Positions 1-64,000 of a stretch of DNA of 64,000 bases are shown piece after piece. Positions within the stretch are counted from its first letter, which is position 1; the number at the start of each line of letters is the position of its first letter. Both the position numbers and the translations under genes were made by a program. The notes beneath the pieces are model-generated. The model was not told the DNA's origin. It ran no database searches and saw only the letters and a list, made by a program, of their open reading frames with translations. The DNA comes from Streptacidiphilus sp. ASG 303 (GTDB lineage: Bacteria; Actinomycetota; Actinomycetes; Streptomycetales; Streptomycetaceae), in assembly GCF_020991365.1 (NCBI RefSeq), contig NZ_JAJLRA010000006.1, forward strand, positions 124,001 through 188,000, in the 5' to 3' direction.

Positions 1-194
1 CCGCCGACCGGGCCGGCCTCACCACGGTGGTCGTCCCGCAGCGCAACGGGCCCGACCTGGACGACGTGCCCGAGGAGGTGCTGCGGCGGCTCACCGTGCA
101 CCGGGTCTCCGACGTGCGGGAGGTGCTGGAGCTGGCGCTGGAGCCCGCGGCGGCCGCGGAGCCCGCCGTGCCCGCCGTGCCCGCGGCGGCCTGA
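1..194 (+). CDS. lon: ATP-dependent protease Lon, C-terminal end (partial)
   Basis: Only the last 64 codons are inside the window; the first complete codon starts at 3 and the stop is at 192-194. The segment VVVPQRNGPDLDDVPEEV followed by HRVSDVREVLELALEP matches the end of the S16 proteolytic domain of Lon, which degrades misfolded and regulatory proteins in the cytoplasm. The catalytic Ser/Lys dyad and the AAA domain lie upstream, outside the window. The tail ends in an Ala/Pro-rich stretch typical of actinomycete Lon. The identification rests on this short segment only. Confidence 0.8.
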   Translation, partial: ADRAGLTTVVVPQRNGPDLDDVPEEVLRRLTVHRVSDVREVLELALEPAAAAEPAVPAVPAAA

Positions 195-373
195 GCGGGC
201 CGGCGGCCGCGCGCCGGGGCCGGTGTGTGCGGGATCACCGCCGCCGGTGGCTGACAGGGCGCGGTCCGGACCGGTTGCCTGCCCCTTGCAGGCGCCGGTC
301 CGGCCCCTGCCCGCGGCACCGGTCGGCGCACCGGCCCGGCCGCCGCACGGCGCCGCACGCGAGAGGAGCAAGG

Positions 374-1186
374 GTGGAGCAGCTGCTGCTGGAGGGCCGC
401 ACCGAGCAGCCGGCCGGGGCGGAGTCCCTGCGGGCCTGGACCGGGCCGGACGGCGTCGCCGTCCTGCTGGTCGACCGACCGGAGCGCCGCAACGCCCTCA
501 CCCTCGCCATGTGGCGCGCGCTGCCCGGCGTCCTGGACCGCCTCGCCGCCGACCCCGCCGTGCGGGTGCTGCTGCTGGCCGGCGCCGGGGGCACCTTCAG
601 CGCCGGGGCCGACATCGCGGAGCTGCTGGAGGTGTACGCCGACCCGAGGCGCGCCGACGCCTACCACCGCGACAACGTCGCCGCCGAGGAGGCGCTCGCG
701 GCCTTCCCCCGCCCCACCCTCGCCGTGGTCCGGGGTGCGGCGGTCGGCGGCGGGTGCCAGCTCGCCGTCGCCTGCGACCTGCGGTTCGCCGCCGCGGACG
801 CCCGCCTCGGCATCACCCCCGCCAAGCTCGGCGTGGTCTACCCGGCGGTCCCCACCGCCCGGCTGGCCCGCCTGGTCGGCCCGGCCCGCGCCAAGTACCT
901 GCTGTACTCCGCCGACCTGGTCACCGGTGCCCGCGCCGAACTGCTCGGCCTGGTCGACGAGGCGCTGCCGGGGCCGGACCTGGAGGCCCGCGCGCTGGAG
1001 TACGCCCGCACGGTGGCCGGGCGCTCCCCGCAGACCCTGGGCGCGGCCAAGGACGTGGTGGCGGCCGCCGTCGAGGGCCGCGACCCGCAGGCCGCCGCCG
1101 AGCCGTGGGAGCGCCGGTCCCGCAGCGCGCCCGACGTCCGCGAGGGGCTGGCCGCCTTCCTGGAGCGCCGCCCGCCGCGGTTCTGA
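374..1186 (+). CDS. Enoyl-CoA hydratase/isomerase family protein
   Basis: Crotonase-fold protein of 270 aa. LLLAGAGGTFSAGADIAEL is the first oxyanion-hole segment and AVVRGAAVGGGCQLAVACDL the second, followed by FAAADARLGITPAKLGVVYP, a classic crotonase signature. The expected role is hydration or isomerisation of enoyl-CoA esters in fatty acid breakdown; the substrate cannot be told from sequence. The GTG at 374 is preferred because GAGAGGAG lies just upstream, although the frame is open from 227. Length is normal for the family. It sits alone between lon and a leaderless amidase gene. Confidence 0.88.
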   Translation: MEQLLLEGRTEQPAGAESLRAWTGPDGVAVLLVDRPERRNALTLAMWRALPGVLDRLAADPAVRVLLLAGAGGTFSAGADIAELLEVYADPRRADAYHRDNVAAEEALAAFPRPTLAVVRGAAVGGGCQLAVACDLRFAAADARLGITPAKLGVVYPAVPTARLARLVGPARAKYLLYSADLVTGARAELLGLVDEALPGPDLEARALEYARTVAGRSPQTLGAAKDVVAAAVEGRDPQAAAEPWERRSRSAPDVREGLAAFLERRPPRF

Positions 1187-1343
1187 GGCCGGTCCGGGGC
1201 CGGGCCGGGGCCGAGCCGTGGCGGGGGATCCCCCGGACCGGCCGCCCCGGCGGCCCCGGCGCGGGGCCGGGCGGATCGCAGCGCGCGGGTGAGACCGCTC
1301 CCCGCACGGCCCACAGGTCAGGCGGAACGGGCATATCGGACCC

Positions 1344-1349
1344 TAGGCT
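1344..1349 (+). promoter_or_regulatory. -10 box (TAGGCT) of a leaderless promoter
   Basis: TAGGCT ends 6 nt before the ATG at 1356 and no Shine-Dalgarno sequence lies between. Transcription would start at or next to the A of the start codon, so the amidase mRNA is probably leaderless. The same arrangement recurs in front of argS. Confidence 0.5.
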
Positions 1350-1355
1350 CGGTGC

Positions 1356-2588
1356 ATGCGCCTACTCCGGACGGCACGGTTCGCCGCGGCCTGTGCAGTG
1401 ACGTGTGCGGCGGCCCTGGGCCTGACCGCCCTCGCGGGCTGCGCGGCCCCGGACGCCGCCCTGCGGCACCCGGCCACCACCCCGGCCGCGGGCGTGTCCG
1501 GCGCCTCGTACGCGGTGCCGCTGACCTCCGCCCCCACCGCCGGCCCGAGCGCCGCGCCGCGCCGCACCCGGCCCTTCTCGATGGTCGGCGCGGTCTGGAA
1601 CGACGCCCGCGCGCCGCTGGACGCCACGGTCCGGATCCGCACCCGCCGCAGCGCCGACGGGCGGTGGAGCCCCTGGACGGTGCTGCAGGCCGAGGACCGG
1701 GTGGACCCCGACCCCGGCCGGAAGCAGGCCCGCGGCTACACCAGCCCCCTCTGGGTCGGCCCCTCCGACGGCGTGCAGGTCGCCGTCGGGCGCCCCGTCG
1801 GCGGTGTCCTGCCCGCCGGCCTGCACCTGGCCCTGGTCGACCCGGGCGGTCCCGGCGACCCGGCGCGCCAGCCGCCCGTGGCCGGCGGCCCGCCCGGCTG
1901 GCTGCTGCTGCCCACGGCGGCCGCCCCTCACCCCCGTCGGACCTTCACCGCCCCCCGGCCCGCGATCGTCACCCGGGCCGGCTGGAGGGCCGACGAGTCG
2001 CTGCGGCACCGGACGTCGCTCGTCTACGCGGGCGCGGTGCACATGGTCTTCATCCACCACACCGACAACCCCAACGGGTACTCCTGCTCCCAGGTGCCCG
2101 ACATGATCCGGGCCATGTACCAGTACCACGTCGCCGAGCTGGCCTGGGACGACATCGGCTACAACTTCCTGGTGGACCGCTGCGGCACGATCTACGAGGG
2201 CCGGGCCGGCGGGGTGGACCGGCCGGTGGTCGGCGGCCACACCATGGGGTTCAACATCGGCTCCATGGGCATCGCCGCGATCGGCGACTTCCGCGCGGGG
2301 CACCCCGTGCCGAAGCCGATGGCCGACTCCATCGCCCGGCTCGCCGCCTGGAAGCTCTCCCTGGCCGGGGTGGACCCCGCCGGCCGGGCGACGATGGTCT
2401 CCCAGGACAGCGCCACCCGCTACGCCAAGGGCACCGCCGTCCGGCTGGCGGCCATCTCCGGCCACCGCGACGCGGTGTGGACCGAGTGCCCCGGCGACTC
2501 CCTCTACGCGGCGCTGCCGGGCATCCGGGCCGCCGCCGCCCGGATCGTGGCGGCGGCCCGCGCCCGCGCCCTGGCGCACCCGCACTGA
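1356..2588 (+). CDS. PGRP-domain N-acetylmuramoyl-L-alanine amidase, probable lipoprotein
   Basis: A 410-aa exported protein. The N-terminus has an Arg-rich start, a hydrophobic stretch and LTALAGC, a lipobox with Cys near residue 29, so it should be anchored outside the membrane. The C-terminal half is a peptidoglycan recognition/amidase_2 domain: IVTRAGWRADESLR, then FIHHTDNP with His234/His235, the DIGYNFLVDRCGTIYEGRAG block, and GHRD (His370) plus ECPG (Cys378). One of the first histidines, His370 and Cys378 form the expected zinc site, so it should be catalytic. The middle region is Pro-rich and not assigned. Likely role: cleavage of the stem peptide from MurNAc in cell-wall turnover. 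Confidence 0.88.
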   Translation: MRLLRTARFAAACAVTCAAALGLTALAGCAAPDAALRHPATTPAAGVSGASYAVPLTSAPTAGPSAAPRRTRPFSMVGAVWNDARAPLDATVRIRTRRSADGRWSPWTVLQAEDRVDPDPGRKQARGYTSPLWVGPSDGVQVAVGRPVGGVLPAGLHLALVDPGGPGDPARQPPVAGGPPGWLLLPTAAAPHPRRTFTAPRPAIVTRAGWRADESLRHRTSLVYAGAVHMVFIHHTDNPNGYSCSQVPDMIRAMYQYHVAELAWDDIGYNFLVDRCGTIYEGRAGGVDRPVVGGHTMGFNIGSMGIAAIGDFRAGHPVPKPMADSIARLAAWKLSLAGVDPAGRATMVSQDSATRYAKGTAVRLAAISGHRDAVWTECPGDSLYAALPGIRAAAARIVAAARARALAHPH

Positions 2589-2904
2589 GGCCGGCCCCGG
2601 ACGCGGGGCGGCCGGGAGCCGCCGGGCCGGCCGCCGCCGGTGCCGGGGCGGCCCCTTCCGGGGGCGGTGAGGGCTGCGGCGGCGGTCCTGCACGCGCGGA
2701 TCCGGGGGCGCGCCGCCCACGCCACGGCGGTGCCCCCGCCTCGTCGGCACGGCTCCTTCCGAGCCGCCTCCGAGTCAGCGGCGCACGGTGCCCCGGCCGT
2801 CCGGGACCGTCCCCGGGGCCGCCCCGAAACGGCCCTGACGGACCGTCGGGGCCACCCCGGGGGGTGCGGCCCGGCGCGCCCTGCCCGGCGTCCCCTGCCC
2901 GGTG

Positions 2905-3168
2905 TCAGTGCAGCAGCTGCACGGGGTGCCGCAGGGCGTCCTCGATGTCGCCGGACGCCTGGGCGAGCATCCTGCGGGCCAGGGCGTTCAGCGCCCTGGC
3001 CGCCGCCAGCTCCTCGCCGATCCGCGTCTCCGGGCGGTCGGCGTCGCTGCAGCGGGCGGCGCCGTGCGCCACCACGCCCGGCGCCCGCTCGCCCACCAGC
3101 CGGGCCTCGCACTCGGTGCTCCGGCCGTCCTCGTCGAAGAACAGCCGGACGTCCCACTCGTGGCGCAT
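2905..3168 (-). CDS. DUF1876 (dsRBD-like) small protein
   Basis: An 87-aa protein whose pattern (a beta strand EWDVRLFFDEDG, then ARLVGERAPGVVAHGAARC, then RIGEELAAARALNALARRML) matches the DUF1876 dsRBD-like family of small actinobacterial proteins. The function is unknown. The ATG at 3166-3168 is preceded on this strand by a purine-rich stretch. The 316-nt gap on its downstream side (2589-2904) shows GC-rich inverted repeats but no gene I can support. Confidence 0.7.
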   Translation of the reverse strand: MRHEWDVRLFFDEDGRSTECEARLVGERAPGVVAHGAARCSDADRPETRIGEELAAARALNALARRMLAQASGDIEDALRHPVQLLH

Positions 3169-3340
3169 GGCGTCCCCTTCCCTCGGTCTCCCCGGGACCC
3201 GCGATGCTCCTCGCCCCCCGGGGCAGGCCCCGGCCGCCCCCGTCCCAGCGTGCGCCGCGGACGGCGGCCGGGCAAGGCGGGGACCGGGGGCGGGCGGTCG
3301 GGCCTGGCGGGACGGCCGTCCGCCGGGAACGCCGCTGCCG

Positions 3341-3694
3341 TCAGACGCGGTGCCCCTGGCCCCGCAGCCAGCGGTGCAGCGCCTCCTTCTCGCCGACGGT
3401 GACGCGGGGGCCCGGCCGCTCCGGCCCCTCGTCCCCGGTGAAGCCGGTGTCGGTGACCCGGGCGGTGGCCCAGTCCGCCAGCTCCTGCGCGGTCTCGGGC
3501 AGGAACCGGCCGCCGTCCTCCCAGGCCCGGCGGGCCACCTCGGCGGCCTGCGGGTCCTCCCCGGCGGCCTCCTCCAGCCAGAGCGGGACCAGCCGGGCGG
3601 CGGCGCGGGCGTCGGAGGAGGAGTCGGTCGCGGTGTGTGCGGAGTCGTCCGTGGAGTCCATGCAGGGGAGCGTGACCGGTCCGGGCGGATTCAT
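3341..3694 (-). CDS. Hypothetical protein
   Basis: Not recognised. From the ATG at 3694 it encodes 117 aa; an in-frame ATG at 3659-3661 would give 106 aa and lacks a clearer ribosome site, so the start is uncertain. The protein is acidic at its N-terminus (Asp/Ser/Thr-rich) and then helical, with LVPLWLEEAA, AEVARRAWEDGGRFLPETAQELADW cut into two helices, and TVGEKEALHRWLRGQG at the end. There are no membrane segments or metal motifs. It lies next to a short GGACGGAC repeat tract upstream of its start. Confidence 0.5.
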   Translation of the reverse strand: MNPPGPVTLPCMDSTDDSAHTATDSSSDARAAARLVPLWLEEAAGEDPQAAEVARRAWEDGGRFLPETAQELADWATARVTDTGFTGDEGPERPGPRVTVGEKEALHRWLRGQGHRV

Positions 3695-3705
3695 GCCCTG
3701 TGGAC

Positions 3706-3770
3706 CGGGCGGACGGACGGGGCGGACGGACCGGACGGACGGCGGGCCGGACGGACGGCGGGCCGGACGG
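3706..3770. repeat. GGAC-rich short tandem repeat tract
   Basis: Runs of the tetramer GGAC/CGGA, interrupted by GGGC, fill about 65 bp between a hypothetical gene on the minus strand and the ROK regulator gene. The phase shifts several times, as expected from slippage. It may vary in length between strains. Confidence 0.6.
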
Positions 3771-3966
3771 CGCCGTCGCCGCGGGCCCGGCGGGCGGTGC
3801 ACGGCGGGCCGGCCCGGCTCCCGGGCGGCGTCGGCGGACCGCTGCCGGACCGCTGCCGGCCCGCCGTCCCGGTACGCCGCGGTCCCCGCCCGCATCGCCG
3901 GTACCCTGCACGGGGCCGGACGGCTGTTCTGGGAGCCGGTCCGCCGACCGGACGAGTGGAGGACAC

Positions 3967-5265
3967 GTGCGCGAGCCGACCGCGAGCGGCAGGCCGGCGG
4001 CCCGGCCCGCCCCCGCGTCGCAGCAGACCATGCGCCGGCAGAACCTCGGCCTGGTGCTGCAGCAGGTCGCGGCGGGCGCCGCGGACGGCGCGCCGCCCTC
4101 CCGCGCCGAGGTCGCCGCCGCCAGCGGACTCACCCGCGCCGCCGTCTCCTCCCTGGTGGAGGAGCTGATCGGCGCCGGACTGCTCGCCGAACTGCCCCCC
4201 GCCCCCAGCGGCCGCGTCGGACGGCCCGGCACCGCCCTCACCCTCGACCCCCGGGGGCCGGCCGGGCTCGGCGCCGAGATCGGGGTCGAGCACCTGGCCG
4301 CCTGCCTGGTCGACCTGCGCGGCGAGGCCCGGGTGTGGCGGCGGGTCCCCGCCGACAACCGCGGCCGGCCCCCCGGCGCGGTCCTCGCCGACCTCGCCGC
4401 CCTGCTGCGCGCCATCGCCGCCGAGGCGCCCGGACTGCGCCCCGCCGGCCTCGGCGTCGCGGTGCCCGGCCTGGTCGGGGCCGAGTCCGGACTGGTCCGC
4501 CGGGCCGCCAACCTCGGCTGGTCCGACGTGCCGGTCGTGGCCGGACTGCGCTCGGCGCTGCGCCGGGCGGGGGCCCCGGAGCTGGCGGCGCTGCCGGCCG
4601 AGGCGGACAACGAGGCCAACCTGGGCGGCCTCGCCGAGCTGTGGCTGGGCGGGCACGGCGGCGCGGGCGACTTCGTGCACATCTCGGCGGAGTCCGGTGT
4701 CGGCGCCGCCCTCATCGTCTCCGGGCGGCTCTTCCGCGGCGCCCGCGGCTTCGCCGGGGAGCTGGGGCACGTGCCGGTGGAGCCGGACGGCCCGCCGTGC
4801 GCCTGCGGGGCGCGGGGCTGCCTGGAGCAGTACGCCGGGGAGCGGGCGGTCCTGGCGGCGGCCGGCGCCGGCGCCCGGCGCGGGGAGGGGGGCCTGTCCG
4901 GGGGAGCGGGTGCGGGGACGGGCGGGCGGGGGGACTGGATCGCCCTGCTCGCCGACCGGGCCGCCGACGGCGACCCTGCGGTGCGCGCCGCCCTGGACCG
5001 GGCCGGCACCGCGCTGGGCACCGCCGTCGCCGGGGCGGTCAACCTCATCGACCCGGCCGCGGTGATCCTCGGCGGCGGCTACGCCGAGCTGGGGGAGTGG
5101 CTGCTGCCGGCGATGCGCCGCGAGCTCGCGGCACGGGTCACCGTCCGCCCCTGGTCGGACGACTGGCTGGCGGCCTCCTCCCTCGGCCGCCGCGGCCCGC
5201 TGCTGGGCGCCGCCGTCGGCGTCGTCCGGGCGATCGTGGAGGACCCGGGGCGGTTCACCGGCTGA
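3967..5265 (+). CDS. ROK family transcriptional regulator/sugar kinase-like protein
   Basis: A 432-aa protein with an N-terminal winged HTH (residues about 18-70: SRAEVAAASGLTRAAVSSLV) and a C-terminal ROK domain. The ROK zinc site is intact: GH at His268, then CACGARGCLE with Cys278, Cys280 and Cys285. ADNEANLGGLAELW and the glycine-rich VILGGGYAELGEW also fit the family. HTH-bearing ROK proteins are usually sugar-responsive repressors (NagC/XylR type). GTG 3967 is chosen because GGAGGA stands 6 nt upstream; a TACCCT box near 3901 could be its promoter. No sugar operon adjoins it, so the target is unknown. Confidence 0.85.
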   Translation: MREPTASGRPAARPAPASQQTMRRQNLGLVLQQVAAGAADGAPPSRAEVAAASGLTRAAVSSLVEELIGAGLLAELPPAPSGRVGRPGTALTLDPRGPAGLGAEIGVEHLAACLVDLRGEARVWRRVPADNRGRPPGAVLADLAALLRAIAAEAPGLRPAGLGVAVPGLVGAESGLVRRAANLGWSDVPVVAGLRSALRRAGAPELAALPAEADNEANLGGLAELWLGGHGGAGDFVHISAESGVGAALIVSGRLFRGARGFAGELGHVPVEPDGPPCACGARGCLEQYAGERAVLAAAGAGARRGEGGLSGGAGAGTGGRGDWIALLADRAADGDPAVRAALDRAGTALGTAVAGAVNLIDPAAVILGGGYAELGEWLLPAMRRELAARVTVRPWSDDWLAASSLGRRGPLLGAAVGVVRAIVEDPGRFTG

Positions 5266-5290
5266 GCCGGCCCGTCGCCGCCCGGCCCCG

Positions 5291-5390
5291 TCCCGCCCGG
5301 TCGCCCCCGCCCGGTCGCCCCCGCCCGCTCGCCCCCGTCCGTCCCGCCCGCTCGCCCCCGTCCGTCCCGCCCGCCCCTCCCGCCCGTCGC
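5291..5390. repeat. Degenerate GC-rich tandem repeat (GTCGCCCCCGCCCG-like)
   Basis: Between the ROK gene and the MarR gene, units close to GGTCGCCCCCGCCC and CTCGCCCCCGTCCGTCCC repeat several times with small changes. No gene is supported here. Slippage-prone spacer DNA is the simplest explanation. Confidence 0.6.
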
Positions 5391-5485
5391 CCCGGGCCGG
5401 CCGCCCCCGTGGTGCGGCCCGGCGGCCCCGGCGGTGGATACTTGGGCCGACGGAACCGCCCAGGAAAACCGGAGGACAGGGCAGC

Positions 5486-5941
5486 GTGGACGTGCGGGAC
5501 GCGGCACCGGAGGACGCCTACCGCTCGGTCGAGCAGGAGCTCGCCCTGCTGTTCCGGCGCGCCAGGGCCCGGGCGACGGAGATGGCCCGGGAGGTGCACC
5601 CGGAGCTGGAGGGCAGCGCCTACCCGCTGCTCGCCTACATCGGGGGCTCGGGCCGGGTCCGGCTCACCGACATCGGCCTGCACTTCGGCGTCGGCAAGGG
5701 CACCGTGAGCCGGCAGATCAAGACGCTGGAGTCGCTGGGGCTGGTCAGCCGGGAGTCCGACCCGCTGGACGGCAGGGTCTACCTGGTCTCGCTCACCGAG
5801 GAGGGCGACCGCCGCTACACCCGCGCCCGGGAGGCGCGGATGGGGTCCATCCGCAGCCTGCTCGGCGCCTGGGAGCCCGCGGACGTCTCCGCCTTCGCCG
5901 GGCTGCTGCACCGCTTCAACGAGCTGATGGAGAGCGGCTGA
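5486..5941 (+). CDS. MarR family transcriptional regulator
   Basis: A 151-aa protein with the MarR winged-helix layout: a helical dimerisation N-terminus (SVEQELALLFRRARARATEM), the recognition region RLTDIGLHFGVGKGTVSRQI, the wing with ESDPLDGRVYLVSLTEEG, and C-terminal helices. MarR proteins are dimeric repressors that usually release DNA when a small phenolic ligand binds. GTG 5486 follows GGAGGACAGG. A GATACT box about 45 nt upstream may be the -10. It ends before a long palindrome, so it is probably monocistronic. Confidence 0.87.
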   Translation: MDVRDAAPEDAYRSVEQELALLFRRARARATEMAREVHPELEGSAYPLLAYIGGSGRVRLTDIGLHFGVGKGTVSRQIKTLESLGLVSRESDPLDGRVYLVSLTEEGDRRYTRAREARMGSIRSLLGAWEPADVSAFAGLLHRFNELMESG

Positions 5942-6000
5942 GGAGGCCGCCCCGGCCGGTCCGGCGGGACGCCCGGCGGGTGCGGCCGGTACGCCCGGCC

Positions 6001-6061
6001 CGGTACGACGACGGCGGAGGGCCGGTGGGAATCCCACCGGCCCTCCGCCGTCGTCGTACCG
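6001..6061. terminator. 29-bp perfect inverted repeat, bidirectional terminator
   Basis: Positions 6001-6029 and 6033-6061 are exact reverse complements, separated by 3 nt (AAT). It lies between two convergent genes, the MarR gene on plus and a small membrane-protein gene on minus. It has no strong U-tract. A stem this long and perfect can terminate both transcripts. Confidence 0.8.
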
Positions 6062-6074
6062 CGGCCGTGCCGTG

Positions 6075-6323
6075 TCAGCGCGCGGCGATCAGGTAGATCC
6101 CGTAGCCGACCGCCGCCGCGCAGGCGGCGAAGCAGACCGCCGCCGCCGCGGCCAGGACGCCGCCCCCGGCCCCCTGGCCCGGGCCGCCGGCCGCGGCCGC
6201 CTCGCGGGCCGCGTCACGGCGGGCGAGGGCGAGACTGCCCAGGGCGAAGACCGCGACCACCGCGACCGTGATGCCGAAGCTGACGCCGGCCGTGCCGGCG
6301 AGCGCACCCCACTTGATCTCCAT
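6075..6323 (-). CDS. Small two-helix membrane protein downstream of pit
   Basis: An 82-aa protein with two hydrophobic segments: VSFGITVAVVAVFALGSLAL near residues 14-33 and LAAAAAVCFAACAAAVGYGI near the end. A charged, Gly-rich loop (ARRDAAREAAAAGGPGQGAG) lies between them. ATG 6323 has a strong AAGGAGGAG site. It starts 32 nt after the phosphate transporter gene on the same strand, so the two probably form one operon. The family is not known to me beyond being a frequent neighbour of pit in streptomycetes; the function is unassigned. Confidence 0.75.
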   Translation of the reverse strand: MEIKWGALAGTAGVSFGITVAVVAVFALGSLALARRDAAREAAAAGGPGQGAGGGVLAAAAAVCFAACAAAVGYGIYLIAAR

Positions 6324-6355
6324 GGGGACTCCTCCTTCTGTCCTGCGGACCGGTG

Positions 6356-7516
6356 TCAGGCGGCGATGCCGGCGGGCGGCGGCGTCGCGGCGGCGGCGGG
6401 CAGGGGCTCGGGCTCCTCGTCGACGACGTTGCCGGAGTGGACCGGGCGGCGGCGGGAGGCGAACCAGACGGCGGCGGAACCCGCCACCAGCAGCACGCCC
6501 ACCACGGCGACGCCGGCGTTGCCGAGCCCGGCGATCCAGGCGGCCGCGCCGCCCACGGCGCCGGCCGCGGGGAGGGTCATGAGCCACGCGTAGACCATGC
6601 GGCGGGCGACGCTCCAGCGGACCTGGCCGCCGGGGGCGCCGAGGCCGGCGCCCATCACGCCGCCGGTGCAGACGTGCGTGGTGGAGAGGCCGAAGCCCAT
6701 GTGGGAGGAGGCCAGGATCACCGAGGTGGCGGCGCTCTCCGAGGAGAAGCCCTGCCGGGGCTCGATGTCGGTGAGGCCCTTGCCCATGGTGCGGATGATC
6801 CGCCAGCCGCCCATGTAGGTGCCCAGGGCGATGGCCAGGCCGGCGCTGAGGATGACCCACAGCGGCGGGCTGGCACCGGCGCCCAGGGAGCCGGCGGAGA
6901 TCAGGGTGAGGGTGATCACGCCCATGGTCTTCTGCGCGTCGTTGGTGCCGTGCGCGAGCGAGATCAGCGACGAGGAGGCGATCTGTCCCAGGCGGAAGCT
7001 CCGGCCGGCGGACTGCTCGGAGGAGCCGCGGGTGATCAGGTAGGCGAGCCTCGTCGCCCCCCAGGAGGCCAGGCCCGCGACGAAGGGGGCCGCCACCGCG
7101 GGGATGAGGATCTTGGTGACGACCGTGTCGAAGTGCACCCCGTGGGTCCCCACGCCGACCAGGGTGGCGCCGATGAGGCCGCCGTACAGGGCGTGCGAGG
7201 AACTGGAGGGCAGGCCGAGGAGCCAGGTCGCCAGGTTCCAGAGGATCGCGCCGGTCAGCGCCGCGAAGATGACCTCGGGGTGGACCCCGGCGCTCTCGTC
7301 GATGATCCCGCCGGAGATCGTCTTGGCGACCTCCACCGAGAGGAAGGCGCCGGCGAGGTTGAGGACGGCCGAGATGGCGACCGCGACCCTGGGTCGCAGG
7401 GCGCCGGTGGCAATCGAGGTCGACATGGCGTTGGCCGTGTCGTGGAAGCCGTTGGTGAAGTCGAAGGCGAGAGCCGTGATGATCACGACGGCCACCAGGA
7501 ACGTGATGTGTTCCAT
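6356..7516 (-). CDS. pit: Low-affinity inorganic phosphate transporter (PiT family)
   Basis: A 386-aa polytopic membrane protein. ALAFDFTNGFHDTANAM is the PiT signature, repeated in inverted form in the C-terminal half as SLAHGTNDAQKTMGVI, and LPSSSSHALYGGLIGA is the other conserved block. It imports phosphate, usually as a metal-phosphate complex, driven by the proton gradient. Start ATG 7516 (MEHITFLV) is favoured; a TTG two codons earlier is possible. No clear ribosome site is visible. PHO-box-like repeats lie about 55-70 nt upstream, which implies control by PhoP under phosphate limitation. Confidence 0.9.
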   Translation of the reverse strand: MEHITFLVAVVIITALAFDFTNGFHDTANAMSTSIATGALRPRVAVAISAVLNLAGAFLSVEVAKTISGGIIDESAGVHPEVIFAALTGAILWNLATWLLGLPSSSSHALYGGLIGATLVGVGTHGVHFDTVVTKILIPAVAAPFVAGLASWGATRLAYLITRGSSEQSAGRSFRLGQIASSSLISLAHGTNDAQKTMGVITLTLISAGSLGAGASPPLWVILSAGLAIALGTYMGGWRIIRTMGKGLTDIEPRQGFSSESAATSVILASSHMGFGLSTTHVCTGGVMGAGLGAPGGQVRWSVARRMVYAWLMTLPAAGAVGGAAAWIAGLGNAGVAVVGVLLVAGSAAVWFASRRRPVHSGNVVDEEPEPLPAAAATPPPAGIAA

Positions 7517-7569
7517 ACCCAAACAATCGTCTTAGTCGTTGTCGTCCGGCGGCGACCGTACGGACACAT

Positions 7570-7587
7570 GGTGAACGGCAGGTTAAC
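7570..7587 (-). promoter_or_regulatory. PHO box (two 11-nt direct repeat units)
   Basis: On the minus strand GTTAACC and GTTCACC stand exactly 11 nt apart, followed by a weaker third unit (GTCCGTA). Streptomyces PhoP binds 11-nt direct repeats with a GTTCACC core. The site lies just upstream of the phosphate transporter gene, as expected for a PhoP target. Confidence 0.7.
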
Positions 7588-7800
7588 GGGCAACGACTTC
7601 GGGGTGGTGTGTTGCGCGCCGCACTTTGACATGCTCAGGATGGAATGGCATCGTCCCCGGTGGCGCGGGCCGCTTACATGATCTGCACACCATGTGCGCC
7701 GTTTTGATCTTGTTACGGCAGGCTGTTGTGCGATTCACTCATTCGGGTGTCTGTGTCGGTATCAGGTGGTAGTGGGCCCCGGTGCCGGATGGGATGGCTG

Positions 7801-9966
7801 ATGCCGCAGGACACCCGAGTTCACCGAACAGGATTGCGAGATCTCGTGCGGACGAGACGAGTGGGGCCGCGGCGTCCCGACGCCGGGCCGACCGCTGCCG
7901 ACGGGTCCCGGGGCACGCCCGGGGACACGTCCGGGGAGCTGCCCGGCCACGGTGGTGAGGAGCGGGCTCCCCTGCGGCGCCCGGCCCGCCCGGCGGCCTG
8001 GACCGCGACCGGCGTACCGGCCGCCCTCCTCGCCACGGGGTGCGGGGCGATGCCCGCGGGCGGCTCCACGGCGGTCGTCGGCACCGCCACCGCCGCCGCG
8101 GCGGTCGCCGCCGCCTGGGGCCTGGTCGCCGCCGTCCGCCGCACGATGGTCCGGCCCCTGGTCCGCGACCGCGCCCGGCTCTCCGCCGAGCGCGACCGGC
8201 TGACGGTCCAGCGCGACGCCCTCCTCGCCGAGCGCGAGCAGCTGGTGCAGGACCGCGAGGCCCGCCTGGCCCAGCTCCAGTCCCACACCGCGCAGCTGCA
8301 GAGCCTCACCGCCGAGCGGGGGGCGCTCGCCGCCGAGCGCGACGAGCTCGAGGCCGAGCGGGACGAGCTCCAGGGCAGCGTCGACGCCACCTTCGTCAAC
8401 CTGGCGATGCGGACCCTCCGGCTGGTCGAGCGGCAGCTCGTCCTCATCGAGACCCTGGAGGGGCGCGAGGCCGACCCGGACCAGCTGGACAACCTCTACC
8501 GGCTGGACCACCTCGCCACCCGGATGCGGCGCAACAGCGAGAACATGCTGCTGCTCGCGGGCCTGGAGAACAGCCGCCGCGCCGGCCGCAACGTCCCCCT
8601 GCTGGACGTGCTGCGCGCGGCCGTCTCCGAGATCGAGCGCTACGAGCGGGTCCGCATCCGGTTCCTGCCGCCGGTGCGGCTCGTCGGCGGCACCGCCGAC
8701 GACACCAGCCACCTGGTCGCCGAGCTGCTGGAGAACGCCACCGCCTTCTCCCCGCCGCAGGACCTGGTCGAGGTCGGCGGCTGGCTGCTCGACAACGGCG
8801 AGCTGATGATCTCCGTGACCGACCACGGCATCGGCATCCCCGCCGACCGGCTGCGGGAGCTCAACGAGCAGCTGGAGAACCCGGACGCCGGCCGGGCCGA
8901 GCAGCTCTCCGGCAGGGCGCCGTGGCGCGAGCAGACCGCCTCCGCCCGCAGCATGGGCCTCTTCGTCGTCTCCCGGCTGGCGCGCCGGCACGGCGTGCGG
9001 GTCCAGCTGCGGGAGACCGCGGCGGGCGGCGGCGTCACCGCCATCGTGGTGGTGCCCCGCGAGGCCGTGGTGGACGCCGACCTCACGGCGGCGGACGTCG
9101 ACGAGCAGCGCGAGGCGGAGCGCACGGCGCAGGCCGCCGTCGCCGGGGCGGACCCGGCGGAGGCGCAGCCGGCCGCCCCGGCCCCCGCGGCCGGCCGGAC
9201 CGCCGCCCCGCAGCCCGCCGCCCCGCAGCCGGACGCCCCGCGGTCCGACGACGGGCAGGGCGGGCCGCCGCCGCTGCCGCGCCGCACCCCGGTCCTGCCG
9301 GCGGCCCGCGCCTCGGCCGAGGACGACCAGCACGGCCGGACCGGCGAGGGCGCGGCCGACCCGGAGGCGGAGAGCCGCCCGCGCGGCGGGACCGCCGCCG
9401 CGTCGCCCGCCCCGGTTCCGCCGGAGGCCGCGGCCGGACCCCGGACCGTGACGGAGCCGGAGCCGGATGCACAGGCGGAGCCCGGGCCCGAGCCGCGGTC
9501 CGAGTCCGAGTCGCGGTCCGCGCCCGAGCCGCGGTCCGCGCCGCCGTCGGAGTCCCGGACCGGGTCCCCCCGGCCGGCCGCCCCCGGCGGGGGCGGCGCC
9601 GGCCCGGAGGGCGCCCCGGAGGCCGGCGGCACGGACGGCGCCGGCGCGCCGGTCACCAGGCTCGGCCTGCCCCGCAGGGTGCCGCGGGGCGGCGGCCTGC
9701 CGGGCACCGGCGAGGGCCCGGGGTCCGGACTGCGCCGGGAGGCGGGGCAGCCCGCCGCCTCCGGCGAGCGCACCGGGTCGACCTCGGCGGCGGAGCTGCG
9801 GCGGCGCCTCGGGGGCTTCCAGAGCGGGCTCCGCCAGGCGGCACGCGAGGCCGCCGCCCCGGCGGAGGGCCGGCCCGCGGGGGAGGCGGGCGCCGCGGGG
9901 GAGGCGCAGGCGGGGGGCGGATCTCGGGGGGTCGGCGGTTCCTCTAGTGAGGAGGCAGGCAGATGA
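7801..9966 (+). CDS. Conservon sensor histidine kinase-like protein (CvnA type)
   Basis: A large (721 aa) membrane-bound kinase heading a conservon. Two hydrophobic segments lie near residues 60-120, followed by a coiled coil rich in AERDRL/ERDEL heptads (120-200) and a helical region with DHLATRMRRNSENMLLLAG, where His237 is the candidate phosphoacceptor. The HATPase domain has LLENATAFSPP (Asn312) and DHGIGIP. The C-terminal third is a disordered Pro/Ala/Glu tail with SESESRSAPEPRS repeats. ATG 7801 is the most plausible start, but the frame is open to 7726. It overlaps the next gene by ATGA. Confidence 0.85.
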   Translation: MPQDTRVHRTGLRDLVRTRRVGPRRPDAGPTAADGSRGTPGDTSGELPGHGGEERAPLRRPARPAAWTATGVPAALLATGCGAMPAGGSTAVVGTATAAAAVAAAWGLVAAVRRTMVRPLVRDRARLSAERDRLTVQRDALLAEREQLVQDREARLAQLQSHTAQLQSLTAERGALAAERDELEAERDELQGSVDATFVNLAMRTLRLVERQLVLIETLEGREADPDQLDNLYRLDHLATRMRRNSENMLLLAGLENSRRAGRNVPLLDVLRAAVSEIERYERVRIRFLPPVRLVGGTADDTSHLVAELLENATAFSPPQDLVEVGGWLLDNGELMISVTDHGIGIPADRLRELNEQLENPDAGRAEQLSGRAPWREQTASARSMGLFVVSRLARRHGVRVQLRETAAGGGVTAIVVVPREAVVDADLTAADVDEQREAERTAQAAVAGADPAEAQPAAPAPAAGRTAAPQPAAPQPDAPRSDDGQGGPPPLPRRTPVLPAARASAEDDQHGRTGEGAADPEAESRPRGGTAAASPAPVPPEAAAGPRTVTEPEPDAQAEPGPEPRSESESRSAPEPRSAPPSESRTGSPRPAAPGGGGAGPEGAPEAGGTDGAGAPVTRLGLPRRVPRGGGLPGTGEGPGSGLRREAGQPAASGERTGSTSAAELRRRLGGFQSGLRQAAREAAAPAEGRPAGEAGAAGEAQAGGGSRGVGGSSSEEAGR

Positions 9967-10436
9967 CGGTAGGCGGCGCGGCCGGAGCGCCCGCGGTGGC
10001 ACCTGGCGGCCCCGGCGGAAGCGGGGTCAGCCAGGGGGCCCACAAGGTGAGGTGGCTCCTCTCCGACTTCGCGTCGGGGGTGCGCGGCCTCACGGACGTG
10101 GTGGTCGTCTCCTCGGACGGGCTGCTGCTCGCGGCGTCCGACGGGGCGCGCCGGGCGGAGGACCTGGCGGCGGTGGTCTCCGGGCTGGTCAGCCTGGGCG
10201 CCGGCGCCTCCCGGGTGCTCGGCAACGGAGCGGTGAAGCAGACCATCGTGACCATGGAGGGCGGCCACCTGTTCCTCATGGCGATCAGCGACGGCTCGTG
10301 CCTCGGTGTGCACGCCTCGCTCGACTGTGACCTCGGCGTGGTCGCGTACCAGATGGCCCTGCTCGTGGAGCGGGCCGGGCACGCGCTCACCCCGGAGGTC
10401 CGCGGCGAACTGCACCGGGCGATGGCCGCCCGGTGA
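9963..10436 (+). CDS. Roadblock/LC7 domain protein (CvnB type)
   Basis: A 157-aa protein in which a roadblock/LC7 fold fills residues about 25-130: HKVRWLLSDFASGVRGLTDV, VVSSDGLLLAASDG, then VTMEGGHLFLMAISDGSCLG. In conservons this protein is thought to act with the GTPase of the same operon as a membrane-associated switch. It overlaps the kinase gene by 4 nt and the DUF742 gene by 4 nt, so the operon is translationally coupled. A Gly/Ala-rich N-terminal stretch precedes the domain. Confidence 0.9.
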   Translation: MTVGGAAGAPAVAPGGPGGSGVSQGAHKVRWLLSDFASGVRGLTDVVVVSSDGLLLAASDGARRAEDLAAVVSGLVSLGAGASRVLGNGAVKQTIVTMEGGHLFLMAISDGSCLGVHASLDCDLGVVAYQMALLVERAGHALTPEVRGELHRAMAAR

Positions 10437-10867
10437 CCTCGGCGAAAGGTGGGTCCGTGCCCGGCAGCGACCACAGCACGGGAGGGGTGCGGCGCTCCGG
10501 CGCGGGGCGTGCGTCCCGCGTCCGCCCGTACGCGATCACCGGCGGACGGACCCGGTTCGGGCACGTGCTGCTGGTGGAGACGCTGGTCTCCGCACTGAAC
10601 CGGCCCGCGCCCGCGGGCGGCGGCCTGCCGGAGATGGACGCGATCTGCGAGCTGTGCCGCGGCCACATGCGCTCCGTGGCGGAGATCGCCGCGCTGCTGC
10701 GCATCCCGCTGGGCGTGGTCCGCGTCCTGCTCGGCGACCTGGCCGACCAGGGGCGGATCCGGGTGCACGGCACGCCCGGCGAGGACGGCGACGGGGACGG
10801 GACCCCCGGTTCGACGGCGAACCGGGAGCTGCTGGAGAGGGTGCTGGGTGGACTTCGCAAGCTCTGA
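10433..10867 (+). CDS. DUF742 protein (CvnC type)
   Basis: A 144-aa DUF742 protein: VRPYAITGGRTRFGHVLLVE, then MDAICELCRGHMRSVAEIAALL and IPLGVVRVLLGDLADQGRI, ending in LLERVLGGLRKL. The last part resembles a winged helix. It is the third member of a conservon; its partner roles are known only genetically. The GTG start overlaps the preceding stop, and its own end overlaps the next gene by 20 nt. Confidence 0.9.
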   Translation: MTSAKGGSVPGSDHSTGGVRRSGAGRASRVRPYAITGGRTRFGHVLLVETLVSALNRPAPAGGGLPEMDAICELCRGHMRSVAEIAALLRIPLGVVRVLLGDLADQGRIRVHGTPGEDGDGDGTPGSTANRELLERVLGGLRKL

Positions 10868-11501
10868 GGCCGTGGTGGCGGATCCGGCGGGAGGCCCCTC
10901 GGCCGCCCCGGCTCCTGCCCCCGGCCCGACGCCGGGCGTCCCGCTCGGCCCCACCGGCAGCGCCACCTCGACCAAGATCGTGGTGGCGGGCGGCTTCGGT
11001 GTCGGCAAGACCACCTTCGTGGCCTCGGTCTCCGAGATCGTCCCGCTGACCACCGAGGCGGTGATGACGCAGGCGAGCGAGGGCGTCGACGACGCCTCCG
11101 GCACGCCGGACAAGACCACCACCACGGTCGCCATGGACTTCGGGCGGATCAGCCTGGAGCACGACCTCGTCCTGTACCTCTTCGGCACCCCGGGCCAGCA
11201 GCGGTTCTGGTTCATGTGGGACGACCTGGTGCGCGGCGCGATCGGCGCCGTCGTGCTGGCGGACACCCGGAGGCTGGCGGACAGCTTCCCGGCGATCGAC
11301 TACTTCGAGGGCTGCGGGCTGCCCTTCGTCGTGGCGGTCAACCAGTTCGACGGCGCCCCGCGCTACTCGCCCGACGACGTCCGGGACTCCCTGGCCGTGC
11401 CGCCGGAGATCCCCGTGCTGCTCTGCGACGCCCGGGAGCGCGGCTCGGTGGCGGACGTGCTGACCTCACTGGTCGTGCACGCACTGGCGGTGCAAGGATG
11501 A
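10848..11501 (+). CDS. Conservon GTP/ATP-binding protein (CvnD type)
   Basis: A 217-aa small GTPase-like protein. Walker A is GGFGVGKTTF, the switch II/G3 equivalent is LFGTPGQQRFWFMW, and the base-recognition motif reads NQFD instead of NKxD, as is usual in conservon GTPases. It would cycle with the roadblock protein at the membrane. Its GTG start lies inside the 3' end of the DUF742 gene. It is the last conservon gene; the next gene begins 77 nt later on the same strand. Confidence 0.9.
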   Translation: MDFASSEAVVADPAGGPSAAPAPAPGPTPGVPLGPTGSATSTKIVVAGGFGVGKTTFVASVSEIVPLTTEAVMTQASEGVDDASGTPDKTTTTVAMDFGRISLEHDLVLYLFGTPGQQRFWFMWDDLVRGAIGAVVLADTRRLADSFPAIDYFEGCGLPFVVAVNQFDGAPRYSPDDVRDSLAVPPEIPVLLCDARERGSVADVLTSLVVHALAVQG

Positions 11502-11578
11502 GCAACCGTGCCTGACCCGGAAGAAGTTGAAACCGCGTCAGCGCGGGTTCCCGAACGAGCCGAGGAGCACACCACCGC

Positions 11579-12817
11579 ATGCGCAAGATCCTGATCGTCG
11601 GCGCCGGGCAGTCCGGCCTGCAGCTCGCCCTGGGGCTGCAGGCGCACGGCTACGACGTCACCGTCATGACCAACCGCACCGCCGACGAGATACGCGACGG
11701 CCGGGTGATGTCCACCCAGTGCATGTTCGACACCGCCCTGCAGCACGAGCGCGACCTCGGCCTGAACCTCTGGGAGGACCGGGCCCCCCGCATCGAGGGC
11801 CTCGGCGTCTCCGTGGCGGGTCCCGACGGCGCCCGCGTCGTCGACTGGGTGGGCCGCCTCGACGGGTACGCCCAGTCCGTCGACCAGCGCGTGAAGATGG
11901 CCGGCTGGCTGGAGGCCTTCGCCGCCCGCGGCGGCAAGGTCGTGGTGCACGGCGTCACCGTCTCCGACCTCGACTACTTCTCCCGCACCTTCGACCTGGT
12001 GCTGGTCGCCGCCGGCAAGGGCGAGCTGGTGTCGATGTTCGGCCGCGACGCCTCCCGCTCCCCGTACGACGCGCCGCAGCGCGCCCTGGCCGTCTCCTAC
12101 GTCCACGGCCTCGGCCCGCGCCCCGAGCACGACTTCGAGGCCGTGCGGTGCAACCTGGTCCCCGGCGTCGGCGAGCTGTTCGTCATGCCGTGCCTGACCG
12201 TCTCCGGCCGCTGCGACATCCTCTTCTGGGAGGGCGTCCCCGGCGGGCCGCTCGACGTCTTCGACGGCGTCAAGGACCCGGGCGAGCACCTGCGGCTCAC
12301 CCTGGAGCTCATGCGGGCCTTCACGCCCTGGGAGTACGAGCGCGCGGCCGGCGGCGTCGAGCTGACCGACGCCGGCGCCACCCTCGCCGGCCGGTACGCC
12401 CCCGTGGTGCGCCGCCCCGTCGCCGAACTGCCCGGCGGCGGACTGGTGCTGGGCGTCGCCGACGTGGTCGTGGCCAACGACCCCATCACCGGCCAGGGCT
12501 CCAACAACGCCGCCAAGTGCGCCGCCGCGTACCTGGACGCGATCGTCGGCCACGGCGGCAAGCCCTTCGACCGCGACTTCATGCAGGCGGCCTTCGACCG
12601 CTACTGGGACGGCGCGCAGCACGTGACGAAGTGGACCAACGCCATGCTGGCGCCGCCGCCGGAGCACGTGCTGAACCTGATCGGCGCCGCCGGGCAGCTC
12701 CAGCCCGTCGCCGACCGCTTCGCCAACGGCTTCGACGACCCGGCCGACTTCGAGCACTGGTTCTTCGAGCCGGAGAAGGCCTCCGCCTACCTCGCCTCGG
12801 TCGCCCCGCAGGCCTGA
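11579..12817 (+). CDS. Styrene/indole monooxygenase-like FAD-dependent protein
   Basis: A 412-aa flavoprotein. The N-terminal Rossmann motif is ILIVGAGQSGLQLALGL and the C-terminal FAD segment is NDPITGQGSNNAAKCAAAYL, both typical of the StyA group of two-component epoxidases. GMTNRTADEI-like and EHWFFEPEKA segments also fit. StyA enzymes receive reduced FAD from a StyB reductase, and none is encoded nearby. It follows the conservon after 77 nt with no terminator in between, so it may be its last cistron, in the position that P450 genes hold in some conservons. The substrate is unknown. Confidence 0.82.
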   Translation: MRKILIVGAGQSGLQLALGLQAHGYDVTVMTNRTADEIRDGRVMSTQCMFDTALQHERDLGLNLWEDRAPRIEGLGVSVAGPDGARVVDWVGRLDGYAQSVDQRVKMAGWLEAFAARGGKVVVHGVTVSDLDYFSRTFDLVLVAAGKGELVSMFGRDASRSPYDAPQRALAVSYVHGLGPRPEHDFEAVRCNLVPGVGELFVMPCLTVSGRCDILFWEGVPGGPLDVFDGVKDPGEHLRLTLELMRAFTPWEYERAAGGVELTDAGATLAGRYAPVVRRPVAELPGGGLVLGVADVVVANDPITGQGSNNAAKCAAAYLDAIVGHGGKPFDRDFMQAAFDRYWDGAQHVTKWTNAMLAPPPEHVLNLIGAAGQLQPVADRFANGFDDPADFEHWFFEPEKASAYLASVAPQA

Positions 12818-12827
12818 CGGCACCTCA

Positions 12828-12859
12828 CCCCCGGTCCGGGTACAACCCCGGGCCGGGGG
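12828..12859 (+). terminator. Hairpin terminator after the monooxygenase gene
   Basis: A 13-bp stem (12828-12840 with 12847-12859, one G-U pair) closes a 6-nt loop TACAAC 11 nt after the stop codon. A pyrimidine-rich stretch follows. It would end the conservon-monooxygenase transcript. Confidence 0.65.
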
Positions 12860-13024
12860 TGTGCGTCCTCCCTTCCGGCGGCGGGACGCCGACGGGGTTT
12901 CACACGGCCCCCGGGGGACGCCCCCTGCCGCAGGCGGGGTGCCCCGTGGCAGGATCGTCCGCGACCGGCGGGGATCCGTACGGGAGCGGCGGTCGACCGA
13001 TCGTGTCCGGGAGGGACCAGTTCC

Positions 13025-14602
13025 ATGGCGGTGGCTCAGCAGACGGCCGACGGCGGCACGACGGGGTCCGTGCGGCCCTGGGTGAGGGCGGCGCTCCGGT
13101 GCGGCGCGGTGCTCGCCGCCGCGGCCCTGGCGGTACCGGCCGCGGCCTCCGCCGCCTGGGCCGCCCCCGGCCCGTCCGGCCCGGCCCCCGCCGACCCGCT
13201 CGCGCAGGCGCGGGCCACGCTCGGCCCCCTCCTCGACCAGCTGCACGAGCTGTACCGGACCGCCGAGGAGGCGACCGAGAAGTACAACGACGCCTCCGAG
13301 CAGCTCGAGAGGCACCGGGCCGAGGTCGCCGACCTCGACCGGCGGATCGGGGAGAAGCAGGCCCAGCTCGACGCCGGCACCGACATCGCCGCCGAGCTCG
13401 CCCGCGCCCAGTACCGCAACGGCTCCCTCTCCGCCTACGCCGAGATGCTGCTCGCCGACAGCCCCTACGAGGCCCTGGACCGCGGCCACGCCCTCCAGCA
13501 GGCCGGCGACGCCCAGACCGCGCTCCTCGACGCCCTCCGGGCCGACCAGGCCGCCCTCGCGGCCCTGCGCACCCGGGCCGACGCCTCGCTGCGCCTGGTC
13601 CAGCAGCTCGCGGACCGGCAGCGGCACGCCCGCGACGACGTGCGCCGCCGACTCGACGAGGTCGAACGGACCGTCACCTCCCTCACCGGCGCCCAGCGGG
13701 CCGACCTGGAGCGGCTGGAGAAGCGCGAGGCCGACGAGGCGCAGCTGTCCCTCCTCGCCTCCGGCACGCTCGGCAAGAGCCGCCGGTCCCCCTCCGAGGA
13801 CGGGCGCAGGGCGGTCCGGTACGCCTTCGAGCAGCTCGGCAAGCCCTACGTGTGGGGCGGCTCCGGGCCGGACGTCTTCGACTGCTCCGGCCTCACCTCG
13901 CAGGCGTGGCTCCACGCCGGCCTGCCCATCCCGCGCACCAGCCAGCAGCAGTGGGCGCAGCTGCGGCACGTCCCGCTGGACCAGCTGCGCCCGGGCGACC
14001 TGGTCGTCTACTTCCCCGGGGCCACCCACGTCGCGATGTACATAGGCGCCGGCCTGATCATCCAGGCCCCGCGGCCGGGGGCGTTCGTCAAGGTCTCCCC
14101 GATGGCCGCCATGCCGATCCTCGGCGCCGTGCGGCCGGACCCCTCCGCCGCGGACGACGGCGACGGCTGGAAGGTCCCGCACGTCCCGGGCGGCACCGAC
14201 ACGACCACCCCGATCCTGGGGTCGGACATCCACGACGGCGGCAAGCCGAAGCCGCACCGGCCCGCCCCGGCGCCGTCCGAGCCGCGGCCGCCCGTCCTCC
14301 CCCCGGTCCCGCACCGGCCGTCCTCGCCGTCCTCGCCGCCGCCGAAGCCCAGTGCGCCGTCGTCCCCGAGGCCCAGCGGGACGTCGTCCCCCAAGCCCAC
14401 CGCGACGCCGTCCGGCGGCACCGGCTCCGGTTCGCCCTCGCCCTCCGCCACGGCGGCCCCGGGCTCCCCCTCGGCGCCCGGCTCCCCGGCCCCGGCCTCC
14501 TCCGCCCCCGCCTCCTCGGACCCGGCGGCCGCCTCGCCCGGGCCGTCCGGCTCCTCGCTGTCGGCCGTCCTCGGCCTCGACCTCGGCCCGCTGTCCGGCT
14601 GA
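13025..14602 (+). CDS. Secreted NlpC/P60 family cell-wall hydrolase
   Basis: A 525-aa exported protein. A signal peptide ends near residue 42 (ASAAWA). Residues 50-240 form a long coiled coil of RipA/CwlO type. The NlpC/P60 domain has Cys287 in VFDCSGLTSQAWL and His335 in GATHVAMYIGAG, so the catalytic dyad is present. The last 140 residues are a Pro/Ser/Thr tail. The expected activity is cleavage of D-Glu-meso-DAP bonds in peptidoglycan. The 207-nt leader upstream carries GC-rich inverted repeats but not the ydaO-type riboswitch found before some NlpC/P60 genes. Confidence 0.88.
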   Translation: MAVAQQTADGGTTGSVRPWVRAALRCGAVLAAAALAVPAAASAAWAAPGPSGPAPADPLAQARATLGPLLDQLHELYRTAEEATEKYNDASEQLERHRAEVADLDRRIGEKQAQLDAGTDIAAELARAQYRNGSLSAYAEMLLADSPYEALDRGHALQQAGDAQTALLDALRADQAALAALRTRADASLRLVQQLADRQRHARDDVRRRLDEVERTVTSLTGAQRADLERLEKREADEAQLSLLASGTLGKSRRSPSEDGRRAVRYAFEQLGKPYVWGGSGPDVFDCSGLTSQAWLHAGLPIPRTSQQQWAQLRHVPLDQLRPGDLVVYFPGATHVAMYIGAGLIIQAPRPGAFVKVSPMAAMPILGAVRPDPSAADDGDGWKVPHVPGGTDTTTPILGSDIHDGGKPKPHRPAPAPSEPRPPVLPPVPHRPSSPSSPPPKPSAPSSPRPSGTSSPKPTATPSGGTGSGSPSPSATAAPGSPSAPGSPAPASSAPASSDPAAASPGPSGSSLSAVLGLDLGPLSG

Positions 14603-14608
14603 CGCCCC

Positions 14609-14642
14609 GTCGGGCCGCCCGGGAGGACCCGGGCGGCCCGGC
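14609..14642. terminator. Bidirectional hairpin between convergent genes
   Basis: Positions 14611-14623 and 14628-14640 pair perfectly around an AGGA loop, with two further closing pairs. It lies between the ends of the NlpC/P60 gene (plus) and the oxidoreductase gene (minus) and could stop both. Confidence 0.65.
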
Positions 14643-14671
14643 GGGGCGCGGCCCCGCCGTCCCCCGCCCCG

Positions 14672-16969
14672 TCAGGCGCCGCTGTCCGGCTCGAAGCGGA
14701 CGACGACCGACTTGGACGTGGGCGTGTTGCTGATGTCCGCGGTGGAGTCCAGCGGGACCAGCACGTTCGCCTCCGGGAAGTACGCCGCCGCGCAGCCGCG
14801 CGCCGTGGGGTAGTGCACCACCCGGAAGTGCGGCGCGCGCCGTTCCACCCCGTCCGCCCACTCGCCGACCAGGTCCGTGTACGCCCCGTCGGCCAGGCCC
14901 AGCTCCCGGGCGTCCCCGGGGTTGACCAGCACCACCCGGCGGCCGCCCTCGATGCCGCGGTAGCGGTCGTCCAGGCCGTAGACGGTGGTGTTGTACTGGT
15001 CGTGGGAGCGCAGCGTCTGCAGCAGCAGCCGGCCCGGCGGCACCTCGGGCGCGGTGAGCGGGTTGACCGTGAAGTTCGCCCGCCCCGTCGCGGTGGGGAA
15101 GGTGCGGCTGTCGCGCGGGGCGTGCGGCAGGGCGAACCCGCCGGGGGCGCGCACCCGTGCGTTGAAGTCGTCGAACCCGGGCACCACCCGGGATATCCGG
15201 TCGCGGACCAGGTCGTAGGAGACGGCGAACTCCTCCCACGGCACCTCGTCCTGCGGGCCCAGGACGCGCCGGGCCAGCCGGCACACCAGGGCGGGCTCGG
15301 AGAGCAGCTCCGGGGACGGCGGGCGCAGCGCGCCGCGCGACGCGTGCACCATGCCCATGGAGTCCTCGACGGTGACGAACTGCCGCCCCGCCGCGGTGGC
15401 GTCCAGGTCGGTGCGGCCCAGCACGGGCAGGATCAGCGCCCGCGCCCCGGTGACGGCGTGCGAGCGGTTGAGCTTGGTGGAGACGTGCACCGTCAGCCGG
15501 CAGCGGCGGACCGCCGCCTCGGTGGCGAGGGTGTCCGGCGCGGCCCCGACGAAGTTGCCGCCCATCGCGAAGAGGACCCGCACCCGGCCGTCCCGCATCG
15601 CCCGGACGGCGTCCACCGTGTCGAGGCCGTGGTGCCGCGGCGGCTCGAAGCCGAACTCCCGGCCCAGCGCGTCCAGGAAGGCCGGGGCGGGCTTCTCCAC
15701 GATGCCCATCGTGCGGTCGCCCTGGACGTTGCTGTGCCCGCGCACCGGGCACACCCCGGCGCCGGGGCGTCCCACGTTGCCGCGCAGCAGCAGGAAGTCC
15801 ACCACCTCGCGGATGGTGGGCACTGCGTGCTTGTGCTGGGTGAGGCCCATCGCCCAGCAGACGACGATCCGGCGGGACCCCAGCACCATCGCCGCCAGCT
15901 CCCGGATCTGCTCCTCGGGCAGGCCCGTGGCGGCCAGCACCGCGTCCCAGGAGGTGGTGCGGGCGTCGGCGGCCCACTCCTCGAAGCCGTGGCAGTGCTC
16001 CCGGATGAAGGCGTGGTCCAGGACGGTGCCCGGCGCCGCGTCCTCCGCCTCCAGCAGCAGCAGGTTCAGCGCCCGGAAGAGCGCCAGGTCGCCGCCGAGG
16101 CGGATCTGCAGGAACAGGTCGGTCAGCCGGGTGCCGCCGCCGGCCAGGCCGCGCGCCGTCTGCGGGTTCCGGAACCGCTCCAGCCCGGCCTCCGGCAGCG
16201 GGTTGACGCTGACGATGCGGGCCCCGGCCCGCTTGGCCCGCTCCAGGGCGGAGAGCATCCGCGGATGGTTGGTGCCCGGGTTCTGCCCCGCGACGACGAC
16301 CAGGTCCGCCTGGTGGAGGTCCTTCAGGCGGACGCTGCCCTTGCCCACGCCCAGCGTCTCCACCAGGGCCGAGCCGGACGACTCGTGGCACAGGTTGGAG
16401 CAGTCGGGCAGGTTGTTCGTGCCGAACCGGCGGACGAACAGCTGGTACAGGAAGGCGGTCTCGTTGGCGGTCCGGCCCGAGGTGTAGAAGGCCGCGCCGT
16501 CGGGGGAGTCCAGGGCGGCGAGCTCCTCCGCCACCACGTCGAAGGCCCGCTCCCAGCTCACCGGGGCGTACCGGTCCGCGCCCTCCTCCAGCAGCATCGG
16601 CTCCGTGAGGCGCCCCTGCTGGCCCAGCCAGTAGCCCGAGCGGCCGGCGAGGTCCGCCACCGGGTGCGCGGCGAAGAACTCCCGCCCGATCCGGCGCTCG
16701 GTCGCCTCCTCGGCCACCGCCTTCGCGCCGTTCTCGCAGAACTCCGCCAGGTGCGGCCGGTCCGGCTCGGGCCAGGCGCAGCCGGGGCAGTCGAAGCCGC
16801 CGTGCTGGTTGACCCGGCGCAGGAGGGAGAGCGTCCGCCCCGCGCCCATCTGGGCACCCGCGGCCCGCAGGGTGTGGACGACCGCCGGGACCCCCGCCGC
16901 CGCGTGCTGCGGCGCACCCACCCGTGGCGCGTCCTGCGCCGGATCACTCCCGGGAGCTCGCCTGGCCAT
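14672..16969 (-). CDS. FdhF/YdeP family molybdopterin oxidoreductase
   Basis: A 765-aa protein of the DMSO reductase superfamily. GGFDCPGCAWPEP near residue 50 is characteristic of the YdeP-like branch. TSGRTANETAFLYQLFVRRF, AGQNPGTNHPRMLSALERA and VRGHSNVQGDRTMG are molybdopterin-dinucleotide contacts, and a C-terminal molydop-binding domain carries RSHDQYNTTVYGLDDRYRG. YdeP relatives are linked to acid resistance and formate chemistry, but the substrate is uncertain. ATG 16969 has a GGAGGTGGCGAGG site. No formate dehydrogenase subunit or cofactor gene is adjacent. The 234-nt upstream region contains repeated GGCCGGAC motifs. Confidence 0.87.
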   Translation of the reverse strand: MARRAPGSDPAQDAPRVGAPQHAAAGVPAVVHTLRAAGAQMGAGRTLSLLRRVNQHGGFDCPGCAWPEPDRPHLAEFCENGAKAVAEEATERRIGREFFAAHPVADLAGRSGYWLGQQGRLTEPMLLEEGADRYAPVSWERAFDVVAEELAALDSPDGAAFYTSGRTANETAFLYQLFVRRFGTNNLPDCSNLCHESSGSALVETLGVGKGSVRLKDLHQADLVVVAGQNPGTNHPRMLSALERAKRAGARIVSVNPLPEAGLERFRNPQTARGLAGGGTRLTDLFLQIRLGGDLALFRALNLLLLEAEDAAPGTVLDHAFIREHCHGFEEWAADARTTSWDAVLAATGLPEEQIRELAAMVLGSRRIVVCWAMGLTQHKHAVPTIREVVDFLLLRGNVGRPGAGVCPVRGHSNVQGDRTMGIVEKPAPAFLDALGREFGFEPPRHHGLDTVDAVRAMRDGRVRVLFAMGGNFVGAAPDTLATEAAVRRCRLTVHVSTKLNRSHAVTGARALILPVLGRTDLDATAAGRQFVTVEDSMGMVHASRGALRPPSPELLSEPALVCRLARRVLGPQDEVPWEEFAVSYDLVRDRISRVVPGFDDFNARVRAPGGFALPHAPRDSRTFPTATGRANFTVNPLTAPEVPPGRLLLQTLRSHDQYNTTVYGLDDRYRGIEGGRRVVLVNPGDARELGLADGAYTDLVGEWADGVERRAPHFRVVHYPTARGCAAAYFPEANVLVPLDSTADISNTPTSKSVVVRFEPDSGA

Positions 16970-17155
16970 CCTCGCCACCTCCGCTCGACCGCCGGTGCGG
17001 TCCGCGGCGCCGCACCCGGCCGGGCCATCCTTCCACCCCCGGCCGCCCGCACCGCCGCGCGGGTGCACGCCCCGGCGGCCGCCGGACGGGGGCCGGCGGC
17101 ACGGGCCGGACACGGGCGGCCGGACGGGGGCCGGGGACGCGGGCCGGACACGGGA

Positions 17156-17188
17156 GCGGGGCCGCGGGACCAGGTCCCGCGGCCCCGC
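17156..17188 (-). terminator. Hairpin terminator of the csbD unit
   Basis: A 15-bp perfect stem (17156-17170 with 17174-17188) with a CAG loop lies 16 nt beyond the CsbD stop codon on the minus strand. It separates this unit from the oxidoreductase gene. Confidence 0.7.
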
Positions 17189-17203
17189 CGCTCCTCCGTC
17201 CGG

Positions 17204-17377
17204 TCAGCGCTTGAAGGCGTCCTTCACGTGCTCCCCGGCCTGCTTCAGGTCGCTCTTGCCCTGCTCGGCGCGGCCCTCGGCCTCCAGGCCCGGATCGTCC
17301 GTCGCGCGGCCGGTCTGCTCCTTGGCCTTGCCCTTGACCTTCTCGGCGGCGTTCTCGGCCTTGTCGGCGATACCCAT
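17204..17377 (-). CDS. CsbD family stress protein
   Basis: A 57-aa CsbD protein: MGIADKAENAAEKVKGKAKE, then GLEAEGRAEQGKSDLKQAGE. These are small, highly charged, helical proteins induced by general stress (sigma-B in Bacillus); the molecular role is unknown. GGAGGAG lies 6 nt before ATG 17377, which supports independent translation. The reading frame is continuous with the TetR gene upstream, without any stop codon between them, so the same residues can also form the C-terminus of a 401-aa fusion. Confidence 0.8.
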   Translation of the reverse strand: MGIADKAENAAEKVKGKAKEQTGRATDDPGLEAEGRAEQGKSDLKQAGEHVKDAFKR

Positions 17378-18409
17378 GGGGGACTCCTCCGGATGTCGGG
17401 CGGTGGATCCCGTTTCGCCGGGATCCCTGCACGGCTCCGCCTGCCCGGTGACCGCACCGGCATGCGCCCGGCTGCGGACGGATTCCGCGGACCGGGAGCA
17501 GCGCCGGTCCGCGTCCGGCGGCGGACGGGTGCGACCGCCGCGGCCGGACGCGCCCGCGGGCGGCCGTCGGACCGCGGCCGCCGCCGGGTCCGGCGACCCG
17601 TCCGGCAGCGCGCTGCGGGCCGCGCCCCGGAGGGGCAGGCCGCCCGCCCCCAGCACCCCCGCCAACCGGTCGGCCGGGCCGCCCGCGGACTCCCGCTCCA
17701 GCACCGCCGCCAGCGTCCGCGCCGCCTCGGCGTCGTGCAGCGCGGTCACCGCGAGCATCGCCGCGAACTGGTCGACCAGCCAGTCCCGCAGCTCCCCCTG
17801 CGGGATCAGCCGGCCCTCGTCGAGCCAGGTGAGCGCGGACGCCTCCACCACCGAGATCCACGACCGCACCAGCAGGGCGAGCCGCGGCCCCGGGCCGTCC
17901 ACCTCCAGGTTCCCCATGACGTGCCGGAAGGCCGCCCGCCGCACGTCGTCGACGATCGCCGAGGTCCGCTCGGTCTCCACGACCGAACCGCCCCGCAGCA
18001 GCGCCCCGTAGCCGGCGGCGTGCCCCGCCACGAACCCGAAGTAGCGGTCCAGCCCCTGCGCCAGCCGCTCCGTCGGCGTGCCGTCGACGGGCTCGACGAA
18101 CCGCCGGACGAGCTCCTGCGCCGCGCTGCGCAGCGCCGCCTCGTACAGCTGCTGCTTGCCGCCCGCGAAGTACCGGTAGACGAGCGGCCGGGAGGCGCCG
18201 GCGGCCTCCGCCACCTCGTCCAGCGAGACCTCCTCCGGAGGGCGGGTGCTGAACAGCTCCAGGGCGACCGCGATGAGCTGCTCGCGCCGCTGCTCCACCG
18301 GGAGCCGGCGGTAGCCGCCCCGGCGGGGCCGCCCGGCGCCCTGCCCGGTGTCGTGCCCGGCCGCCCCGGCGTGCCCGGGGCCGGCTGCTGGTCCGGCGTC
18401 GGCGTGCAT
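17204..18409 (-). CDS. TetR family regulator, open in frame through CsbD
   Basis: The first ~245 residues are a normal TetR/AcrR repressor. An N-terminal HTH (EEVSLDEVAEAAGASRPLVY, about residues 60-80) precedes a helical ligand domain with ALLRGGSVVETERTSAIV and SWISVVEASALTWLDEG. Instead of stopping there, the frame continues through about 100 low-complexity Arg/Pro/Ala residues into the complete CsbD protein. Either this is a true fusion, or the TetR stop has been lost and CsbD is made from its own start. A TAGGCT box 7 nt before ATG 18409 suggests a leaderless mRNA. It probably controls the diiron oxygenase gene upstream on the same strand. Confidence 0.72.
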   Translation of the reverse strand: MHADAGPAAGPGHAGAAGHDTGQGAGRPRRGGYRRLPVEQRREQLIAVALELFSTRPPEEVSLDEVAEAAGASRPLVYRYFAGGKQQLYEAALRSAAQELVRRFVEPVDGTPTERLAQGLDRYFGFVAGHAAGYGALLRGGSVVETERTSAIVDDVRRAAFRHVMGNLEVDGPGPRLALLVRSWISVVEASALTWLDEGRLIPQGELRDWLVDQFAAMLAVTALHDAEAARTLAAVLERESAGGPADRLAGVLGAGGLPLRGAARSALPDGSPDPAAAAVRRPPAGASGRGGRTRPPPDADRRCSRSAESVRSRAHAGAVTGQAEPCRDPGETGSTARHPEESPMGIADKAENAAEKVKGKAKEQTGRATDDPGLEAEGRAEQGKSDLKQAGEHVKDAFKR

Positions 18410-18416
18410 GGCGGCC

Positions 18417-18422
18417 AGCCTA
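18417..18422 (-). promoter_or_regulatory. -10 box (TAGGCT) of the leaderless TetR gene
   Basis: On the minus strand TAGGCT is followed by 7 nt and then the ATG at 18409. No ribosome-binding site intervenes. The -35 region is unclear. Confidence 0.45.
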
Positions 18423-18496
18423 ACGGCCTGCCGCCCCCGGGCCGGGCAACTCGGGGGACCCGGGCGGGACCGCCCGGCGGCGGTCCCGCCCGGGGC

Positions 18497-19459
18497 TCAG
18501 GCGAGCAGTCCCGAGCGCCGCCAGGCGCGCACCCCGGGGCCGGCCAGGACGCCGATCTCGTCCAGGAAGGAGGTGAGCCGCTGGGCGGCCCACTGCATCG
18601 TGGCCCGCCGGTGCGCGCTCTCCCGCACCTGCCGCAGCGCCTCCTTCGGGTCGAGCCCGACCTCGGCGTAGACCCGGGGGCTGATCAGCGACCGGGCGAC
18701 GACCACGGCCGCCTCGCCGGAGGCGAGCCTGGTCCAGTGCCGCTCCCAGGCGGGGCAGTCCGCCATCTGGCGGCGCAGCTCCTCGCGGGCGTAGCGGACG
18801 TGCCGCGCCTCCTCCACCACGTGGATCCGGGTCACCCCGCGGACCAGCGGCTGCACCGACTCGTCGGGGAAGGTCACCCGCTGCATCTGGTCCAGGATCT
18901 CCTCGACCAGCAGCGTCGCGGTGAACGCGCCGGGGGTGGTGGACACCGTCTTCATGACCCGCCCCAGGAAGTGGGCGAGGCCGGAGGGCCGGTAGACGGG
19001 CGTGCCGAGCTTCCGGATCATCCGGGCGAACATCATGGAGTGCCGGCACTCGTCGGCCATCTCGGTCAGCGCGTAGCGCACGTGCCGGCTGGTGGGGTCG
19101 AGGTCGTAGATGTGCCGGGTGAGCAGCTGCATCAGGATGACCTCGAACCAGATGCCGGCGCCGGCCATGCTGGCGGCCTCGTGGCGGGAGAGGTCGATGC
19201 GCTGCCGCTCGTCCATCCGCTCCCACAGCGGCGTCCCGTGGAGGGAGACCAGGTGCTGGGGCAGGAACCACTTCCCCTCCTCCAGCGGGGCGTCCCAGTC
19301 GAGGTCGGAGTCCGGGTCGAAGGAGTGGCGCCCGGACGCGGCCAGCAGCCGCTCCGCCACCTGCTCGCGGTCCGTCAGCGTCCCCAGCGCGTCGCGCATC
19401 GCGGTCGCCGCCTCCACCGCCCGGTCCGCGTCCGGGCTCTCCAGGGCCCTCATGCCCAT
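18497..19459 (-). CDS. AurF-like diiron oxygenase
   Basis: A 320-aa helical protein of the AurF (p-aminobenzoate N-oxygenase) family. Carboxylate/His iron-ligand patterns are visible: EILMQLL preceded by AGIWFE, EMADECRHSMMFAR (ExxxH), LLVEEILDQ and EEARHVRYAREE (EExxH). Such enzymes oxidise amino groups or related substrates with a dinuclear iron or manganese centre. ATG 19459 follows GAGGGGAT. It lies 88 nt before the TetR gene on the same strand, and its promoter contains a palindrome that is probably the TetR operator. Many streptomycetes carry this pair outside any biosynthetic cluster, so a detoxification or fatty-acyl role is possible. Confidence 0.82.
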   Translation of the reverse strand: MGMRALESPDADRAVEAATAMRDALGTLTDREQVAERLLAASGRHSFDPDSDLDWDAPLEEGKWFLPQHLVSLHGTPLWERMDERQRIDLSRHEAASMAGAGIWFEVILMQLLTRHIYDLDPTSRHVRYALTEMADECRHSMMFARMIRKLGTPVYRPSGLAHFLGRVMKTVSTTPGAFTATLLVEEILDQMQRVTFPDESVQPLVRGVTRIHVVEEARHVRYAREELRRQMADCPAWERHWTRLASGEAAVVVARSLISPRVYAEVGLDPKEALRQVRESAHRRATMQWAAQRLTSFLDEIGVLAGPGVRAWRRSGLLA

Positions 19460-19511
19460 GGTCCGATCCCCTCACCTGTGCCACCGCCGCCGGTGCGGCG
19501 GCTCTCCCGCC

Positions 19512-19542
19512 TTATGAGACTCCCTGTCAGTAGAGGAGTCAA
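19512..19542 (-). promoter_or_regulatory. Promoter with embedded palindromic operator of the AurF-like gene
   Basis: On the minus strand TTGACT (19537-19542) and a -10-like CTCATA/TCATAA (19512-19518) are 18-19 nt apart. The palindrome GACTCC-N11-GGAGTC (19518-19540) fills the spacer and overlaps the -35. This is the position expected for an operator, most likely of the nearby TetR protein. Confidence 0.6.
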
Positions 19543-19602
19543 GACCCCGGGAACCGGGCCGCCCCCGGATCCGGCCGTACCGGCGCGGCGCCGCACCCCG
19601 TA

Positions 19603-19608
19603 CGCTGC
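19603..19608 (+). promoter_or_regulatory. -10 box (TACGCT) before the Gfo/Idh/MocA gene
   Basis: TACGCT is followed by 5 nt and the GTG at 19614. There is no ribosome-binding site, so a leaderless transcript is likely. Confidence 0.4.
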
Positions 19609-19613
19609 CGCGC

Positions 19614-20615
19614 GTGACCACCGCTGCCCACCGACCCGTCCGCTGGGGCATCCTCGCCACCGGCGGCATCGCCGACGCCTTCGCCCAGGACCTGCGGCTG
19701 CTCGGCGACGAGGCCGAACTCGTCGCCGTCGGCTCCCGCACCGCAGAGTCCGCCCGCCGCTTCGCCGACCGCCACGGGATCCCCCGTGCCCACGGCACCT
19801 GGCAGGACCTCGCCGACGACCCCGACGTCGACGTCGTCTACGTCGCCACCCCGCACTCCGCCCACCACGCCGCCGCCTCCCTCTGCCTGGAGGCGGGCCG
19901 GGCCGTCCTCTGCGAGAAGCCCTTCACCCTCAACCTCGCCCAGGCCCAGGACCTGGTGACGCTCGCCCGGCGACGCGAGCTCTTCCTCATGGAGGCCATG
20001 TGGATGTACGTGAACCCCACCGTGCGCCGCATCCGCGACCTCGTCGCCGACGGGGCGGTCGGCGAGGTGCGCTCGGTCCACGCCGACTTCGGCATCGCCG
20101 TCCCCTACGCGGCGGCCCACCGGCTGCACGACCCCGCCCAGGGCGGCGGGGCCCTCCTCGACCTCGGCGTCTACCCGGTGGCCTTCGCCCAGCTCCTCCT
20201 GGGCGCCCCCGACGACGTCTCCGCCCGGGCCCACCTGAACCCGCAGGGCGTCGACGAGAACACCGGCATCCTGCTCGGCTACGACAGCGGGGCGGTGGCG
20301 AACCTCTCCTGCTCGCTGACCACCGCCACCTCCCAGTACGCGGCCGTCAACGGCACCCGGGGCCGGATCGTCGTCGCCCGGGACTTCTTCCACCCGGACG
20401 GCTTCGTGCTCCACCGGGACGGCCACGACCCGGAGGAGGTCCGGTTGCCGGCCGACCCGGGCAACGGCTACACCCACGAGGCCCGCGAGGTCGTGCGGTG
20501 CCTGCGGGCCGGCGCCACCGAGTCGGAGCTGGTCCCGCTCGACGGCACGCTGTCGCTGATGGCCACCCTGGACAACGTCCGCGACCGGATCGGGGTCCAC
20601 TACCCCGGCGAGTGA
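19614..20615 (+). CDS. Gfo/Idh/MocA family oxidoreductase
   Basis: A 333-aa NAD(P)-dependent dehydrogenase. The N-terminal Rossmann fold reads RWGILATGGIADAFAQDL, with VDVVYVATPHSAHHAAASLC and the EKP motif VLCEKPFTLN. The C-terminal half carries the family's beta sheet, with GGGALLDLGVYPVAFAQLLL. Members oxidise sugars, inositols or trans-dihydrodiols; the substrate cannot be assigned. Transcription is divergent from the AurF-like gene. The stop codon lies inside the first unit of a 13-bp tandem repeat, so repeat slippage may have set its C-terminus. Confidence 0.87.
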   Translation: MTTAAHRPVRWGILATGGIADAFAQDLRLLGDEAELVAVGSRTAESARRFADRHGIPRAHGTWQDLADDPDVDVVYVATPHSAHHAAASLCLEAGRAVLCEKPFTLNLAQAQDLVTLARRRELFLMEAMWMYVNPTVRRIRDLVADGAVGEVRSVHADFGIAVPYAAAHRLHDPAQGGGALLDLGVYPVAFAQLLLGAPDDVSARAHLNPQGVDENTGILLGYDSGAVANLSCSLTTATSQYAAVNGTRGRIVVARDFFHPDGFVLHRDGHDPEEVRLPADPGNGYTHEAREVVRCLRAGATESELVPLDGTLSLMATLDNVRDRIGVHYPGE

Positions 20616-20758
20616 CCCCGGCGGGTGATCCCGGCGGGTGATCCCGGCGGGTGGTCCCGGCGGGTGACCCCGGCGGGTGGTCCCGGCGGGTGACCCCGGC
20701 GGACGGCCCGGACGGACGGCCCGTGCGGACGACCCGGACGGGTGACCCCGGGTCGCCG
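20603..20758. repeat. 13-bp tandem repeat, about 12 units
   Basis: Units of the form CCCCGGCGGGTGA, with variants TCCCGGCGGGTGG and CCCGGACGGACGG, repeat about 12 times without spacers. The first unit is the end of the dehydrogenase gene and supplies its TGA stop; the later units run toward a hydrolase gene on the other strand. Thirteen is not a multiple of three, so the repeat cannot be a protein repeat. Expansion from the 3' end of the gene by slippage is likely. Confidence 0.85.
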
Positions 20759-20835
20759 CCCGGCCCGTCACCCGGACGGGCGGTCCCGGCGCCGGGACCG
20801 CCGCTGCCGCCGGGGCCCGCCGCCCCGCCGCGGCC

Positions 20836-21543
20836 TCAGCGCACCGGTGCCAGCGGCTCGTCCAGGGCCGCCGCCCGCAGCGCCGCCGCCACCGGGGGCG
20901 GCAGCGGACCGGCCCCCGCCAGCCCCGCCGCCGTCGCCGCCGTCACCGCGTGCCAGTCGCCGGCGCGGCGCAGCATCGCGTGGTCGCTCCCGGCCACCAC
21001 CAGCCGGCAGGCACGGGCGCCGGCCCGGCGGGCGCGCTCGGCGAACGCCCGCGAGCCCGCCGGGTCGGTGATCCGGTCGCGGTCCGAGTGCAGCAGCACC
21101 ACGTCCCGTCCGGCGAGCTGCTCCGCCGGCTCGCCCGGCGGGCACCAGGGGGCCAGTCCGACCACGGCCGCCACCCGGGGGTGGCCCCCGGCCCGCAGCG
21201 CGGCCCGGCCGCCCATCGAGTGCCCCACCAGGACCACCGGGACCGGGCCCAGCAGCTCCTCCAGCTCCTCCAGCGCGTCCAGGGTGTCCCGCAGCGGGTC
21301 GGCCCGGTCGCCGTTCCACCCCCGGTACCGGTACCGGACCTCGCCGACCGCGATCCCGGCACCCGCCACCGCCCGGCGGATGCCGCGCACGAACGGCCGC
21401 ATGCGCAGTGCGGCCGCGTTCCAGGGCTCGACCGGGTCGAGCGAGGAGTCCCGGCCCCCGTGCAGCACCAGGACCGCGCCGCGCGCCTCCTCCGGCCGCA
21501 GCCTCGTCCGCAGCGGCCGGTGCGCCGCCGTCGTCTCCGCCAT
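20836..21543 (-). CDS. Alpha/beta hydrolase
   Basis: A 235-aa alpha/beta hydrolase of dienelactone hydrolase-like size. The nucleophile elbow is VGHSMGG, the acid is in LLHSDRDRITDP and the base in VAGSDHAMLRR, so the Ser-Asp-His triad is complete. VLVLHGG at the N-terminus is the oxyanion strand. The substrate is unknown. The ATG at 21543 heads the gene; 300 nt of palindrome-rich (CCGGACCGGTCC-like) DNA separates it from the divergent DUF885 gene. Confidence 0.8.
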   Translation of the reverse strand: MAETTAAHRPLRTRLRPEEARGAVLVLHGGRDSSLDPVEPWNAAALRMRPFVRGIRRAVAGAGIAVGEVRYRYRGWNGDRADPLRDTLDALEELEELLGPVPVVLVGHSMGGRAALRAGGHPRVAAVVGLAPWCPPGEPAEQLAGRDVVLLHSDRDRITDPAGSRAFAERARRAGARACRLVVAGSDHAMLRRAGDWHAVTAATAAGLAGAGPLPPPVAAALRAAALDEPLAPVR

Positions 21544-21831
21544 CCGTCTCTCCCGCCTCGCGCCCGTCGCAGCCCCGAGCGGCACCGGCCCCGCGCGCCG
21601 CCGGCACGGCACCGCCGCGACCGGCGGGCGCCCGGCCGCCGCCGGCGCCGGGCCTCCTCCGCTCCCCGCCCTCCTCCCCCTTCTTCGTCGCCGCAGCGCC
21701 CGCGGACTGGTCCGGACCGGTCCGGGCCGGTCCCCGCCGCCGGTGCCGGGCGCCGGTACCGGTCCCGGCCGGTCCGCGCGGACCGGCCGCCCCGCGGCGG
21801 CAAAAGGCAGCACAGGCGTTCCCCGCTGCGC

Positions 21832-21837
21832 CAGGAT
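21832..21837 (+). promoter_or_regulatory. -10 box (CAGGAT) before the DUF885 gene
   Basis: CAGGAT is followed by GGCGGG and the ATG at 21844, the spacing of a leaderless promoter. The GGCGGG could also act as a very close, poor ribosome site, so this is tentative. Confidence 0.35.
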
Positions 21838-21843
21838 GGCGGG

Positions 21844-23556
21844 ATGTCCGACGAACCGATCACCACCACCGAGCAGGCGACCGCGCCGGCCACCCCGCGC
21901 CGCATCGCCGACGCCCACGTCCGCGCCGTCGCCGACCTCGACCCGCTGACCGCGACCTACCTGGGACTCGCCCCCGGCGACGACCGGCTCCCCGACCTCT
22001 CCCCGAACGGCCTGGAGGCCGTCGCCGACCAGGCCCGCCGCACCCTCGCGGCCCTCGACGACGCGGAGCGGGACGGCGCCGCCGAGGACCCGGCCGAGCG
22101 CCGCTGCGCCCGGCTGCTGCGCGAGCGGCTGACCGCCGAGCTCGCCGTCCACGACGCGGGGGAGGAGCTGCGCGCCGTCCGCAACCTCGGCTCCCCGCTG
22201 CACGGCGTCCGCGACATCTTCACCCTGATGCCGACCGCGACCGACGATGACTGGGCGGTGGTCGCCCGCCGCATGGCGCGCGTCCCGCAGGCCCTGGAGG
22301 GGTACCGCGCCACCCTCGCCGAGGGCGTGCGGCGCGGCCTGCTCTCCGGACCGCGGCAGGTGGAGACCGTCGTCGGGCAGCTCGCCGAGTGGCTGGGCGA
22401 CGGGCCGGGCGGCGGCTGGTTCGCCGACTTCGCCGCCGGCGGCCCCGAGTCCCTGCGCGGCGAGCTGGACGCGGCCGCCGCCGCGGCCGGTGCCGCGCTC
22501 GCGGGGCTGCGCGACTGGCTGCGGGACGAGTACGCCCCGGCCGCCGCCTCCGAGCCGGACACCGTCGGCCGCGAGCGGTACGGCCGCCTCGTCCGCTACT
22601 GGAACGGCTCCGACCCCGACCTCGACGAGGCGTACCGCTGGGCGTGGGGGGAGTTCCACCAGCTGGAGGCGGAGATGCGTGCCGAGGCGGCCAAGGTGCT
22701 GCCGGACGCCACCCCGCTGGAGGCCATGCGGTACCTGGAGCAGGAGGGTCCGGCCGTGGAGGGCGCCGAGGCGGCCCGGGAGTGGCTCCAGGGGCTCATG
22801 GACCAGGCGATCCGCGACCTGCAGGGCACCCACTTCGACCTCGCCGAGCGGGTGCGCCGGGTGGAGTCGATGATCGCCCCGCCCGGCAGCGCCGCCGCCC
22901 CCTACTACACCGCGCCGTCGCTGGACTTCTCCCGCCCCGGCCGCACCTGGCTGCCCACCCGGGGGCAGGACCGCTTCCCGGTCTGGGACCTGGTGTCCAC
23001 CTGGTACCACGAGGGCGTCCCGGGCCACCACCTCCAGCTCGCGCAGTGGAACCACGTGGCGGACAGCCTCTCCACCTACCAGGTGAGCCTCGGCCAGGTC
23101 AGCGCCAACGCCGAGGGCTGGGCGCTCTACGCCGAGCGGCTCATGGACGAGCTGGGCTACCTGACCGACCCTGCGGCCCGCATGGGCTACCTCAACGCGC
23201 AGATGATGCGGGCGCTGCGGGTGATCGTCGACATCGGCATGCACGTCGGCCTGGACTTCCCCGCCGACTCCCCGTACCGGCCGGGCGAGCGGATGACCCC
23301 CGAGGCCGCCCGTGAGTTCTTCGGGCTGTACTGCGGACTGGCCCCCGACTTCCTGGACAGCGAGCTGGTCCGCTACCTGGGGATGCCCGGCCAGGCGATC
23401 GGCTACAAGCTGGGGGAGCGGGCCTGGCTGCAGGGCCGGGCCGCCGCCAGGGCGGCGCACGGCGAGGCGTTCGACCTCAAGGCCTGGCACATGGCCGCGC
23501 TCTCCCAGGGCTCGCTGGGGCTGGACGACCTGGTGGCGGAGCTGTCCGCGCTCTGA
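21844..23556 (+). CDS. DUF885 family zinc metallopeptidase
   Basis: A 570-aa cytoplasmic protein with the DUF885 signature STWYHEGVPGHHLQLAQWN; His389-Glu390 and the following GHH provide zinc ligands and the catalytic acid. Other conserved blocks are NAEGWALYAERLMDELGYL and PGQAIGYKLGE. Family members are thought to be peptidases, some of them lipoproteins, but this one has no signal peptide. Length is normal. It appears monocistronic and is followed by a long palindrome. Confidence 0.85.
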   Translation: MSDEPITTTEQATAPATPRRIADAHVRAVADLDPLTATYLGLAPGDDRLPDLSPNGLEAVADQARRTLAALDDAERDGAAEDPAERRCARLLRERLTAELAVHDAGEELRAVRNLGSPLHGVRDIFTLMPTATDDDWAVVARRMARVPQALEGYRATLAEGVRRGLLSGPRQVETVVGQLAEWLGDGPGGGWFADFAAGGPESLRGELDAAAAAAGAALAGLRDWLRDEYAPAAASEPDTVGRERYGRLVRYWNGSDPDLDEAYRWAWGEFHQLEAEMRAEAAKVLPDATPLEAMRYLEQEGPAVEGAEAAREWLQGLMDQAIRDLQGTHFDLAERVRRVESMIAPPGSAAAPYYTAPSLDFSRPGRTWLPTRGQDRFPVWDLVSTWYHEGVPGHHLQLAQWNHVADSLSTYQVSLGQVSANAEGWALYAERLMDELGYLTDPAARMGYLNAQMMRALRVIVDIGMHVGLDFPADSPYRPGERMTPEAAREFFGLYCGLAPDFLDSELVRYLGMPGQAIGYKLGERAWLQGRAAARAAHGEAFDLKAWHMAALSQGSLGLDDLVAELSAL

Positions 23557-23608
23557 CCGCCGCTCCGGCGGCCGGCCCCTCCGGTCTGCGGTCGGCGGCG
23601 GTGGCCGT

Positions 23609-23655
23609 GCTCCGGCAATCCCTTGCGGAAAGATTCTGCAAGGGATTGCCGGAGC
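23609..23655 (+). terminator. 47-nt near-perfect palindrome (terminator or operator)
   Basis: An 18-bp perfect stem (23609-23626 with 23638-23655) is extended inward by one G-U and three more pairs (GAA/TTC), leaving only AGA as the loop. It follows the DUF885 stop by 52 nt and precedes the PfkB start by 49 nt. The inner part, TTGCGGAAAGATTCTGCAA, resembles operators of LacI-family sugar regulators. It may therefore be a regulatory site for the kinase gene as well as a terminator. Confidence 0.6.
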
Positions 23656-23704
23656 GGCCGGACCCTGCTTGACTCGGCGTCCTCAAAGGAGAGGAGGGCG
23701 GACC

Positions 23705-24625
23705 ATGTCCCGGTACGACGTCCTGGTCGTCGGAGGTGCGGGTGTCGACACCATCGTCCGCGTCGACCGGCTGGAGATCCCCGCGGCGGACTCGCTCTTC
23801 GTCCCGCCCGTCCGCGACTACGTCGCCCACACGGGCAACGGTGTCGCCCTCGGCCTGCACGCCCTCGGCCGGTCGGTGAAGTTCCTCGACTTCCTCGGCG
23901 ACGACCCGCAGGCGGCCCTCGTCCTGGCCGAGTACGCCCGGCGCGGCCTCGACTTCAGCCACGTGGTCTCCGCGACCGGCACACCCCGCGCGGTCAACCT
24001 CGTGGACGCCGCCGGGCGCCGCTTCTCCTTCTACGACGGCCGCCACCCGGCGGACCTGCGGCTGCCCCGCGACTTCTGGCTGCCCTTCCTGGAGCAGGCG
24101 GGCCACGTGCACCTCTCCATCACCGGCGTCAACCGGGACCTCTACCCGGACGTGCACCGCCTCGGCGTCACCAGCTCCACCGACCTGCACGACTGGGACG
24201 GGACCAACCCCCACCACCGCCACTACGCGCTCGAGTCCGACCTCGTCTTCCTCTCGACCGCGGGCGTCCGCGGCCGCCACGAGCAGGTGATGCGCGCGAT
24301 CCTGGAGGACGGCCGGGCGCAGGTCGTCGTCGCCATGTCCGGCGCGGAGGGCAGCTTCCTGCTGGGCCGGGGCGACGCGGAGGTGCGGCACTTCCCGGTG
24401 GTCGTCCCCGAGCGGCCGGTGGTGGACACCAACGGGGCCGGGGACGCCTTCGTCACCGGCTTCCTGGACTTCTGGCTCGCGGGCCGGCCGGTGGAGGAGT
24501 GCATGCTGGCCGGGGCGGTCTCCGGCGCCGAGGCCTGCACCACCGCGGGCACTCACACCGACTTCGTCGGCGCCGACGCGCTGGCGTCCGGCGTCGCCCG
24601 GGCCTCGGCCGCGTCCCCCCGGTAG
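23705..24625 (+). CDS. PfkB family carbohydrate/nucleoside kinase
   Basis: A 306-aa ribokinase-like protein. VVGGAGVDTIVRVDRLEIP begins the fold, VAHTGNGVALGLHALGRSV is the PfkB N-terminal signature, and VVDTNGAGDAFVTGFLDF contains the catalytic Asp and anion hole. The expected activity is ATP-dependent phosphorylation of a sugar or nucleoside; the specificity is open. ATG 23705 has an AAAGGAGAGGAGG site. The upstream palindrome suggests control by a sugar-responsive repressor. A short GC-rich inverted repeat ends the gene before the convergent neighbour. Confidence 0.87.
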   Translation: MSRYDVLVVGGAGVDTIVRVDRLEIPAADSLFVPPVRDYVAHTGNGVALGLHALGRSVKFLDFLGDDPQAALVLAEYARRGLDFSHVVSATGTPRAVNLVDAAGRRFSFYDGRHPADLRLPRDFWLPFLEQAGHVHLSITGVNRDLYPDVHRLGVTSSTDLHDWDGTNPHHRHYALESDLVFLSTAGVRGRHEQVMRAILEDGRAQVVVAMSGAEGSFLLGRGDAEVRHFPVVVPERPVVDTNGAGDAFVTGFLDFWLAGRPVEECMLAGAVSGAEACTTAGTHTDFVGADALASGVARASAASPR

Positions 24626-24663
24626 CCGGCGGCGCACCGCCCCCGGGCCGGCGGGGGCCGCCG

Positions 24664-24957
24664 CTATCCGGCCGCGCCGTCTCCGCAGACCAGCACCGGC
24701 GCGCCGTCGACCAGCTCGCGGCGGCCCTCGCCCCGGCGCATGGCCGCCAGGCACTCCCTGAGCCGGCGCATCTCCTGGCGCGTCAGCAGGGCCGCGGCGA
24801 GGTCCATGACCTCGACCCGGTCGGCGGCCGGCTCGTCCGGCAGCAGCACCACCACGGAGTCCGTGCCGGGCCGGCGGGCCACCGCCGCGGCGTGGCAGCC
24901 GCGCACGCCGCGCACCACGGTCAGCCGGGGCCGGGCCGGAGGCCTCTCCGTCTTCAT
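24664..24957 (-). CDS. Hypothetical protein
   Basis: A 97-aa protein I do not recognise. A basic N-terminus is followed by a beta-rich part (LTVVRGVRGCHAAAVARR, DSVVVLLPDEPAA) and a helical stretch VMDLAAALLTRQEMRRLREC, ending in LVDGAPVLVCGDGAAG. ATG 24957 has a GGTGGGGGA site. There is no membrane segment. It may be a small regulatory protein, but nothing in it proves a function. Confidence 0.55.
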   Translation of the reverse strand: MKTERPPARPRLTVVRGVRGCHAAAVARRPGTDSVVVLLPDEPAADRVEVMDLAAALLTRQEMRRLRECLAAMRRGEGRRELVDGAPVLVCGDGAAG

Positions 24958-25160
24958 GCGTCCCCCACCGCCCGGCGGGTCCGCGGCTCTCGCCGACCCC
25001 GGGGCGCAACGCGACGATAGGCAGCCCGGAGCGGCCAGGTCCCGGGCTCGTGGTGCTTTCCCCCAACGACGCCCCGGACTTCCTCAATTCTGAGGACTCG
25101 GCCCCCGCACGGAGGGGCCGGGCCGGGAGGGGCCGCCGCCGGGGGCGCGGCCCGCCGGCG

Positions 25161-25517
25161 TCACCCGCCGCGGCGCAGCAGCGACTCCACCAGGGCCGCC
25201 ACGTGCTGGCGGTCCTGCGCCGAGAGCTGCTTCAGGCTGGCGATCAGCACGTCCACCTCGGGGTCGCGCACCTCGTCGGCGTACAGGTGGATCCCGCAGG
25301 CCTCGGCCGCCGCCCCCCGCACCGCCTCCAGCGGCAGCTCCAGGCCGCGCGCCAGGCCCTCCAGGGTCGCCGGCTGCGGCATGCGGCGGATCTCCTCGAC
25401 GGAGGCGAGGTGGTGGACCGTGGAGCGGGGGATGCCGCCCCGCCGGGCCACCTCGCCGTACGACCAGCCCTGCCGGTCCAGTCGTTCCCGGATCAGCTCC
25501 TGCAACGCGTTGGCCAC
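25161..25517 (-). CDS. XRE-type helix-turn-helix regulator
   Basis: A 118-aa protein with an N-terminal HTH: SYGEVARRGGIPRSTVHHLA (about residues 19-38), then TLEGLARGLELPLEAVRGAA. The C-terminal half is helical (EVDVLIASLKQLSAQDRQHV) and may mediate dimerisation or ligand sensing. It is transcribed away from the two small-peptide genes, which start 307 nt away. The shared intergenic region carries clustered TCCGA/TCGGA palindromes, so it is the best candidate regulator of the peptide locus. Confidence 0.8.
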   Translation of the reverse strand: MANALQELIRERLDRQGWSYGEVARRGGIPRSTVHHLASVEEIRRMPQPATLEGLARGLELPLEAVRGAAAEACGIHLYADEVRDPEVDVLIASLKQLSAQDRQHVAALVESLLRRGG

Positions 25518-25719
25518 TGGTGGTCGCTTCCTGCTCGGGCTCGGGGCGGCCCCAGTCTAGGGCTCGGCCCGGCACGGCCGCCCGCCGCGCTCCCGTGCGC
25601 GCCGCCCCGGGCCGCCGGCCGCGGGCCGCCCGCGACGACCGGGCCGTCGCCCGCTGTTACAGGCCTGTTGCAGAGAGCTGCACGGATTCGGCTTGCGGCA
25701 CCGCCGCCGGCCCGACTAC

Positions 25720-25762
25720 TGTCCAATCTCGTCGGACAGGACGTCCGAACGGATCGGACAGG
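25720..25762. promoter_or_regulatory. Clustered TCGGA palindromes, candidate operator of the peptide locus
   Basis: TCGGACAGG occurs twice as a direct repeat (25732-25740 and 25754-25762), TGTCC stands inverted to them at 25720-25724, and TCCGA-ACGGA-TCGGA forms a palindrome at 25744-25758. A promoter-like TACTGT is at 25717. The cluster lies between the XRE gene and the first peptide gene and about 60 nt before the latter. Confidence 0.5.
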
Positions 25763-25823
25763 CTCGGGGGGGTTCCTGAGCACTTCCGAACGAAACCTGC
25801 CTATCCCTGAGGGGGAGAAGACC

Positions 25824-26039
25824 ATGCTCGACCCGCGTGAGCTCGACGCCGAGTCCGCCGACCTGCTGCCCGGCCGCGAGGCCCTCACCAAGTTCAGCCT
25901 GAACTTCACCAAGGCGATCAACGTCACCAAGCACGTCGCCCACGTGGAGGCGGCCAACAGCTCGCAGGCCGTGAACCAGTGCTCGCCGGGCGCGGTGGCG
26001 CAGGCCTCCGCCGGCCAGTCGATCAGCATCAAGCAGTGA
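25824..26039 (+). CDS. Small peptide 1, candidate precursor (71 aa)
   Basis: No known family recognised. The N-terminal half carries AESADLLPGREALTKFS, identical in peptide 2, which looks like a leader. The second half, beginning NFTKAINVTKHVAHV, is rich in Asn, Gln, Ser, Ala and Val and ends in GQSISIKQ; it has one Cys (VNQCSPG). There is no Sec signal peptide or double-Gly motif. ATG 25824 follows GAGGGGGAGAAG. A 104-nt gap with a small hairpin separates it from peptide 2. Position before an RRE-M50 protein makes it a likely substrate of that protein; this is inference. Confidence 0.75.
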   Translation: MLDPRELDAESADLLPGREALTKFSLNFTKAINVTKHVAHVEAANSSQAVNQCSPGAVAQASAGQSISIKQ

Positions 26040-26044
26040 CGCCG

Positions 26045-26064
26045 GGTCAGGCCGCCGCCTGACC
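26045..26064 (+). other. Hairpin between the two peptide genes
   Basis: GGTCAGG and CCTGACC pair around CCGCCG, starting 5 nt after the stop codon of peptide 1. It is short and lacks a U-tract, so partial attenuation or mRNA 3'-end protection is more likely than full termination. Confidence 0.45.
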
Positions 26065-26143
26065 GCTCACCGCGACCCGTACGGAACCACCCGCCGGCGG
26101 CGGCACGCCCGCCGGCGGGGCACGCAAGGAGAAGAGCACCATC

Positions 26144-26365
26144 ATGAGCATGAACATGGACGAGCTGGCCGCCGAGTCCGCCGACCTGCTGCCCGGCCGC
26201 GAGGCCCTCACCAAGTTCAGCGGCTTCAGCTTCACCAAGACGCTGAACGTCACCAAGCACGTCGCCCACGTGAGCGCCTCCAACGAGTCGCTGGCGCTGA
26301 ACGACCACTCGGTGGGTGCGGTCGCCCAGTCCGCGGCGAACCAGTCCATCTCCATCAGCCAGTAA
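26144..26365 (+). CDS. Small peptide 2, candidate precursor (73 aa)
   Basis: A paralogue of peptide 1. AESADLLPGREALTKFS and NVTKHVAHV are unchanged, and the end SVGAVAQSAANQSISISQ keeps the pattern GAVAQ-x4-QSISI-x-Q. Differences cluster in the middle (SASNESLALNDH against EAANSSQAVNQC); this copy has no Cys. Three ATG codons start the frame (26144, 26150, 26156); the first is best placed behind AAGGAGAAG. A conserved N-terminal half with a variable C-terminal half is the usual pattern of precursor peptides that share one processing enzyme. Confidence 0.75.
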   Translation: MSMNMDELAAESADLLPGREALTKFSGFSFTKTLNVTKHVAHVSASNESLALNDHSVGAVAQSAANQSISISQ

Positions 26366-26465
26366 CAGGCACCACCCGCGGCGGTGGGGGCGAGGCACGA
26401 GTCGCCCCCGCCGCCGCGGCGCACATCGGCCCGCGGGGGAGCGGGCCGCCCAGGGGGAGGACAGC

Positions 26466-28595
26466 ATGACCGCGCTCGGAGAGCCGGGCGGGGACCCGGG
26501 GCCGTACGGGCAGAGCCAGGGCGCCGGGCCGCCGCACTACGACTGGGACGTCTACTACGCCCAGTACCTGCAGGAGCAGCGCTCCGGCGACGGAGGGCCC
26601 CACCAGGCCGCCCAGGTGCCGTACGACCCGTACGGCACCTGGGCGGCCGGGGGCGGGGCCGGCCCCTACGACGACGCGACGGTCCAGGCGCCCACCGTCG
26701 TGCAGCAGCTCGACCCGTACGCCGCCGGCCACCACGCCGCGGACCCGTACGCCGCCGGCCCGGACGCGGCCGGGCCGGAGGCCGACGGCCCCGCGGACGA
26801 GGACGACGACGCCCTGCCGCCCCGGCTCAGCGCCGGCCTGAAGCTCCACGGCGAGTACCGCGGCTCCGGCTTCGCCGAGCCCCGCTACATCGCCCGGCGC
26901 GGCGACGGCCAGGTCGTGCAGCTCACCCGGCTGCTCTACCTGGTCGCGTGCGCCGTCGACGGCGAGCGGGACCGCGAGCGCATCGCCCACCGGGTGAGCG
27001 CCGAGTTCGGCCGCGAGGTCAGCGCGGACAACATCGCCTACCTGCTGGAGAACAAGCTCCAGCCGCTCGGCATCACCGTCCCGCCCGGCCAGGACGACGA
27101 CGAGGTCGACGCCCCGCGCAGCGACCTGCTGCTCAGCCTCAAGGGCCACAAGGTGCTCTTCAACGAGCGCCGGGTCGCCCGCATCTCCCGGTCCCTCTCC
27201 TGGCTCCACCGCCCGGTCTCCGTCGCCGCCGTGCTGCTGACCGCGGTCGGCCTGGACGTCTGGTTCTTCGGCTGGTTCGGCGCCATGACGCCGGTGCTGC
27301 ACACTCTGGAGCAGCCCGTGCTGCTGCTGGTGGTGCTGGGCCTCACCATCGCCTCGATGGTCTTCCACGAGTTCGGCCACGCCTCCGCGTGCCGCTACGG
27401 GGGGGCCCATCCCGGCTGCATCGGCTGCGGGCTGTACCTGATCTGGCCCGCCATGTACACCGACGTCACCGACGTCTACCGGCTCGGCCGGGGCGGCCGC
27501 ATCCGCACCGACCTGGGCGGCATCTACTTCAACGTCGTCTTCATCCTCGGCCTCTTCGGTTGCTACTTCCTGACGGGCCAGCAGGTCTTCCTCGCCGCCG
27601 CCTACCTCGCCCACTTCGAGGTGCTGGAACAGCTGATGCCGGCCCTCCGGCTGGACGGCTACTACATCCTCGGCGACCTGGCCGGCGTCCCCGACCTGTT
27701 CGGCAAGATCAAGCCCATCCTCGTCGGCATGGTGCCGGGCAGGCCGGTCCCGCGGGACGTCGCCGACCTCAAGAAGTCCTCGCGGGTCATCGTCACCGCC
27801 TGGGTGCTGATGATGGTCCCCCTGGTCGTCGGCGAGCTGTCGTACGCCCTGTGGAACCTGCCCCGCATCCTCTCCACCGCGGAGCGCTCCCTCGTGGACC
27901 AGGTCGCCGGCACCGCCGCGGCCTTCCGGGAGGGCCAGGTCGCCGAGTCCGTCCTCGGCGTCGTCGGCTCGGTCCTGCTGATCCTCCCGACGTGCGGTAT
28001 CGCGTACCTCGTCATCCGCGTCGGCCACCGGCTGATCGGCGCGGCCCGCAAGGGCACCGCCGGCCGGCCCGCCGCCCGGATCGGACTGCTCGTCGGGATC
28101 GGCTGCGTCGGCGCGGTCCTCGTCGGCGCCTGGACCCACGGCCTCACCCCGAAGCCGCTGCCGCCCCGGCCGCCGATCGTCCCCGCCCTGCAGCCCAACC
28201 TGCCGCCGCGGCCCACCCCGAGCGCCGGCCCGTCCACACCGGCGCCCAGCCGCCGCCCCGGCCGGTCCGCGGTCGAGCAGCCCACCGCGCCCGCCGCGCC
28301 GTCGCCGTCCGCGAGCGCCACGATCCCGGCGAGGAGGGGCTCCGCCTCCCCGAAGGCCTCACCGAGCGCCTCGGCCTCCCGGCCAGCGCCCTCGGCCTCC
28401 GGCAGCGCCTCCGCCCCGCCCCCGGGCCCGGGCCCGAGCACGCCGCCCCCGACGCCGGGGCCGTCCACGCCGGCCCCCACGCCCACGACGCCCGGCCCGT
28501 CCACGACGCCGCCCCCGTCGCCCGGCCCCACCACGACTCCCCCTGATTCCACTCCGCCGCCGTCCACCCCCGCCCCCGGACCGGCGACCAGCTGA
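26466..28595 (+). CDS. PqqD/RRE-like domain fused to M50-type membrane metalloprotease
   Basis: A 709-aa protein in four parts. Residues 1-130 are Tyr/Pro/Gly-rich and disordered. Residues about 140-205 (VVQLTRLLYLVACAVDGERD, then IAHRVSAEFGREVSADNIAY) resemble the PqqD/RRE winged helix that binds peptide leaders. Residues 240-560 contain six or seven membrane helices, with HEFGH (301-305) and LRLDGYYILGD (Asp397) forming an M50 zinc site. A Pro/Ser/Thr tail of about 145 residues ends the protein. This architecture is annotated elsewhere as putative peptide zinc metalloprotease. It lies 100 nt after two small peptide genes and probably recognises, cleaves or exports them. Confidence 0.8.
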   Translation: MTALGEPGGDPGPYGQSQGAGPPHYDWDVYYAQYLQEQRSGDGGPHQAAQVPYDPYGTWAAGGGAGPYDDATVQAPTVVQQLDPYAAGHHAADPYAAGPDAAGPEADGPADEDDDALPPRLSAGLKLHGEYRGSGFAEPRYIARRGDGQVVQLTRLLYLVACAVDGERDRERIAHRVSAEFGREVSADNIAYLLENKLQPLGITVPPGQDDDEVDAPRSDLLLSLKGHKVLFNERRVARISRSLSWLHRPVSVAAVLLTAVGLDVWFFGWFGAMTPVLHTLEQPVLLLVVLGLTIASMVFHEFGHASACRYGGAHPGCIGCGLYLIWPAMYTDVTDVYRLGRGGRIRTDLGGIYFNVVFILGLFGCYFLTGQQVFLAAAYLAHFEVLEQLMPALRLDGYYILGDLAGVPDLFGKIKPILVGMVPGRPVPRDVADLKKSSRVIVTAWVLMMVPLVVGELSYALWNLPRILSTAERSLVDQVAGTAAAFREGQVAESVLGVVGSVLLILPTCGIAYLVIRVGHRLIGAARKGTAGRPAARIGLLVGIGCVGAVLVGAWTHGLTPKPLPPRPPIVPALQPNLPPRPTPSAGPSTPAPSRRPGRSAVEQPTAPAAPSPSASATIPARRGSASPKASPSASASRPAPSASGSASAPPPGPGPSTPPPTPGPSTPAPTPTTPGPSTTPPPSPGPTTTPPDSTPPPSTPAPGPATS

Positions 28596-28626
28596 ACCAC
28601 CGACCCACGCACACCGGAGACACACC

Positions 28627-29361
28627 GTGAAGCACAGCAACCACCGCAAGCCGCGCCAGCAGCGCGCCCAGCAGGTCCTGCGCCTGGGGCTGCTCGCCAC
28701 CGCCGGGCTCGCCGCGGTCGCCACCGCCGCCCCGGCCCAGGCCGCCACCACCGCGGCGCCCCAGGGGGGATCCGGGCTCACCATGCCCGAGGTCCACGTC
28801 CACGCCGACACCGCGCTCAGCAACGCCAACCGGCTGCACACCCGCGACTTCCGCACGTCCTTCGCCATCCACGAGTACGGCGACACCGTCGGGGCCGGCA
28901 TCGCCAACCGGGCCTACGCCTCCTCCGTCGGCTGCAACGGCTCCGACCACTGCCGCTCGGTCGCGCTCTCCTTCCAGATCGTGACCATGGGCGGCAGCCA
29001 CACCCACCTGAACGCCAGCAACGTCAGCAAGGCCGTCAACAACCACTGCACGGGCTGCGAGACGATGGCCGGCGCCTACCAGTTCATCGTGGACACCCCG
29101 CAGGCGATGCACCTCACCAGCTCGGACCGCGCCAAGCTCACCGCGATCCAGCACGAGCTCGCCTCCCTGCGCGGCACCACGGACTCGCCCGCCGTGCTCA
29201 AGCAGAAGGCCGACGCCCTGGCGGGCCGGGTCGTCGCGGTCCTCAGGTCCGCCGCCGCGCGCACGCCGTCCAGGCCCGCGCCCACCCGGGCGGGCTTCTT
29301 CGCTTCGCCCACCTCGCCGAGGATCACCGTCCACTCCCTGATGGACGGCTGGCCGTCCTAG
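28627..29361 (+). CDS. Secreted protein of the peptide locus
   Basis: A 244-aa protein with a Sec signal peptide: a basic N-terminus, LGLLATAGLAAVATA, and a probable cut after AQA near residue 40. The mature part has two Cys pairs (GCNGSDHCRS and HCTGCETM). No known domain is recognised. Residues about 129-155 (ASNVSKAVNNHCTG onward) resemble the variable half of the two small peptides. GTG 28627 follows CCGGAG, 31 nt after the metalloprotease gene, so the genes form one operon. It may be an exported partner or a further substrate. Confidence 0.7.
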   Translation: MKHSNHRKPRQQRAQQVLRLGLLATAGLAAVATAAPAQAATTAAPQGGSGLTMPEVHVHADTALSNANRLHTRDFRTSFAIHEYGDTVGAGIANRAYASSVGCNGSDHCRSVALSFQIVTMGGSHTHLNASNVSKAVNNHCTGCETMAGAYQFIVDTPQAMHLTSSDRAKLTAIQHELASLRGTTDSPAVLKQKADALAGRVVAVLRSAAARTPSRPAPTRAGFFASPTSPRITVHSLMDGWPS

Positions 29362-29442
29362 TCGGCCACCCGGGTCCGGCCGTCCGCCCTCCTTCCGCAC
29401 GGGGGCGGACGGCCGGACCTCGCTTGATGACTCCGAGTGACT

Positions 29443-29457
29443 GTTCGACTCGCGAAC
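29443..29457. promoter_or_regulatory. Palindrome GTTCG-N5-CGAAC upstream of the DUF397 gene
   Basis: A 15-bp perfect interrupted palindrome lies 68 nt before the DUF397 start. A second inverted pair (GAGTG/ACTC) overlaps it. The size suits an operator for an HTH regulator. Confidence 0.4.
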
Positions 29458-29524
29458 GTGTGCGGGCGGATGCAGGCTGGTGCCGGGCCCGGCGAAGGAC
29501 GCCGGCCCGTGCAAGGAGACGACG

Positions 29525-29791
29525 ATGTCTGCGAAGACCACCAACCGCCAGGACCAGCACGACCGCAACCAGCAGGACCGCAACCAGCAGCGCGCCGGCC
29601 GCCAGGAGTGGCGCCGGAGCAGCCACAGCAACGGCAGCGGTGCCTGCGTCGAGGTCGCGCCCACGCCGGACGGCGGCGCCTCGATCCGCGACTCGCGGAA
29701 CCCCCAGGGCGCGGTCCTGACCTTCCAGGCCAACGAGTGGCGCGCCTTCCTCGACGGCGCCCGCGACGGCGAGTTCCACCGCATGTCCTGA
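29525..29791 (+). CDS. DUF397 domain protein
   Basis: An 88-aa protein. A Gln/Asn/Arg-rich N-terminus is followed by the DUF397 domain: WRRSSHSNGSGACVEVAP, then IRDSRNPQGAVLTF and EWRAFLDGARDGEF. DUF397 proteins usually sit beside a large XRE regulator and act with it, BldB/AbaA-like, in development or secondary metabolism. Here no XRE gene is adjacent; the nearest is 4 kb away on the other strand. ATG 29525 has an AAGGAGACGACG site. Confidence 0.85.
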   Translation: MSAKTTNRQDQHDRNQQDRNQQRAGRQEWRRSSHSNGSGACVEVAPTPDGGASIRDSRNPQGAVLTFQANEWRAFLDGARDGEFHRMS

Positions 29792-29911
29792 GCGGCCCCG
29801 CTCCACGGTCGGCCCCGCCCCTCCCGGGCGGGGCCGACCCGCGTCCGCCCGCCGCCGGACCCGTCCGCGCCCGTGGACCCGCGTCGCCGCCGGACCCGGC
29901 CGCGGACGCAC

Positions 29912-29953
29912 GAAGACCCCGCACTCAGCATCTCTGCTGCTTGCGGGGTCTTC
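29912..29953 (-). terminator. Hairpin terminator of the tRNA-Arg transcript
   Basis: Positions 29912-29922 and 29943-29953 pair perfectly (11 bp), and a nested 5-bp pair CAGCA/TGCTG closes the loop. It lies just beyond the 3' end of the tRNA on the minus strand. A second small inverted repeat (GGCACTTC/GAAGTGCC) sits between it and the tRNA. Confidence 0.7.
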
Positions 29954-29970
29954 CGGCACTTCCTGCGAAG

Positions 29971-30042
29971 TGCCCCCGGCAGGATTCGAACCTGCGCACA
30001 CGGCTCCGGAGGCCGTTGCTCTATCCCCTGAGCTACGGGGGC
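29971..30042 (-). tRNA. tRNA-Arg (anticodon CCG)
   Basis: On the minus strand the cloverleaf is complete. The acceptor GCCCCCG pairs with CGGGGGC, and the D arm is GCTC/GAGC. The anticodon stem ACGGC/GCCGT carries the 7-nt loop CTCCGGA with CCG at the centre. The T arm is GCAGG-TTCGAAT-CCTGC. The discriminator base is A, and CCA is not encoded. CCG reads the CGG Arg codon, one of the commonest in this GC-rich DNA. Confidence 0.95.
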
Positions 30043-30259
30043 CCGTTCTTGCGACGGGAAGAACACTACCAGTTCGCAGGGGGTGGACGTGCACACCGTT
30101 CCGCGGCCCGGGGGGCAGCCGCGGACCGCGGGGCGGGACGGGCGGCGGCCGCCCCGCGGAGGCGTCGGCGGTCACCGGGCGTGGCGGGCCGGCGCCGGGG
30201 CGGCGGTGCGGGCGGCGGCGAAGTGGGCCAAAACCCCGGCGGGCCGCGGGCGGCGCGCC

Positions 30260-30265
30260 TACCCT
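30260..30265 (+). promoter_or_regulatory. -10 box (TACCCT) before the response regulator gene
   Basis: TACCCT is followed by 7 nt and the GTG at 30273, with no ribosome-binding site. A leaderless transcript is likely. Confidence 0.4.
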
Positions 30266-30272
30266 CGGTGCT

Positions 30273-30752
30273 GTGCCGGGCTTGTCCGGCCGGGTCCTCG
30301 TCGTCGACGACAGCGAGGTGATCCGGCAGCTGATCAGGGTCAATCTCGAACTCGAGGGGTTCGAGGTGGTGACCGCCGCCGACGGTGCCGAGTGCCTGGA
30401 GGTCGTGGAGCAGGTCCGCCCCGACGTGGTCACCCTCGACGTGGTCATGCCCCGCCTCGACGGCCTGCGGACGGCGGCCCGCCTGCGCCGCGACCCCGGT
30501 ACCAGCGGCCTGCGGATAGCGATCGTGAGCGCGTGCACCCCGGCCGACCTGGAGCGCGGGGAGTCGGCGGGGGTGGACGGCTACCTCGGCAAGCCGTTCG
30601 AGCCGGCCGACCTGGTGGACCTCGTGCGCGGCCTGATGGCCCTCCCGCCGCGCGGGGAGGGCGGCGGGGGCGCGGGGGCGCTCCGGCCCGGACCGGCGCA
30701 TCCCGGCCTGACACGCCCCGCGCGCGGGTTCCGCTCTCGGCGAACCGACTAG
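30273..30752 (+). CDS. Single-domain response regulator
   Basis: A 159-aa receiver domain with no output domain. VLVVDDSEVIRQLI holds the acidic pair, TLDVVMPRLDG the phospho-acceptor Asp, IVSACTP the switch Ser and GYLGKPFEPADL the conserved Lys. The last 40 residues are Gly/Pro/Arg-rich. Such CheY-like proteins signal through protein contacts. No histidine kinase gene is adjacent, so the partner is unknown. It sits directly upstream of argS on the same strand with its own promoter-like box. Confidence 0.85.
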   Translation: MPGLSGRVLVVDDSEVIRQLIRVNLELEGFEVVTAADGAECLEVVEQVRPDVVTLDVVMPRLDGLRTAARLRRDPGTSGLRIAIVSACTPADLERGESAGVDGYLGKPFEPADLVDLVRGLMALPPRGEGGGGAGALRPGPAHPGLTRPARGFRSRRTD

Positions 30753-30915
30753 GGCGGACACCCCGGGGCCGCGGGTGCAGAAGCGCCCGGACCATGGGGA
30801 AACGACGGAAAAGGCCGGAAGCCGGACAGGGGGACGGCCGCTCGGCCCGGCGCCGGGAGCGCCCCCGCACGTCTCACGCCGCAAACCCGATGGCGGTCCG
30901 CACCCCCCTCTCGCC

Positions 30916-30921
30916 TAGGCT
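30916..30921 (+). promoter_or_regulatory. -10 box (TAGGCT) of leaderless argS
   Basis: TAGGCT ends 6 nt before the GTG start of argS, the same spacing and sequence as upstream of the amidase gene at 1356. There is no Shine-Dalgarno sequence between box and start. Confidence 0.5.
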
Positions 30922-30927
30922 TGCACC

Positions 30928-32589
30928 GTGACACCCGCAGAGCTTTCCCAGGCAGTGCTGTCCGCGGTCCGCGCCGTCGTCGAGGCGGGCGGGCTGACCG
31001 TCGCCGTGCCCGACGAGGTGACCGTCGAGCGGCCCAAGAACAAGGACCACGGCGACTACGCCACCAACGTGGCCCTCCAGCTCGCGAAGCCGGCCGGGAG
31101 GCCGCCGCGACAGGTGGCCGAGCTGGTCGCCGCCCGCCTGGCCGAGGTCCCGGGCGTCGCGAAGGTGGACATCGCCGGCCCCGGCTTCCTCAACATCACC
31201 CTGGACGCCGCCGCCCAGGGCGGCCTGGCCCGCACGGTCGTCGAGGCCGGCGCGGCGTACGGGCGCAACGACGCCTTCCGCGGCCTCAAGGTCAACCTGG
31301 AGTTCGTCTCCGCCAACCCCACCGGCCCGATCCACATCGGCGGCGTCCGCTGGGCGGCGGTCGGCGACTCCCTCGGCCGCATCCTGCGGGCCTGCGGCGC
31401 CGACGTCACGACCGAGTACTACATCAACGACGCCGGCGTGCAGATCTCCAAGTTCGGGGCCTCCCTGCTCGCGGCCGCCAACGGCCGGCCGGTCCCCGCG
31501 GACGGCTACGTCGGCGAGTACATCGGCGAGATCGCCAAGCGGATCGTCGACGCGCACCCCGGCGTGCTGGAGCTCCCCGAGCCCGAGCAGCTGGAGGTGT
31601 TCCGCGCCGAGGGACTGGAGCTGATGGTCGCCGAGATCCGGCGCTCCATGGAGGAGTTCGGCGCCCACTTCGACGTCTGGTTCTCCGAGAAGTCGCTGCA
31701 CGAGTCCGGCGCCGTCGGGACGGCCATCGAGCGGCTGCGCGAGCAGGGCCACGTCTTCGACCGGGACGGCGCCGTCTGGCTGCGCACCACCGACTTCGGC
31801 GACGACAAGGACCGCGTCCTGATCAAGGCCGACGGCGACACCACCTACTTCGCCGCCGACGCCGCGTACTACCTCTCCAAGCGGGACCGCGGCAACGAGG
31901 TCAACGTCTACATGCTGGGCGCGGACCACCACGGCTACGTGGGCCGCCTCAAGGCGATCGCGGCCTGCGCCGGCGACGACCCCGAGCACAACATCGAGGT
32001 CCTCATCGGCCAGTTCGTGAAGATGCTCAAGGACGGCGAAGAGGTCCGCATGTCCAAGCGGGCCGGCAACATCATCACCATCGACGACGTGGTCGACTGG
32101 ATCGGCGTGGACGCGGCCCGCTACTCCCTGGCCCGCTCCTCGACCGACTCCACGCTCACCCTCGACATCGACGTGCTCACCAGCCAGTCGAACGAGAACC
32201 CGGTCTACTACGTGCAGTACGCGCACGCCCGGATGAGCTCCGTCGCCCGCAACGCCGCCCAGCTCGGCATCGACAAGGGCGCCGCCGGCGACTTCAGGCC
32301 GGAGCTGCTCTCCACCCAGTGGGAGTCGGACCTGCTGGGCATGCTCGGCGAGTTCCCGCGCGTCGTCGCCTCCGCGGGCGAGCTGCGCGAGCCGCACCGG
32401 GTGGCCCGCTACCTGGAGCAGCTGGCCGGCACCTACCACCGGTTCTACGACAACTGCCGCATCCTGCCGCGGGGCGACGAGGAGGCCACCGACCTCACCC
32501 GCGCCCGCCTGTGGCTGGCCGAGGCGACCCGCACGGTGATCGCCAACGGCCTCGGCCTGCTCGGCGTCTCGGCCCCCGAGCGCATGTGA
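30928..32589 (+). CDS. argS: Arginyl-tRNA synthetase
   Basis: A 553-aa class I synthetase that charges tRNA-Arg in the cytoplasm. The N-terminal Add1 domain precedes the HIGH motif in [13 protein letters not shown], and the KMSKS loop appears as VRMSKRAGN. The C-terminal DALR anticodon domain includes the [11 protein letters not shown] segment. GTG 30928 is likely a leaderless start. A tRNA-Arg gene lies 0.9 kb upstream on the opposite strand. Length is normal. Confidence 0.95.
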
Positions 32590-32682
32590 CGGCCGTACCC
32601 GAACGCCCGCGATGACGGTGCGGGGGGCGGCGGCGGTGACCTCACCCCGCCGCCCCCGCGCACAGAGGGAGAGATCAGCACC

Positions 32683-34074
32683 ATGAGCCGCTCCGCGCAC
32701 CCCGCGGGCCCGCGCCACGGCGACGTCCTGCCCGAGGGCCACTACAGCGCCCCGCCCGCCGACCTCAACGCGCTCGACCCCAAGGTGTGGGCGCGCACCG
32801 TCTCCCGCGGGCCGTCCGGCGCCGCGACCGTCGGCGGCGTCGACGTGCGGACCCTCGCCGAGGAGTTCGGCACGCCCGCCTACATCCTCGACGAGGACGA
32901 CTTCCGCGCCCGGGCCCGCGCCTGGCGGGAGGCGTTCGGCGAGGACGCCGACGTCTACTACGCGGGCAAGGCGTTCCTGTGCCGGGCGGTGGTCCGCTGG
33001 CTGCACGAGGAGGGCCTCAACCTCGACGTGTGCAGCGGCGGCGAGCTGGCCGTGGCGCTCTCCGCCGGGATGCCCGCCGCGCGCATCGCCTTCCACGGCA
33101 ACAACAAGTCGGCGCACGAGCTGGAGCAGGCCGTCGCGGCCGGCGTCGGCCACGTCGTGGTGGACTCCTTCGAGGAGATCGCCCGCCTCGCCTTCGTCGC
33201 CGACGAGCAGGGCGTCCGGCAGAAGGTGCTGGTCCGCGTCACCGTCGGCGTCGAGGCGCACACCCACGAGTTCATCGCCACCGCCCACGAGGACCAGAAG
33301 TTCGGCCTCTCGCTGGCCGGCGGCGCCGCGGCCGAGGCCGTGCGGCGGGTGCTGAAGCTGGACAGCCTGGAGCTGGCCGGCATCCACTCCCACATCGGCT
33401 CGCAGATCTTCGACACCGCGGGCTTCGAGGTCGCCGCCCGCCGCGTGGTGGGCCTGCTGAGCGAGATCCGCGACGAGCACGGCGTGGAGCTGCCGGAGAT
33501 CGACCTCGGCGGCGGCCTCGGCATCGCCTACACCAGCGACGACGACCCGGCCGAGCCCGCGGACATCGCCCGCTCGCTCGCCGCGATCGTGCGCCGCGAG
33601 TGCGAGGCGGCCGGGCTGCGGGTGCCGCGGCTGTCGGTGGAGCCGGGCCGCGCGATCGCCGGTCCGACGACCTTCACCCTGTACGAGGTGGGCACGGTCA
33701 AGCCGCTGGAGGGCCTGCGCACCTACGTCAGCGTGGACGGCGGCATGTCGGACAACATCCGCACCGCCCTGTACGACGCCGAGTACTCCGTGGCGCTGGT
33801 CTCCCGCACCTCGGACGCGGAGCCGATGCTGGCCCGCGTGGTGGGCAAGCACTGCGAGTCCGGCGACATCGTGGTCCGCGACGCCTTCCTCCCCGCCGAC
33901 CTGGCCCCGGGCGACCTGATCGCGGTCCCGGCGACCGGCGCCTACTGCCGGTCCATGGCGAGCAACTACAACCACGCGCTGCGCCCGCCGGTGGTGGCGG
34001 TGCAGGCGGGGCACGCCCGCGCGGTCGTGCGCCGCGAGACGGAGGAGGATCTCCTGCGTCTCGATATCGGCTGA
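32683..34074 (+). CDS. lysA: Diaminopimelate decarboxylase
   Basis: A 463-aa fold-III PLP enzyme that makes L-lysine from meso-diaminopimelate. The PLP Lys is in [23 protein letters not shown] and [12 protein letters not shown] are conserved, and the C-terminal [10 protein letters not shown] and CESGD motifs complete the site. It is 93 nt after argS; the argS-lysA pair is typical of actinobacteria. ATG 32683 has GAGGGAGAG upstream. The next gene (hom) is separated by a hairpin. Confidence 0.95.
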
Positions 34075-34092
34075 CGAAATCCTGGTCTCAGA

Positions 34093-34130
34093 TCGTGGAA
34101 CGGGCGGAGATCCGTCCCGGAACTCCACGA
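34093..34130 (+). other. Two-tier hairpin between lysA and hom
   Basis: TCGTGGA (34093-34099) pairs with TCCACGA (34124-34130), and inside them GGGCGGA pairs with TCCGTCC (one G-U). It begins 19 nt after the lysA stop. It has no U-tract, so it could be an attenuator or mRNA-stability element that sets hom expression relative to lysA. Confidence 0.5.
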
Positions 34131-34189
34131 AACTGGGGCGGAGGGCCCTGCGGGGGCCACTCGGCGACGGACGACGAGAGCGGAGTCGG

Positions 34190-35482
34190 ATGATGCGTAC
34201 GCGGCCGCTGAAGGTGGCGCTGCTGGGCTGTGGAGTGGTGGGCTCCGAGGTCGCCCGCATCATGACGACGCACGCCGCCGACCTCGCCGCACGCGTCGGC
34301 GCGCCGGTGGAGCTCGCCGGCGTCGCCGTGCGCCGGGCCGGCCGCCCGCGCCCCGGCGTGCCCGGGCACCTCGTCACCACCGACGCCGCCGAGCTGGTCA
34401 AACGCGACGACGTCGACGTCGTGGTCGAGGTCATCGGCGGCATCGAGCCCGCCCGCGGCCTCATCCTCTCCGCCTTCGAGCACGGCGCCTCCGTCGTCTC
34501 CGCCAACAAGGCGCTCCTCGCCCAGGACGGCGCGGCCCTGCACGCCGCCGCCTCCGCCGCCGGGGCCGACCTCTACTACGAGGCCGCGGTGGCCGGCGCC
34601 ATCCCGCTGATCCGCCCGCTGCGCGAGTCGCTGGCCGGGGACAAGGTCAACCGGGTGCTCGGCATCGTCAACGGCACCACCAACTTCATCCTCGACAAGA
34701 TGGACTCCACCGGCGCCGGCTACTCCGAGGCGCTGGAGGAGGCCACCGCGCTCGGCTACGCCGAGGCCGACCCCACCGCCGACGTGGAGGGCTTCGACGC
34801 CGCCGCCAAGGCCGCCATCCTGGCCGGCATCGCCTTCCACACCCGGGTCACCGCCGCCGACGTCTACCGCGAGGGCATCACCGAGGTCACCGCCGCCGAC
34901 ATCCGCAGCGCCCGGCAGATGGGCTGCGTCGTCAAGCTGCTCGCCATCTGCGAGCGCTCCCGCGACGGCCGCGCGGTCACGGCCCGCGTCCACCCCGCGA
35001 TGATCCCGCTCAGCCACCCGCTGGCCTCGGTCCGCGAGGCGTACAACGCGGTCTTCGTCGAGGCCGAGGCGGCCGGCCGGCTGATGTTCTACGGCCCGGG
35101 CGCCGGCGGCTCCCCGACCGCCAGCGCCGTCCTGGGCGACCTGGTCGCCGTCTGCCGCAACAAGGTCGCCGAGGCCACCGGCCCGGGCGAGTCCGCGTAC
35201 ACGGAGCTGCCGGCCCGCCCGATGGACGACGTCGTCACCCGCTACCACGTCAGCCTGGACGTCGCCGACCGCGCGGGCGTGCTCGCCCAGGTCGCCACCG
35301 TCTTCGCCGAGCACGGCGTCTCCATCGACACCGTCCGCCAGCAGGGCCGCGACGGCGACGCCTCGCTCGTGGTGGTGACCCACCGCGCCACCGACGCCGC
35401 CCTGTCGGCGACGGTCGACAAGCTCCGCGCGCTGGACAGCGTGCGCGACGTGGCCAGCACCATGCGGGTCGAAGGGGAGTAG
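34190..35482 (+). CDS. hom: Homoserine dehydrogenase
   Basis: A 430-aa enzyme that reduces aspartate semialdehyde to homoserine, the branch point to threonine and methionine. NAD(P) binding is at LLGCGVVGSEVARIM, catalytic residues fall in GTTNFILDKM and ALGYAEADPTADVEGFDAA, and a C-terminal ACT domain (VADRAGVLAQVATVFAEHGV) suggests feedback control by threonine. Two ATGs start the frame (34190 and 34193); GGAG is better spaced for the second. It runs into thrC after 9 nt. Confidence 0.95.
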   Translation: MMRTRPLKVALLGCGVVGSEVARIMTTHAADLAARVGAPVELAGVAVRRAGRPRPGVPGHLVTTDAAELVKRDDVDVVVEVIGGIEPARGLILSAFEHGASVVSANKALLAQDGAALHAAASAAGADLYYEAAVAGAIPLIRPLRESLAGDKVNRVLGIVNGTTNFILDKMDSTGAGYSEALEEATALGYAEADPTADVEGFDAAAKAAILAGIAFHTRVTAADVYREGITEVTAADIRSARQMGCVVKLLAICERSRDGRAVTARVHPAMIPLSHPLASVREAYNAVFVEAEAAGRLMFYGPGAGGSPTASAVLGDLVAVCRNKVAEATGPGESAYTELPARPMDDVVTRYHVSLDVADRAGVLAQVATVFAEHGVSIDTVRQQGRDGDASLVVVTHRATDAALSATVDKLRALDSVRDVASTMRVEGE

Positions 35483-35491
35483 GAGAGCAGC

Positions 35492-36583
35492 ATGAACGCC
35501 GTCGTCGACAGCCCCCGGCGCCACACCCACCAGTGGCGCGGCCTCATCGAGGAGTACCGCGACCGCCTGCCGGTCACGGACGCCACCCCGGTGGTCAGCC
35601 TCCTGGAGGGCGGCACCCCCCTCGTCCCGGCGCAGCTCCTCTCCGAGCGCACCGGCTGCGACGTGTACCTCAAGGTCGAGGGCGCCAACCCGACCGGCTC
35701 CTTCAAGGACCGGGGGATGACCATGGCGATCTCGCGGGCCAAGGAGGAGGGCGCGCAGGCCGTCATCTGCGCCTCCACCGGCAACACCTCCGCCTCCGCC
35801 GCCGCCTACGCGGTGCGGGCCGGCCTGGTCTGCGCGGTGCTCGTCCCGCAGGGCAAGATCGCGCTGGGCAAGATGGGCCAGGCGCTGGTGCACGGCGCCC
35901 GCATCCTGCAGGTGGACGGCAACTTCGACGACTGCCTCACCCTCGCCCGCGGCCTGTCGGACAGGTACCCGGTCGCCCTGGTGAACTCGGTGAACCCGGT
36001 CCGCATCGAGGGGCAGAAGACCGCCGCCTTCGAGATCGTCGACGCGCTCGGCGACGCCCCGGACGTGCACGTCCTCCCGGTCGGCAACGCGGGCAACATC
36101 ACGGCCTACTGGAAGGGCTACACCGAGTACGCGGCGGACGGCATGGCCGCCCGCCGGCCGCGGATGTGGGGCTTCCAGGCCGCGGGCTCCGCGCCCATCG
36201 TCGACGGCGCCCCCGTGCTGAGGCCGCAGACCGTCGCCACCGCGATCCGGATCGGCAACCCGGCGTCCTGGGACTTCGCCCTGGCCGCCCGGGACGAGTC
36301 CGGCGGGCTCATCGACAAGGTGACCGACCGTCAGATCCTCGCCGCCTACCGGCTGCTGGCCTCCCGTGAGGGCGTCTTCGTGGAGCCGGCCTCCGCCGCC
36401 TCGGTGGCCGGCCTGCTGCAGGCCGCCGAGCGCGGCCTGGTCGACCCGGGCCAGCGGATCGTCTGCACCGTCACCGGCAACGGCCTCAAGGACCCCGACT
36501 GGGCCGTCATGGGCGCGCCGCAGCCCGTGGTCGTGCCCGTCGACGCCGACGCCGCCGCGCAGCGGCTGGGCCTGGCCGGCTGA
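35492..36583 (+). CDS. thrC: Threonine synthase
   Basis: A 363-aa PLP enzyme converting O-phosphohomoserine to threonine. The PLP Lys lies in [18 protein letters not shown], the phosphate-binding loop is [11 protein letters not shown], and [14 protein letters not shown] is conserved. It starts 9 nt after hom behind GTAGGAG, so the two are co-transcribed. A 16-bp terminator hairpin follows, so thrB begins a new transcript. Confidence 0.95.
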
Positions 36584-36586
36584 CCC

Positions 36587-36633
36587 CCGGCCGGGCCGCC
36601 CGCCCCGCACCGGGACGCGGGCGGCCCGGCCGG
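36587..36633 (+). terminator. Terminator after thrC
   Basis: Positions 36587-36602 and 36618-36633 form a perfect 16-bp GC stem with a 15-nt loop, immediately after the thrC stop. It separates hom-thrC from thrB. Confidence 0.7.
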
Positions 36634-36723
36634 CCCGGCGCAACCGGCCGGTCCACCGGACCGGCCGGGCAACACGGCGGACCGGGGCGCCGCAGGGTGT
36701 ACCGCACCGGAAGCCCTCTTCGC

Positions 36724-36729
36724 TACCCT
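36724..36729 (+). promoter_or_regulatory. -10 box (TACCCT) of the thrB promoter
   Basis: TACCCT sits 231 nt before thrB, downstream of the thrC terminator, and would give a leader of about 225 nt. The leader is rich in short inverted repeats but contains no recognised riboswitch. Confidence 0.4.
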
Positions 36730-36960
36730 GGGAAGCGCCGGTGGCACAGTCCGCCGGTCCATGCCGTCCGCGCCCCGGCACCGGCGCGTGCCGCCCCGTC
36801 CGGACGGCGCGCGGCGTCCGGGCCGGCGCCCGGCACCGTCCGGACCCGCGCAGTGCCGGGTCCCGACCGGGCCCGCGGACGCCGGGCCCGCCCCGCGCGA
36901 GCGGCAGCCGGCCCCCCGCGGGCAGTCCAGCACCCACCGAGCACCAGGAGAGTCCACCGC

Positions 36961-37878
36961 ATGGCCGGTCCCGCGTTCCGAGCCGCAGCCGTCCGGGTGC
37001 GGGTCCCCGCGACCAGCGCCAACCTCGGCCCCGGCTTCGACGCCTTCGGACTCGCCCTGGGGCTGTACGACGACGTCGTGGTCCGGGTCGCCGACTCCGG
37101 CCTCCACGTGGACATAGCGGGCGAGGGCGCCGACACGCTCGCCCGGGACGAGCGCCACCTGGTGGTGCGCTCGCTGCGCGCGGCCTTCGACGTGCTCGGC
37201 GGCCAGCCCCGCGGCCTGGAGGTGGTCTGCGCCAACCGCATACCCCACGGCCGCGGCCTCGGCTCCTCCTCCGCCGCCATCTGCGCCGGCATCGTCGCCG
37301 CGCGCGCGGTGACCATCGGCGGCCCGTCGGTCCTCGACGACGCCGGCCTGCTGGCGCTCGCCTCCGAGCTGGAGGGGCACCCGGACAACGTCGCCGCCTG
37401 CCTCCTCGGCGGCTTCACCGTGGCCTGGACGGACGAGGACGCCGCCCGCGCGGTCCGGCTGGAGCCCTCGGCCGACGTGGTGCCGGTCGTCTTCGTCCCG
37501 GCGACGCCGCTGCTCACCGAGACGGCGCGCGGCCTGCTGCCGCGGACCGTCCCGCACGCCGACGCCGCCGTCAACGCCGGCCGTGCCGCGCTGCTCGTGG
37601 AGGCGCTCACCCGGCGTCCCGGACTGCTGCTGCCGGCCACCGAGGACCGCATCCACCAGGACTACCGCTCCTCCGCCATGCCGGAGAGCGCCGCGCTGGT
37701 CGCCGCCCTGCGGGCGGAGGGCGTCGCGGCGGTCGTCTCCGGCGCGGGGCCGACCGTGCTGGCGCTCACCGACGACGGTGCCGCCGACAAGCTGGTCCGC
37801 TCCGCCGGCCCGGAGTGGGCCGCGCACCGCCTGGAGCTCGACCGGGACGGCGCGGCGGTACTGCCGCTGGAGGTCTGA
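36961..37878 (+). CDS. thrB: Homoserine kinase
   Basis: A 305-aa GHMP kinase that phosphorylates homoserine for threonine synthesis. VRVPATSANLGPGFDAFGLA is the substrate/N-terminal signature, IPHGRGLGSSSAAICAGIVA the ATP-binding glycine loop, and VVSGAGPTVLAL the third motif. ATG 36961 follows CAGGAGAG. It is separated from thrC by a terminator and a long leader. Confidence 0.95.
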   Translation: MAGPAFRAAAVRVRVPATSANLGPGFDAFGLALGLYDDVVVRVADSGLHVDIAGEGADTLARDERHLVVRSLRAAFDVLGGQPRGLEVVCANRIPHGRGLGSSSAAICAGIVAARAVTIGGPSVLDDAGLLALASELEGHPDNVAACLLGGFTVAWTDEDAARAVRLEPSADVVPVVFVPATPLLTETARGLLPRTVPHADAAVNAGRAALLVEALTRRPGLLLPATEDRIHQDYRSSAMPESAALVAALRAEGVAAVVSGAGPTVLALTDDGAADKLVRSAGPEWAAHRLELDRDGAAVLPLEV

Positions 37879-37959
37879 CGGCCGCCCGCGGGGAGGGGGC
37901 GGCGATGTCGCGGGACACGATTGGCGCACACGGGGTAGGGGAATGTTTGTTGGGTCCAG

Positions 37960-37965
37960 TAGTGT
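37960..37965 (+). promoter_or_regulatory. -10 box (TAGTGT) upstream of the rho leader ORF
   Basis: TAGTGT is followed by TAATCTC and an ATG at 37973. The rho transcript probably starts here, which gives a leader of about 455 nt that begins directly with an open reading frame. Confidence 0.45.
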
Positions 37966-37972
37966 TAATCTC

Positions 37973-38161
37973 ATGCGTGCACCAGGACCCCTCCGGGGAC
38001 CGGTGCCGAGCGTCCCGATCCCGGCCCCCCGTCACGACGGGGTACACCGGAAGCCCGGGACCACGATTCTCCGGGAGCCTGCCTCACCGCGTACGCAGCC
38101 TGCCTGCGCGTGTACGGCCGCGTCCCGAAGCCGTGACGGTGCCCGGCCCCACACGCTCTAG
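37973..38161 (+). CDS. Leaderless upstream ORF in the rho leader (62 aa)
   Basis: The frame opens 7 nt after a -10-like box, without a ribosome site, and ends at TAG 38161. The 62-residue product starts MRAPGPLRGPVPSVPIPAPR and is basic and Pro-rich with no recognisable domain. It lies 267 nt before the rho start. A translated short ORF ahead of rho could couple ribosome movement to Rho-dependent termination in its own leader. Whether it is translated is inference; by codon use it resembles spacer DNA more than a gene. Confidence 0.4.
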   Translation: MRAPGPLRGPVPSVPIPAPRHDGVHRKPGTTILREPASPRTQPACACTAASRSRDGARPHTL

Positions 38162-38428
38162 GGGACGCCCGCAGCCGCCGGCCTCCACCTGAGGCCGCGC
38201 CCGGGGGTGTCGGGGACACCGCCGCGCGACGGGGGCCCGGAATCCAGAGCGGCACGGCGGCGCGGGGCCGACGCGTCCGGCCGGACCGCGCTGGCGCACC
38301 GCAGCCACCACCACCTTCAACCGCCACCCGGCGGAACACCGCCCCGGACCTGCACACCACGCAGGACGGACAGCACAACCGGTCGCCGAGCCAGACAGGC
38401 CGACGTCCGCTCCAGGGAAGGACCCTTC

Positions 38429-40564
38429 GTGAGCGACACCACCGATCTGATGGGCGCGCGCCCGGACGCCGATGCGCCGGACGCGGCAGCTGCCGCCCCC
38501 GCGCCCAAGCGTCGCAGGACCACGGGCTCCGGCCTGAACGGCCTGGTCCTGGCCGAGCTCCAGCAGCTCGCCTCCGGCCTCGGCATCAGCGGCACCGGGC
38601 GCATGCGCAAGAGCCAGCTCATCGACGCCATCAAGGAGAAGAACGGCGGCGACCCGCTGCTCGCCGGCGGGGAGGCCCCGGCCGCCCCGGCCGCGAAGCG
38701 CTCCGCCGCCCAGGCCAAGGCCGCCGCCACCGCCGAGGCCCCCGCCGAGAAGCCGGCCCGGCGCACCCGCGCCCGCGCCGTCGAGGCGGAGCCCGCGCAG
38801 CAGATCGAGATCCCCGGCCAGGTCGCGGGCGAGACCGCCGCGGCCGAGACCGCGGCCCCGGCCCGTGCCGAGCGGCCGCGCCGCCGGGCGACCTCGGCCG
38901 CCGGCGCCCCCGGCGCGGATGCCGAGGCCGTGCAGGAGGCCGTCGCCGAGCGCGCCGAGCCGGCCGCCGCGGTGGCCACCGAGACCCGGGAGCGTCCCGC
39001 CGAGGACGGCCGCCAGGGCGGCGAGGGCCGCCGCGAGCGCCGCGACCGCCGCGACCGGGGCGACCGCCCCGAGCGCCAGGAGGCGGGCGACGGCCAGGGC
39101 GGCCCCGACGGCCAGGGCGACCGCGAGACCCGCCGCGACCGGCGCAACCGCCGGGACCGCGACCGGGACCGCCAGGAGACCCGCCAGGACGGCGGCCAGC
39201 AGGGCGGCCAGGGCCGTGACCAGCAGCGGGACCAGCAGCGGGACCAGGGCCGCGACCAGCAGCGGGACCAGGGCCGCGACCAGCGCCGCGACCAGCAGCG
39301 CGACCAGCAGGACGACGACGACTTCGAGGGCGGCCGCCGGGGCCGCCGCGGCCGCTACCGCGACCGCAACCGCCGGGGCGGCCGCCGCGACGGCTTCGAG
39401 GGCGCGAACGAGCCGCAGATCGGCGAGGACGACGTCCTGATCCCGGTCGCCGGCATCCTGGACATCCTGGACAACTACGCGTTCGTGCGGACCTCCGGCT
39501 ACCTGCCCGGCCCGAACGACGTGTACGTCTCCCTGGCCCAGGTCCGCAAGAACGGCCTGCGCAAGGGCGACGCGATCACCGGTGCGGTCCGCCAGCCGCG
39601 TGACGGCGAGCGCCGCGAGAAGTTCAACGCGCTGGTGCGCCTGGACTCGGTGAACGGCATGGACCCGGAGGCCGGCCGCAGCCGCCCCGAGTTCGGCAAG
39701 CTCACCCCGCTGTACCCGCAGGAGCGGCTGCGCCTGGAGACCGACCCGGGCGTGCTGACCACCCGGATCATCGACCTGGTCGCCCCCATCGGCAAGGGCC
39801 AGCGCGGCCTGATCGTCGCCCCGCCGAAGACCGGCAAGACGATGATCATGCAGGCGATCGCCAACGCGATCACCCGCAACAACCCCGAGTGCCACCTGAT
39901 GGTCGTCCTGGTCGACGAGCGTCCGGAGGAGGTCACCGACATGCAGCGGTCGGTGAAGGGCGAGGTCATCTCCTCGACCTTCGACCGGCCCGCCGAGGAC
40001 CACACCGTCGTCGCCGAGCTCGCCATCGAGCGCGCCAAGCGCCTGGTGGAGCTGGGCCACGACGTGGTGATCCTGCTGGACTCCATCACCCGCCTGGGCC
40101 GCGCCTACAACCTGGCGGCGCCGGCCTCCGGCCGCATCCTGTCCGGCGGTGTCGACTCGACCGCGCTCTACCCGCCGAAGAAGTTCTTCGGCGCCGCGCG
40201 CAACATCGAGAACGGCGGCTCGCTGACCATCCTCGCCACCGCCCTGGTGGAGACCGGCTCCCGGGCCGACGAGGTGGTCTTCGAGGAGTTCAAGGGCACC
40301 GGCAACATGGAGCTCAAGCTCGACCGCAAGCTCTCGGACAAGCGGATCTTCCCGGCCGTGGACGTCGACGCGTCCTCGACCCGCAAGGAGGAGATCCTGC
40401 TGGGCAGCGAGGAGCTGGCCATCGTCTGGAAGCTGCGCCGGGTGCTCCACGCGCTGGACCAGCAGCAGGCCATCGAGCTGCTGCTGGACCGGATGAAGAA
40501 GACCGGCAGCAACGGCGAGTTCCTGATGCAGATCGCCAAGACGACGCCGGGCTCGTCCGACTGA
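38429..40564 (+). CDS. rho: Transcription termination factor Rho
   Basis: A 711-aa hexameric RNA helicase, about 290 residues longer than E. coli Rho because of an actinobacterial insertion. An N-terminal Rho_N helical part ([20 protein letters not shown]) is followed by about 250 residues rich in Arg, Asp, Gln and Gly, then the RNA-binding domain ([20 protein letters not shown]) and the motor with [14 protein letters not shown] and [15 protein letters not shown]. The insertion binds RNA in related species. GTG 38429 follows AGGGAAGGA. An 18-bp terminator lies just downstream. Confidence 0.95.
39218..39311 (+). repeat. DQQR/DQGR hexa-codon repeat inside rho
   Basis: The codons for Asp-Gln-Gln-Arg and Asp-Gln-Gly-Arg alternate about eight times in the disordered insertion of Rho. 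The unit is 12 nt, in frame, so copy number can change without breaking the gene. Confidence 0.75.
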
Positions 40565-40580
40565 CGCCCGCCGCCGCCCC

Positions 40581-40620
40581 CCGGAGCCCCCGGACCGCAC
40601 CCGCGGTCCGGGGGCTCCGG
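40581..40620 (+). terminator. Terminator after rho
   Basis: A perfect 18-bp stem (40581-40598 with 40603-40620) with an ACCC loop begins 17 nt after the rho stop. Confidence 0.75.
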
Positions 40621-40723
40621 CGTGTGCGGGCCGCGCCCGGACGGGGTGCGGCCGACGGGGGCGCCGGACGCCGGACGGGCCGTGCCTGACCGGGGGCGTC
40701 GGACCGGCAGGCCGCCGGACCGG

Positions 40724-40771
40724 CCGGCCGTGCCGCGGGCCGGCCGTGCCGCGGGCCGGCCGTGCCGCAAC
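40724..40771. repeat. Three tandem 16-bp units (CCGGCCGTGCCGCGGG)
   Basis: Two exact copies and one diverged copy lie between the rho terminator and the promoter of the first protease gene. No gene is present in this 400-nt region apart from the terminator, the repeat and the promoter block. Confidence 0.7.
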
Positions 40772-40863
40772 CGGACGATCCGGTCGTAACCGTTCGCAAC
40801 CGGTCGGCGAACGTCTTGGGTCTGTCACAACACCGACCCCATCGGTCACGGCAGGTTTGGATG

Positions 40864-40874
40864 CCACTAGCATC
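40864..40874 (+). promoter_or_regulatory. Promoter block CCACTAGCATC of protease gene 1
   Basis: The 11-mer is repeated exactly upstream of the second protease gene, at a similar distance from the start codon (110 and 121 nt) and with a similar following sequence (GTCGGAnGTGAG). TAGCAT within it could be the -10 hexamer. Confidence 0.5.
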
Positions 40875-40973
40875 ACCGCGTCGGAAGTGAGCGCCGCCCG
40901 CAGGGCCGCCCACCGGCACACGTCTTCTGGCGCCCCCTGCGACGGGCGCCTCTCTTCTGCACCGGGAGACCGA

Positions 40974-42800
40974 GTGAACCCTGCTCAGCGCGCGTCCGGG
41001 AAGCACCGGATACGCCGGCACAAGCTCCCCGCCATCGCCCTCGCCACGGTCCTGGCGGGCGGCGGCGCCTTCGCCGCGTCCCAGGCCTGGGCCGGTTCGG
41101 ACGCCGCCACCGGGCGACCCGTCGCCCATGCGGCCGCGGCCCCCCAGCGCCCCGTGTCCTACCTCGGCGAGCGCGTCATGAAGGCCCTCCACCACGGGAA
41201 GGTCAAGGGCCTCCCCTCGCCGACCGCGAGCCCCTCCGGCTCCCCCTCGCCGGGGTCGACCGGTTTCAGCCCCCGCATCATCGGCGGCACCTCCACGACC
41301 ATCACGACCGCCCCGTGGATGGTCCAGCTCTGGTACTACGACGCGTCCACCGGCGACGGCTGGTTCTGCGGCGGCACCCTGGTGGCGCCCACCAAGGTCC
41401 TCACCGCCGCCCACTGCGTCGACGGCCTCGACTGGCACGACAACGGCGTGGTCGTCGGCGGCACCGCCGCGCAGTGGAACGGCACCAACGGCAAGGCCGT
41501 GCGCGTCTGGAAGCAGTGGCAGCACCCGTCCTTCAGCATGGACACCCTGCAGAACGACATCGCCGTCCTCACCCTGGACACCCCGCTGCCGTACACGACC
41601 GCCAAGCTCGTCGACGCCGGCGACACCGCGTCCTACGCCACGACCAACACCGGCACCGTCTACGGCTGGGGCCAGACCACCTCGTCGTCGTCCGGGGGCA
41701 TCTCGGCCGACCTGCGCAAGGCCGACCTGCCGCTCGTCGACGACAGCACCTGCAAGCCCGCGATGGACAAGATCACGGACGACCCGACCACGCCGGCCGT
41801 GGAGTCCTACCTCGTCCCGGGGAAGATGTTCTGCGCCGGAAAGCCGGGCACCGGCAGCGAGACCACCACGGTGGCGAGCTGCCACGGCGACTCCGGCGGC
41901 CCGCTGATGGTCAACGGCCGGATCGCGGGCATCGTCTCCTGGGGCTCGGGCGACTGCATCACCGCGGGCGGCTACGACGTGTACACCAAGGTGGCCACCT
42001 ACGCGACGGACGCGCAGGCCCAGATCACCGCCGCCGACGCCCCGAAGCAGAACGACTGGAGCCGCGACGGCAAGGCCGACCTGCTGGTCCGCACCTCCTC
42101 GACGACCGGCCAGTCCTACGCCTACCTCGGCGCGACCATGAAGTACCGGTGGTCCGCCGGCACCGGCTGGCAGTACTACAACAAGGTCGTCCAGACCGAT
42201 CTCGACCGGGACGGCGCCACCGACCTGGTCATGCGCAAGTCCAGCGACGGCAGCCTCTACTGGCGCCACTACGACCTGTACAGCTACGCGTGGGTCAACA
42301 CCAAGCTCGCCTCCGGCTGGGGCACGGTGCGCCAGATCGTGGCGCCCGGCGACCTGACCGGTGACGGCAACCCCGACCTGCTGAGCGTGGACAGCGCGGG
42401 CGCGGTCTGGGTGTACCCGGGCAAGGGGACGGGCTCCTTCGGCTCCCGCTTCCAGGTCGGCTCCGGCCTGCAGGGCCTGAGCCAGCTGGTGGGCCACGGC
42501 GACTTCACCGGCGACGGCAGGCCCGACCTGGTGGGCCGCACCTCCGCCGGCGCGCTCTACCTGTACCCGGGCGCGGGCGGCGGCAAGTTCGGTGCCCGCA
42601 GGACCCTGAGCACCAGCGGCTTCGCCTCGGCCAACGCGCTGGCCGCGGTGGGCGACGTGAACGGCGACGGCAAGGCCGACCTGCTGATCCGCTTCACCAC
42701 CGGCTCCCTCTACCTGTACCCGGGCAACGGCAACGGCACCTTCGGCGCCAAGGTCCAGATGGGCACTGGCAGCTTCGGCTCCGCCGCCATCCTCGGCTGA
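40974..42800 (+). CDS. Secreted trypsin-like protease with FG-GAP/VCBS repeats (copy 1)
   Basis: A 608-aa exported S1 protease. The signal region (basic start, then IALATVLAGGGAFAASQAWA) is followed by a short pro-region and the activation-like site IIGGTSTTI. The triad is His147 (LTAAHCVDG), Asp195 (NDIAVLTLD) and Ser307 (CHGDSGGPL). Residues about 360-600 contain four or more calcium-type repeats such as DLDRDGATDLV, DLTGDGNPDLL, DFTGDGRPDLV and DVNGDGKADLL, which form a propeller-like C-domain. It would act outside the cell, possibly on wall or host protein. A tandem paralogue follows. Confidence 0.92.
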   Translation: MNPAQRASGKHRIRRHKLPAIALATVLAGGGAFAASQAWAGSDAATGRPVAHAAAAPQRPVSYLGERVMKALHHGKVKGLPSPTASPSGSPSPGSTGFSPRIIGGTSTTITTAPWMVQLWYYDASTGDGWFCGGTLVAPTKVLTAAHCVDGLDWHDNGVVVGGTAAQWNGTNGKAVRVWKQWQHPSFSMDTLQNDIAVLTLDTPLPYTTAKLVDAGDTASYATTNTGTVYGWGQTTSSSSGGISADLRKADLPLVDDSTCKPAMDKITDDPTTPAVESYLVPGKMFCAGKPGTGSETTTVASCHGDSGGPLMVNGRIAGIVSWGSGDCITAGGYDVYTKVATYATDAQAQITAADAPKQNDWSRDGKADLLVRTSSTTGQSYAYLGATMKYRWSAGTGWQYYNKVVQTDLDRDGATDLVMRKSSDGSLYWRHYDLYSYAWVNTKLASGWGTVRQIVAPGDLTGDGNPDLLSVDSAGAVWVYPGKGTGSFGSRFQVGSGLQGLSQLVGHGDFTGDGRPDLVGRTSAGALYLYPGAGGGKFGARRTLSTSGFASANALAAVGDVNGDGKADLLIRFTTGSLYLYPGNGNGTFGAKVQMGTGSFGSAAILG

Positions 42801-42813
42801 CCCCGCCCCCGCG

Positions 42814-42860
42814 CGACCGCGCCCCCGCCCGGAACCACCGGGCGGGGGCGCGGTCGTGTG
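42814..42860 (+). terminator. Strong intrinsic terminator between the protease genes
   Basis: A perfect 19-bp stem (42814-42832 with 42838-42856), loop AACCA, is followed closely by GTGCTTTT. This is one of the few terminators here with a T-tract, so each protease gene is a separate transcript. Confidence 0.85.
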
Positions 42861-42940
42861 CTTTTGGGGGAGAAGGTTCCCGGAAAACTTCCGGATTCTG
42901 TCACAGTCCGCCCGCCTGTTGACCATGGTCCGTCCACGCA

Positions 42941-42951
42941 CCACTAGCATC
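42941..42951 (+). promoter_or_regulatory. Promoter block CCACTAGCATC of protease gene 2
   Basis: Identical to the block before copy 1, with TTGACC 26 nt upstream of TAGCAT. The shared element suggests that one regulator or sigma factor controls both genes. Confidence 0.5.
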
Positions 42952-43061
42952 TGCCTGTCGGACGTGAGTGCCGTGATCGAACCTTCGATCGGCAGCCTGC
43001 CGACTGATCCGTGCGGACGCCCTCAGGGGGAGGGCGTCGCCTCTCTCCCACAGGAGAATCA

Positions 43062-44843
43062 GTGAATCCTGCTCAGCGCGGGTCCGGCATGCGCCGGACC
43101 CGCCGGAACAGACTCGCCACCGTCGCCCTCGCGACGACGCTGGCGACCGGCGGCGTTGCCGCCGTCAGCGACGCGTGGGCCGGGACCACCCTCCCGGCGG
43201 ACGCGTCCACCACGGGGACCCTCGGAACCCCGGCCAAGGCCGGGCAGAGCCGCACCGACGGCTCCTCGCTCGCCGCGCGCCTCCGCGCCGCCGCCCGCAA
43301 GGGCGTCGTCGGCAGCGGCCGCCCCGGTGCCCCGAAGCTGCCGACGGGGGGCATCAGCCGCATCATCGGCGGCACCCCGATCTCCATCGGCAGCGCTCCC
43401 TCCATGGTGCAGCTGTGGTACCTGCTCGACGACGGCACCGCGATGTTCTGCGGCGGCACGCTCGTCGCGCCGGACAAGGTGCTCACCGCCGCCCACTGCG
43501 TCGCCGGCCTCGACTGGAAGTCGAACGGCCTCGTGTTCTACGGCACCTCCACCCTCGCCGACCCGAACGCCACCCCGGTGGGCGTGTGGCGGCAGTGGAG
43601 CCACCCGTCCTTCCACGGCAACACCCAGGACGACCTCGGCAACGACGTTGCGGTCCTCACCCTGGACCAGCCGGTCCGGATGCCGACCACCAAGCTGGTC
43701 GCCGCCGGCGACACCGCCTCGTACGCGCCCGGCACCACGGGCACCGTCTACGGCTGGGGTCTGACGACGGGCGCCGACGACCCCAACGCCGACCTGTCGC
43801 CGCAGCTGCGCCGGGCGACCCTGCCGGTCGTCTCCGACTCGGCCTGCGCCACCGCCATGAACAGCCTGCCGGACACCAAGGGCTACTTCGCGGCGGGCAA
43901 GATGTTCTGCGCGGGCAAGCCGGCCAGCGGCACCACCGCCGGCACGCTCAGCAGCTGCCACGGCGACTCCGGCGGTCCGCTGGTGGTCAACGGCCGCATC
44001 GCCGGCATCGTCTCCTGGGGCGCGCCGGACTGCGTGGAGAAGGGCGGGTACAGCGTCTTCACCAAGCTGAGCGCCTACACCGCCACCGCGCTGGAGCGCA
44101 TCACCGACACCGACTTCACGGGCGACGGCAAGGCCGACCTGCTGGTGCGCACCTCCAGCGGCCAGGGCTACGTCTACGAGGGCGCCACGATGCGCTACCG
44201 GGCCTCCACGGGCACCGGCTGGAACAGCTTCAACAAGGTCCTGCAGACCGACCTCGACCGGGACGGCGTCAACGACCTGATCGAGCGCGGCACCAACGGC
44301 TCCCTGTACCGCGAGTACTGGACGGGCAGCGACTGGACCGTGGCCAGGCTCGCCACCGGCTGGGGCACGGTGCGCCAGATCGTCACGCCCGGCGACCTGA
44401 CCGGCGACTACCTGCCGGACCTGCTCACCGTCGACAGCGCGGGCAAGGTCTGGGTGTACCCGGGCAAGGGCAACGGCTCCTTCGGCTCCCGCTTCCAGGT
44501 CGGCTCCGGCCTGCAGGGCCTGAGCCAGCTGGTGGGCCACGGCGACTTCACCGGCGACGGGAAGGCCGACCTGGTGGGCCGCACCTCCGCCGGCGCGCTC
44601 TACCTGTGGCCGGGTGCCGGCAACGGCAAGTTCGGCGCCCGCAGGACCCTGAGCAGCAGCGGCTTCAAGTCCGCCAACGCGCTGGCCGCGGTGGGCGACG
44701 TCAACAACGACGGCCACGCCGACCTGCTGATCCGCTTCACCAGCGGATACCTGTACCTGTACCCGGGCAAGGGCAACGGGTACTTCGGCGCCAAGATCCA
44801 GATGGGCACCGGCAGCTTCGGCTCCTACACCCTCCTCGGCTGA
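43062..44843 (+). CDS. Secreted trypsin-like protease with FG-GAP/VCBS repeats (copy 2)
   Basis: A 593-aa tandem paralogue of copy 1. The signal sequence ends near VSDAWA. IIGGTPISIGS begins the S1 domain, with His145 (LTAAHCVAG), Asp195 (NDVAVLTLD) and Ser303 (CHGDSGGPL) in place. The C-terminal repeats (DFTGDGKADLL, DLDRDGVNDLI, DLTGDYLPDLL, DVNNDGHADLL) follow. The DNA for the repeat domain is far closer to copy 1 than the N-terminal part; one 86-nt stretch is identical. GTG 43062 follows CAGGAGAATCA. Confidence 0.92.
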   Translation: MNPAQRGSGMRRTRRNRLATVALATTLATGGVAAVSDAWAGTTLPADASTTGTLGTPAKAGQSRTDGSSLAARLRAAARKGVVGSGRPGAPKLPTGGISRIIGGTPISIGSAPSMVQLWYLLDDGTAMFCGGTLVAPDKVLTAAHCVAGLDWKSNGLVFYGTSTLADPNATPVGVWRQWSHPSFHGNTQDDLGNDVAVLTLDQPVRMPTTKLVAAGDTASYAPGTTGTVYGWGLTTGADDPNADLSPQLRRATLPVVSDSACATAMNSLPDTKGYFAAGKMFCAGKPASGTTAGTLSSCHGDSGGPLVVNGRIAGIVSWGAPDCVEKGGYSVFTKLSAYTATALERITDTDFTGDGKADLLVRTSSGQGYVYEGATMRYRASTGTGWNSFNKVLQTDLDRDGVNDLIERGTNGSLYREYWTGSDWTVARLATGWGTVRQIVTPGDLTGDYLPDLLTVDSAGKVWVYPGKGNGSFGSRFQVGSGLQGLSQLVGHGDFTGDGKADLVGRTSAGALYLWPGAGNGKFGARRTLSSSGFKSANALAAVGDVNNDGHADLLIRFTSGYLYLYPGKGNGYFGAKIQMGTGSFGSYTLLG

Positions 44844-44883
44844 TCCGGGCCCCGGCCGGTCCGGGACCCGCGGCACGGCCGCG

Positions 44884-44915
44884 ACGGCTGCCGACACGAC
44901 TGCTCCGGCAGCCGT
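44884..44915 (+). terminator. Hairpin after protease gene 2
   Basis: ACGGCTGCCG (44884-44893) pairs with CGGCAGCCGT (44906-44915). An alternative stem GCCGACACG/CGTGTCGGC overlaps it, so two exclusive folds are possible. It is a probable terminator before the LCP gene. Confidence 0.5.
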
Positions 44916-45071
44916 GTCGGCGGCCGTTCCGCTGCCGCCCCCCTTATGCTCGATATCCACCCATCGGGTGCATTGCGGGCGAAAAGGGAACCGCGGAGGA
45001 GGCGCAGGACGTCCCACCCCCGAGCACTCCCGCGCACGTGCGGGCGGCGTACCGAGGACGGACCCAGCACC

Positions 45072-46532
45072 ATGGCCGAGCAGCGGAAGGACCAGCCGCC
45101 GACCCCCTCCGGGAGACCCGGCCGCCGCGGCCTGCGGACGGCCGGCCTGGCGCTCGCCGCCGTGCTCCTGGCCGGCGCCGGATTCGGCGGCTTCGCGTAC
45201 TGGAAGCTCAACCGCAACATCACCGGTGTCGACGTCGACTCCCTCCTCGGCAGGGCCAGGCCGCCCGCGTCCACCAACGGCGACTTCAACATCCTGCTGC
45301 TCGGCTCCGACTCGCGCGCCGGGGCCAACCACGCCAAGGCCGGCGGCTCCGACGACGGCACCGCCCGCTCGGACACGGCGATGGTCGTGCACGTCGAGCG
45401 CGACCACCGGCACGCCTCCGTGGTGTCCGTGCCCCGCGACGCCCTGGTCGACCGCCCCGCGTGCACCAGGCCCGACGGCACCGTCGTGCCGGCCGCCCCT
45501 CGCACCATGTTCAACAGCGCCTTCGAGGTCGGCGGCGCCGCCTGCGCGGTGAAGACGGTGGAGGACCTGTCCGGGCTGCGGATGGACCACTTCGTGGAGA
45601 TCGACTTCGCCGGTTTCGCGGCCTTCGTCGACGCCATCGGAGGCGTCGACGTCACCACCACGGTCGACATCAGCGACCGGCAGAGCCACCTCACCCTGCC
45701 CCGCGGCACCCACCACCTGGGCGGCGACCAGGCCCTGGCCTTCGTCCGCACCCGGCACGGCGTCGGCGACGGCAGCGACCTGGGCCGGATGGAGCTCCAG
45801 CAGCAGATGGTGCGGTCGATCCTGGCCCGGGCGAGGAGCGCCGGCCTGCTCACCGACCCGGTCAGGCTCTACCGGGTCGCCGACACCCTCACCCGGTCCG
45901 TCACCGCCGACACCGACCTGGCGTCCGTCAACGCCCTGGTCGGGCTCTCCCAGACGCTCAGGCACCTCGGTCCCGGCGACCTCTCCCTCGCCACCATGCC
46001 GGTCCGCCGCGCGCCCGCCGACCCCAACCGGGTGGTGGCGGACGAGCCGCTGGCGGGGAGGCTCTGGGCGGCCCTCAAGGACGACCGGCCCATCCCGCCG
46101 GAGGTGCTGCGGCGGCAGCCCGCCAACCCGGCGACCTCCGTGCCGCGGCCCGCGTCCGCCGCCCCGTCGGCGCCCGGTGCGTCCTCGCACGCCTCCCCCG
46201 CGCACGTGCCCTCCGCGCACGTGCGGCCGTCCCCCGCGCACCCGTCGCCGGCCCGCACGGCCCCGGCCCGGGCCGCCGCCACGGCGCACCCCGGCGCCGG
46301 CCGCACCCACCGGCCCGCGCACCGCCCGGAGCCGGCCCGCGCCGCCCCCGACGCGCCCGGCGCACCCGGTCCGGCGGAGGCCGGTCCGCCCCCGTCCGGC
46401 CAGTCCGCCCCCGACCGGCCCTCCCTCGGCCGGCCCGCGGACGCCTCGCTCCCGTCCGACCCCCCGCCGGACGACCCCGCCCTGCCGGACCCCGTCGATC
46501 CGGCCGCCCTGCGGGCGTACCCGGACCGCTGA
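45072..46532 (+). CDS. LytR-CpsA-Psr (LCP) family glycopolymer ligase
   Basis: A 486-aa membrane-anchored protein. One helix ([20 protein letters not shown], about residues 22-45) precedes the extracellular LCP domain: [41 protein letters not shown] and the arginine-containing [23 protein letters not shown] enzymes transfer wall glycopolymers from undecaprenyl phosphate to peptidoglycan. The last 130 residues are a Pro/Ala tail. ATG 45072 is chosen because the LCP-type N-terminus starts there; the frame is open from 44946. A TTATGCT box lies at about 44943. Confidence 0.9.
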
Positions 46533-46731
46533 CCCCCGCCGCGCCCCGGTGCGGCCCCCCGGGCCGGCGTCCCGTGGCGGCGCCCCGGGGCGGGGGCCGC
46601 GGCAGGAATACCGGGGGCCCCGCCCCGGTTTGGGAAGATGCAGCCGGTCCTGGCAGACTGGTACGTCGGTCCCGGTTCACGCACGGCACCAGCCGTACGA
46701 CCCGGTGCCCTCCCGATCACTAGGAGAACCC

Positions 46732-46953
46732 TTGAAGCGCGACATCCACCCCGAGTACGTCGTCACGCAGGTGACCTGCACCTGCGGTGCCGAGTTCACC
46801 ACGCGCAGCACCGCCAAGGACGGCGTCATCCGTGCCGACGTCTGCTCGCAGTGCCACCCCTTCTACACCGGCAAGCAGAAGATCCTCGACACCGGCGGCC
46901 GCGTCGCCCGCTTCGAGGCCCGCTTCGGCAAGCAGCACGCCGTCAAGAAGTAG
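46732..46953 (+). CDS. rpmE: 50S ribosomal protein L31
   Basis: A 73-aa zinc-binding (C+) form of L31: CTCGAEF provides two Cys and [10 protein letters not shown] two more, with the usual [13 protein letters not shown] end. It sits on the large subunit and bridges to the small one. The start is TTG 46732 behind AGGAGAACCC. Zinc-starved streptomycetes replace this form with a Cys-less paralogue; none is in the window. It precedes prfA by 209 nt, as in other actinobacteria. Confidence 0.93.
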
Positions 46954-47162
46954 CGACCTCTCGGCGCCGGCCGGGCGCCCCCGCAGCCTCGCGCTGCCGG
47001 GGCCTGCCCGACCGGCGCCGTTCGCGTCCCCCACGCCCCGCAGCACACCGCACCGCGCACCGCACCACCAGCGCACCGCACCCCAGCACACCGCACGGCG
47101 GAGACCGCACGGCGGACCACCCCCACCGCAGGACGCCGGCCCCCGGGAAGAAGGCCCCACCC

Positions 47163-48239
47163 ATGTTCGAGGCAGTCGAGGAGCTCCTCACCGAGCACGC
47201 CGTCCTCGAGGAGAGGCTGGCCGACCCGTCGGTCCACGCCGACCAGGCCAACGCCCGGAAGCTGTCCAAGCGCTACGCCGAGCTCACCCCGATCACCCAG
47301 GTCTACCGCGCCTGGCGGCAGACCGGCGACGACATCGCCACCGCCCGCGAGCTCGCCGCCGACGACCCGGACTTCGCCGCCGAGGTCAAGGAGCTGGAGC
47401 ACCAGCGCGAGGAGCTCACCGAGCGCCTGCGGCTGCTGCTGGTCCCGCGCGACCCCAGCGACGACAAGGACGTGATCCTGGAGGTCAAGGCCGGCGAGGG
47501 CGGCGAGGAGTCGGCCCTGTTCGCCGGCGACCTGCTGCGGATGTACCTGCGGTACGCCGAGCGGGTCGGCTGGAAGACCGAGATCATCGACGCCAACGCC
47601 TCCGACCTCGGCGGCTACAAGGACGTCCAGGTCGCCGTGAAGACGCGGGGCGCCACCGAGCCCGGCCAGGGCGTCTGGGCCCGGCTGAAGTACGAGGGCG
47701 GCGTCCACCGGGTGCAGCGGGTGCCCGCGACCGAGTCGCAGGGCCGCATCCACACCTCCGCCGCCGGCGTGCTGGTCACCCCGGAGGCGGAGGAGGTCGA
47801 GGTCGAGATCGGCCCCAACGACCTGCGGATCGACGTCTACCGCTCGTCCGGCCCCGGCGGCCAGTCGGTCAACACCACCGACTCCGCGGTGCGCATCACC
47901 CACCTGCCCAGCGGCATCGTGGTCTCCTGCCAGAACGAGAAGAGCCAGCTCCAGAACAAGGAGCAGGCCATGCGGATCCTGCGCTCCCGGCTGCTGGCCG
48001 CCGCCCAGGAGGAGGCCGAGCGCGAGGCGTCCGACGCCCGCCGCAGCCAGGTCCGCACGGTGGACCGCTCCGAGCGCATCCGCACCTACAACTTCCCGGA
48101 GAACCGCATCTCGGACCACCGGGTGGGCTACAAGGCGTACAACTTGGACCAGGTGCTCGACGGGGACCTGGACGCCGTGATCCAGTCCTGCGTGGACGCC
48201 GACGCCGCGGCCAAGCTCGCCGTGGCCCAGGAGAGCTGA
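47163..48239 (+). CDS. prfA: Peptide chain release factor 1
   Basis: A 358-aa RF1 that recognises UAA and UAG. The GGQ loop is GPGGQSVNT (Gly232-Gly233-Gln234), and the PxT codon-recognition motif is present as [16 protein letters not shown] 47163 is preceded by GGAAGAAGG. It is followed by prmC, whose product methylates the GGQ glutamine, after 69 nt. In this GC-rich genome most stops are TGA, read by RF2. Confidence 0.95.
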
Positions 48240-48308
48240 CCGCCGCAGCTCCGGGGCACCGGACGCCGCCCGCACACCGTGAAGCCGCAACACCCTGAAG
48301 GGGGCCGG

Positions 48309-49175
48309 ATGAACCTGCTGCTCGCCGAGGTGGCCCAGGCCACCCAGCGGCTGGCCGCGGCCGGCGTGCCGTCGCCGCGGTTCGACGCCGAGGAGCTCGC
48401 CGCGCACATCCACGGCGTCAAGCGCGGCCGGCTGCACACCGTCCCCGACGCCGACTTCGACGCCCGGTACTGGGAGGCGGTGGCCCGGCGCGAGGCGCGC
48501 GAGCCGCTGCAGCACATCACCGGCCGCGCCTTCTTCCGCTACCTGGAGCTCCAGGTCGGGCCGGGCGTCTTCGTGCCCCGGCCGGAGACCGAGTCCGTCG
48601 TCGGCTGGGCGATAGACGCCGTCCGGGACATGGACGTCGCCGAACCGCTCGTGGTGGACCTGTGCACCGGCTCCGGCGCCATCGCCCTGGCGATCGCCCA
48701 GGAGGTGCCGCGCAGCACCGTCCACGCCTTCGAGCTGGACGAGGACGCCCTGGTGTGGACGCGCCGCAACGTCGACGCCAGCCCCGACCGGGCCCGGGTC
48801 ACCCTGCACGCGGGCGACGCCACCCGCGCCTTCGAGGACGACCCCTCCTGGAGCGGCCGCTTCGACCTGGTCATCAGCAACCCGCCGTACATCCCGCTCA
48901 CCGAGTGGGAGTACGTCGCCCCCGAGGCCCGCGACCACGACCCGCAGCTGGCGCTCTTCTCCGGCGAGGACGGCCTCACCGCCATCCGCGGCATCGAGCG
49001 GGTCGCCGCCCGGCTGCTGCGGCCCGGCGGCGTGGTCGTCGTCGAGCACGCCGACACCCAGGGCGGCCAGGTCCCGTGGATCTTCAGCGAGGACCGCGGC
49101 TGGACCGACGCCGCCGACCACCGCGACCTCAACAACCGCCCCCGCTTCACCACCGCCCGCAGAGCCGTGCCGTGA
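48309..49175 (+). CDS. prmC: Release factor glutamine methyltransferase
   Basis: A 288-aa SAM-dependent enzyme that methylates the glutamine of the GGQ motif in release factors. The SAM motif is VVDLCTGSGAIALAIAQE and the catalytic motif is LVISNPPYIPL. The N-terminal helical domain binds the release factor. ATG 48309 (MNLLLAEV) follows GAAGGGGGCCGG. The pairing with prfA is conserved in bacteria. Confidence 0.95.
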   Translation: MNLLLAEVAQATQRLAAAGVPSPRFDAEELAAHIHGVKRGRLHTVPDADFDARYWEAVARREAREPLQHITGRAFFRYLELQVGPGVFVPRPETESVVGWAIDAVRDMDVAEPLVVDLCTGSGAIALAIAQEVPRSTVHAFELDEDALVWTRRNVDASPDRARVTLHAGDATRAFEDDPSWSGRFDLVISNPPYIPLTEWEYVAPEARDHDPQLALFSGEDGLTAIRGIERVAARLLRPGGVVVVEHADTQGGQVPWIFSEDRGWTDAADHRDLNNRPRFTTARRAVP

Positions 49176-49283
49176 CCGGCGGGCCGCGCGGGGCCGCCCG
49201 GGCCTGAGCCCGGCCCCCGCCGGCCACCGGCCCCGTGACCCCCGTGACCCCGGCAGGCCCGTGACCCGCCGCCTGCGCCCCCC

Positions 49284-49317
49284 AGCCCATGAACGCGACC
49301 AGCCCATGAACGCGACC
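49284..49317. repeat. Two 17-bp tandem copies before the Sua5 gene
   Basis: AGCCCATGAACGCGACC occurs twice in a row, followed by the start of a third. Each copy contains an ATG in a different frame. It is a recent small duplication in the leader of the threonylcarbamoyl-AMP synthase gene. Confidence 0.8.
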
Positions 49318-49344
49318 AGCCCCGTACGGAAGGGAACCGCACCG

Positions 49345-49992
49345 ATGAGCCGCCGCTACGACTGCGCAGATCCGAGCGACCGGGCGACCGGCCTGCGTGA
49401 GGCGGCCTCCGCCGTCCGCCGCGGTGAGCTGGTGGTGCTCCCCACCGACACGGTGTACGGCCTGGGCGCCGACGCGTTCTCGCCGGACGCCGTCCAGGAC
49501 CTGCTGGCCGCCAAGGGCCGCGGCCGCGCCATGCCCTCGCCGGTCCTGGTCGGCTCCCCGACCACCCTCCACGGGCTGGTCACCGACTTCTCCGAGTCCG
49601 CCTGGGAGCTGGTGGACGCCTTCTGGCCCGGCGGCCTCACCCTCGTCGCCCGCCACCAGCCCTCGCTGCGCTGGGACCTCGGCGACACCCGCGGCACCGT
49701 CGCCGTGCGCATGCCGCTGCACCCGGTCGCCATCGAGCTGCTGAACACCACCGGTCCCATGGCCGTGAGCAGCGCGAACCTCACCGGCGGGCCGTCCCCC
49801 GCCACCTGCGACGAGGCCGAGGGCCAGCTCGGCGACTCGGTGTCGGTCTACCTCGACGGCGGCCGCGCGGAGCACGCCGTGCCCTCCTCCATCGTCGACG
49901 TCACCGGCAAGGTCCCGGTGCTGCTGCGCGCCGGCGCGGTCAGCGAGGCGCAGCTGCGGGAGGTCGTACCCGACCTGGAGGCCGGCAGTTGA
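49345..49992 (+). CDS. L-threonylcarbamoyladenylate synthase (Sua5/YwlC/YrdC)
   Basis: A 215-aa YrdC-fold enzyme that forms threonylcarbamoyl-AMP from threonine, bicarbonate and ATP for the t6A37 modification of tRNA. Signature blocks are VVLPTDTVYGLGADAF, SPVLVGSP, FWPGGLTLV and SSANLTGGPS. ATG 49345 (MSRRYDCAD) has AGGGAACCG upstream; the frame is open to 49261. It lacks the C-terminal Sua5 extension, so it is the short form. Its stop overlaps the next start. Confidence 0.92.
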   Translation: MSRRYDCADPSDRATGLREAASAVRRGELVVLPTDTVYGLGADAFSPDAVQDLLAAKGRGRAMPSPVLVGSPTTLHGLVTDFSESAWELVDAFWPGGLTLVARHQPSLRWDLGDTRGTVAVRMPLHPVAIELLNTTGPMAVSSANLTGGPSPATCDEAEGQLGDSVSVYLDGGRAEHAVPSSIVDVTGKVPVLLRAGAVSEAQLREVVPDLEAGS

Positions 49993-50783
49993 CGGCCCCC
50001 GACATCCGGACGGCCGACATCCGGACGGCCGACGTCCGGGCGACGGACATCCGGCTGCCCGGCGTCCGGGCCGCCGGCGGCCGCGTACCGGAGGCCCGGA
50101 CGCCCGACGGCCGGACGCCCGGCCGCGCCGCCCTGCCCGCGCAGGGGCGCCCGCACGGCATACCCGTGCCCACCCCGCACGACCGCTTCCGGATCCTCTT
50201 CGTCTGCACCGGCAACATCTGCCGCTCCCCGATCGCCGAGCGCCTCACCCGCCACGGGATCGCCGCCCGCCTGGGCGGCCGCGGCGCCGGGCAGATCGTG
50301 GTGGAGAGCGCCGGCACCTGGGGCCACGAGGGCGCCCCGATGGAGGCCCACGCCGCGACCGTGCTCGGCGAGTACGGCGCCGACCCGGCCGGGTTCGCCG
50401 GCCGCGAGCTGCTGGACGAGCACGTCATCGACGCCGACCTGGTGCTCACGGCCACCCTCGACCACCGCGCCCAGGTGATCTCCATGGGCCACGCGGCCGG
50501 GCTGCGCACCTTCACCCTCAAGGAGTTCACCCGGCTGGTGCGGACGATAGACCCCGCCACCCTCCCCGACCCCCTCCAGGGGGCCGCGGTGGCCGCGCGG
50601 GCCCGCGCCCTGGTCCGCGCCGCCGCGGCGCTGCGCGGCTGGCTGCTCGCCTCCACCCCGGAGGCCGACGAGGTCGACGACCCGTACGGCGCGCCGATCA
50701 GCATGTTCCGCAACTGCGGCGAGGAGATCTACCACGCCATCGACCCCGTGGTCACCGCCCTGACCGGCGTCGCGCTGCCCTGA
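49989..50783 (+). CDS. Low-molecular-weight protein-tyrosine phosphatase with repeat N-terminus
   Basis: The phosphatase domain runs from about residue 65: LFVCTGNICRSPIAERL holds the P-loop Cys73 and Arg, and DEVDDPYGAPISMF supplies the acid Asp. The first 60 residues are a disordered stretch of DIRTA-like pentapeptides. TTG 49989 overlaps the preceding TGA; GTG 50166 is an alternative start that would remove the repeats. Placement between Sua5 and the SHMT-like gene is conserved in streptomycetes. Target proteins are unknown. Confidence 0.88.
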   Translation: MTAPDIRTADIRTADVRATDIRLPGVRAAGGRVPEARTPDGRTPGRAALPAQGRPHGIPVPTPHDRFRILFVCTGNICRSPIAERLTRHGIAARLGGRGAGQIVVESAGTWGHEGAPMEAHAATVLGEYGADPAGFAGRELLDEHVIDADLVLTATLDHRAQVISMGHAAGLRTFTLKEFTRLVRTIDPATLPDPLQGAAVAARARALVRAAAALRGWLLASTPEADEVDDPYGAPISMFRNCGEEIYHAIDPVVTALTGVALP

Positions 50784-51030
50784 GCCGCCGCCTCCGGGCC
50801 CCCGCCGGCCCCCTGCGCGGCCCCGCCGGCCCCCTGCGCAGCCCCGCGTGCACCCCGGGCCCCCCGGCCCCGCGGGCCTCCGGGGCCCTCCGCGGCGCCC
50901 CTCCCGCCCCGCGCCGGTCCGGCCCCGGGGGAGGGCCCGGCCGGCCCCCGCGGCCCGCGACGGCGCGCCGTGCGCCCCCGGCCGTCCTACCCTGGGGGTG
51001 AACCACCTCCGCACCTACCGGAGTCCTGCC

Positions 51031-52311
51031 ATGACGGTCACCGAGCCCCCGCACGCCCCCGCCCGCACGCCGCTCTGGGAGGCCCCGGAGGCCCTGCGCC
51101 GGACCGACCCGCAGATCGCCGACGTGCTCGCGGCCGAGGCCGAGCGGCGGCGCGACTGCCTCCAGCTCCTCGCGGGGGAGAACACCGCCTCCGAGGCCGT
51201 GCTGGCCGCCCTCGCCGGCCCGCTGGCCCACAAGTACGCCGAGGGCTACCCCGGCCGCCGCCACCACACCGGCTGCGCCGCCGCCGACGCCGCCGAGCTC
51301 CTCGCGGTCGAGCGCGCCCGGAACCTCTTCGGCGCCGACCACGCCAACGTGCAGCCCTACACCGGCACCACCGCCATGCTCGCGGCCTACGCGGCGCTGC
51401 TGCGCCCCGGCGACCGGGTGCTGGCCATGTCGCTCCAGCACGGCGGCCACCTCACCGTCGGCTCGCAGGCCAACTTCTCGGGCCGCTGGTTCCAGTTCAC
51501 CGGCTACGGCGTGCGCCGGGACGACGGCCTGATCGACCTGGACCAGGTCCGGGACCTCGCCCGGCGGCACCGGCCCAAGGCGATCGTCGCGGGCTCCATC
51601 ACCTACCCCCGGCACATCGACTGGGCGGCCTTCCGGGAGATCGCCGACGAGGTGGGCGCCTACCTGGTCGCCACCGCCGCCCAGACCCTCGGCCTGGCCG
51701 CCGGGGGAGCGGCGCCCTCACCGGTGCCGTACGCGGACGTCGTCGCCGCGGTCACCCACAAGATGCTGCGCGGCCCGCGCGGCGGTCTGCTGCTCTGCAC
51801 CGCCGAGCTGGCCGAGCGCGTCGACCGCGCCGTCTCCCCGTTCATCCAGGGCGGGCCCTCCATGCACGAGGTCGCCGCGAAGGCGGTCGCCTTCGCCGAG
51901 GCCGCCACGCCCCGCTACCGCGACTACGTCCACGCCGCGGTCGACAACGCCCGCGCGCTGGCCGCCGGCCTCGCCGGGCAGGGCGTGCGCCCCCTCACCG
52001 GCGGCACTGACACCCACCTCGTCACCGCCGACGTCTCCGCGCTCGGCATCACCGGCCGGGAGGCCGAGCGCCGCTGCGCCGCCGCCGGCATCCTGCTCGG
52101 CAAGTGCGCCCTGCCGTACGACACGGCCCCGCCCGCCGAGACCTCCGGACTGCGCCTGGGCACCGGGTGCGTGACCACCGCCGGCCTGGGGGCGGCGGAG
52201 ATGGCGGAGGCGGCCGTCCTGGCCGGACGGGCGCTGCGCACCGCCGACGGGGGCGGCGAACTGGCCGCACGGGTGCGCGAACTGGCACGCGGACCGGTAC
52301 CGAAGCGGTGA
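51031..52311 (+). CDS. Serine hydroxymethyltransferase-like protein with altered active site
   Basis: A 426-aa fold-I PLP protein clearly related to GlyA. KYAEGYPGRRHHTGC, SLQHGGHLTVG, THKMLRGPRGG with PLP Lys244, and LRLGTGCVT are recognisable. Several residues invariant in true GlyA differ: the Asp that contacts the PLP ring and the following His (DMAH) read TAAQ (Thr215, Gln218), and the Ser of ASEN is Gly49. Normal serine-to-glycine chemistry is therefore doubtful. ATG 51031 follows a TACCCT promoter box at about 50988. Its neighbours are a phosphatase and a WecA/MraY-like transferase. Confidence 0.85.
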   Translation: MTVTEPPHAPARTPLWEAPEALRRTDPQIADVLAAEAERRRDCLQLLAGENTASEAVLAALAGPLAHKYAEGYPGRRHHTGCAAADAAELLAVERARNLFGADHANVQPYTGTTAMLAAYAALLRPGDRVLAMSLQHGGHLTVGSQANFSGRWFQFTGYGVRRDDGLIDLDQVRDLARRHRPKAIVAGSITYPRHIDWAAFREIADEVGAYLVATAAQTLGLAAGGAAPSPVPYADVVAAVTHKMLRGPRGGLLLCTAELAERVDRAVSPFIQGGPSMHEVAAKAVAFAEAATPRYRDYVHAAVDNARALAAGLAGQGVRPLTGGTDTHLVTADVSALGITGREAERRCAAAGILLGKCALPYDTAPPAETSGLRLGTGCVTTAGLGAAEMAEAAVLAGRALRTADGGGELAARVRELARGPVPKR

Positions 52312-52418
52312 TACCGGACACCTCCGGGAGCCGCGGTGCACACGCGGGGCGTCCGTCTGAATAAGGTGTGGTGCCGTGGCGGCGGCACCGCCGTCGATGC
52401 GAGGTGGGAGGGCCCCCG

Positions 52419-53744
52419 GTGCGTGAGTACCTGCTGACGCTGTTCACCACCGCCGCGGTCACCTACCTGCTGACCGCGCCGGTGCGGAAGTTCGCCATCC
52501 TCGCGGGCGCGATGCCGGCGGTGCGCGCCCGCGACGTGCACCGCGAGCCGACGCCCCGCCTGGGCGGCATCGCCATGTTCGGCGGTCTCTGCGCGGGCCT
52601 GCTGACCGCCTCCCACCTCACCCACCTGACGTTCGTCTTCGACAACGGCAGCGACGTGAAGGCGCTGCTCTCCGGCGCCGGGATCATGTGGGTGCTGGGC
52701 GTGCTGGACGACAAGTGGGGCGTGGACGCCCTGGTGAAGATGGGCGGCCAGATGGTGGCCGCGGGCGTCATGGTCTGGCAGGGCCTCACCGTGATCTCCA
52801 TCCCGGTCCCCGGTGTGGGCTCGGTGGCGGTCACGCCCATGCAGGGCACCCTGATCTCGGTGCTCCTGGTCGTCGTCATGGTCAACGCGGTGAACTTCAT
52901 CGACGGCCTGGACGGCCTGGCTGCCGGCATGGTCTGCATCGCCGCGATGGCGTTCTTCCTGTACTCCTACCGCCTCTGGTACGGCTACGGCGTCGAGGAC
53001 GCCGCGCCCGCCGCGCTGTTCAGCGCCGTGCTGATCGGCATGTGCCTGGGCTTCCTGCCGCACAACCTGCACCCGGCCCGGATCTTCATGGGCGACTCCG
53101 GGTCCATGCTGCTGGGCCTGATGCTGGCGGTGGCGTCCATCTCCATCACCGGCCGGGTCAACCCCGACGTGGTGATCGAGGAGGCCGGCTCGCAGCGCGA
53201 GGCGATCCACGCCCTGGTGCCGATCTACATCCCGCTGCTGCTGCCGCTCACCGTGATCGCGCTGCCGCTGGCCGACCTGCTGCTGGCCGTGGTCCGGCGC
53301 ACCTGGGCGGGCAAGTCGCCGTTCGCCGCGGACAAGCAGCACCTGCACCACCGGCTGCTGGAGATCGGGCACTCGCACAGCCGCGCGGTGCTCATCATGT
53401 ACTTCTGGGCGGCACTCTTCGCCTTCTCGACGGTCGCCTTCTCGGTGACCGACACCGGGCGCGTGGTGGTGCTGATCGGCGCCGGGCTCTGCCTGCTGGG
53501 CATCGTCGTGCTGCTCATGCCGCGCTTCCGGCCGCGGGCGCCGAAGGCGCTCCAGCCGATGGTGCCGCCGCGCTTCCGCGACGCGGAGGAGGAGGCCGCC
53601 CCCGCTCCCGGCGCCGCTCCCGCCGGGGCCGCCGGCCGCTTCTCCGCGGAGGACGAGGAGCTGCTGCACCGCCTCGGCTCCACCGCCGCCGGCTCGGCCG
53701 GCCCCGGCGGCGGTGCGGGCCGCACCGGCGGTACACAGGGGTGA
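52419..53744 (+). CDS. WecA/MraY-like glycosyl-1-phosphate transferase
   Basis: A 441-aa polytopic membrane protein. VREYLLTLFTTAAVTYLLTA opens the first helix, with further helices throughout. The catalytic motifs are GVLDDKWG, NFIDGLDGLAAG, RIFMGDSGSMLLG and the HIHH-like DKQHLHHRLLEIGHS. It transfers a sugar-1-phosphate (often GlcNAc-1-P) to undecaprenyl phosphate for wall glycopolymer synthesis, which fits the LCP ligase encoded 6 kb upstream. The tail is Pro/Ala-rich. GTG 52419 is preceded by GAGGTGGGAGG. It ends 246 nt before atpI. Confidence 0.9.
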   Translation: MREYLLTLFTTAAVTYLLTAPVRKFAILAGAMPAVRARDVHREPTPRLGGIAMFGGLCAGLLTASHLTHLTFVFDNGSDVKALLSGAGIMWVLGVLDDKWGVDALVKMGGQMVAAGVMVWQGLTVISIPVPGVGSVAVTPMQGTLISVLLVVVMVNAVNFIDGLDGLAAGMVCIAAMAFFLYSYRLWYGYGVEDAAPAALFSAVLIGMCLGFLPHNLHPARIFMGDSGSMLLGLMLAVASISITGRVNPDVVIEEAGSQREAIHALVPIYIPLLLPLTVIALPLADLLLAVVRRTWAGKSPFAADKQHLHHRLLEIGHSHSRAVLIMYFWAALFAFSTVAFSVTDTGRVVVLIGAGLCLLGIVVLLMPRFRPRAPKALQPMVPPRFRDAEEEAAPAPGAAPAGAAGRFSAEDEELLHRLGSTAAGSAGPGGGAGRTGGTQG

Positions 53745-53795
53745 CCGCCGCTGCTCCGTGCGGCCTCACCCGATCGGCGGCACCGATGGGCCGAC

Positions 53796-53815
53796 GGTGT
53801 GACAGGTAGCACACC
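53796..53815. promoter_or_regulatory. Palindrome in the atp operon upstream region
   Basis: GGTGTG-N8-CACACC lies in the least GC-rich stretch of the window (about 53796-53870), about 195 nt before atpI. TAGTTTGTGATACC downstream of it provides -10-like sequences. This is the likely promoter/operator region of the ATP synthase operon. Confidence 0.4.
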
Positions 53816-53990
53816 AACATGGTAAAGCTCGCATCAAATAGTTTGTGATACCGTTCACGAGTACCGGGAGCCGGCCGAAAGACCTAGGAGAGGGTCGACA
53901 GGCCCGCTCGTCCCTTCCCCCCGGTCCGGATCGATGCCTTCACCACAGCCCGTCCCCCCGTACGTCCGACATGCCGCCGGAGCTGCCGAC

Positions 53991-54431
53991 ATGCCGTCCA
54001 CCGACGCCCGGATCCTCCGTGGCGCCGCAATCCCCACTGCGGTCGCCGGAGTCATCGCCGTTGCGATCGCGACCGCCGTCGTGGGGACCAAGGGGCTGCT
54101 CGGCGCGCTCTTCGGGGTGCTTCTCGTGGTCGGCTTCTTCAGCTTCGGCCAGGTCGCCCTGGACCGCCTGACGCGGAACAACCCGCAGATCTTCATGGCG
54201 GCGGGCCTCATGGTCTACACGACCCAGATCCTGCTGGTCGGCATCGTGCTCGCCGTCTTCAAGGGGACGACCCTCTTCGACACCAAGGTGTTCGCCTTCA
54301 CGCTGCTCGGCTGCGCGCTCATCTGGACCGCCGGCCAGGTGCGGGCCGCCATGAAGGCCAAGATGCTCTACGTGGTCCCCGAGGCGCCCTCCGAACGCGC
54401 CCGGGAGGCCGAGCCCGAACGCCGGTCATGA
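53991..54431 (+). CDS. atpI: ATP synthase operon protein I
   Basis: A 146-aa protein with four hydrophobic helices: PTAVAGVIAVAIATAVVG, LFGVLLVVGFFSFGQVAL, LMVYTTQILLVGIVLAVF and AFTLLGCALIWTAGQVRA. AtpI assists assembly of the c-ring and magnesium/ion handling in other species. ATG 53991 (MPSTDARIL) has GGAG 8 nt upstream and is preferred to ATG 53934. First gene of the atp operon. Confidence 0.88.
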   Translation: MPSTDARILRGAAIPTAVAGVIAVAIATAVVGTKGLLGALFGVLLVVGFFSFGQVALDRLTRNNPQIFMAAGLMVYTTQILLVGIVLAVFKGTTLFDTKVFAFTLLGCALIWTAGQVRAAMKAKMLYVVPEAPSERAREAEPERRS

Positions 54432-54686
54432 CCTCCGCCTTCCCCCTCCCGAGGGAGGGGGGCGGCGCCCGGGCCCACCGGCCGGGCTGCTATCGTCCGG
54501 AACGACACCGGGCACGGGATGCGGCCAGGTCCCTCCGCTCAGCGGACGGATCGCCCCCCGAGCCCGACTCCGGGCCCTTGCTCGACCCGCGATTTCCCCA
54601 TCTAGTCCCAGTGCCGCCCCGTGGCCGCAGGTCACGCCGACACACCGAGGTTGCCGTTCCCATGCGTCACGACGAAGGAGTCCGTG

Positions 54687-55819
<1,133 letters not shown>

Positions 55820-55858
55820 TTCGGCGTCCGGTAGCCCCTTCCGACGAAAGGTCCAGAT

Positions 55859-56410
55859 ATGAACTTCCTGGCTGAAGCCGCGGAGGCGGAGAACCCTCTC
55901 CTCCCCGCGTGGCCGGAGCTCATCATCGGCCTGATCTGCTTCTTCATCGTCTTCGGGTTCCTCGGCAAGAAGCTCCTCCCCAGCATCGAGAAGGTGCTGT
56001 CGGAGCGCCGGGACGCGATCGAGGGCGGCCTCGAGCGGGCCGAGGAGGCGCAGGCCGAGGCCCAGCGCACCCTGGAGCAGTACCGCGCCGAGCTCGCCGA
56101 GGCGCGCCACGAGGCGGCTCGGATCACCGAGCACGCCCGTGAGCAGGGCGCCGCGCTGATCACGGAGATGCGTGAGGAGGGCCAGCGCCAGCGGGACGCC
56201 ATCGTCACCGCCGGCCACGCCCAGATCGAGGCCGACCGCAAGCAGGCCACCGCCGTGCTCCGGCACGACGTGGGCGCGCTCGCGACCGAGCTGGCCTCCC
56301 GCATCGTCGGCGAGTCCCTCCAGGACTCCGCCCGGCAGAGCGGGATCATCGACCGCTTCCTCGACGAGCTCGAGGCCAAGGCCTCCGTCTCGGAAGGTGC
56401 GGCCAAGTGA
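55859..56410 (+). CDS. atpF: ATP synthase F0 subunit b
   Basis: A 183-aa subunit. An N-terminal membrane helix (WPELIIGLICFFIVFGFLG) is followed by a long Ala/Glu/Arg coiled coil that forms the peripheral stalk. ATG 55859 follows GAAAGGTCC. It overlaps atpH by 4 nt. Confidence 0.95.
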   Translation: MNFLAEAAEAENPLLPAWPELIIGLICFFIVFGFLGKKLLPSIEKVLSERRDAIEGGLERAEEAQAEAQRTLEQYRAELAEARHEAARITEHAREQGAALITEMREEGQRQRDAIVTAGHAQIEADRKQATAVLRHDVGALATELASRIVGESLQDSARQSGIIDRFLDELEAKASVSEGAAK

Positions 56411-57222
56411 TCGGCGCCAGCCGTGGGGCCCTCGCCGCGGGGCGGGAGAACCTCGAGAGCCTGACCGACTCCACCGCGGTGGACGCCGTCAGGCTCGGTG
56501 AGGAGCTCTCCGCCGTCACCGCGCTGCTCGACCGCGAGGTGTCGCTGCGCCGGGTCCTCACCGACCCGGCGCGGTCCGGGCAGGACAAGGCCGGCCTGGT
56601 CGCCTCGCTGCTGGCCGGGCAGGTCTCCGGCGAGACCGTCGACCTGGTCTCCGGCCTGGTCCGCTCCCGCTGGTCCGGTTCGCGCGACCTGGTCGACGCC
56701 ACCGAGCAGCTGGCGGCGTACGCCGAGGTCATCGCGGCCGACCGGGCCGGGGCGCTGGACGACGTCGAGGACGAGCTGTTCCGGTTCGGCCGCGTCGTCG
56801 CGGGCTCCCCGGAGCTGCGGTCCGCGCTGAGCGAGCCCAAGGCCGGCACCGCCGCCAAGGCGGAGCTGGTGCGCTCGCTGCTCGGCGGCCGCGCCAACCC
56901 GGCCACCGTGCGCCTGGTCGTCTCGCTCGTCTCGCACCCGCGTGGACGTAGCCTGGACCAGGGGCTGGAGTCCTACTCCAGGCTCGCCGCCTCCCGTCGC
57001 GGCCGTGTGGTGGCCCTGGTCACCACCGCGGTGCCGCTGTCGGACGGGCAGCGTCAGCGCCTCGCCGGCGCCCTGGGCCGGCTCTACGGCCGCCAGGTGC
57101 ACCTGAACATCGACATCGACCCCGAGGTCCTCGGCGGTGTGAAGGTGCAGATCGGCGACGAGATCATCGACGGCACCGTGGCCAGCCGCCTGGAAGGCGC
57201 CCGGCAGGGCCTCGAGGGCTGA
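56407..57222 (+). CDS. atpH: ATP synthase F1 subunit delta
   Basis: A 271-aa delta subunit, longer than the 180 aa of E. coli, as is usual in actinobacteria. The C-terminal signature is [20 protein letters not shown] and [20 protein letters not shown]. It links the stator stalk to the top of F1. It starts within the atpF stop (GTGA). A 143-nt gap precedes atpA. Confidence 0.95.
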
Positions 57223-57365
57223 CGCCCCGGGCCCGGAAGCAGCATCCGACCCTCGGTCGGGACAACGTACGGCCGGTTCCACGAACCACACCGGCCGAGG
57301 ATCGAATACTTGCGGCCCTCCAAGGGCGGGCCGAGGATCGCAACCTAGGAGAGCAGGGAACCCAG

Positions 57366-58940
57366 ATGGCGGAGCTCACGATCCGGCCGGAGGAGATCCG
57401 GGACGCGCTGGCGAACTTCGTCCAGTCGTACCAGCCGGACGCCGCCTCGCGCGAAGAGGTCGGCACGGTCAGCGAGGCGATGGACGGCATCGCCAAGGTC
57501 CAGGGCCTTCCCTCGGCCATGGCCAACGAGCTGCTGAAGTTCGAGGACGGCACCCTCGGCCTCGCGCTGAACCTCGAGGACCGCGAGATCGGCGTCGTCG
57601 TCCTCGGCGACTTCAGCGGCATCGAGGAGGGCCAGACGGTCCGCCGTACCGGCGAGGTGCTGTCGGTTCCCGTGGGCGAGGGCTACCTCGGCCGCGTGGT
57701 CGACCCGCTGGGCAACCCGATCGACGGCCTCGGCGCGATCGAGTCCACGGGCCGCCGCGCCCTGGAGCTGCAGGCCCCCGGCGTCATGGTCCGCAAGTCG
57801 GTCCACGAGCCGATGCAGACCGGCATCAAGGCCATCGACGCGATGACCCCGATCGGCCGCGGCCAGCGCCAGCTGATCATCGGCGACCGCCAGACCGGCA
57901 AGACCGCGGTGGCGATCGACACCATCATCAACCAGCGCGACAACTGGCGCTCGGGCGACCCGAAGAAGCAGGTCCGCTGCATCTACGTCGCCATCGGCCA
58001 GAAGGGCTCCACCATCGCGTCCGTGCGCGGCGCGCTGGAGGAGGCCGGCGCCCTGGAGTACACCACCATCGTCGCCGCCCCGGCGTCGGACCCGGCGGGC
58101 TTCAAGTACCTGGCCCCCTACACCGGCTCCGCCATCGGCCAGGAGTGGATGTACGACGGCAAGCACGTCCTGATCGTCTTCGACGACCTGTCGAAGCAGG
58201 CCGAGGCCTACCGCTCCGTCTCCCTGCTGCTCCGCCGCCCGCCGGGCCGCGAGGCCTACCCGGGTGACGTCTTCTACCTGCACTCCCGCCTGCTGGAGCG
58301 CTGCGCCAAGCTCTCCGACGAGCTGGGCGCGGGTTCGATGACCGGCCTGCCGATCATCGAGACCAAGGCCAACGACGTGTCGGCGTACATCCCGACCAAC
58401 GTCATCTCCATCACCGACGGCCAGTGCTTCCTGGAGTCCGACCTGTTCAACGCCGGCATCCGCCCGGCCGTGAACGTCGGCATCTCGGTCTCGCGCGTCG
58501 GCGGCTCCGCCCAGATCAAGGCCATGAAGTCGGTCGCCGGCCGTCTGCGCCTGGACCTGGCCCAGTACCGCGAGCTCGAGGCGTTCGCCGCCTTCGGCTC
58601 CGACCTGGACCCGGCCTCCAAGGCCCAGCTGGAGCGCGGCGCCCGCATGGTCGAGCTGCTGAAGCAGGGCCAGTACGCGCCGTTCCCGGTCGAGGAGCAG
58701 GTCGTCTCCATCTGGGCCGGCACCACCGGCAAGCTGGACGACGTCCCGGTCGCCGACATCCGCCGCTTCGAGCGCGAGTTCCTCGACAACCTGCGGGTGG
58801 AGCACAAGCAGCTCCTCTCCGGCATCGTCGAGACCGGCAAGCTCGAGGACGGCACCATCGACGCGCTGACCGCCGCGATCGCTTCCTTCAAGCAGGGCTT
58901 CGAGACCTCCGAGGGCAAGCTGCTCGGCGAGTCGGCCTGA
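57366..58940 (+). CDS. atpA: ATP synthase F1 subunit alpha
   Basis: A 524-aa nucleotide-binding, non-catalytic subunit. The P-loop is [15 protein letters not shown], and SISDG-like [18 protein letters not shown] plus [17 protein letters not shown] are alpha signatures. ATG 57366 follows AGGAGAGCAGGG. It forms the hexamer with beta. Confidence 0.97.
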
Positions 58941-58967
58941 AGCCGGACGGAAAGGACGTAACGACCC

Positions 58968-61339
<2,372 letters not shown>

Positions 61340-61365
61340 GGCAGCAGGCAGGCAGGTCGTCGTGA

Positions 61366-61408
61366 CGGAGAGGGGCGGGCCCCGGGGCACCGGGCCCGCC
61401 CCTCTCCG
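61366..61408 (+). terminator. Strong hairpin between atpD and atpC
   Basis: A perfect 17-bp stem (61366-61382 with 61392-61408) with a 9-nt loop begins 27 nt after the atpD stop. It has no U-tract. Inside an operon it may end part of the transcripts or protect the upstream mRNA from 3' decay. Confidence 0.65.
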
Positions 61409-61483
61409 CGCACCGGCCCGCCGCCAGGCCGGGTTCCGGCCATCCCCGCCCCTCCCGGTTTCGGCCGGGCGGGACGGGGCCGT

Positions 61484-61489
61484 TATCCT
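61484..61489 (+). promoter_or_regulatory. -10-like box (TATCCT) upstream of atpC
   Basis: TATCCT lies 51 nt before the atpC start and after the hairpin. It could allow atpC to be transcribed on its own. A small GGGACCGCC/GGCGGTCCC stem follows it in the leader. Confidence 0.35.
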
Positions 61490-61539
61490 TACCGGGACCG
61501 CCCGTCCATCCGGCGGTCCCACGATCCGAGGAGCCAACG

Positions 61540-61917
61540 TTGGCTGAGCTGCACGTCGAGCTGGTCGCGGCCGACCGCAAGGTGTGGTCCGGTGCGGCCA
61601 CCATCGTCGTCGCCCGGACCGCGTCCGGTGACATCGGCATCCAGCCGGGCCACACCCCGGTGCTGAGCGTGCTGGAGTCCGGCCCGGTCACCATCCGCCA
61701 GGCGGACGGCGGCACCGTCGTCGCCGCCGTGCACGGCGGCTTCATCTCGTTCGCGGACAACAAGCTGTCGCTGCTCGCCGAGATCGCCGAGCTGGCGGAC
61801 GAGATCGACGTCGCCCGCGCCGAGCGCGCCCTGGAGCGGGCCAAGTCGGACACCGACGCCCACGCCGAGCGCCGGGCCGAGGTCCGACTGGTCGCCGCGT
61901 CCCGCAAGGCCGCCTGA
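61540..61917 (+). CDS. atpC: ATP synthase F1 subunit epsilon
   Basis: A 125-aa subunit. The N-terminal beta domain (AELHVELVAADRKVWSGAAT, then GDIGIQPGHTPVLSVL) is followed by a helical hairpin of the inhibitory type. The start is TTG 61540 behind GAGGAG. It couples rotation to catalysis and can restrain ATP hydrolysis. Its separation from atpD by a hairpin may alter its dose relative to the rest. Confidence 0.94.
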   Translation: MAELHVELVAADRKVWSGAATIVVARTASGDIGIQPGHTPVLSVLESGPVTIRQADGGTVVAAVHGGFISFADNKLSLLAEIAELADEIDVARAERALERAKSDTDAHAERRAEVRLVAASRKAA

Positions 61918-61953
61918 GGCCGCGACGGCGCACGCCGAGAGGCAGAGCTTCAC

Positions 61954-61995
61954 CGGCGGTCCCGGGGCGCTTCGACAGTGACCCCGGGACCGCCG
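61954..61995 (+). terminator. Terminator of the atp operon
   Basis: A perfect 14-bp stem (61954-61967 with 61982-61995) with a 14-nt loop lies 37 nt after atpC. Confidence 0.7.
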
Positions 61996-62074
61996 CACCG
62001 GTTGATAGGGGTGGCGGGTCCGCGGGGCACCCGCCCCGCCCAGCGGAAGTGCGAGCGCGAGGAGGTCGGTGGGC

Positions 62075-62581
62075 ATGGTCCTCGCCCTTGTGGTGTGTGC
62101 GGCGGTCGTCGCGGTGGGCGTCGCCGGCCTGGCGGCCTTCGCGCTGCGCCGCCGGCTCATCCAGCGGGTGGGCGGCACCTTCGACTGCAGCCTGCGCCTG
62201 CGCATGCCCGCCCCCGCGTCCCCGGCCCCCGTGCCGGACCCCGCGCCCGACGGCGAGCCCGCCCCCGCCCCGCCCACCCCCGCCGACGGCAAGGGGTGGG
62301 TCTTCGGCATCGCCCGCTACAGCGGCGACTCCATCGAGTGGTTCCGCGTCTTCTCCTACGCCCCGCGGCCGCGCCGCGTGCTGCCCCGCTCCGAGATCGA
62401 GGTCCTGGGCCGCCGCTACCCGGCCGGCCAGGAGGAGCTCGCCCTCCTCTCCGGCTCCGTCGTGCTGCGCTGCCTGCACCGCGGCGCCCCCCTGGAGCTG
62501 GCCATGAGCGAGGACGCCCTGACCGGTTTCCTGGCCTGGCTCGAGGCCGCCCCGCCCGGACAGCGCGTCAACGTCGCCTGA
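62075..62581 (+). CDS. DUF2550 family membrane-anchored protein
   Basis: A 168-aa protein. One N-terminal helix (VLALVVCAAVVAVGVAGLAA) is followed by GGTFDCSLRLR, a Pro-rich linker, and a beta-rich DUF2550 domain with WVFGIARYSGDSIEWFRVFS and RSEIEVLGRRYPAGQEE. The function is unknown; the family is actinobacterial and lies after atpC in streptomycetes. ATG 62075 is better spaced from GAGGAGGT than GTG 62069. Confidence 0.85.
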   Translation: MVLALVVCAAVVAVGVAGLAAFALRRRLIQRVGGTFDCSLRLRMPAPASPAPVPDPAPDGEPAPAPPTPADGKGWVFGIARYSGDSIEWFRVFSYAPRPRRVLPRSEIEVLGRRYPAGQEELALLSGSVVLRCLHRGAPLELAMSEDALTGFLAWLEAAPPGQRVNVA

Positions 62582-62674
62582 GGCCCGTACCGGCCCGGTG
62601 GGCCCCCGCCGCGACCGGCCCCCCTTGCCTGCCCTCCCCGGCCCGCCCCCGGGCCCGGCCGGCCGGACACGGGC

Positions 62675-62704
62675 CTGACAGCCCGCCGTACCGCTGAGTA
62701 GGCT
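62675..62704 (+). promoter_or_regulatory. Leaderless promoter of the adenosyltransferase gene
   Basis: CTGACA (62675-62680) and TAGGCT (62699-62704) are 18 nt apart, a good sigma-70-type promoter. Only 7 nt separate TAGGCT from ATG 62712, and no ribosome site is present. This is the best-formed leaderless promoter in the window. Confidence 0.6.
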
Positions 62705-62711
62705 GCGCCCC

Positions 62712-63284
62712 ATGGTCAACCTCACCCGGATCTACACCCGCACCGGCGACGACGGCACCACGGCGCTCGGCGACATGAGCCGCACCACCAAGACCGACCC
62801 CCGGCTGGCCGCCTACGCGGACGCCAACGAGGCCAACGCCGCCATCGGCGTCGCCCTGGCCGCCGGCAGCCTCCCCGAGGACGTCGCCGCCGTCCTGGTC
62901 CGGGTGCAGAACGACCTCTTCGACGTCGGCGCCGACCTCGCCACCCCCGTGGTCGAGAACCCGGAGTACCCGCCGCTGCGCGTCCTCCAGACCTACATCG
63001 ACCGGCTGGAGGCCGACTGCGACACCTACCTGGAGCAGCTGGAGAAGCTGCGCAGCTTCATCCTCCCCGGCGGCACCCCCGGCGCCGCCCACCTCCACCT
63101 CGCCTGCACCGTCGTGCGCCGCGCCGAGCGCTCCACGTGGGCCGCGATCGAGGTCCACGGCGACAGCGTCAACCCGCTGACGGCCAAGTACCTCAACCGC
63201 CTCTCCGACCTGCTCTTCATCCTCGCCAGGATCGCCAACAAGGAGCGCGGCGACGTCCTGTGGATCCCCGGCGAGAACCGCTGA
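62712..63284 (+). CDS. Cob(I)yrinic acid a,c-diamide adenosyltransferase (PduO type)
   Basis: A 190-aa enzyme that attaches the adenosyl group to cob(I)alamin, which makes coenzyme B12. PduO-type signatures are TRIYTRTGDDGTTALGDMSR, the DRLEADCDTYLEQLEKLRSF helix, FILPGGTPGAAHLHLA and VVRRAERSTW. It acts in the cytoplasm as a trimer. It has its own leaderless promoter and is followed by a small hairpin (63305-63324) before a convergent gene. Confidence 0.93.
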   Translation: MVNLTRIYTRTGDDGTTALGDMSRTTKTDPRLAAYADANEANAAIGVALAAGSLPEDVAAVLVRVQNDLFDVGADLATPVVENPEYPPLRVLQTYIDRLEADCDTYLEQLEKLRSFILPGGTPGAAHLHLACTVVRRAERSTWAAIEVHGDSVNPLTAKYLNRLSDLLFILARIANKERGDVLWIPGENR

Positions 63285-63371
63285 GGGACACTCCGCCCGG
63301 GGAGCCGCCCGGTGCCCCGGGCGGGTCCCGGCGGCGGGCTCCCCGGCCGTGCCGGGAGCCCGGCCGAGGCC

Positions 63372-63692
63372 TCAGCCGTCCGGCTCCGCCAGCACGCCCC
63401 GCGCCCGGTCGGCCTCCTGCGGCCACACCATCACCCGGGCGCCCTGGGTGGTGTGCACCACCGTGCTGCGGATGCCCGCGCCGTCCAGCCGCCGGGTCAG
63501 CCGCAGCGCCTCCGCCGCGTCGCGGGGCGCGGCGACGCTCACCAGCAGCCCGTACTCGCCGGGCCGCCCCGTCCGCGGCGGCCGCGCCACCAGCGACCTG
63601 CCGCCGCTGAAGGTCCAGCGCAGCAGCAGCACCATCACGCCCAGCACGCCCAGGGCCAGCAGCAGCGCCGGCAGGGGGTCGAGCCCTTCCAC
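63372..63692 (-). CDS. Small membrane-anchored hypothetical protein
   Basis: A 106-aa protein with one N-terminal helix (ALLLALGVLGVMVLLLRWTF) and a soluble part (EYGLLVSVAAPRDAAEALRL, then GIRSTVVHTTQGARVMVWPQ) of alternating beta and helix, like a small SPOR/ACT-type fold. No family assigned. It is convergent with the adenosyltransferase gene and divergent from the dehydrogenase gene at the window end. Confidence 0.65.
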   Translation of the reverse strand: MEGLDPLPALLLALGVLGVMVLLLRWTFSGGRSLVARPPRTGRPGEYGLLVSVAAPRDAAEALRLTRRLDGAGIRSTVVHTTQGARVMVWPQEADRARGVLAEPDG

Positions 63693-63871
63693 CTGAACCC
63701 ACCTCCCGTCCGCACCGGCCGCCCCGTCCGGCGTCGGAACCGGACGGAGATCACACCCTCCATTGTCACCACAGCGCCGCGCCCGGCGTTAGAGTCCCGA
63801 CCGGAGCGGCGCGGCTCGGGCGGTGACCCCTGCCCGTGGGCCGGACGCCGCACGGGACGTGGAGGAGCAGC

Positions 63872-64000
63872 GTGAGCAAGAGGATCGCCGTCGTCGGCGC
63901 CGGCCTGATGGGATCCGGCATCGCCCAGGTGTCCGCGCAGGCCGGGTACGAGGTGGTGCTGAGGGACGTCACCGAGGAGGCGCTGCGGCGCGGCGTGGGC
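63872..64000 (+). CDS. 3-hydroxyacyl-CoA (3-hydroxybutyryl-CoA) dehydrogenase, N-terminal end
   Basis: Only 43 codons are inside the window. RIAVVGAGLMGSGIAQVSAQ is the NAD-binding motif of the 3-hydroxyacyl-CoA dehydrogenase family, followed by AGYEVVLRDVTEEAL. Expected role: NAD-linked oxidation in fatty acid or butyryl-CoA/PHB metabolism. GTG 63872 has a clear GGAGGAG site. Confidence 0.85.
   Translation, partial: MSKRIAVVGAGLMGSGIAQVSAQAGYEVVLRDVTEEALRRGVG

Follow-up and report, generated by a model that had tools for sequence, protein, structure and literature searches.

A conserved locus in Actinomycetota combining leader-bearing small peptides, an RRE–M50 membrane protease and a secreted partner

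We describe a group of five genes, located in a 64,000-nucleotide stretch of the genome of Streptacidiphilus sp. ASG 303 (hereafter, the window), that we read as a self-contained Actinomycetota locus for the maturation and release of small peptides and for their assembly with a secreted partner; we give this reading roughly an even chance (about 0.5). The gene group is widespread in soil bacteria and so far undescribed. No Pfam or NCBIfam family matched the peptides or the secreted partner, and, in a literature search covering main texts, chiefly of open-access papers, the conserved sequence strings of these proteins were not found in print, nor was any description of amyloid or site-2-protease peptide systems of this sort in actinobacteria.

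Organization and distribution of the cassette

The preliminary description had placed five genes in this part of the window, and all of them were found there, together with a candidate promoter and two inverted repeats:

25161..25517, minus strand: XRE-type regulator, 118 aa, HTH_3 match of 27.4 bits, divergent from the peptide operon
25693..25698, plus strand: candidate −35 hexamer TTGCGG, 18-bp spacer to the −10 box, from reading of the sequence
25717–25722, plus strand: candidate −10 box TACTGT
25720..25738, no strand assigned: operator palindrome TGTCCAATCTCGTCGGACA, 19 bp, overlapping the −10 box
25743..25759, no strand assigned: second operator-like inverted repeat GTCCGAACGGATCGGAC
25824..26039, plus strand: precursor peptide 1, 71 aa, leader with LLPGREAL and a two-strand core module at the C-terminus
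26144..26365, plus strand: precursor peptide 2, 73 aa, a paralogue of peptide 1
26466..28595, plus strand: RRE–M50 fusion protease, 709 aa, with HEFGH and RLDGY motifs
26811..27089, plus strand: RRE domain of the protease, approximately aa 116–208, three strands and three helices in the AlphaFold2 model
27168..28145, plus strand: M50 membrane domain, about seven hydrophobic segments, HEFGH at aa 301–305, D397 of RLDGY invariant
28146..28592, plus strand: Pro/Ser/Thr-rich tail following the last hydrophobic segment, predicted to be extracellular from positive-inside loops
28627..29361, plus strand: secreted partner, 244 aa, with a signal peptide, two peptide-like modules with Cys pairs, a helical hairpin and a C-terminal strand

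The genes flanking the locus are housekeeping genes (DUF885, PfkB, tRNA-Arg, a response regulator, argS and lysA). The order XRE, peptide(s), RRE–M50 protease and secreted protein recurs across Streptomycetaceae, and Peterkaempfera griseoplana carries the complete cassette in synteny. The peptide was detected in 45 of 298 Streptomycetaceae genomes (approximately one in seven of those sampled) and is directly followed by the RRE–M50 gene in 47 of the 54 peptide loci examined, with contig ends accounting for three of the seven exceptions; these counts start from the peptide, and the phylum-wide, protease-first search covers distant relatives only. The distribution is patchy, and the locus can be borne on a plasmid or on the chromosome. 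We considered and rejected chance open reading frames on the grounds of cassette synteny and conservation and of the substitution pattern: the locus is a conserved, genuine unit.

Furthermore, the association between protease and leader extends to other actinobacterial families, where a short open reading frame with a leader of the EELE...LP.RE type lies beside 25 of 26 distant RRE–M50 loci (22 found by a same-strand regular expression with a background of 6.9% of random stretches, and L126, L127 and L130 by inspection). Relatives of the M50 protein lacking a nearby peptide, which according to the preliminary description would have counted against its interpretation, are thus rare exceptions. 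The leader is constant among these relatives and the cores fall into several unrelated types, including Gly/His-rich, GIAANVC and LLGLP..GV types that lack the module found in the window peptides. At the relatives with module-less cores, no partner was detected. Large precursors with two modules also occur among the distant relatives.

Precursor cores and the secreted partner

The two window peptides have in common the leader-like halves noted previously (AESADLLPGREALTKFS), and the leader consensus in the precursors is L..EELE....LP.RE.L. The dN/dS of the peptides, approximately 0.4, indicates purifying selection. The core consists of two beta strands in which the invariant residues (Ala, Asn, Ser, Gln and Ile) alternate, such that one face is invariant and the exposed face is variable. 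In columns 42–54 and 60–74, all even positions are more conserved than all odd ones (permutation p 5e-5, the smallest value this test can return), and the spacing N.A.A.N..S..S.A.A.A.Q...I.Q is also present in distant precursors.

The same alternating conservation appears in strands 39–51 and 77–89 of the secreted partner, for which the AlphaFold2 model (pLDDT 92) contains strands of 12–14 residues and shows no significant match to solved folds. Direct comparison of peptide and partner with hhalign gave P 1.6e-4 over 29 ungapped columns, at a probability of 51%, a moderate match. The protease is present in nine of the ten genomes with the partner (Fisher p 7e-11), and in seven distant loci (L131, L132, L135–L137, L141 and L142) the two form a single protein, in which the partner follows the last membrane segment of the protease. 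Judged from the module in common with the peptides and from these fusions, the partner is no bystander, and the comparison suggests that peptides and partner assemble together outside the cell.

The strands bring to mind curli (CsgA/CsgB) and FapC, with their short alternating beta strands, conserved Asn, Gln, Ser and Ala, and a possible nucleator built from the same repeat. This is an analogy only, and the secretion route is entirely unlike that of the window system. There was no match to Pfam curlin, and in the fold lists of the partner the CsgA and FapC fibrils do not rise above noise (Z 3.1, rmsd 7.9; Foldseek probability 0.02). Neither sequence nor fold gave a significant match to curli or another known amyloid, and amyloid-like assembly draws no support from the fold comparison.

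An alternative that we regard as possible but doubtful is that the products are unmodified antimicrobial or signalling peptides, akin to bacteriocin or pheromone pairs, matured and exported by the RRE–M50 protein, with the partner recognizing the core via the common module and acting in immunity, as a decoy or as a receptor. Small paralogous pairs, the patchy occurrence on plasmids and chromosomes, a dedicated XRE switch and an EpeP-like protease would all fit such a role. However, the cores read as neither strongly hydrophobic nor strongly cationic, an invariant face opposite a variable exposed one fits stacking better than membrane attack, and fusion to the protease in distant relatives would be unusual for an immunity protein.

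The RRE–M50 protease, its regulator and known RiPP systems

By predicted fold, the 709-aa protein is an RRE domain fused to an M50 protease. The structural model of the RRE region matches TbiB1 with its leader (Z 8.5), PqqD (Z 7.7) and the RREs of TruD, CteB and ThcOx (Z 6.5–7.1), and the M50 part matches SpoIVFB (Z 8.2). The catalytic HExxH and Asp, which supply the metal ligands, are invariant in 41 sequences, and the dN/dS of the protease core, 0.13, reflects stronger purifying selection than that of the peptides. The Pfam M50 model matched weakly and in only 15 of the 41 members, no Pfam model, including PqqD, matched the RRE region, and searching PDB sequences with the profile of the protease returned nothing but one chance match. 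Thus, the PqqD/RRE-like region proposed earlier holds up in its predicted fold and in a remote NCBIfam match to the daptide protease, and finds no counterpart in Pfam profiles. Sequence profiles alone would have dismissed the RRE identity.

The positive-inside rule places the RRE inside the cell and the tail and partner outside. The earlier proposal that the fusion protein binds the leaders and cuts or exports the peptides withstood both of the refutation tests set for it, as peptides lie nearby and the N-terminal region has an RRE fold, and is retained here as a reading of sequences and models. Processing of the peptides by the protease is well supported at the level of sequence comparison.

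The fusion itself is not without precedent: MpaP, the protease of the daptide system of Microbacterium paraoxydans (mpa), has the same architecture and likewise joins an RRE to a site-2 protease (PMC10036551). Both systems combine an N-terminal RRE and an M50 domain with several short precursors that carry a conserved leader motif. The MpaP model NF041824 matches the window protein across the RRE and M50 parts with E 3.5e-22 and 79.1 bits, below its curated equivalog cut-off of 300 bits, and matches all 41 members. However, the daptide modification genes MpaB/C/D/M and the ABC transporter are absent from the window locus, the daptide leader motif is ELExMEAP rather than EELE....LP.RE (LLPxREAL), the invariant C-terminal residue of the daptide core is Thr whereas the window cores end in Gln, and the secreted partner with its peptide-like module is present only here. 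No oxidative decarboxylase, MpaB-type, aminotransferase or methyltransferase gene adjoins the window locus or recurs in 44 loci. Daptide cluster membership was rejected because of the missing genes and the score below the cut-off.

A weaker likeness, confined to the M50 core (NF058609, 43 bits), links the protein to EpeP/YydH of Bacillus subtilis epeXEPAB, the M50 protease of the epipeptide system, which is believed to cut a small peptide and export it (PMC10885120). The window locus differs from that system by the RRE domain of its protease and by the secreted partner, and it lacks the radical SAM epimerase and ABC transporter; a radical SAM epimerase was found neither near it nor recurring across the 44 loci. 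Membership in the epipeptide clusters (epeXEPAB/yydFGHIJ) was likewise rejected on missing genes and score. Because neither a modifying enzyme nor a transporter is conserved, the locus is neither daptide nor epipeptide.

It is unlikely that the products are true RiPPs modified by enzymes whose genes lie elsewhere in the genome, with only precursor, leader peptidase and carrier supplied by the locus. RRE domains usually bring leaders to modifying enzymes, and the fusion is homologous to MpaP. Nevertheless, no modifying gene family recurs within approximately 5 kb in the 44 loci, and no radical SAM, LanB, YcaO or ABC transporter gene adjoins the window locus, as already noted in the preliminary description. 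The invariant core residues, moreover, alternate structurally and mark no reactive motif. TbiB1, PqqD and the TruD, CteB and ThcOx RREs have the same fold, whereas the domain described here is part of a membrane protease and has no modifying enzyme in its neighbourhood.

The XRE gene adjoins the peptides in most Streptomycetaceae loci, and comparison of these loci reveals a dedicated operator. The palindrome core CCAATCTC is present in 34 of 34 divergent promoters, many of which also carry CTTGCG...TAGTGT/TACTGT, and most loci also keep the second inverted repeat next to the first. Allowing at most two mismatches, the palindrome occurs in exactly one copy per genome in three members of the genus, with none for the reversed control. 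The XRE protein is the probable owner of this putative operator. Many M50 proteases are signalling proteases, and the adjacent XRE gene with its operator could accommodate a regulatory intramembrane proteolysis circuit, in which the peptides regulate or inhibit the protease and the real output is the XRE protein or another factor, but this is highly improbable given that the precursors combine a leader with a beta module resembling that of the partner and that the large two-module precursors of distant relatives are hard to explain as simple inhibitors.

A proposed route and its meaning

In the maturation and assembly reading that we favor, the membrane protease would bind the precursor leader in the cytoplasm with its RRE domain and cleave near the leader end with its M50 domain, and the core would leave the cell by way of the protease or alongside it, a route like that suggested for EpeP in the epipeptide system. 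Once outside, each core would fold into a pair of amphipathic beta strands, with Ala, Asn, Ser, Gln and Ile alternating along one face, and might join the secreted partner on the cell surface to form a complex or fibre rich in beta structure. The partner, with two module copies presumably pinned by disulfides, could act as nucleator or anchor, and the divergent XRE protein would switch the peptide promoter through its palindrome. Some cores lack the module and no partner was found there; therefore, assembly may hold for one branch only. The common module and the partner–protease fusion provide a testable hypothesis for hand-over of the core outside the cell.

More tentatively, the locus could represent a new way for Actinomycetota to build a beta-rich fibre or coat outside the cell, in which a RiPP-type leader addresses unmodified subunits to an RRE–site-2 protease that matures and releases them, and the subunits polymerise on a secreted or protease-tethered partner built from the same module. 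If true, such fibres would be secreted and assembled by a system with no relation to curli, Fap, TasA or chaplins. An RRE domain is taken as a sign that a peptide is modified. In this large actinobacterial family, it is paired with a membrane protease alone, and leader-directed addressing would therefore serve release or assembly as well as chemistry.

The five genes, their distribution and the divergent promoter

All five genes assigned to this stretch by the preliminary description are present there (window coordinates; XRE gene on the minus strand):

25161-25517 (-), XRE gene
Intergenic region between the XRE and peptide genes, palindrome TGTCCAATCTCGTYGGACA, overlapping a candidate -10 box and followed by a second inverted repeat
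25824-26039, first peptide gene
26144-26365, second peptide gene
26466-28595, RRE-M50 protease gene
28627-29361, secreted partner gene

The peptides, of 71 and 73 aa, have AESADLLPGREALTKFS in common, and most of the differences between them fall in the C-terminal half. The 709-aa RRE-M50 protein contains an HEFGH motif and a long Pro/Ser/Thr-rich tail, and the next gene encodes the 244-aa partner with a Sec-type signal peptide. The neighbors of the cassette are housekeeping genes (DUF885, PfkB, tRNA-Arg, response regulator, argS and lysA). DUF397 proteins in Streptomyces are frequently paired with XRE regulators, and a DUF397 gene lies 3' of the cassette (29525-29791), kept at this place in the genus only. 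An AurF-type diiron N-oxygenase gene (18497-19459, minus strand; 7.6e-99) bears no relation to the cassette.

The peptide was found in 45 of 298 Streptomycetaceae genomes, mostly as a tandem pair, with one copy carried by a linear Streptomyces plasmid. Neighborhoods were examined for 54 peptide loci. The RRE-M50 gene lies directly downstream in 47; the secreted partner is present in most and the XRE gene in many. The other seven comprise three at contig ends and four orphan copies, the latter in genomes that hold a full cassette elsewhere. The cassette of the window is syntenic in Peterkaempfera griseoplana. Relative to that species, the peptide genes have diverged much less at synonymous sites (dS 0.17-0.20, from few sites) than the protease gene (0.46), which may point to additional constraint on their RNA or codons. 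The genome of the window holds a second full cassette on another contig (locus L042, 7066-10332, locus-internal coordinates as for all L-numbered loci), in which one peptide gene accompanies RRE-M50 and the secreted partner and no adjacent XRE gene was detected. Two orphan peptides in the same genome (L041 6596-6808 and L043 7239-7448) have no protease nearby, the former just 3' of an ORF (4495-6450) that reads like an ABC transporter. Peptide copy number varies elsewhere, from three in L048 to one in L084.

The palindrome core was found in 34 of 34 divergent promoters and, with two mismatches allowed, the palindrome has exactly one copy per genome, at the cassette locus, in three genomes of the genus. 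Thus, it looks like a private switch, and from its position we infer that the XRE protein binds it. On the XRE side, a second inverted-repeat-like element (25650-25680; CTGTTAC..GTTGCAGAGAG / CTCTCTGTT...GTTACAGAGAG) is also present in the same region of L054, L074, L076, L083, L087 and L089.

The RRE-M50 protease and the conserved leader

The Pfam search recognized neither an RRE nor an M50 domain in the window protease. The NCBIfam daptide protease model showed distant homology over both regions in 41 of 41 aligned members (best 7.7e-30), where the window protease scored 79 bits, below the cut-off of 300; the similarity to the epipeptide protease was weaker. In the AlphaFold2 model (pLDDT 80.6), the N-terminal domain (strand-strand-strand-helix-helix-helix) best matched RREs, namely, TbiB1 with leader (Z 8.5) and PqqD (Z 7.7), followed by TruD, CteB, ThcOx and TglHI at lower scores, and the membrane part matched SpoIVFB (Z 8.2). 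A Z of about 8 is middling, yet the predicted fold is informative because the top matches all belong to one functional family. HExxH and a distal Asp are invariant among the aligned RRE-M50 sequences. Hydropathy indicates seven hydrophobic segments with Lys/Arg-rich loops on one side, an arrangement that would leave the RRE in the cell interior and the tail on the exterior; this long tail is absent from the protease in L045, L051, L057 and L090.

A search across the phylum covered 396 actinobacterial genomes, about 27 of which hold full-length relatives. The leader L..EELE....LP.RE, or a close form, occurs in a same-strand ORF at most 1 kb upstream in 22 of 26 loci (background, 6.9% of random stretches from the same loci); it lies on the opposite strand in L126 and L127, takes the variant form ELEGLTGELLPERAVLS, outside the regular expression, in L130, and only L129 lacks a leader ORF. 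The expected presence of a peptide near M50 relatives was thus borne out in 25 of these 26 distant loci, as in the Streptomycetaceae. Behind the common leader, the cores are of different types (the two-strand module, GIAANVC, and LLGLP..GV..VNVDTTGP), and those of Streptomyces changanensis and a related genome are Gly/His-rich with Cys-containing segments at the end. A leader that stays fixed while the cores change is the pattern expected if the RRE reads the leader. Variant precursors with the leader GELLPERAVLS, Gly/His-rich cores and Cys-containing ends (L004 3903-4145 and 5780-6076; L130 5643-6515) represent a different product, with a protease of the same type.

A module common to the peptides and the secreted partner

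LLPxREAL is invariant in an alignment of 83 peptides. Within the C-terminal half, in columns 42-54 and 60-74, each even column is more conserved than each odd one (permutation p 5e-5, the smallest value obtainable in the test), with A, V, A, N, S, A, N and then A/S, A, S, A, Q, I, I, Q in the even columns and a conserved Ser in the turn. This alternation suggests that the core forms two amphipathic strands with one face buried. Distant precursors from other families contain N.A.A.N..S..S.A.A.A.Q...I.Q with identical spacing; peptides of about 70 aa have one copy of the module, and larger precursors (about 140-250 aa) have two. A leaderless small ORF (K.V.K......NVAGD.NAAV.ANVG....SSRQR..QR) recurs upstream of the peptides in L123, L124, L125, L128, L129, L133 and L139 and possibly encodes another module-bearing protein.

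Profile-profile alignment matched the peptide to the partner over 29 ungapped columns (P 1.6e-4). The first strand of each pair in the partner has the same alternating conservation and similar residues (conserved face AINAAS, LANSAN). Where the peptides have the turn Ser, the partner has Cys pairs of the forms C-x5-C and C-x2-C; these are invariant across 40 sequences and could pin the turns by disulfides. The partner was modeled with high confidence (pLDDT 92): six strands, each 12-14 residues long, are accompanied by a helical hairpin and a last strand. The model had no significant relative among solved structures. Ten genomes of the phylum sample hold a partner, and nine of them hold the protease as well, compared with 27 in the full set of 396 (Fisher p 7e-11); the tenth partner gene sits at a contig end. 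In seven distant loci, the partner domain has no gene of its own and instead follows the final membrane segment of the protease in one fused protein.

Proposed mechanism and relation to known systems

The RRE would capture the precursor leader in the cytoplasm, and the M50 domain would cleave the precursor. The comparative evidence for these two steps is strong, and the daptide protease MpaP provides a family precedent (PMC10036551); we consider processing of the peptides by RRE-M50 probable (about 0.75). The peptide would then be released outside the cell, on the model of the epipeptide protease EpeP, which is thought to perform both cleavage and export (PMC10885120), and the cores may associate with the partner via the shared module; assembly in full has an even chance or somewhat less. 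Alternatively, the cores could act after secretion as antimicrobials or signals, and the module-bearing partner as an immunity protein or receptor. The peptides could also be RiPPs with modifying enzymes encoded elsewhere in the genome. ORF clustering in 44 loci found no further gene family recurring at comparable frequency, and hence neither a modifying enzyme nor a transporter is conserved within about 5 kb. A regulatory proteolysis circuit, into which the XRE gene and its palindrome might fit, is a further alternative.

In its proposed mode of action, the cassette resembles the last stage of daptide or epipeptide biosynthesis. It belongs to neither class: the genes for modification, the leader motif and the precursor terminus by which these are defined were each tested for and are absent. 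To conclude, we class the cassette as a previously unknown variant among RRE-M50 peptide systems and, possibly, a distinct fiber-assembly system.
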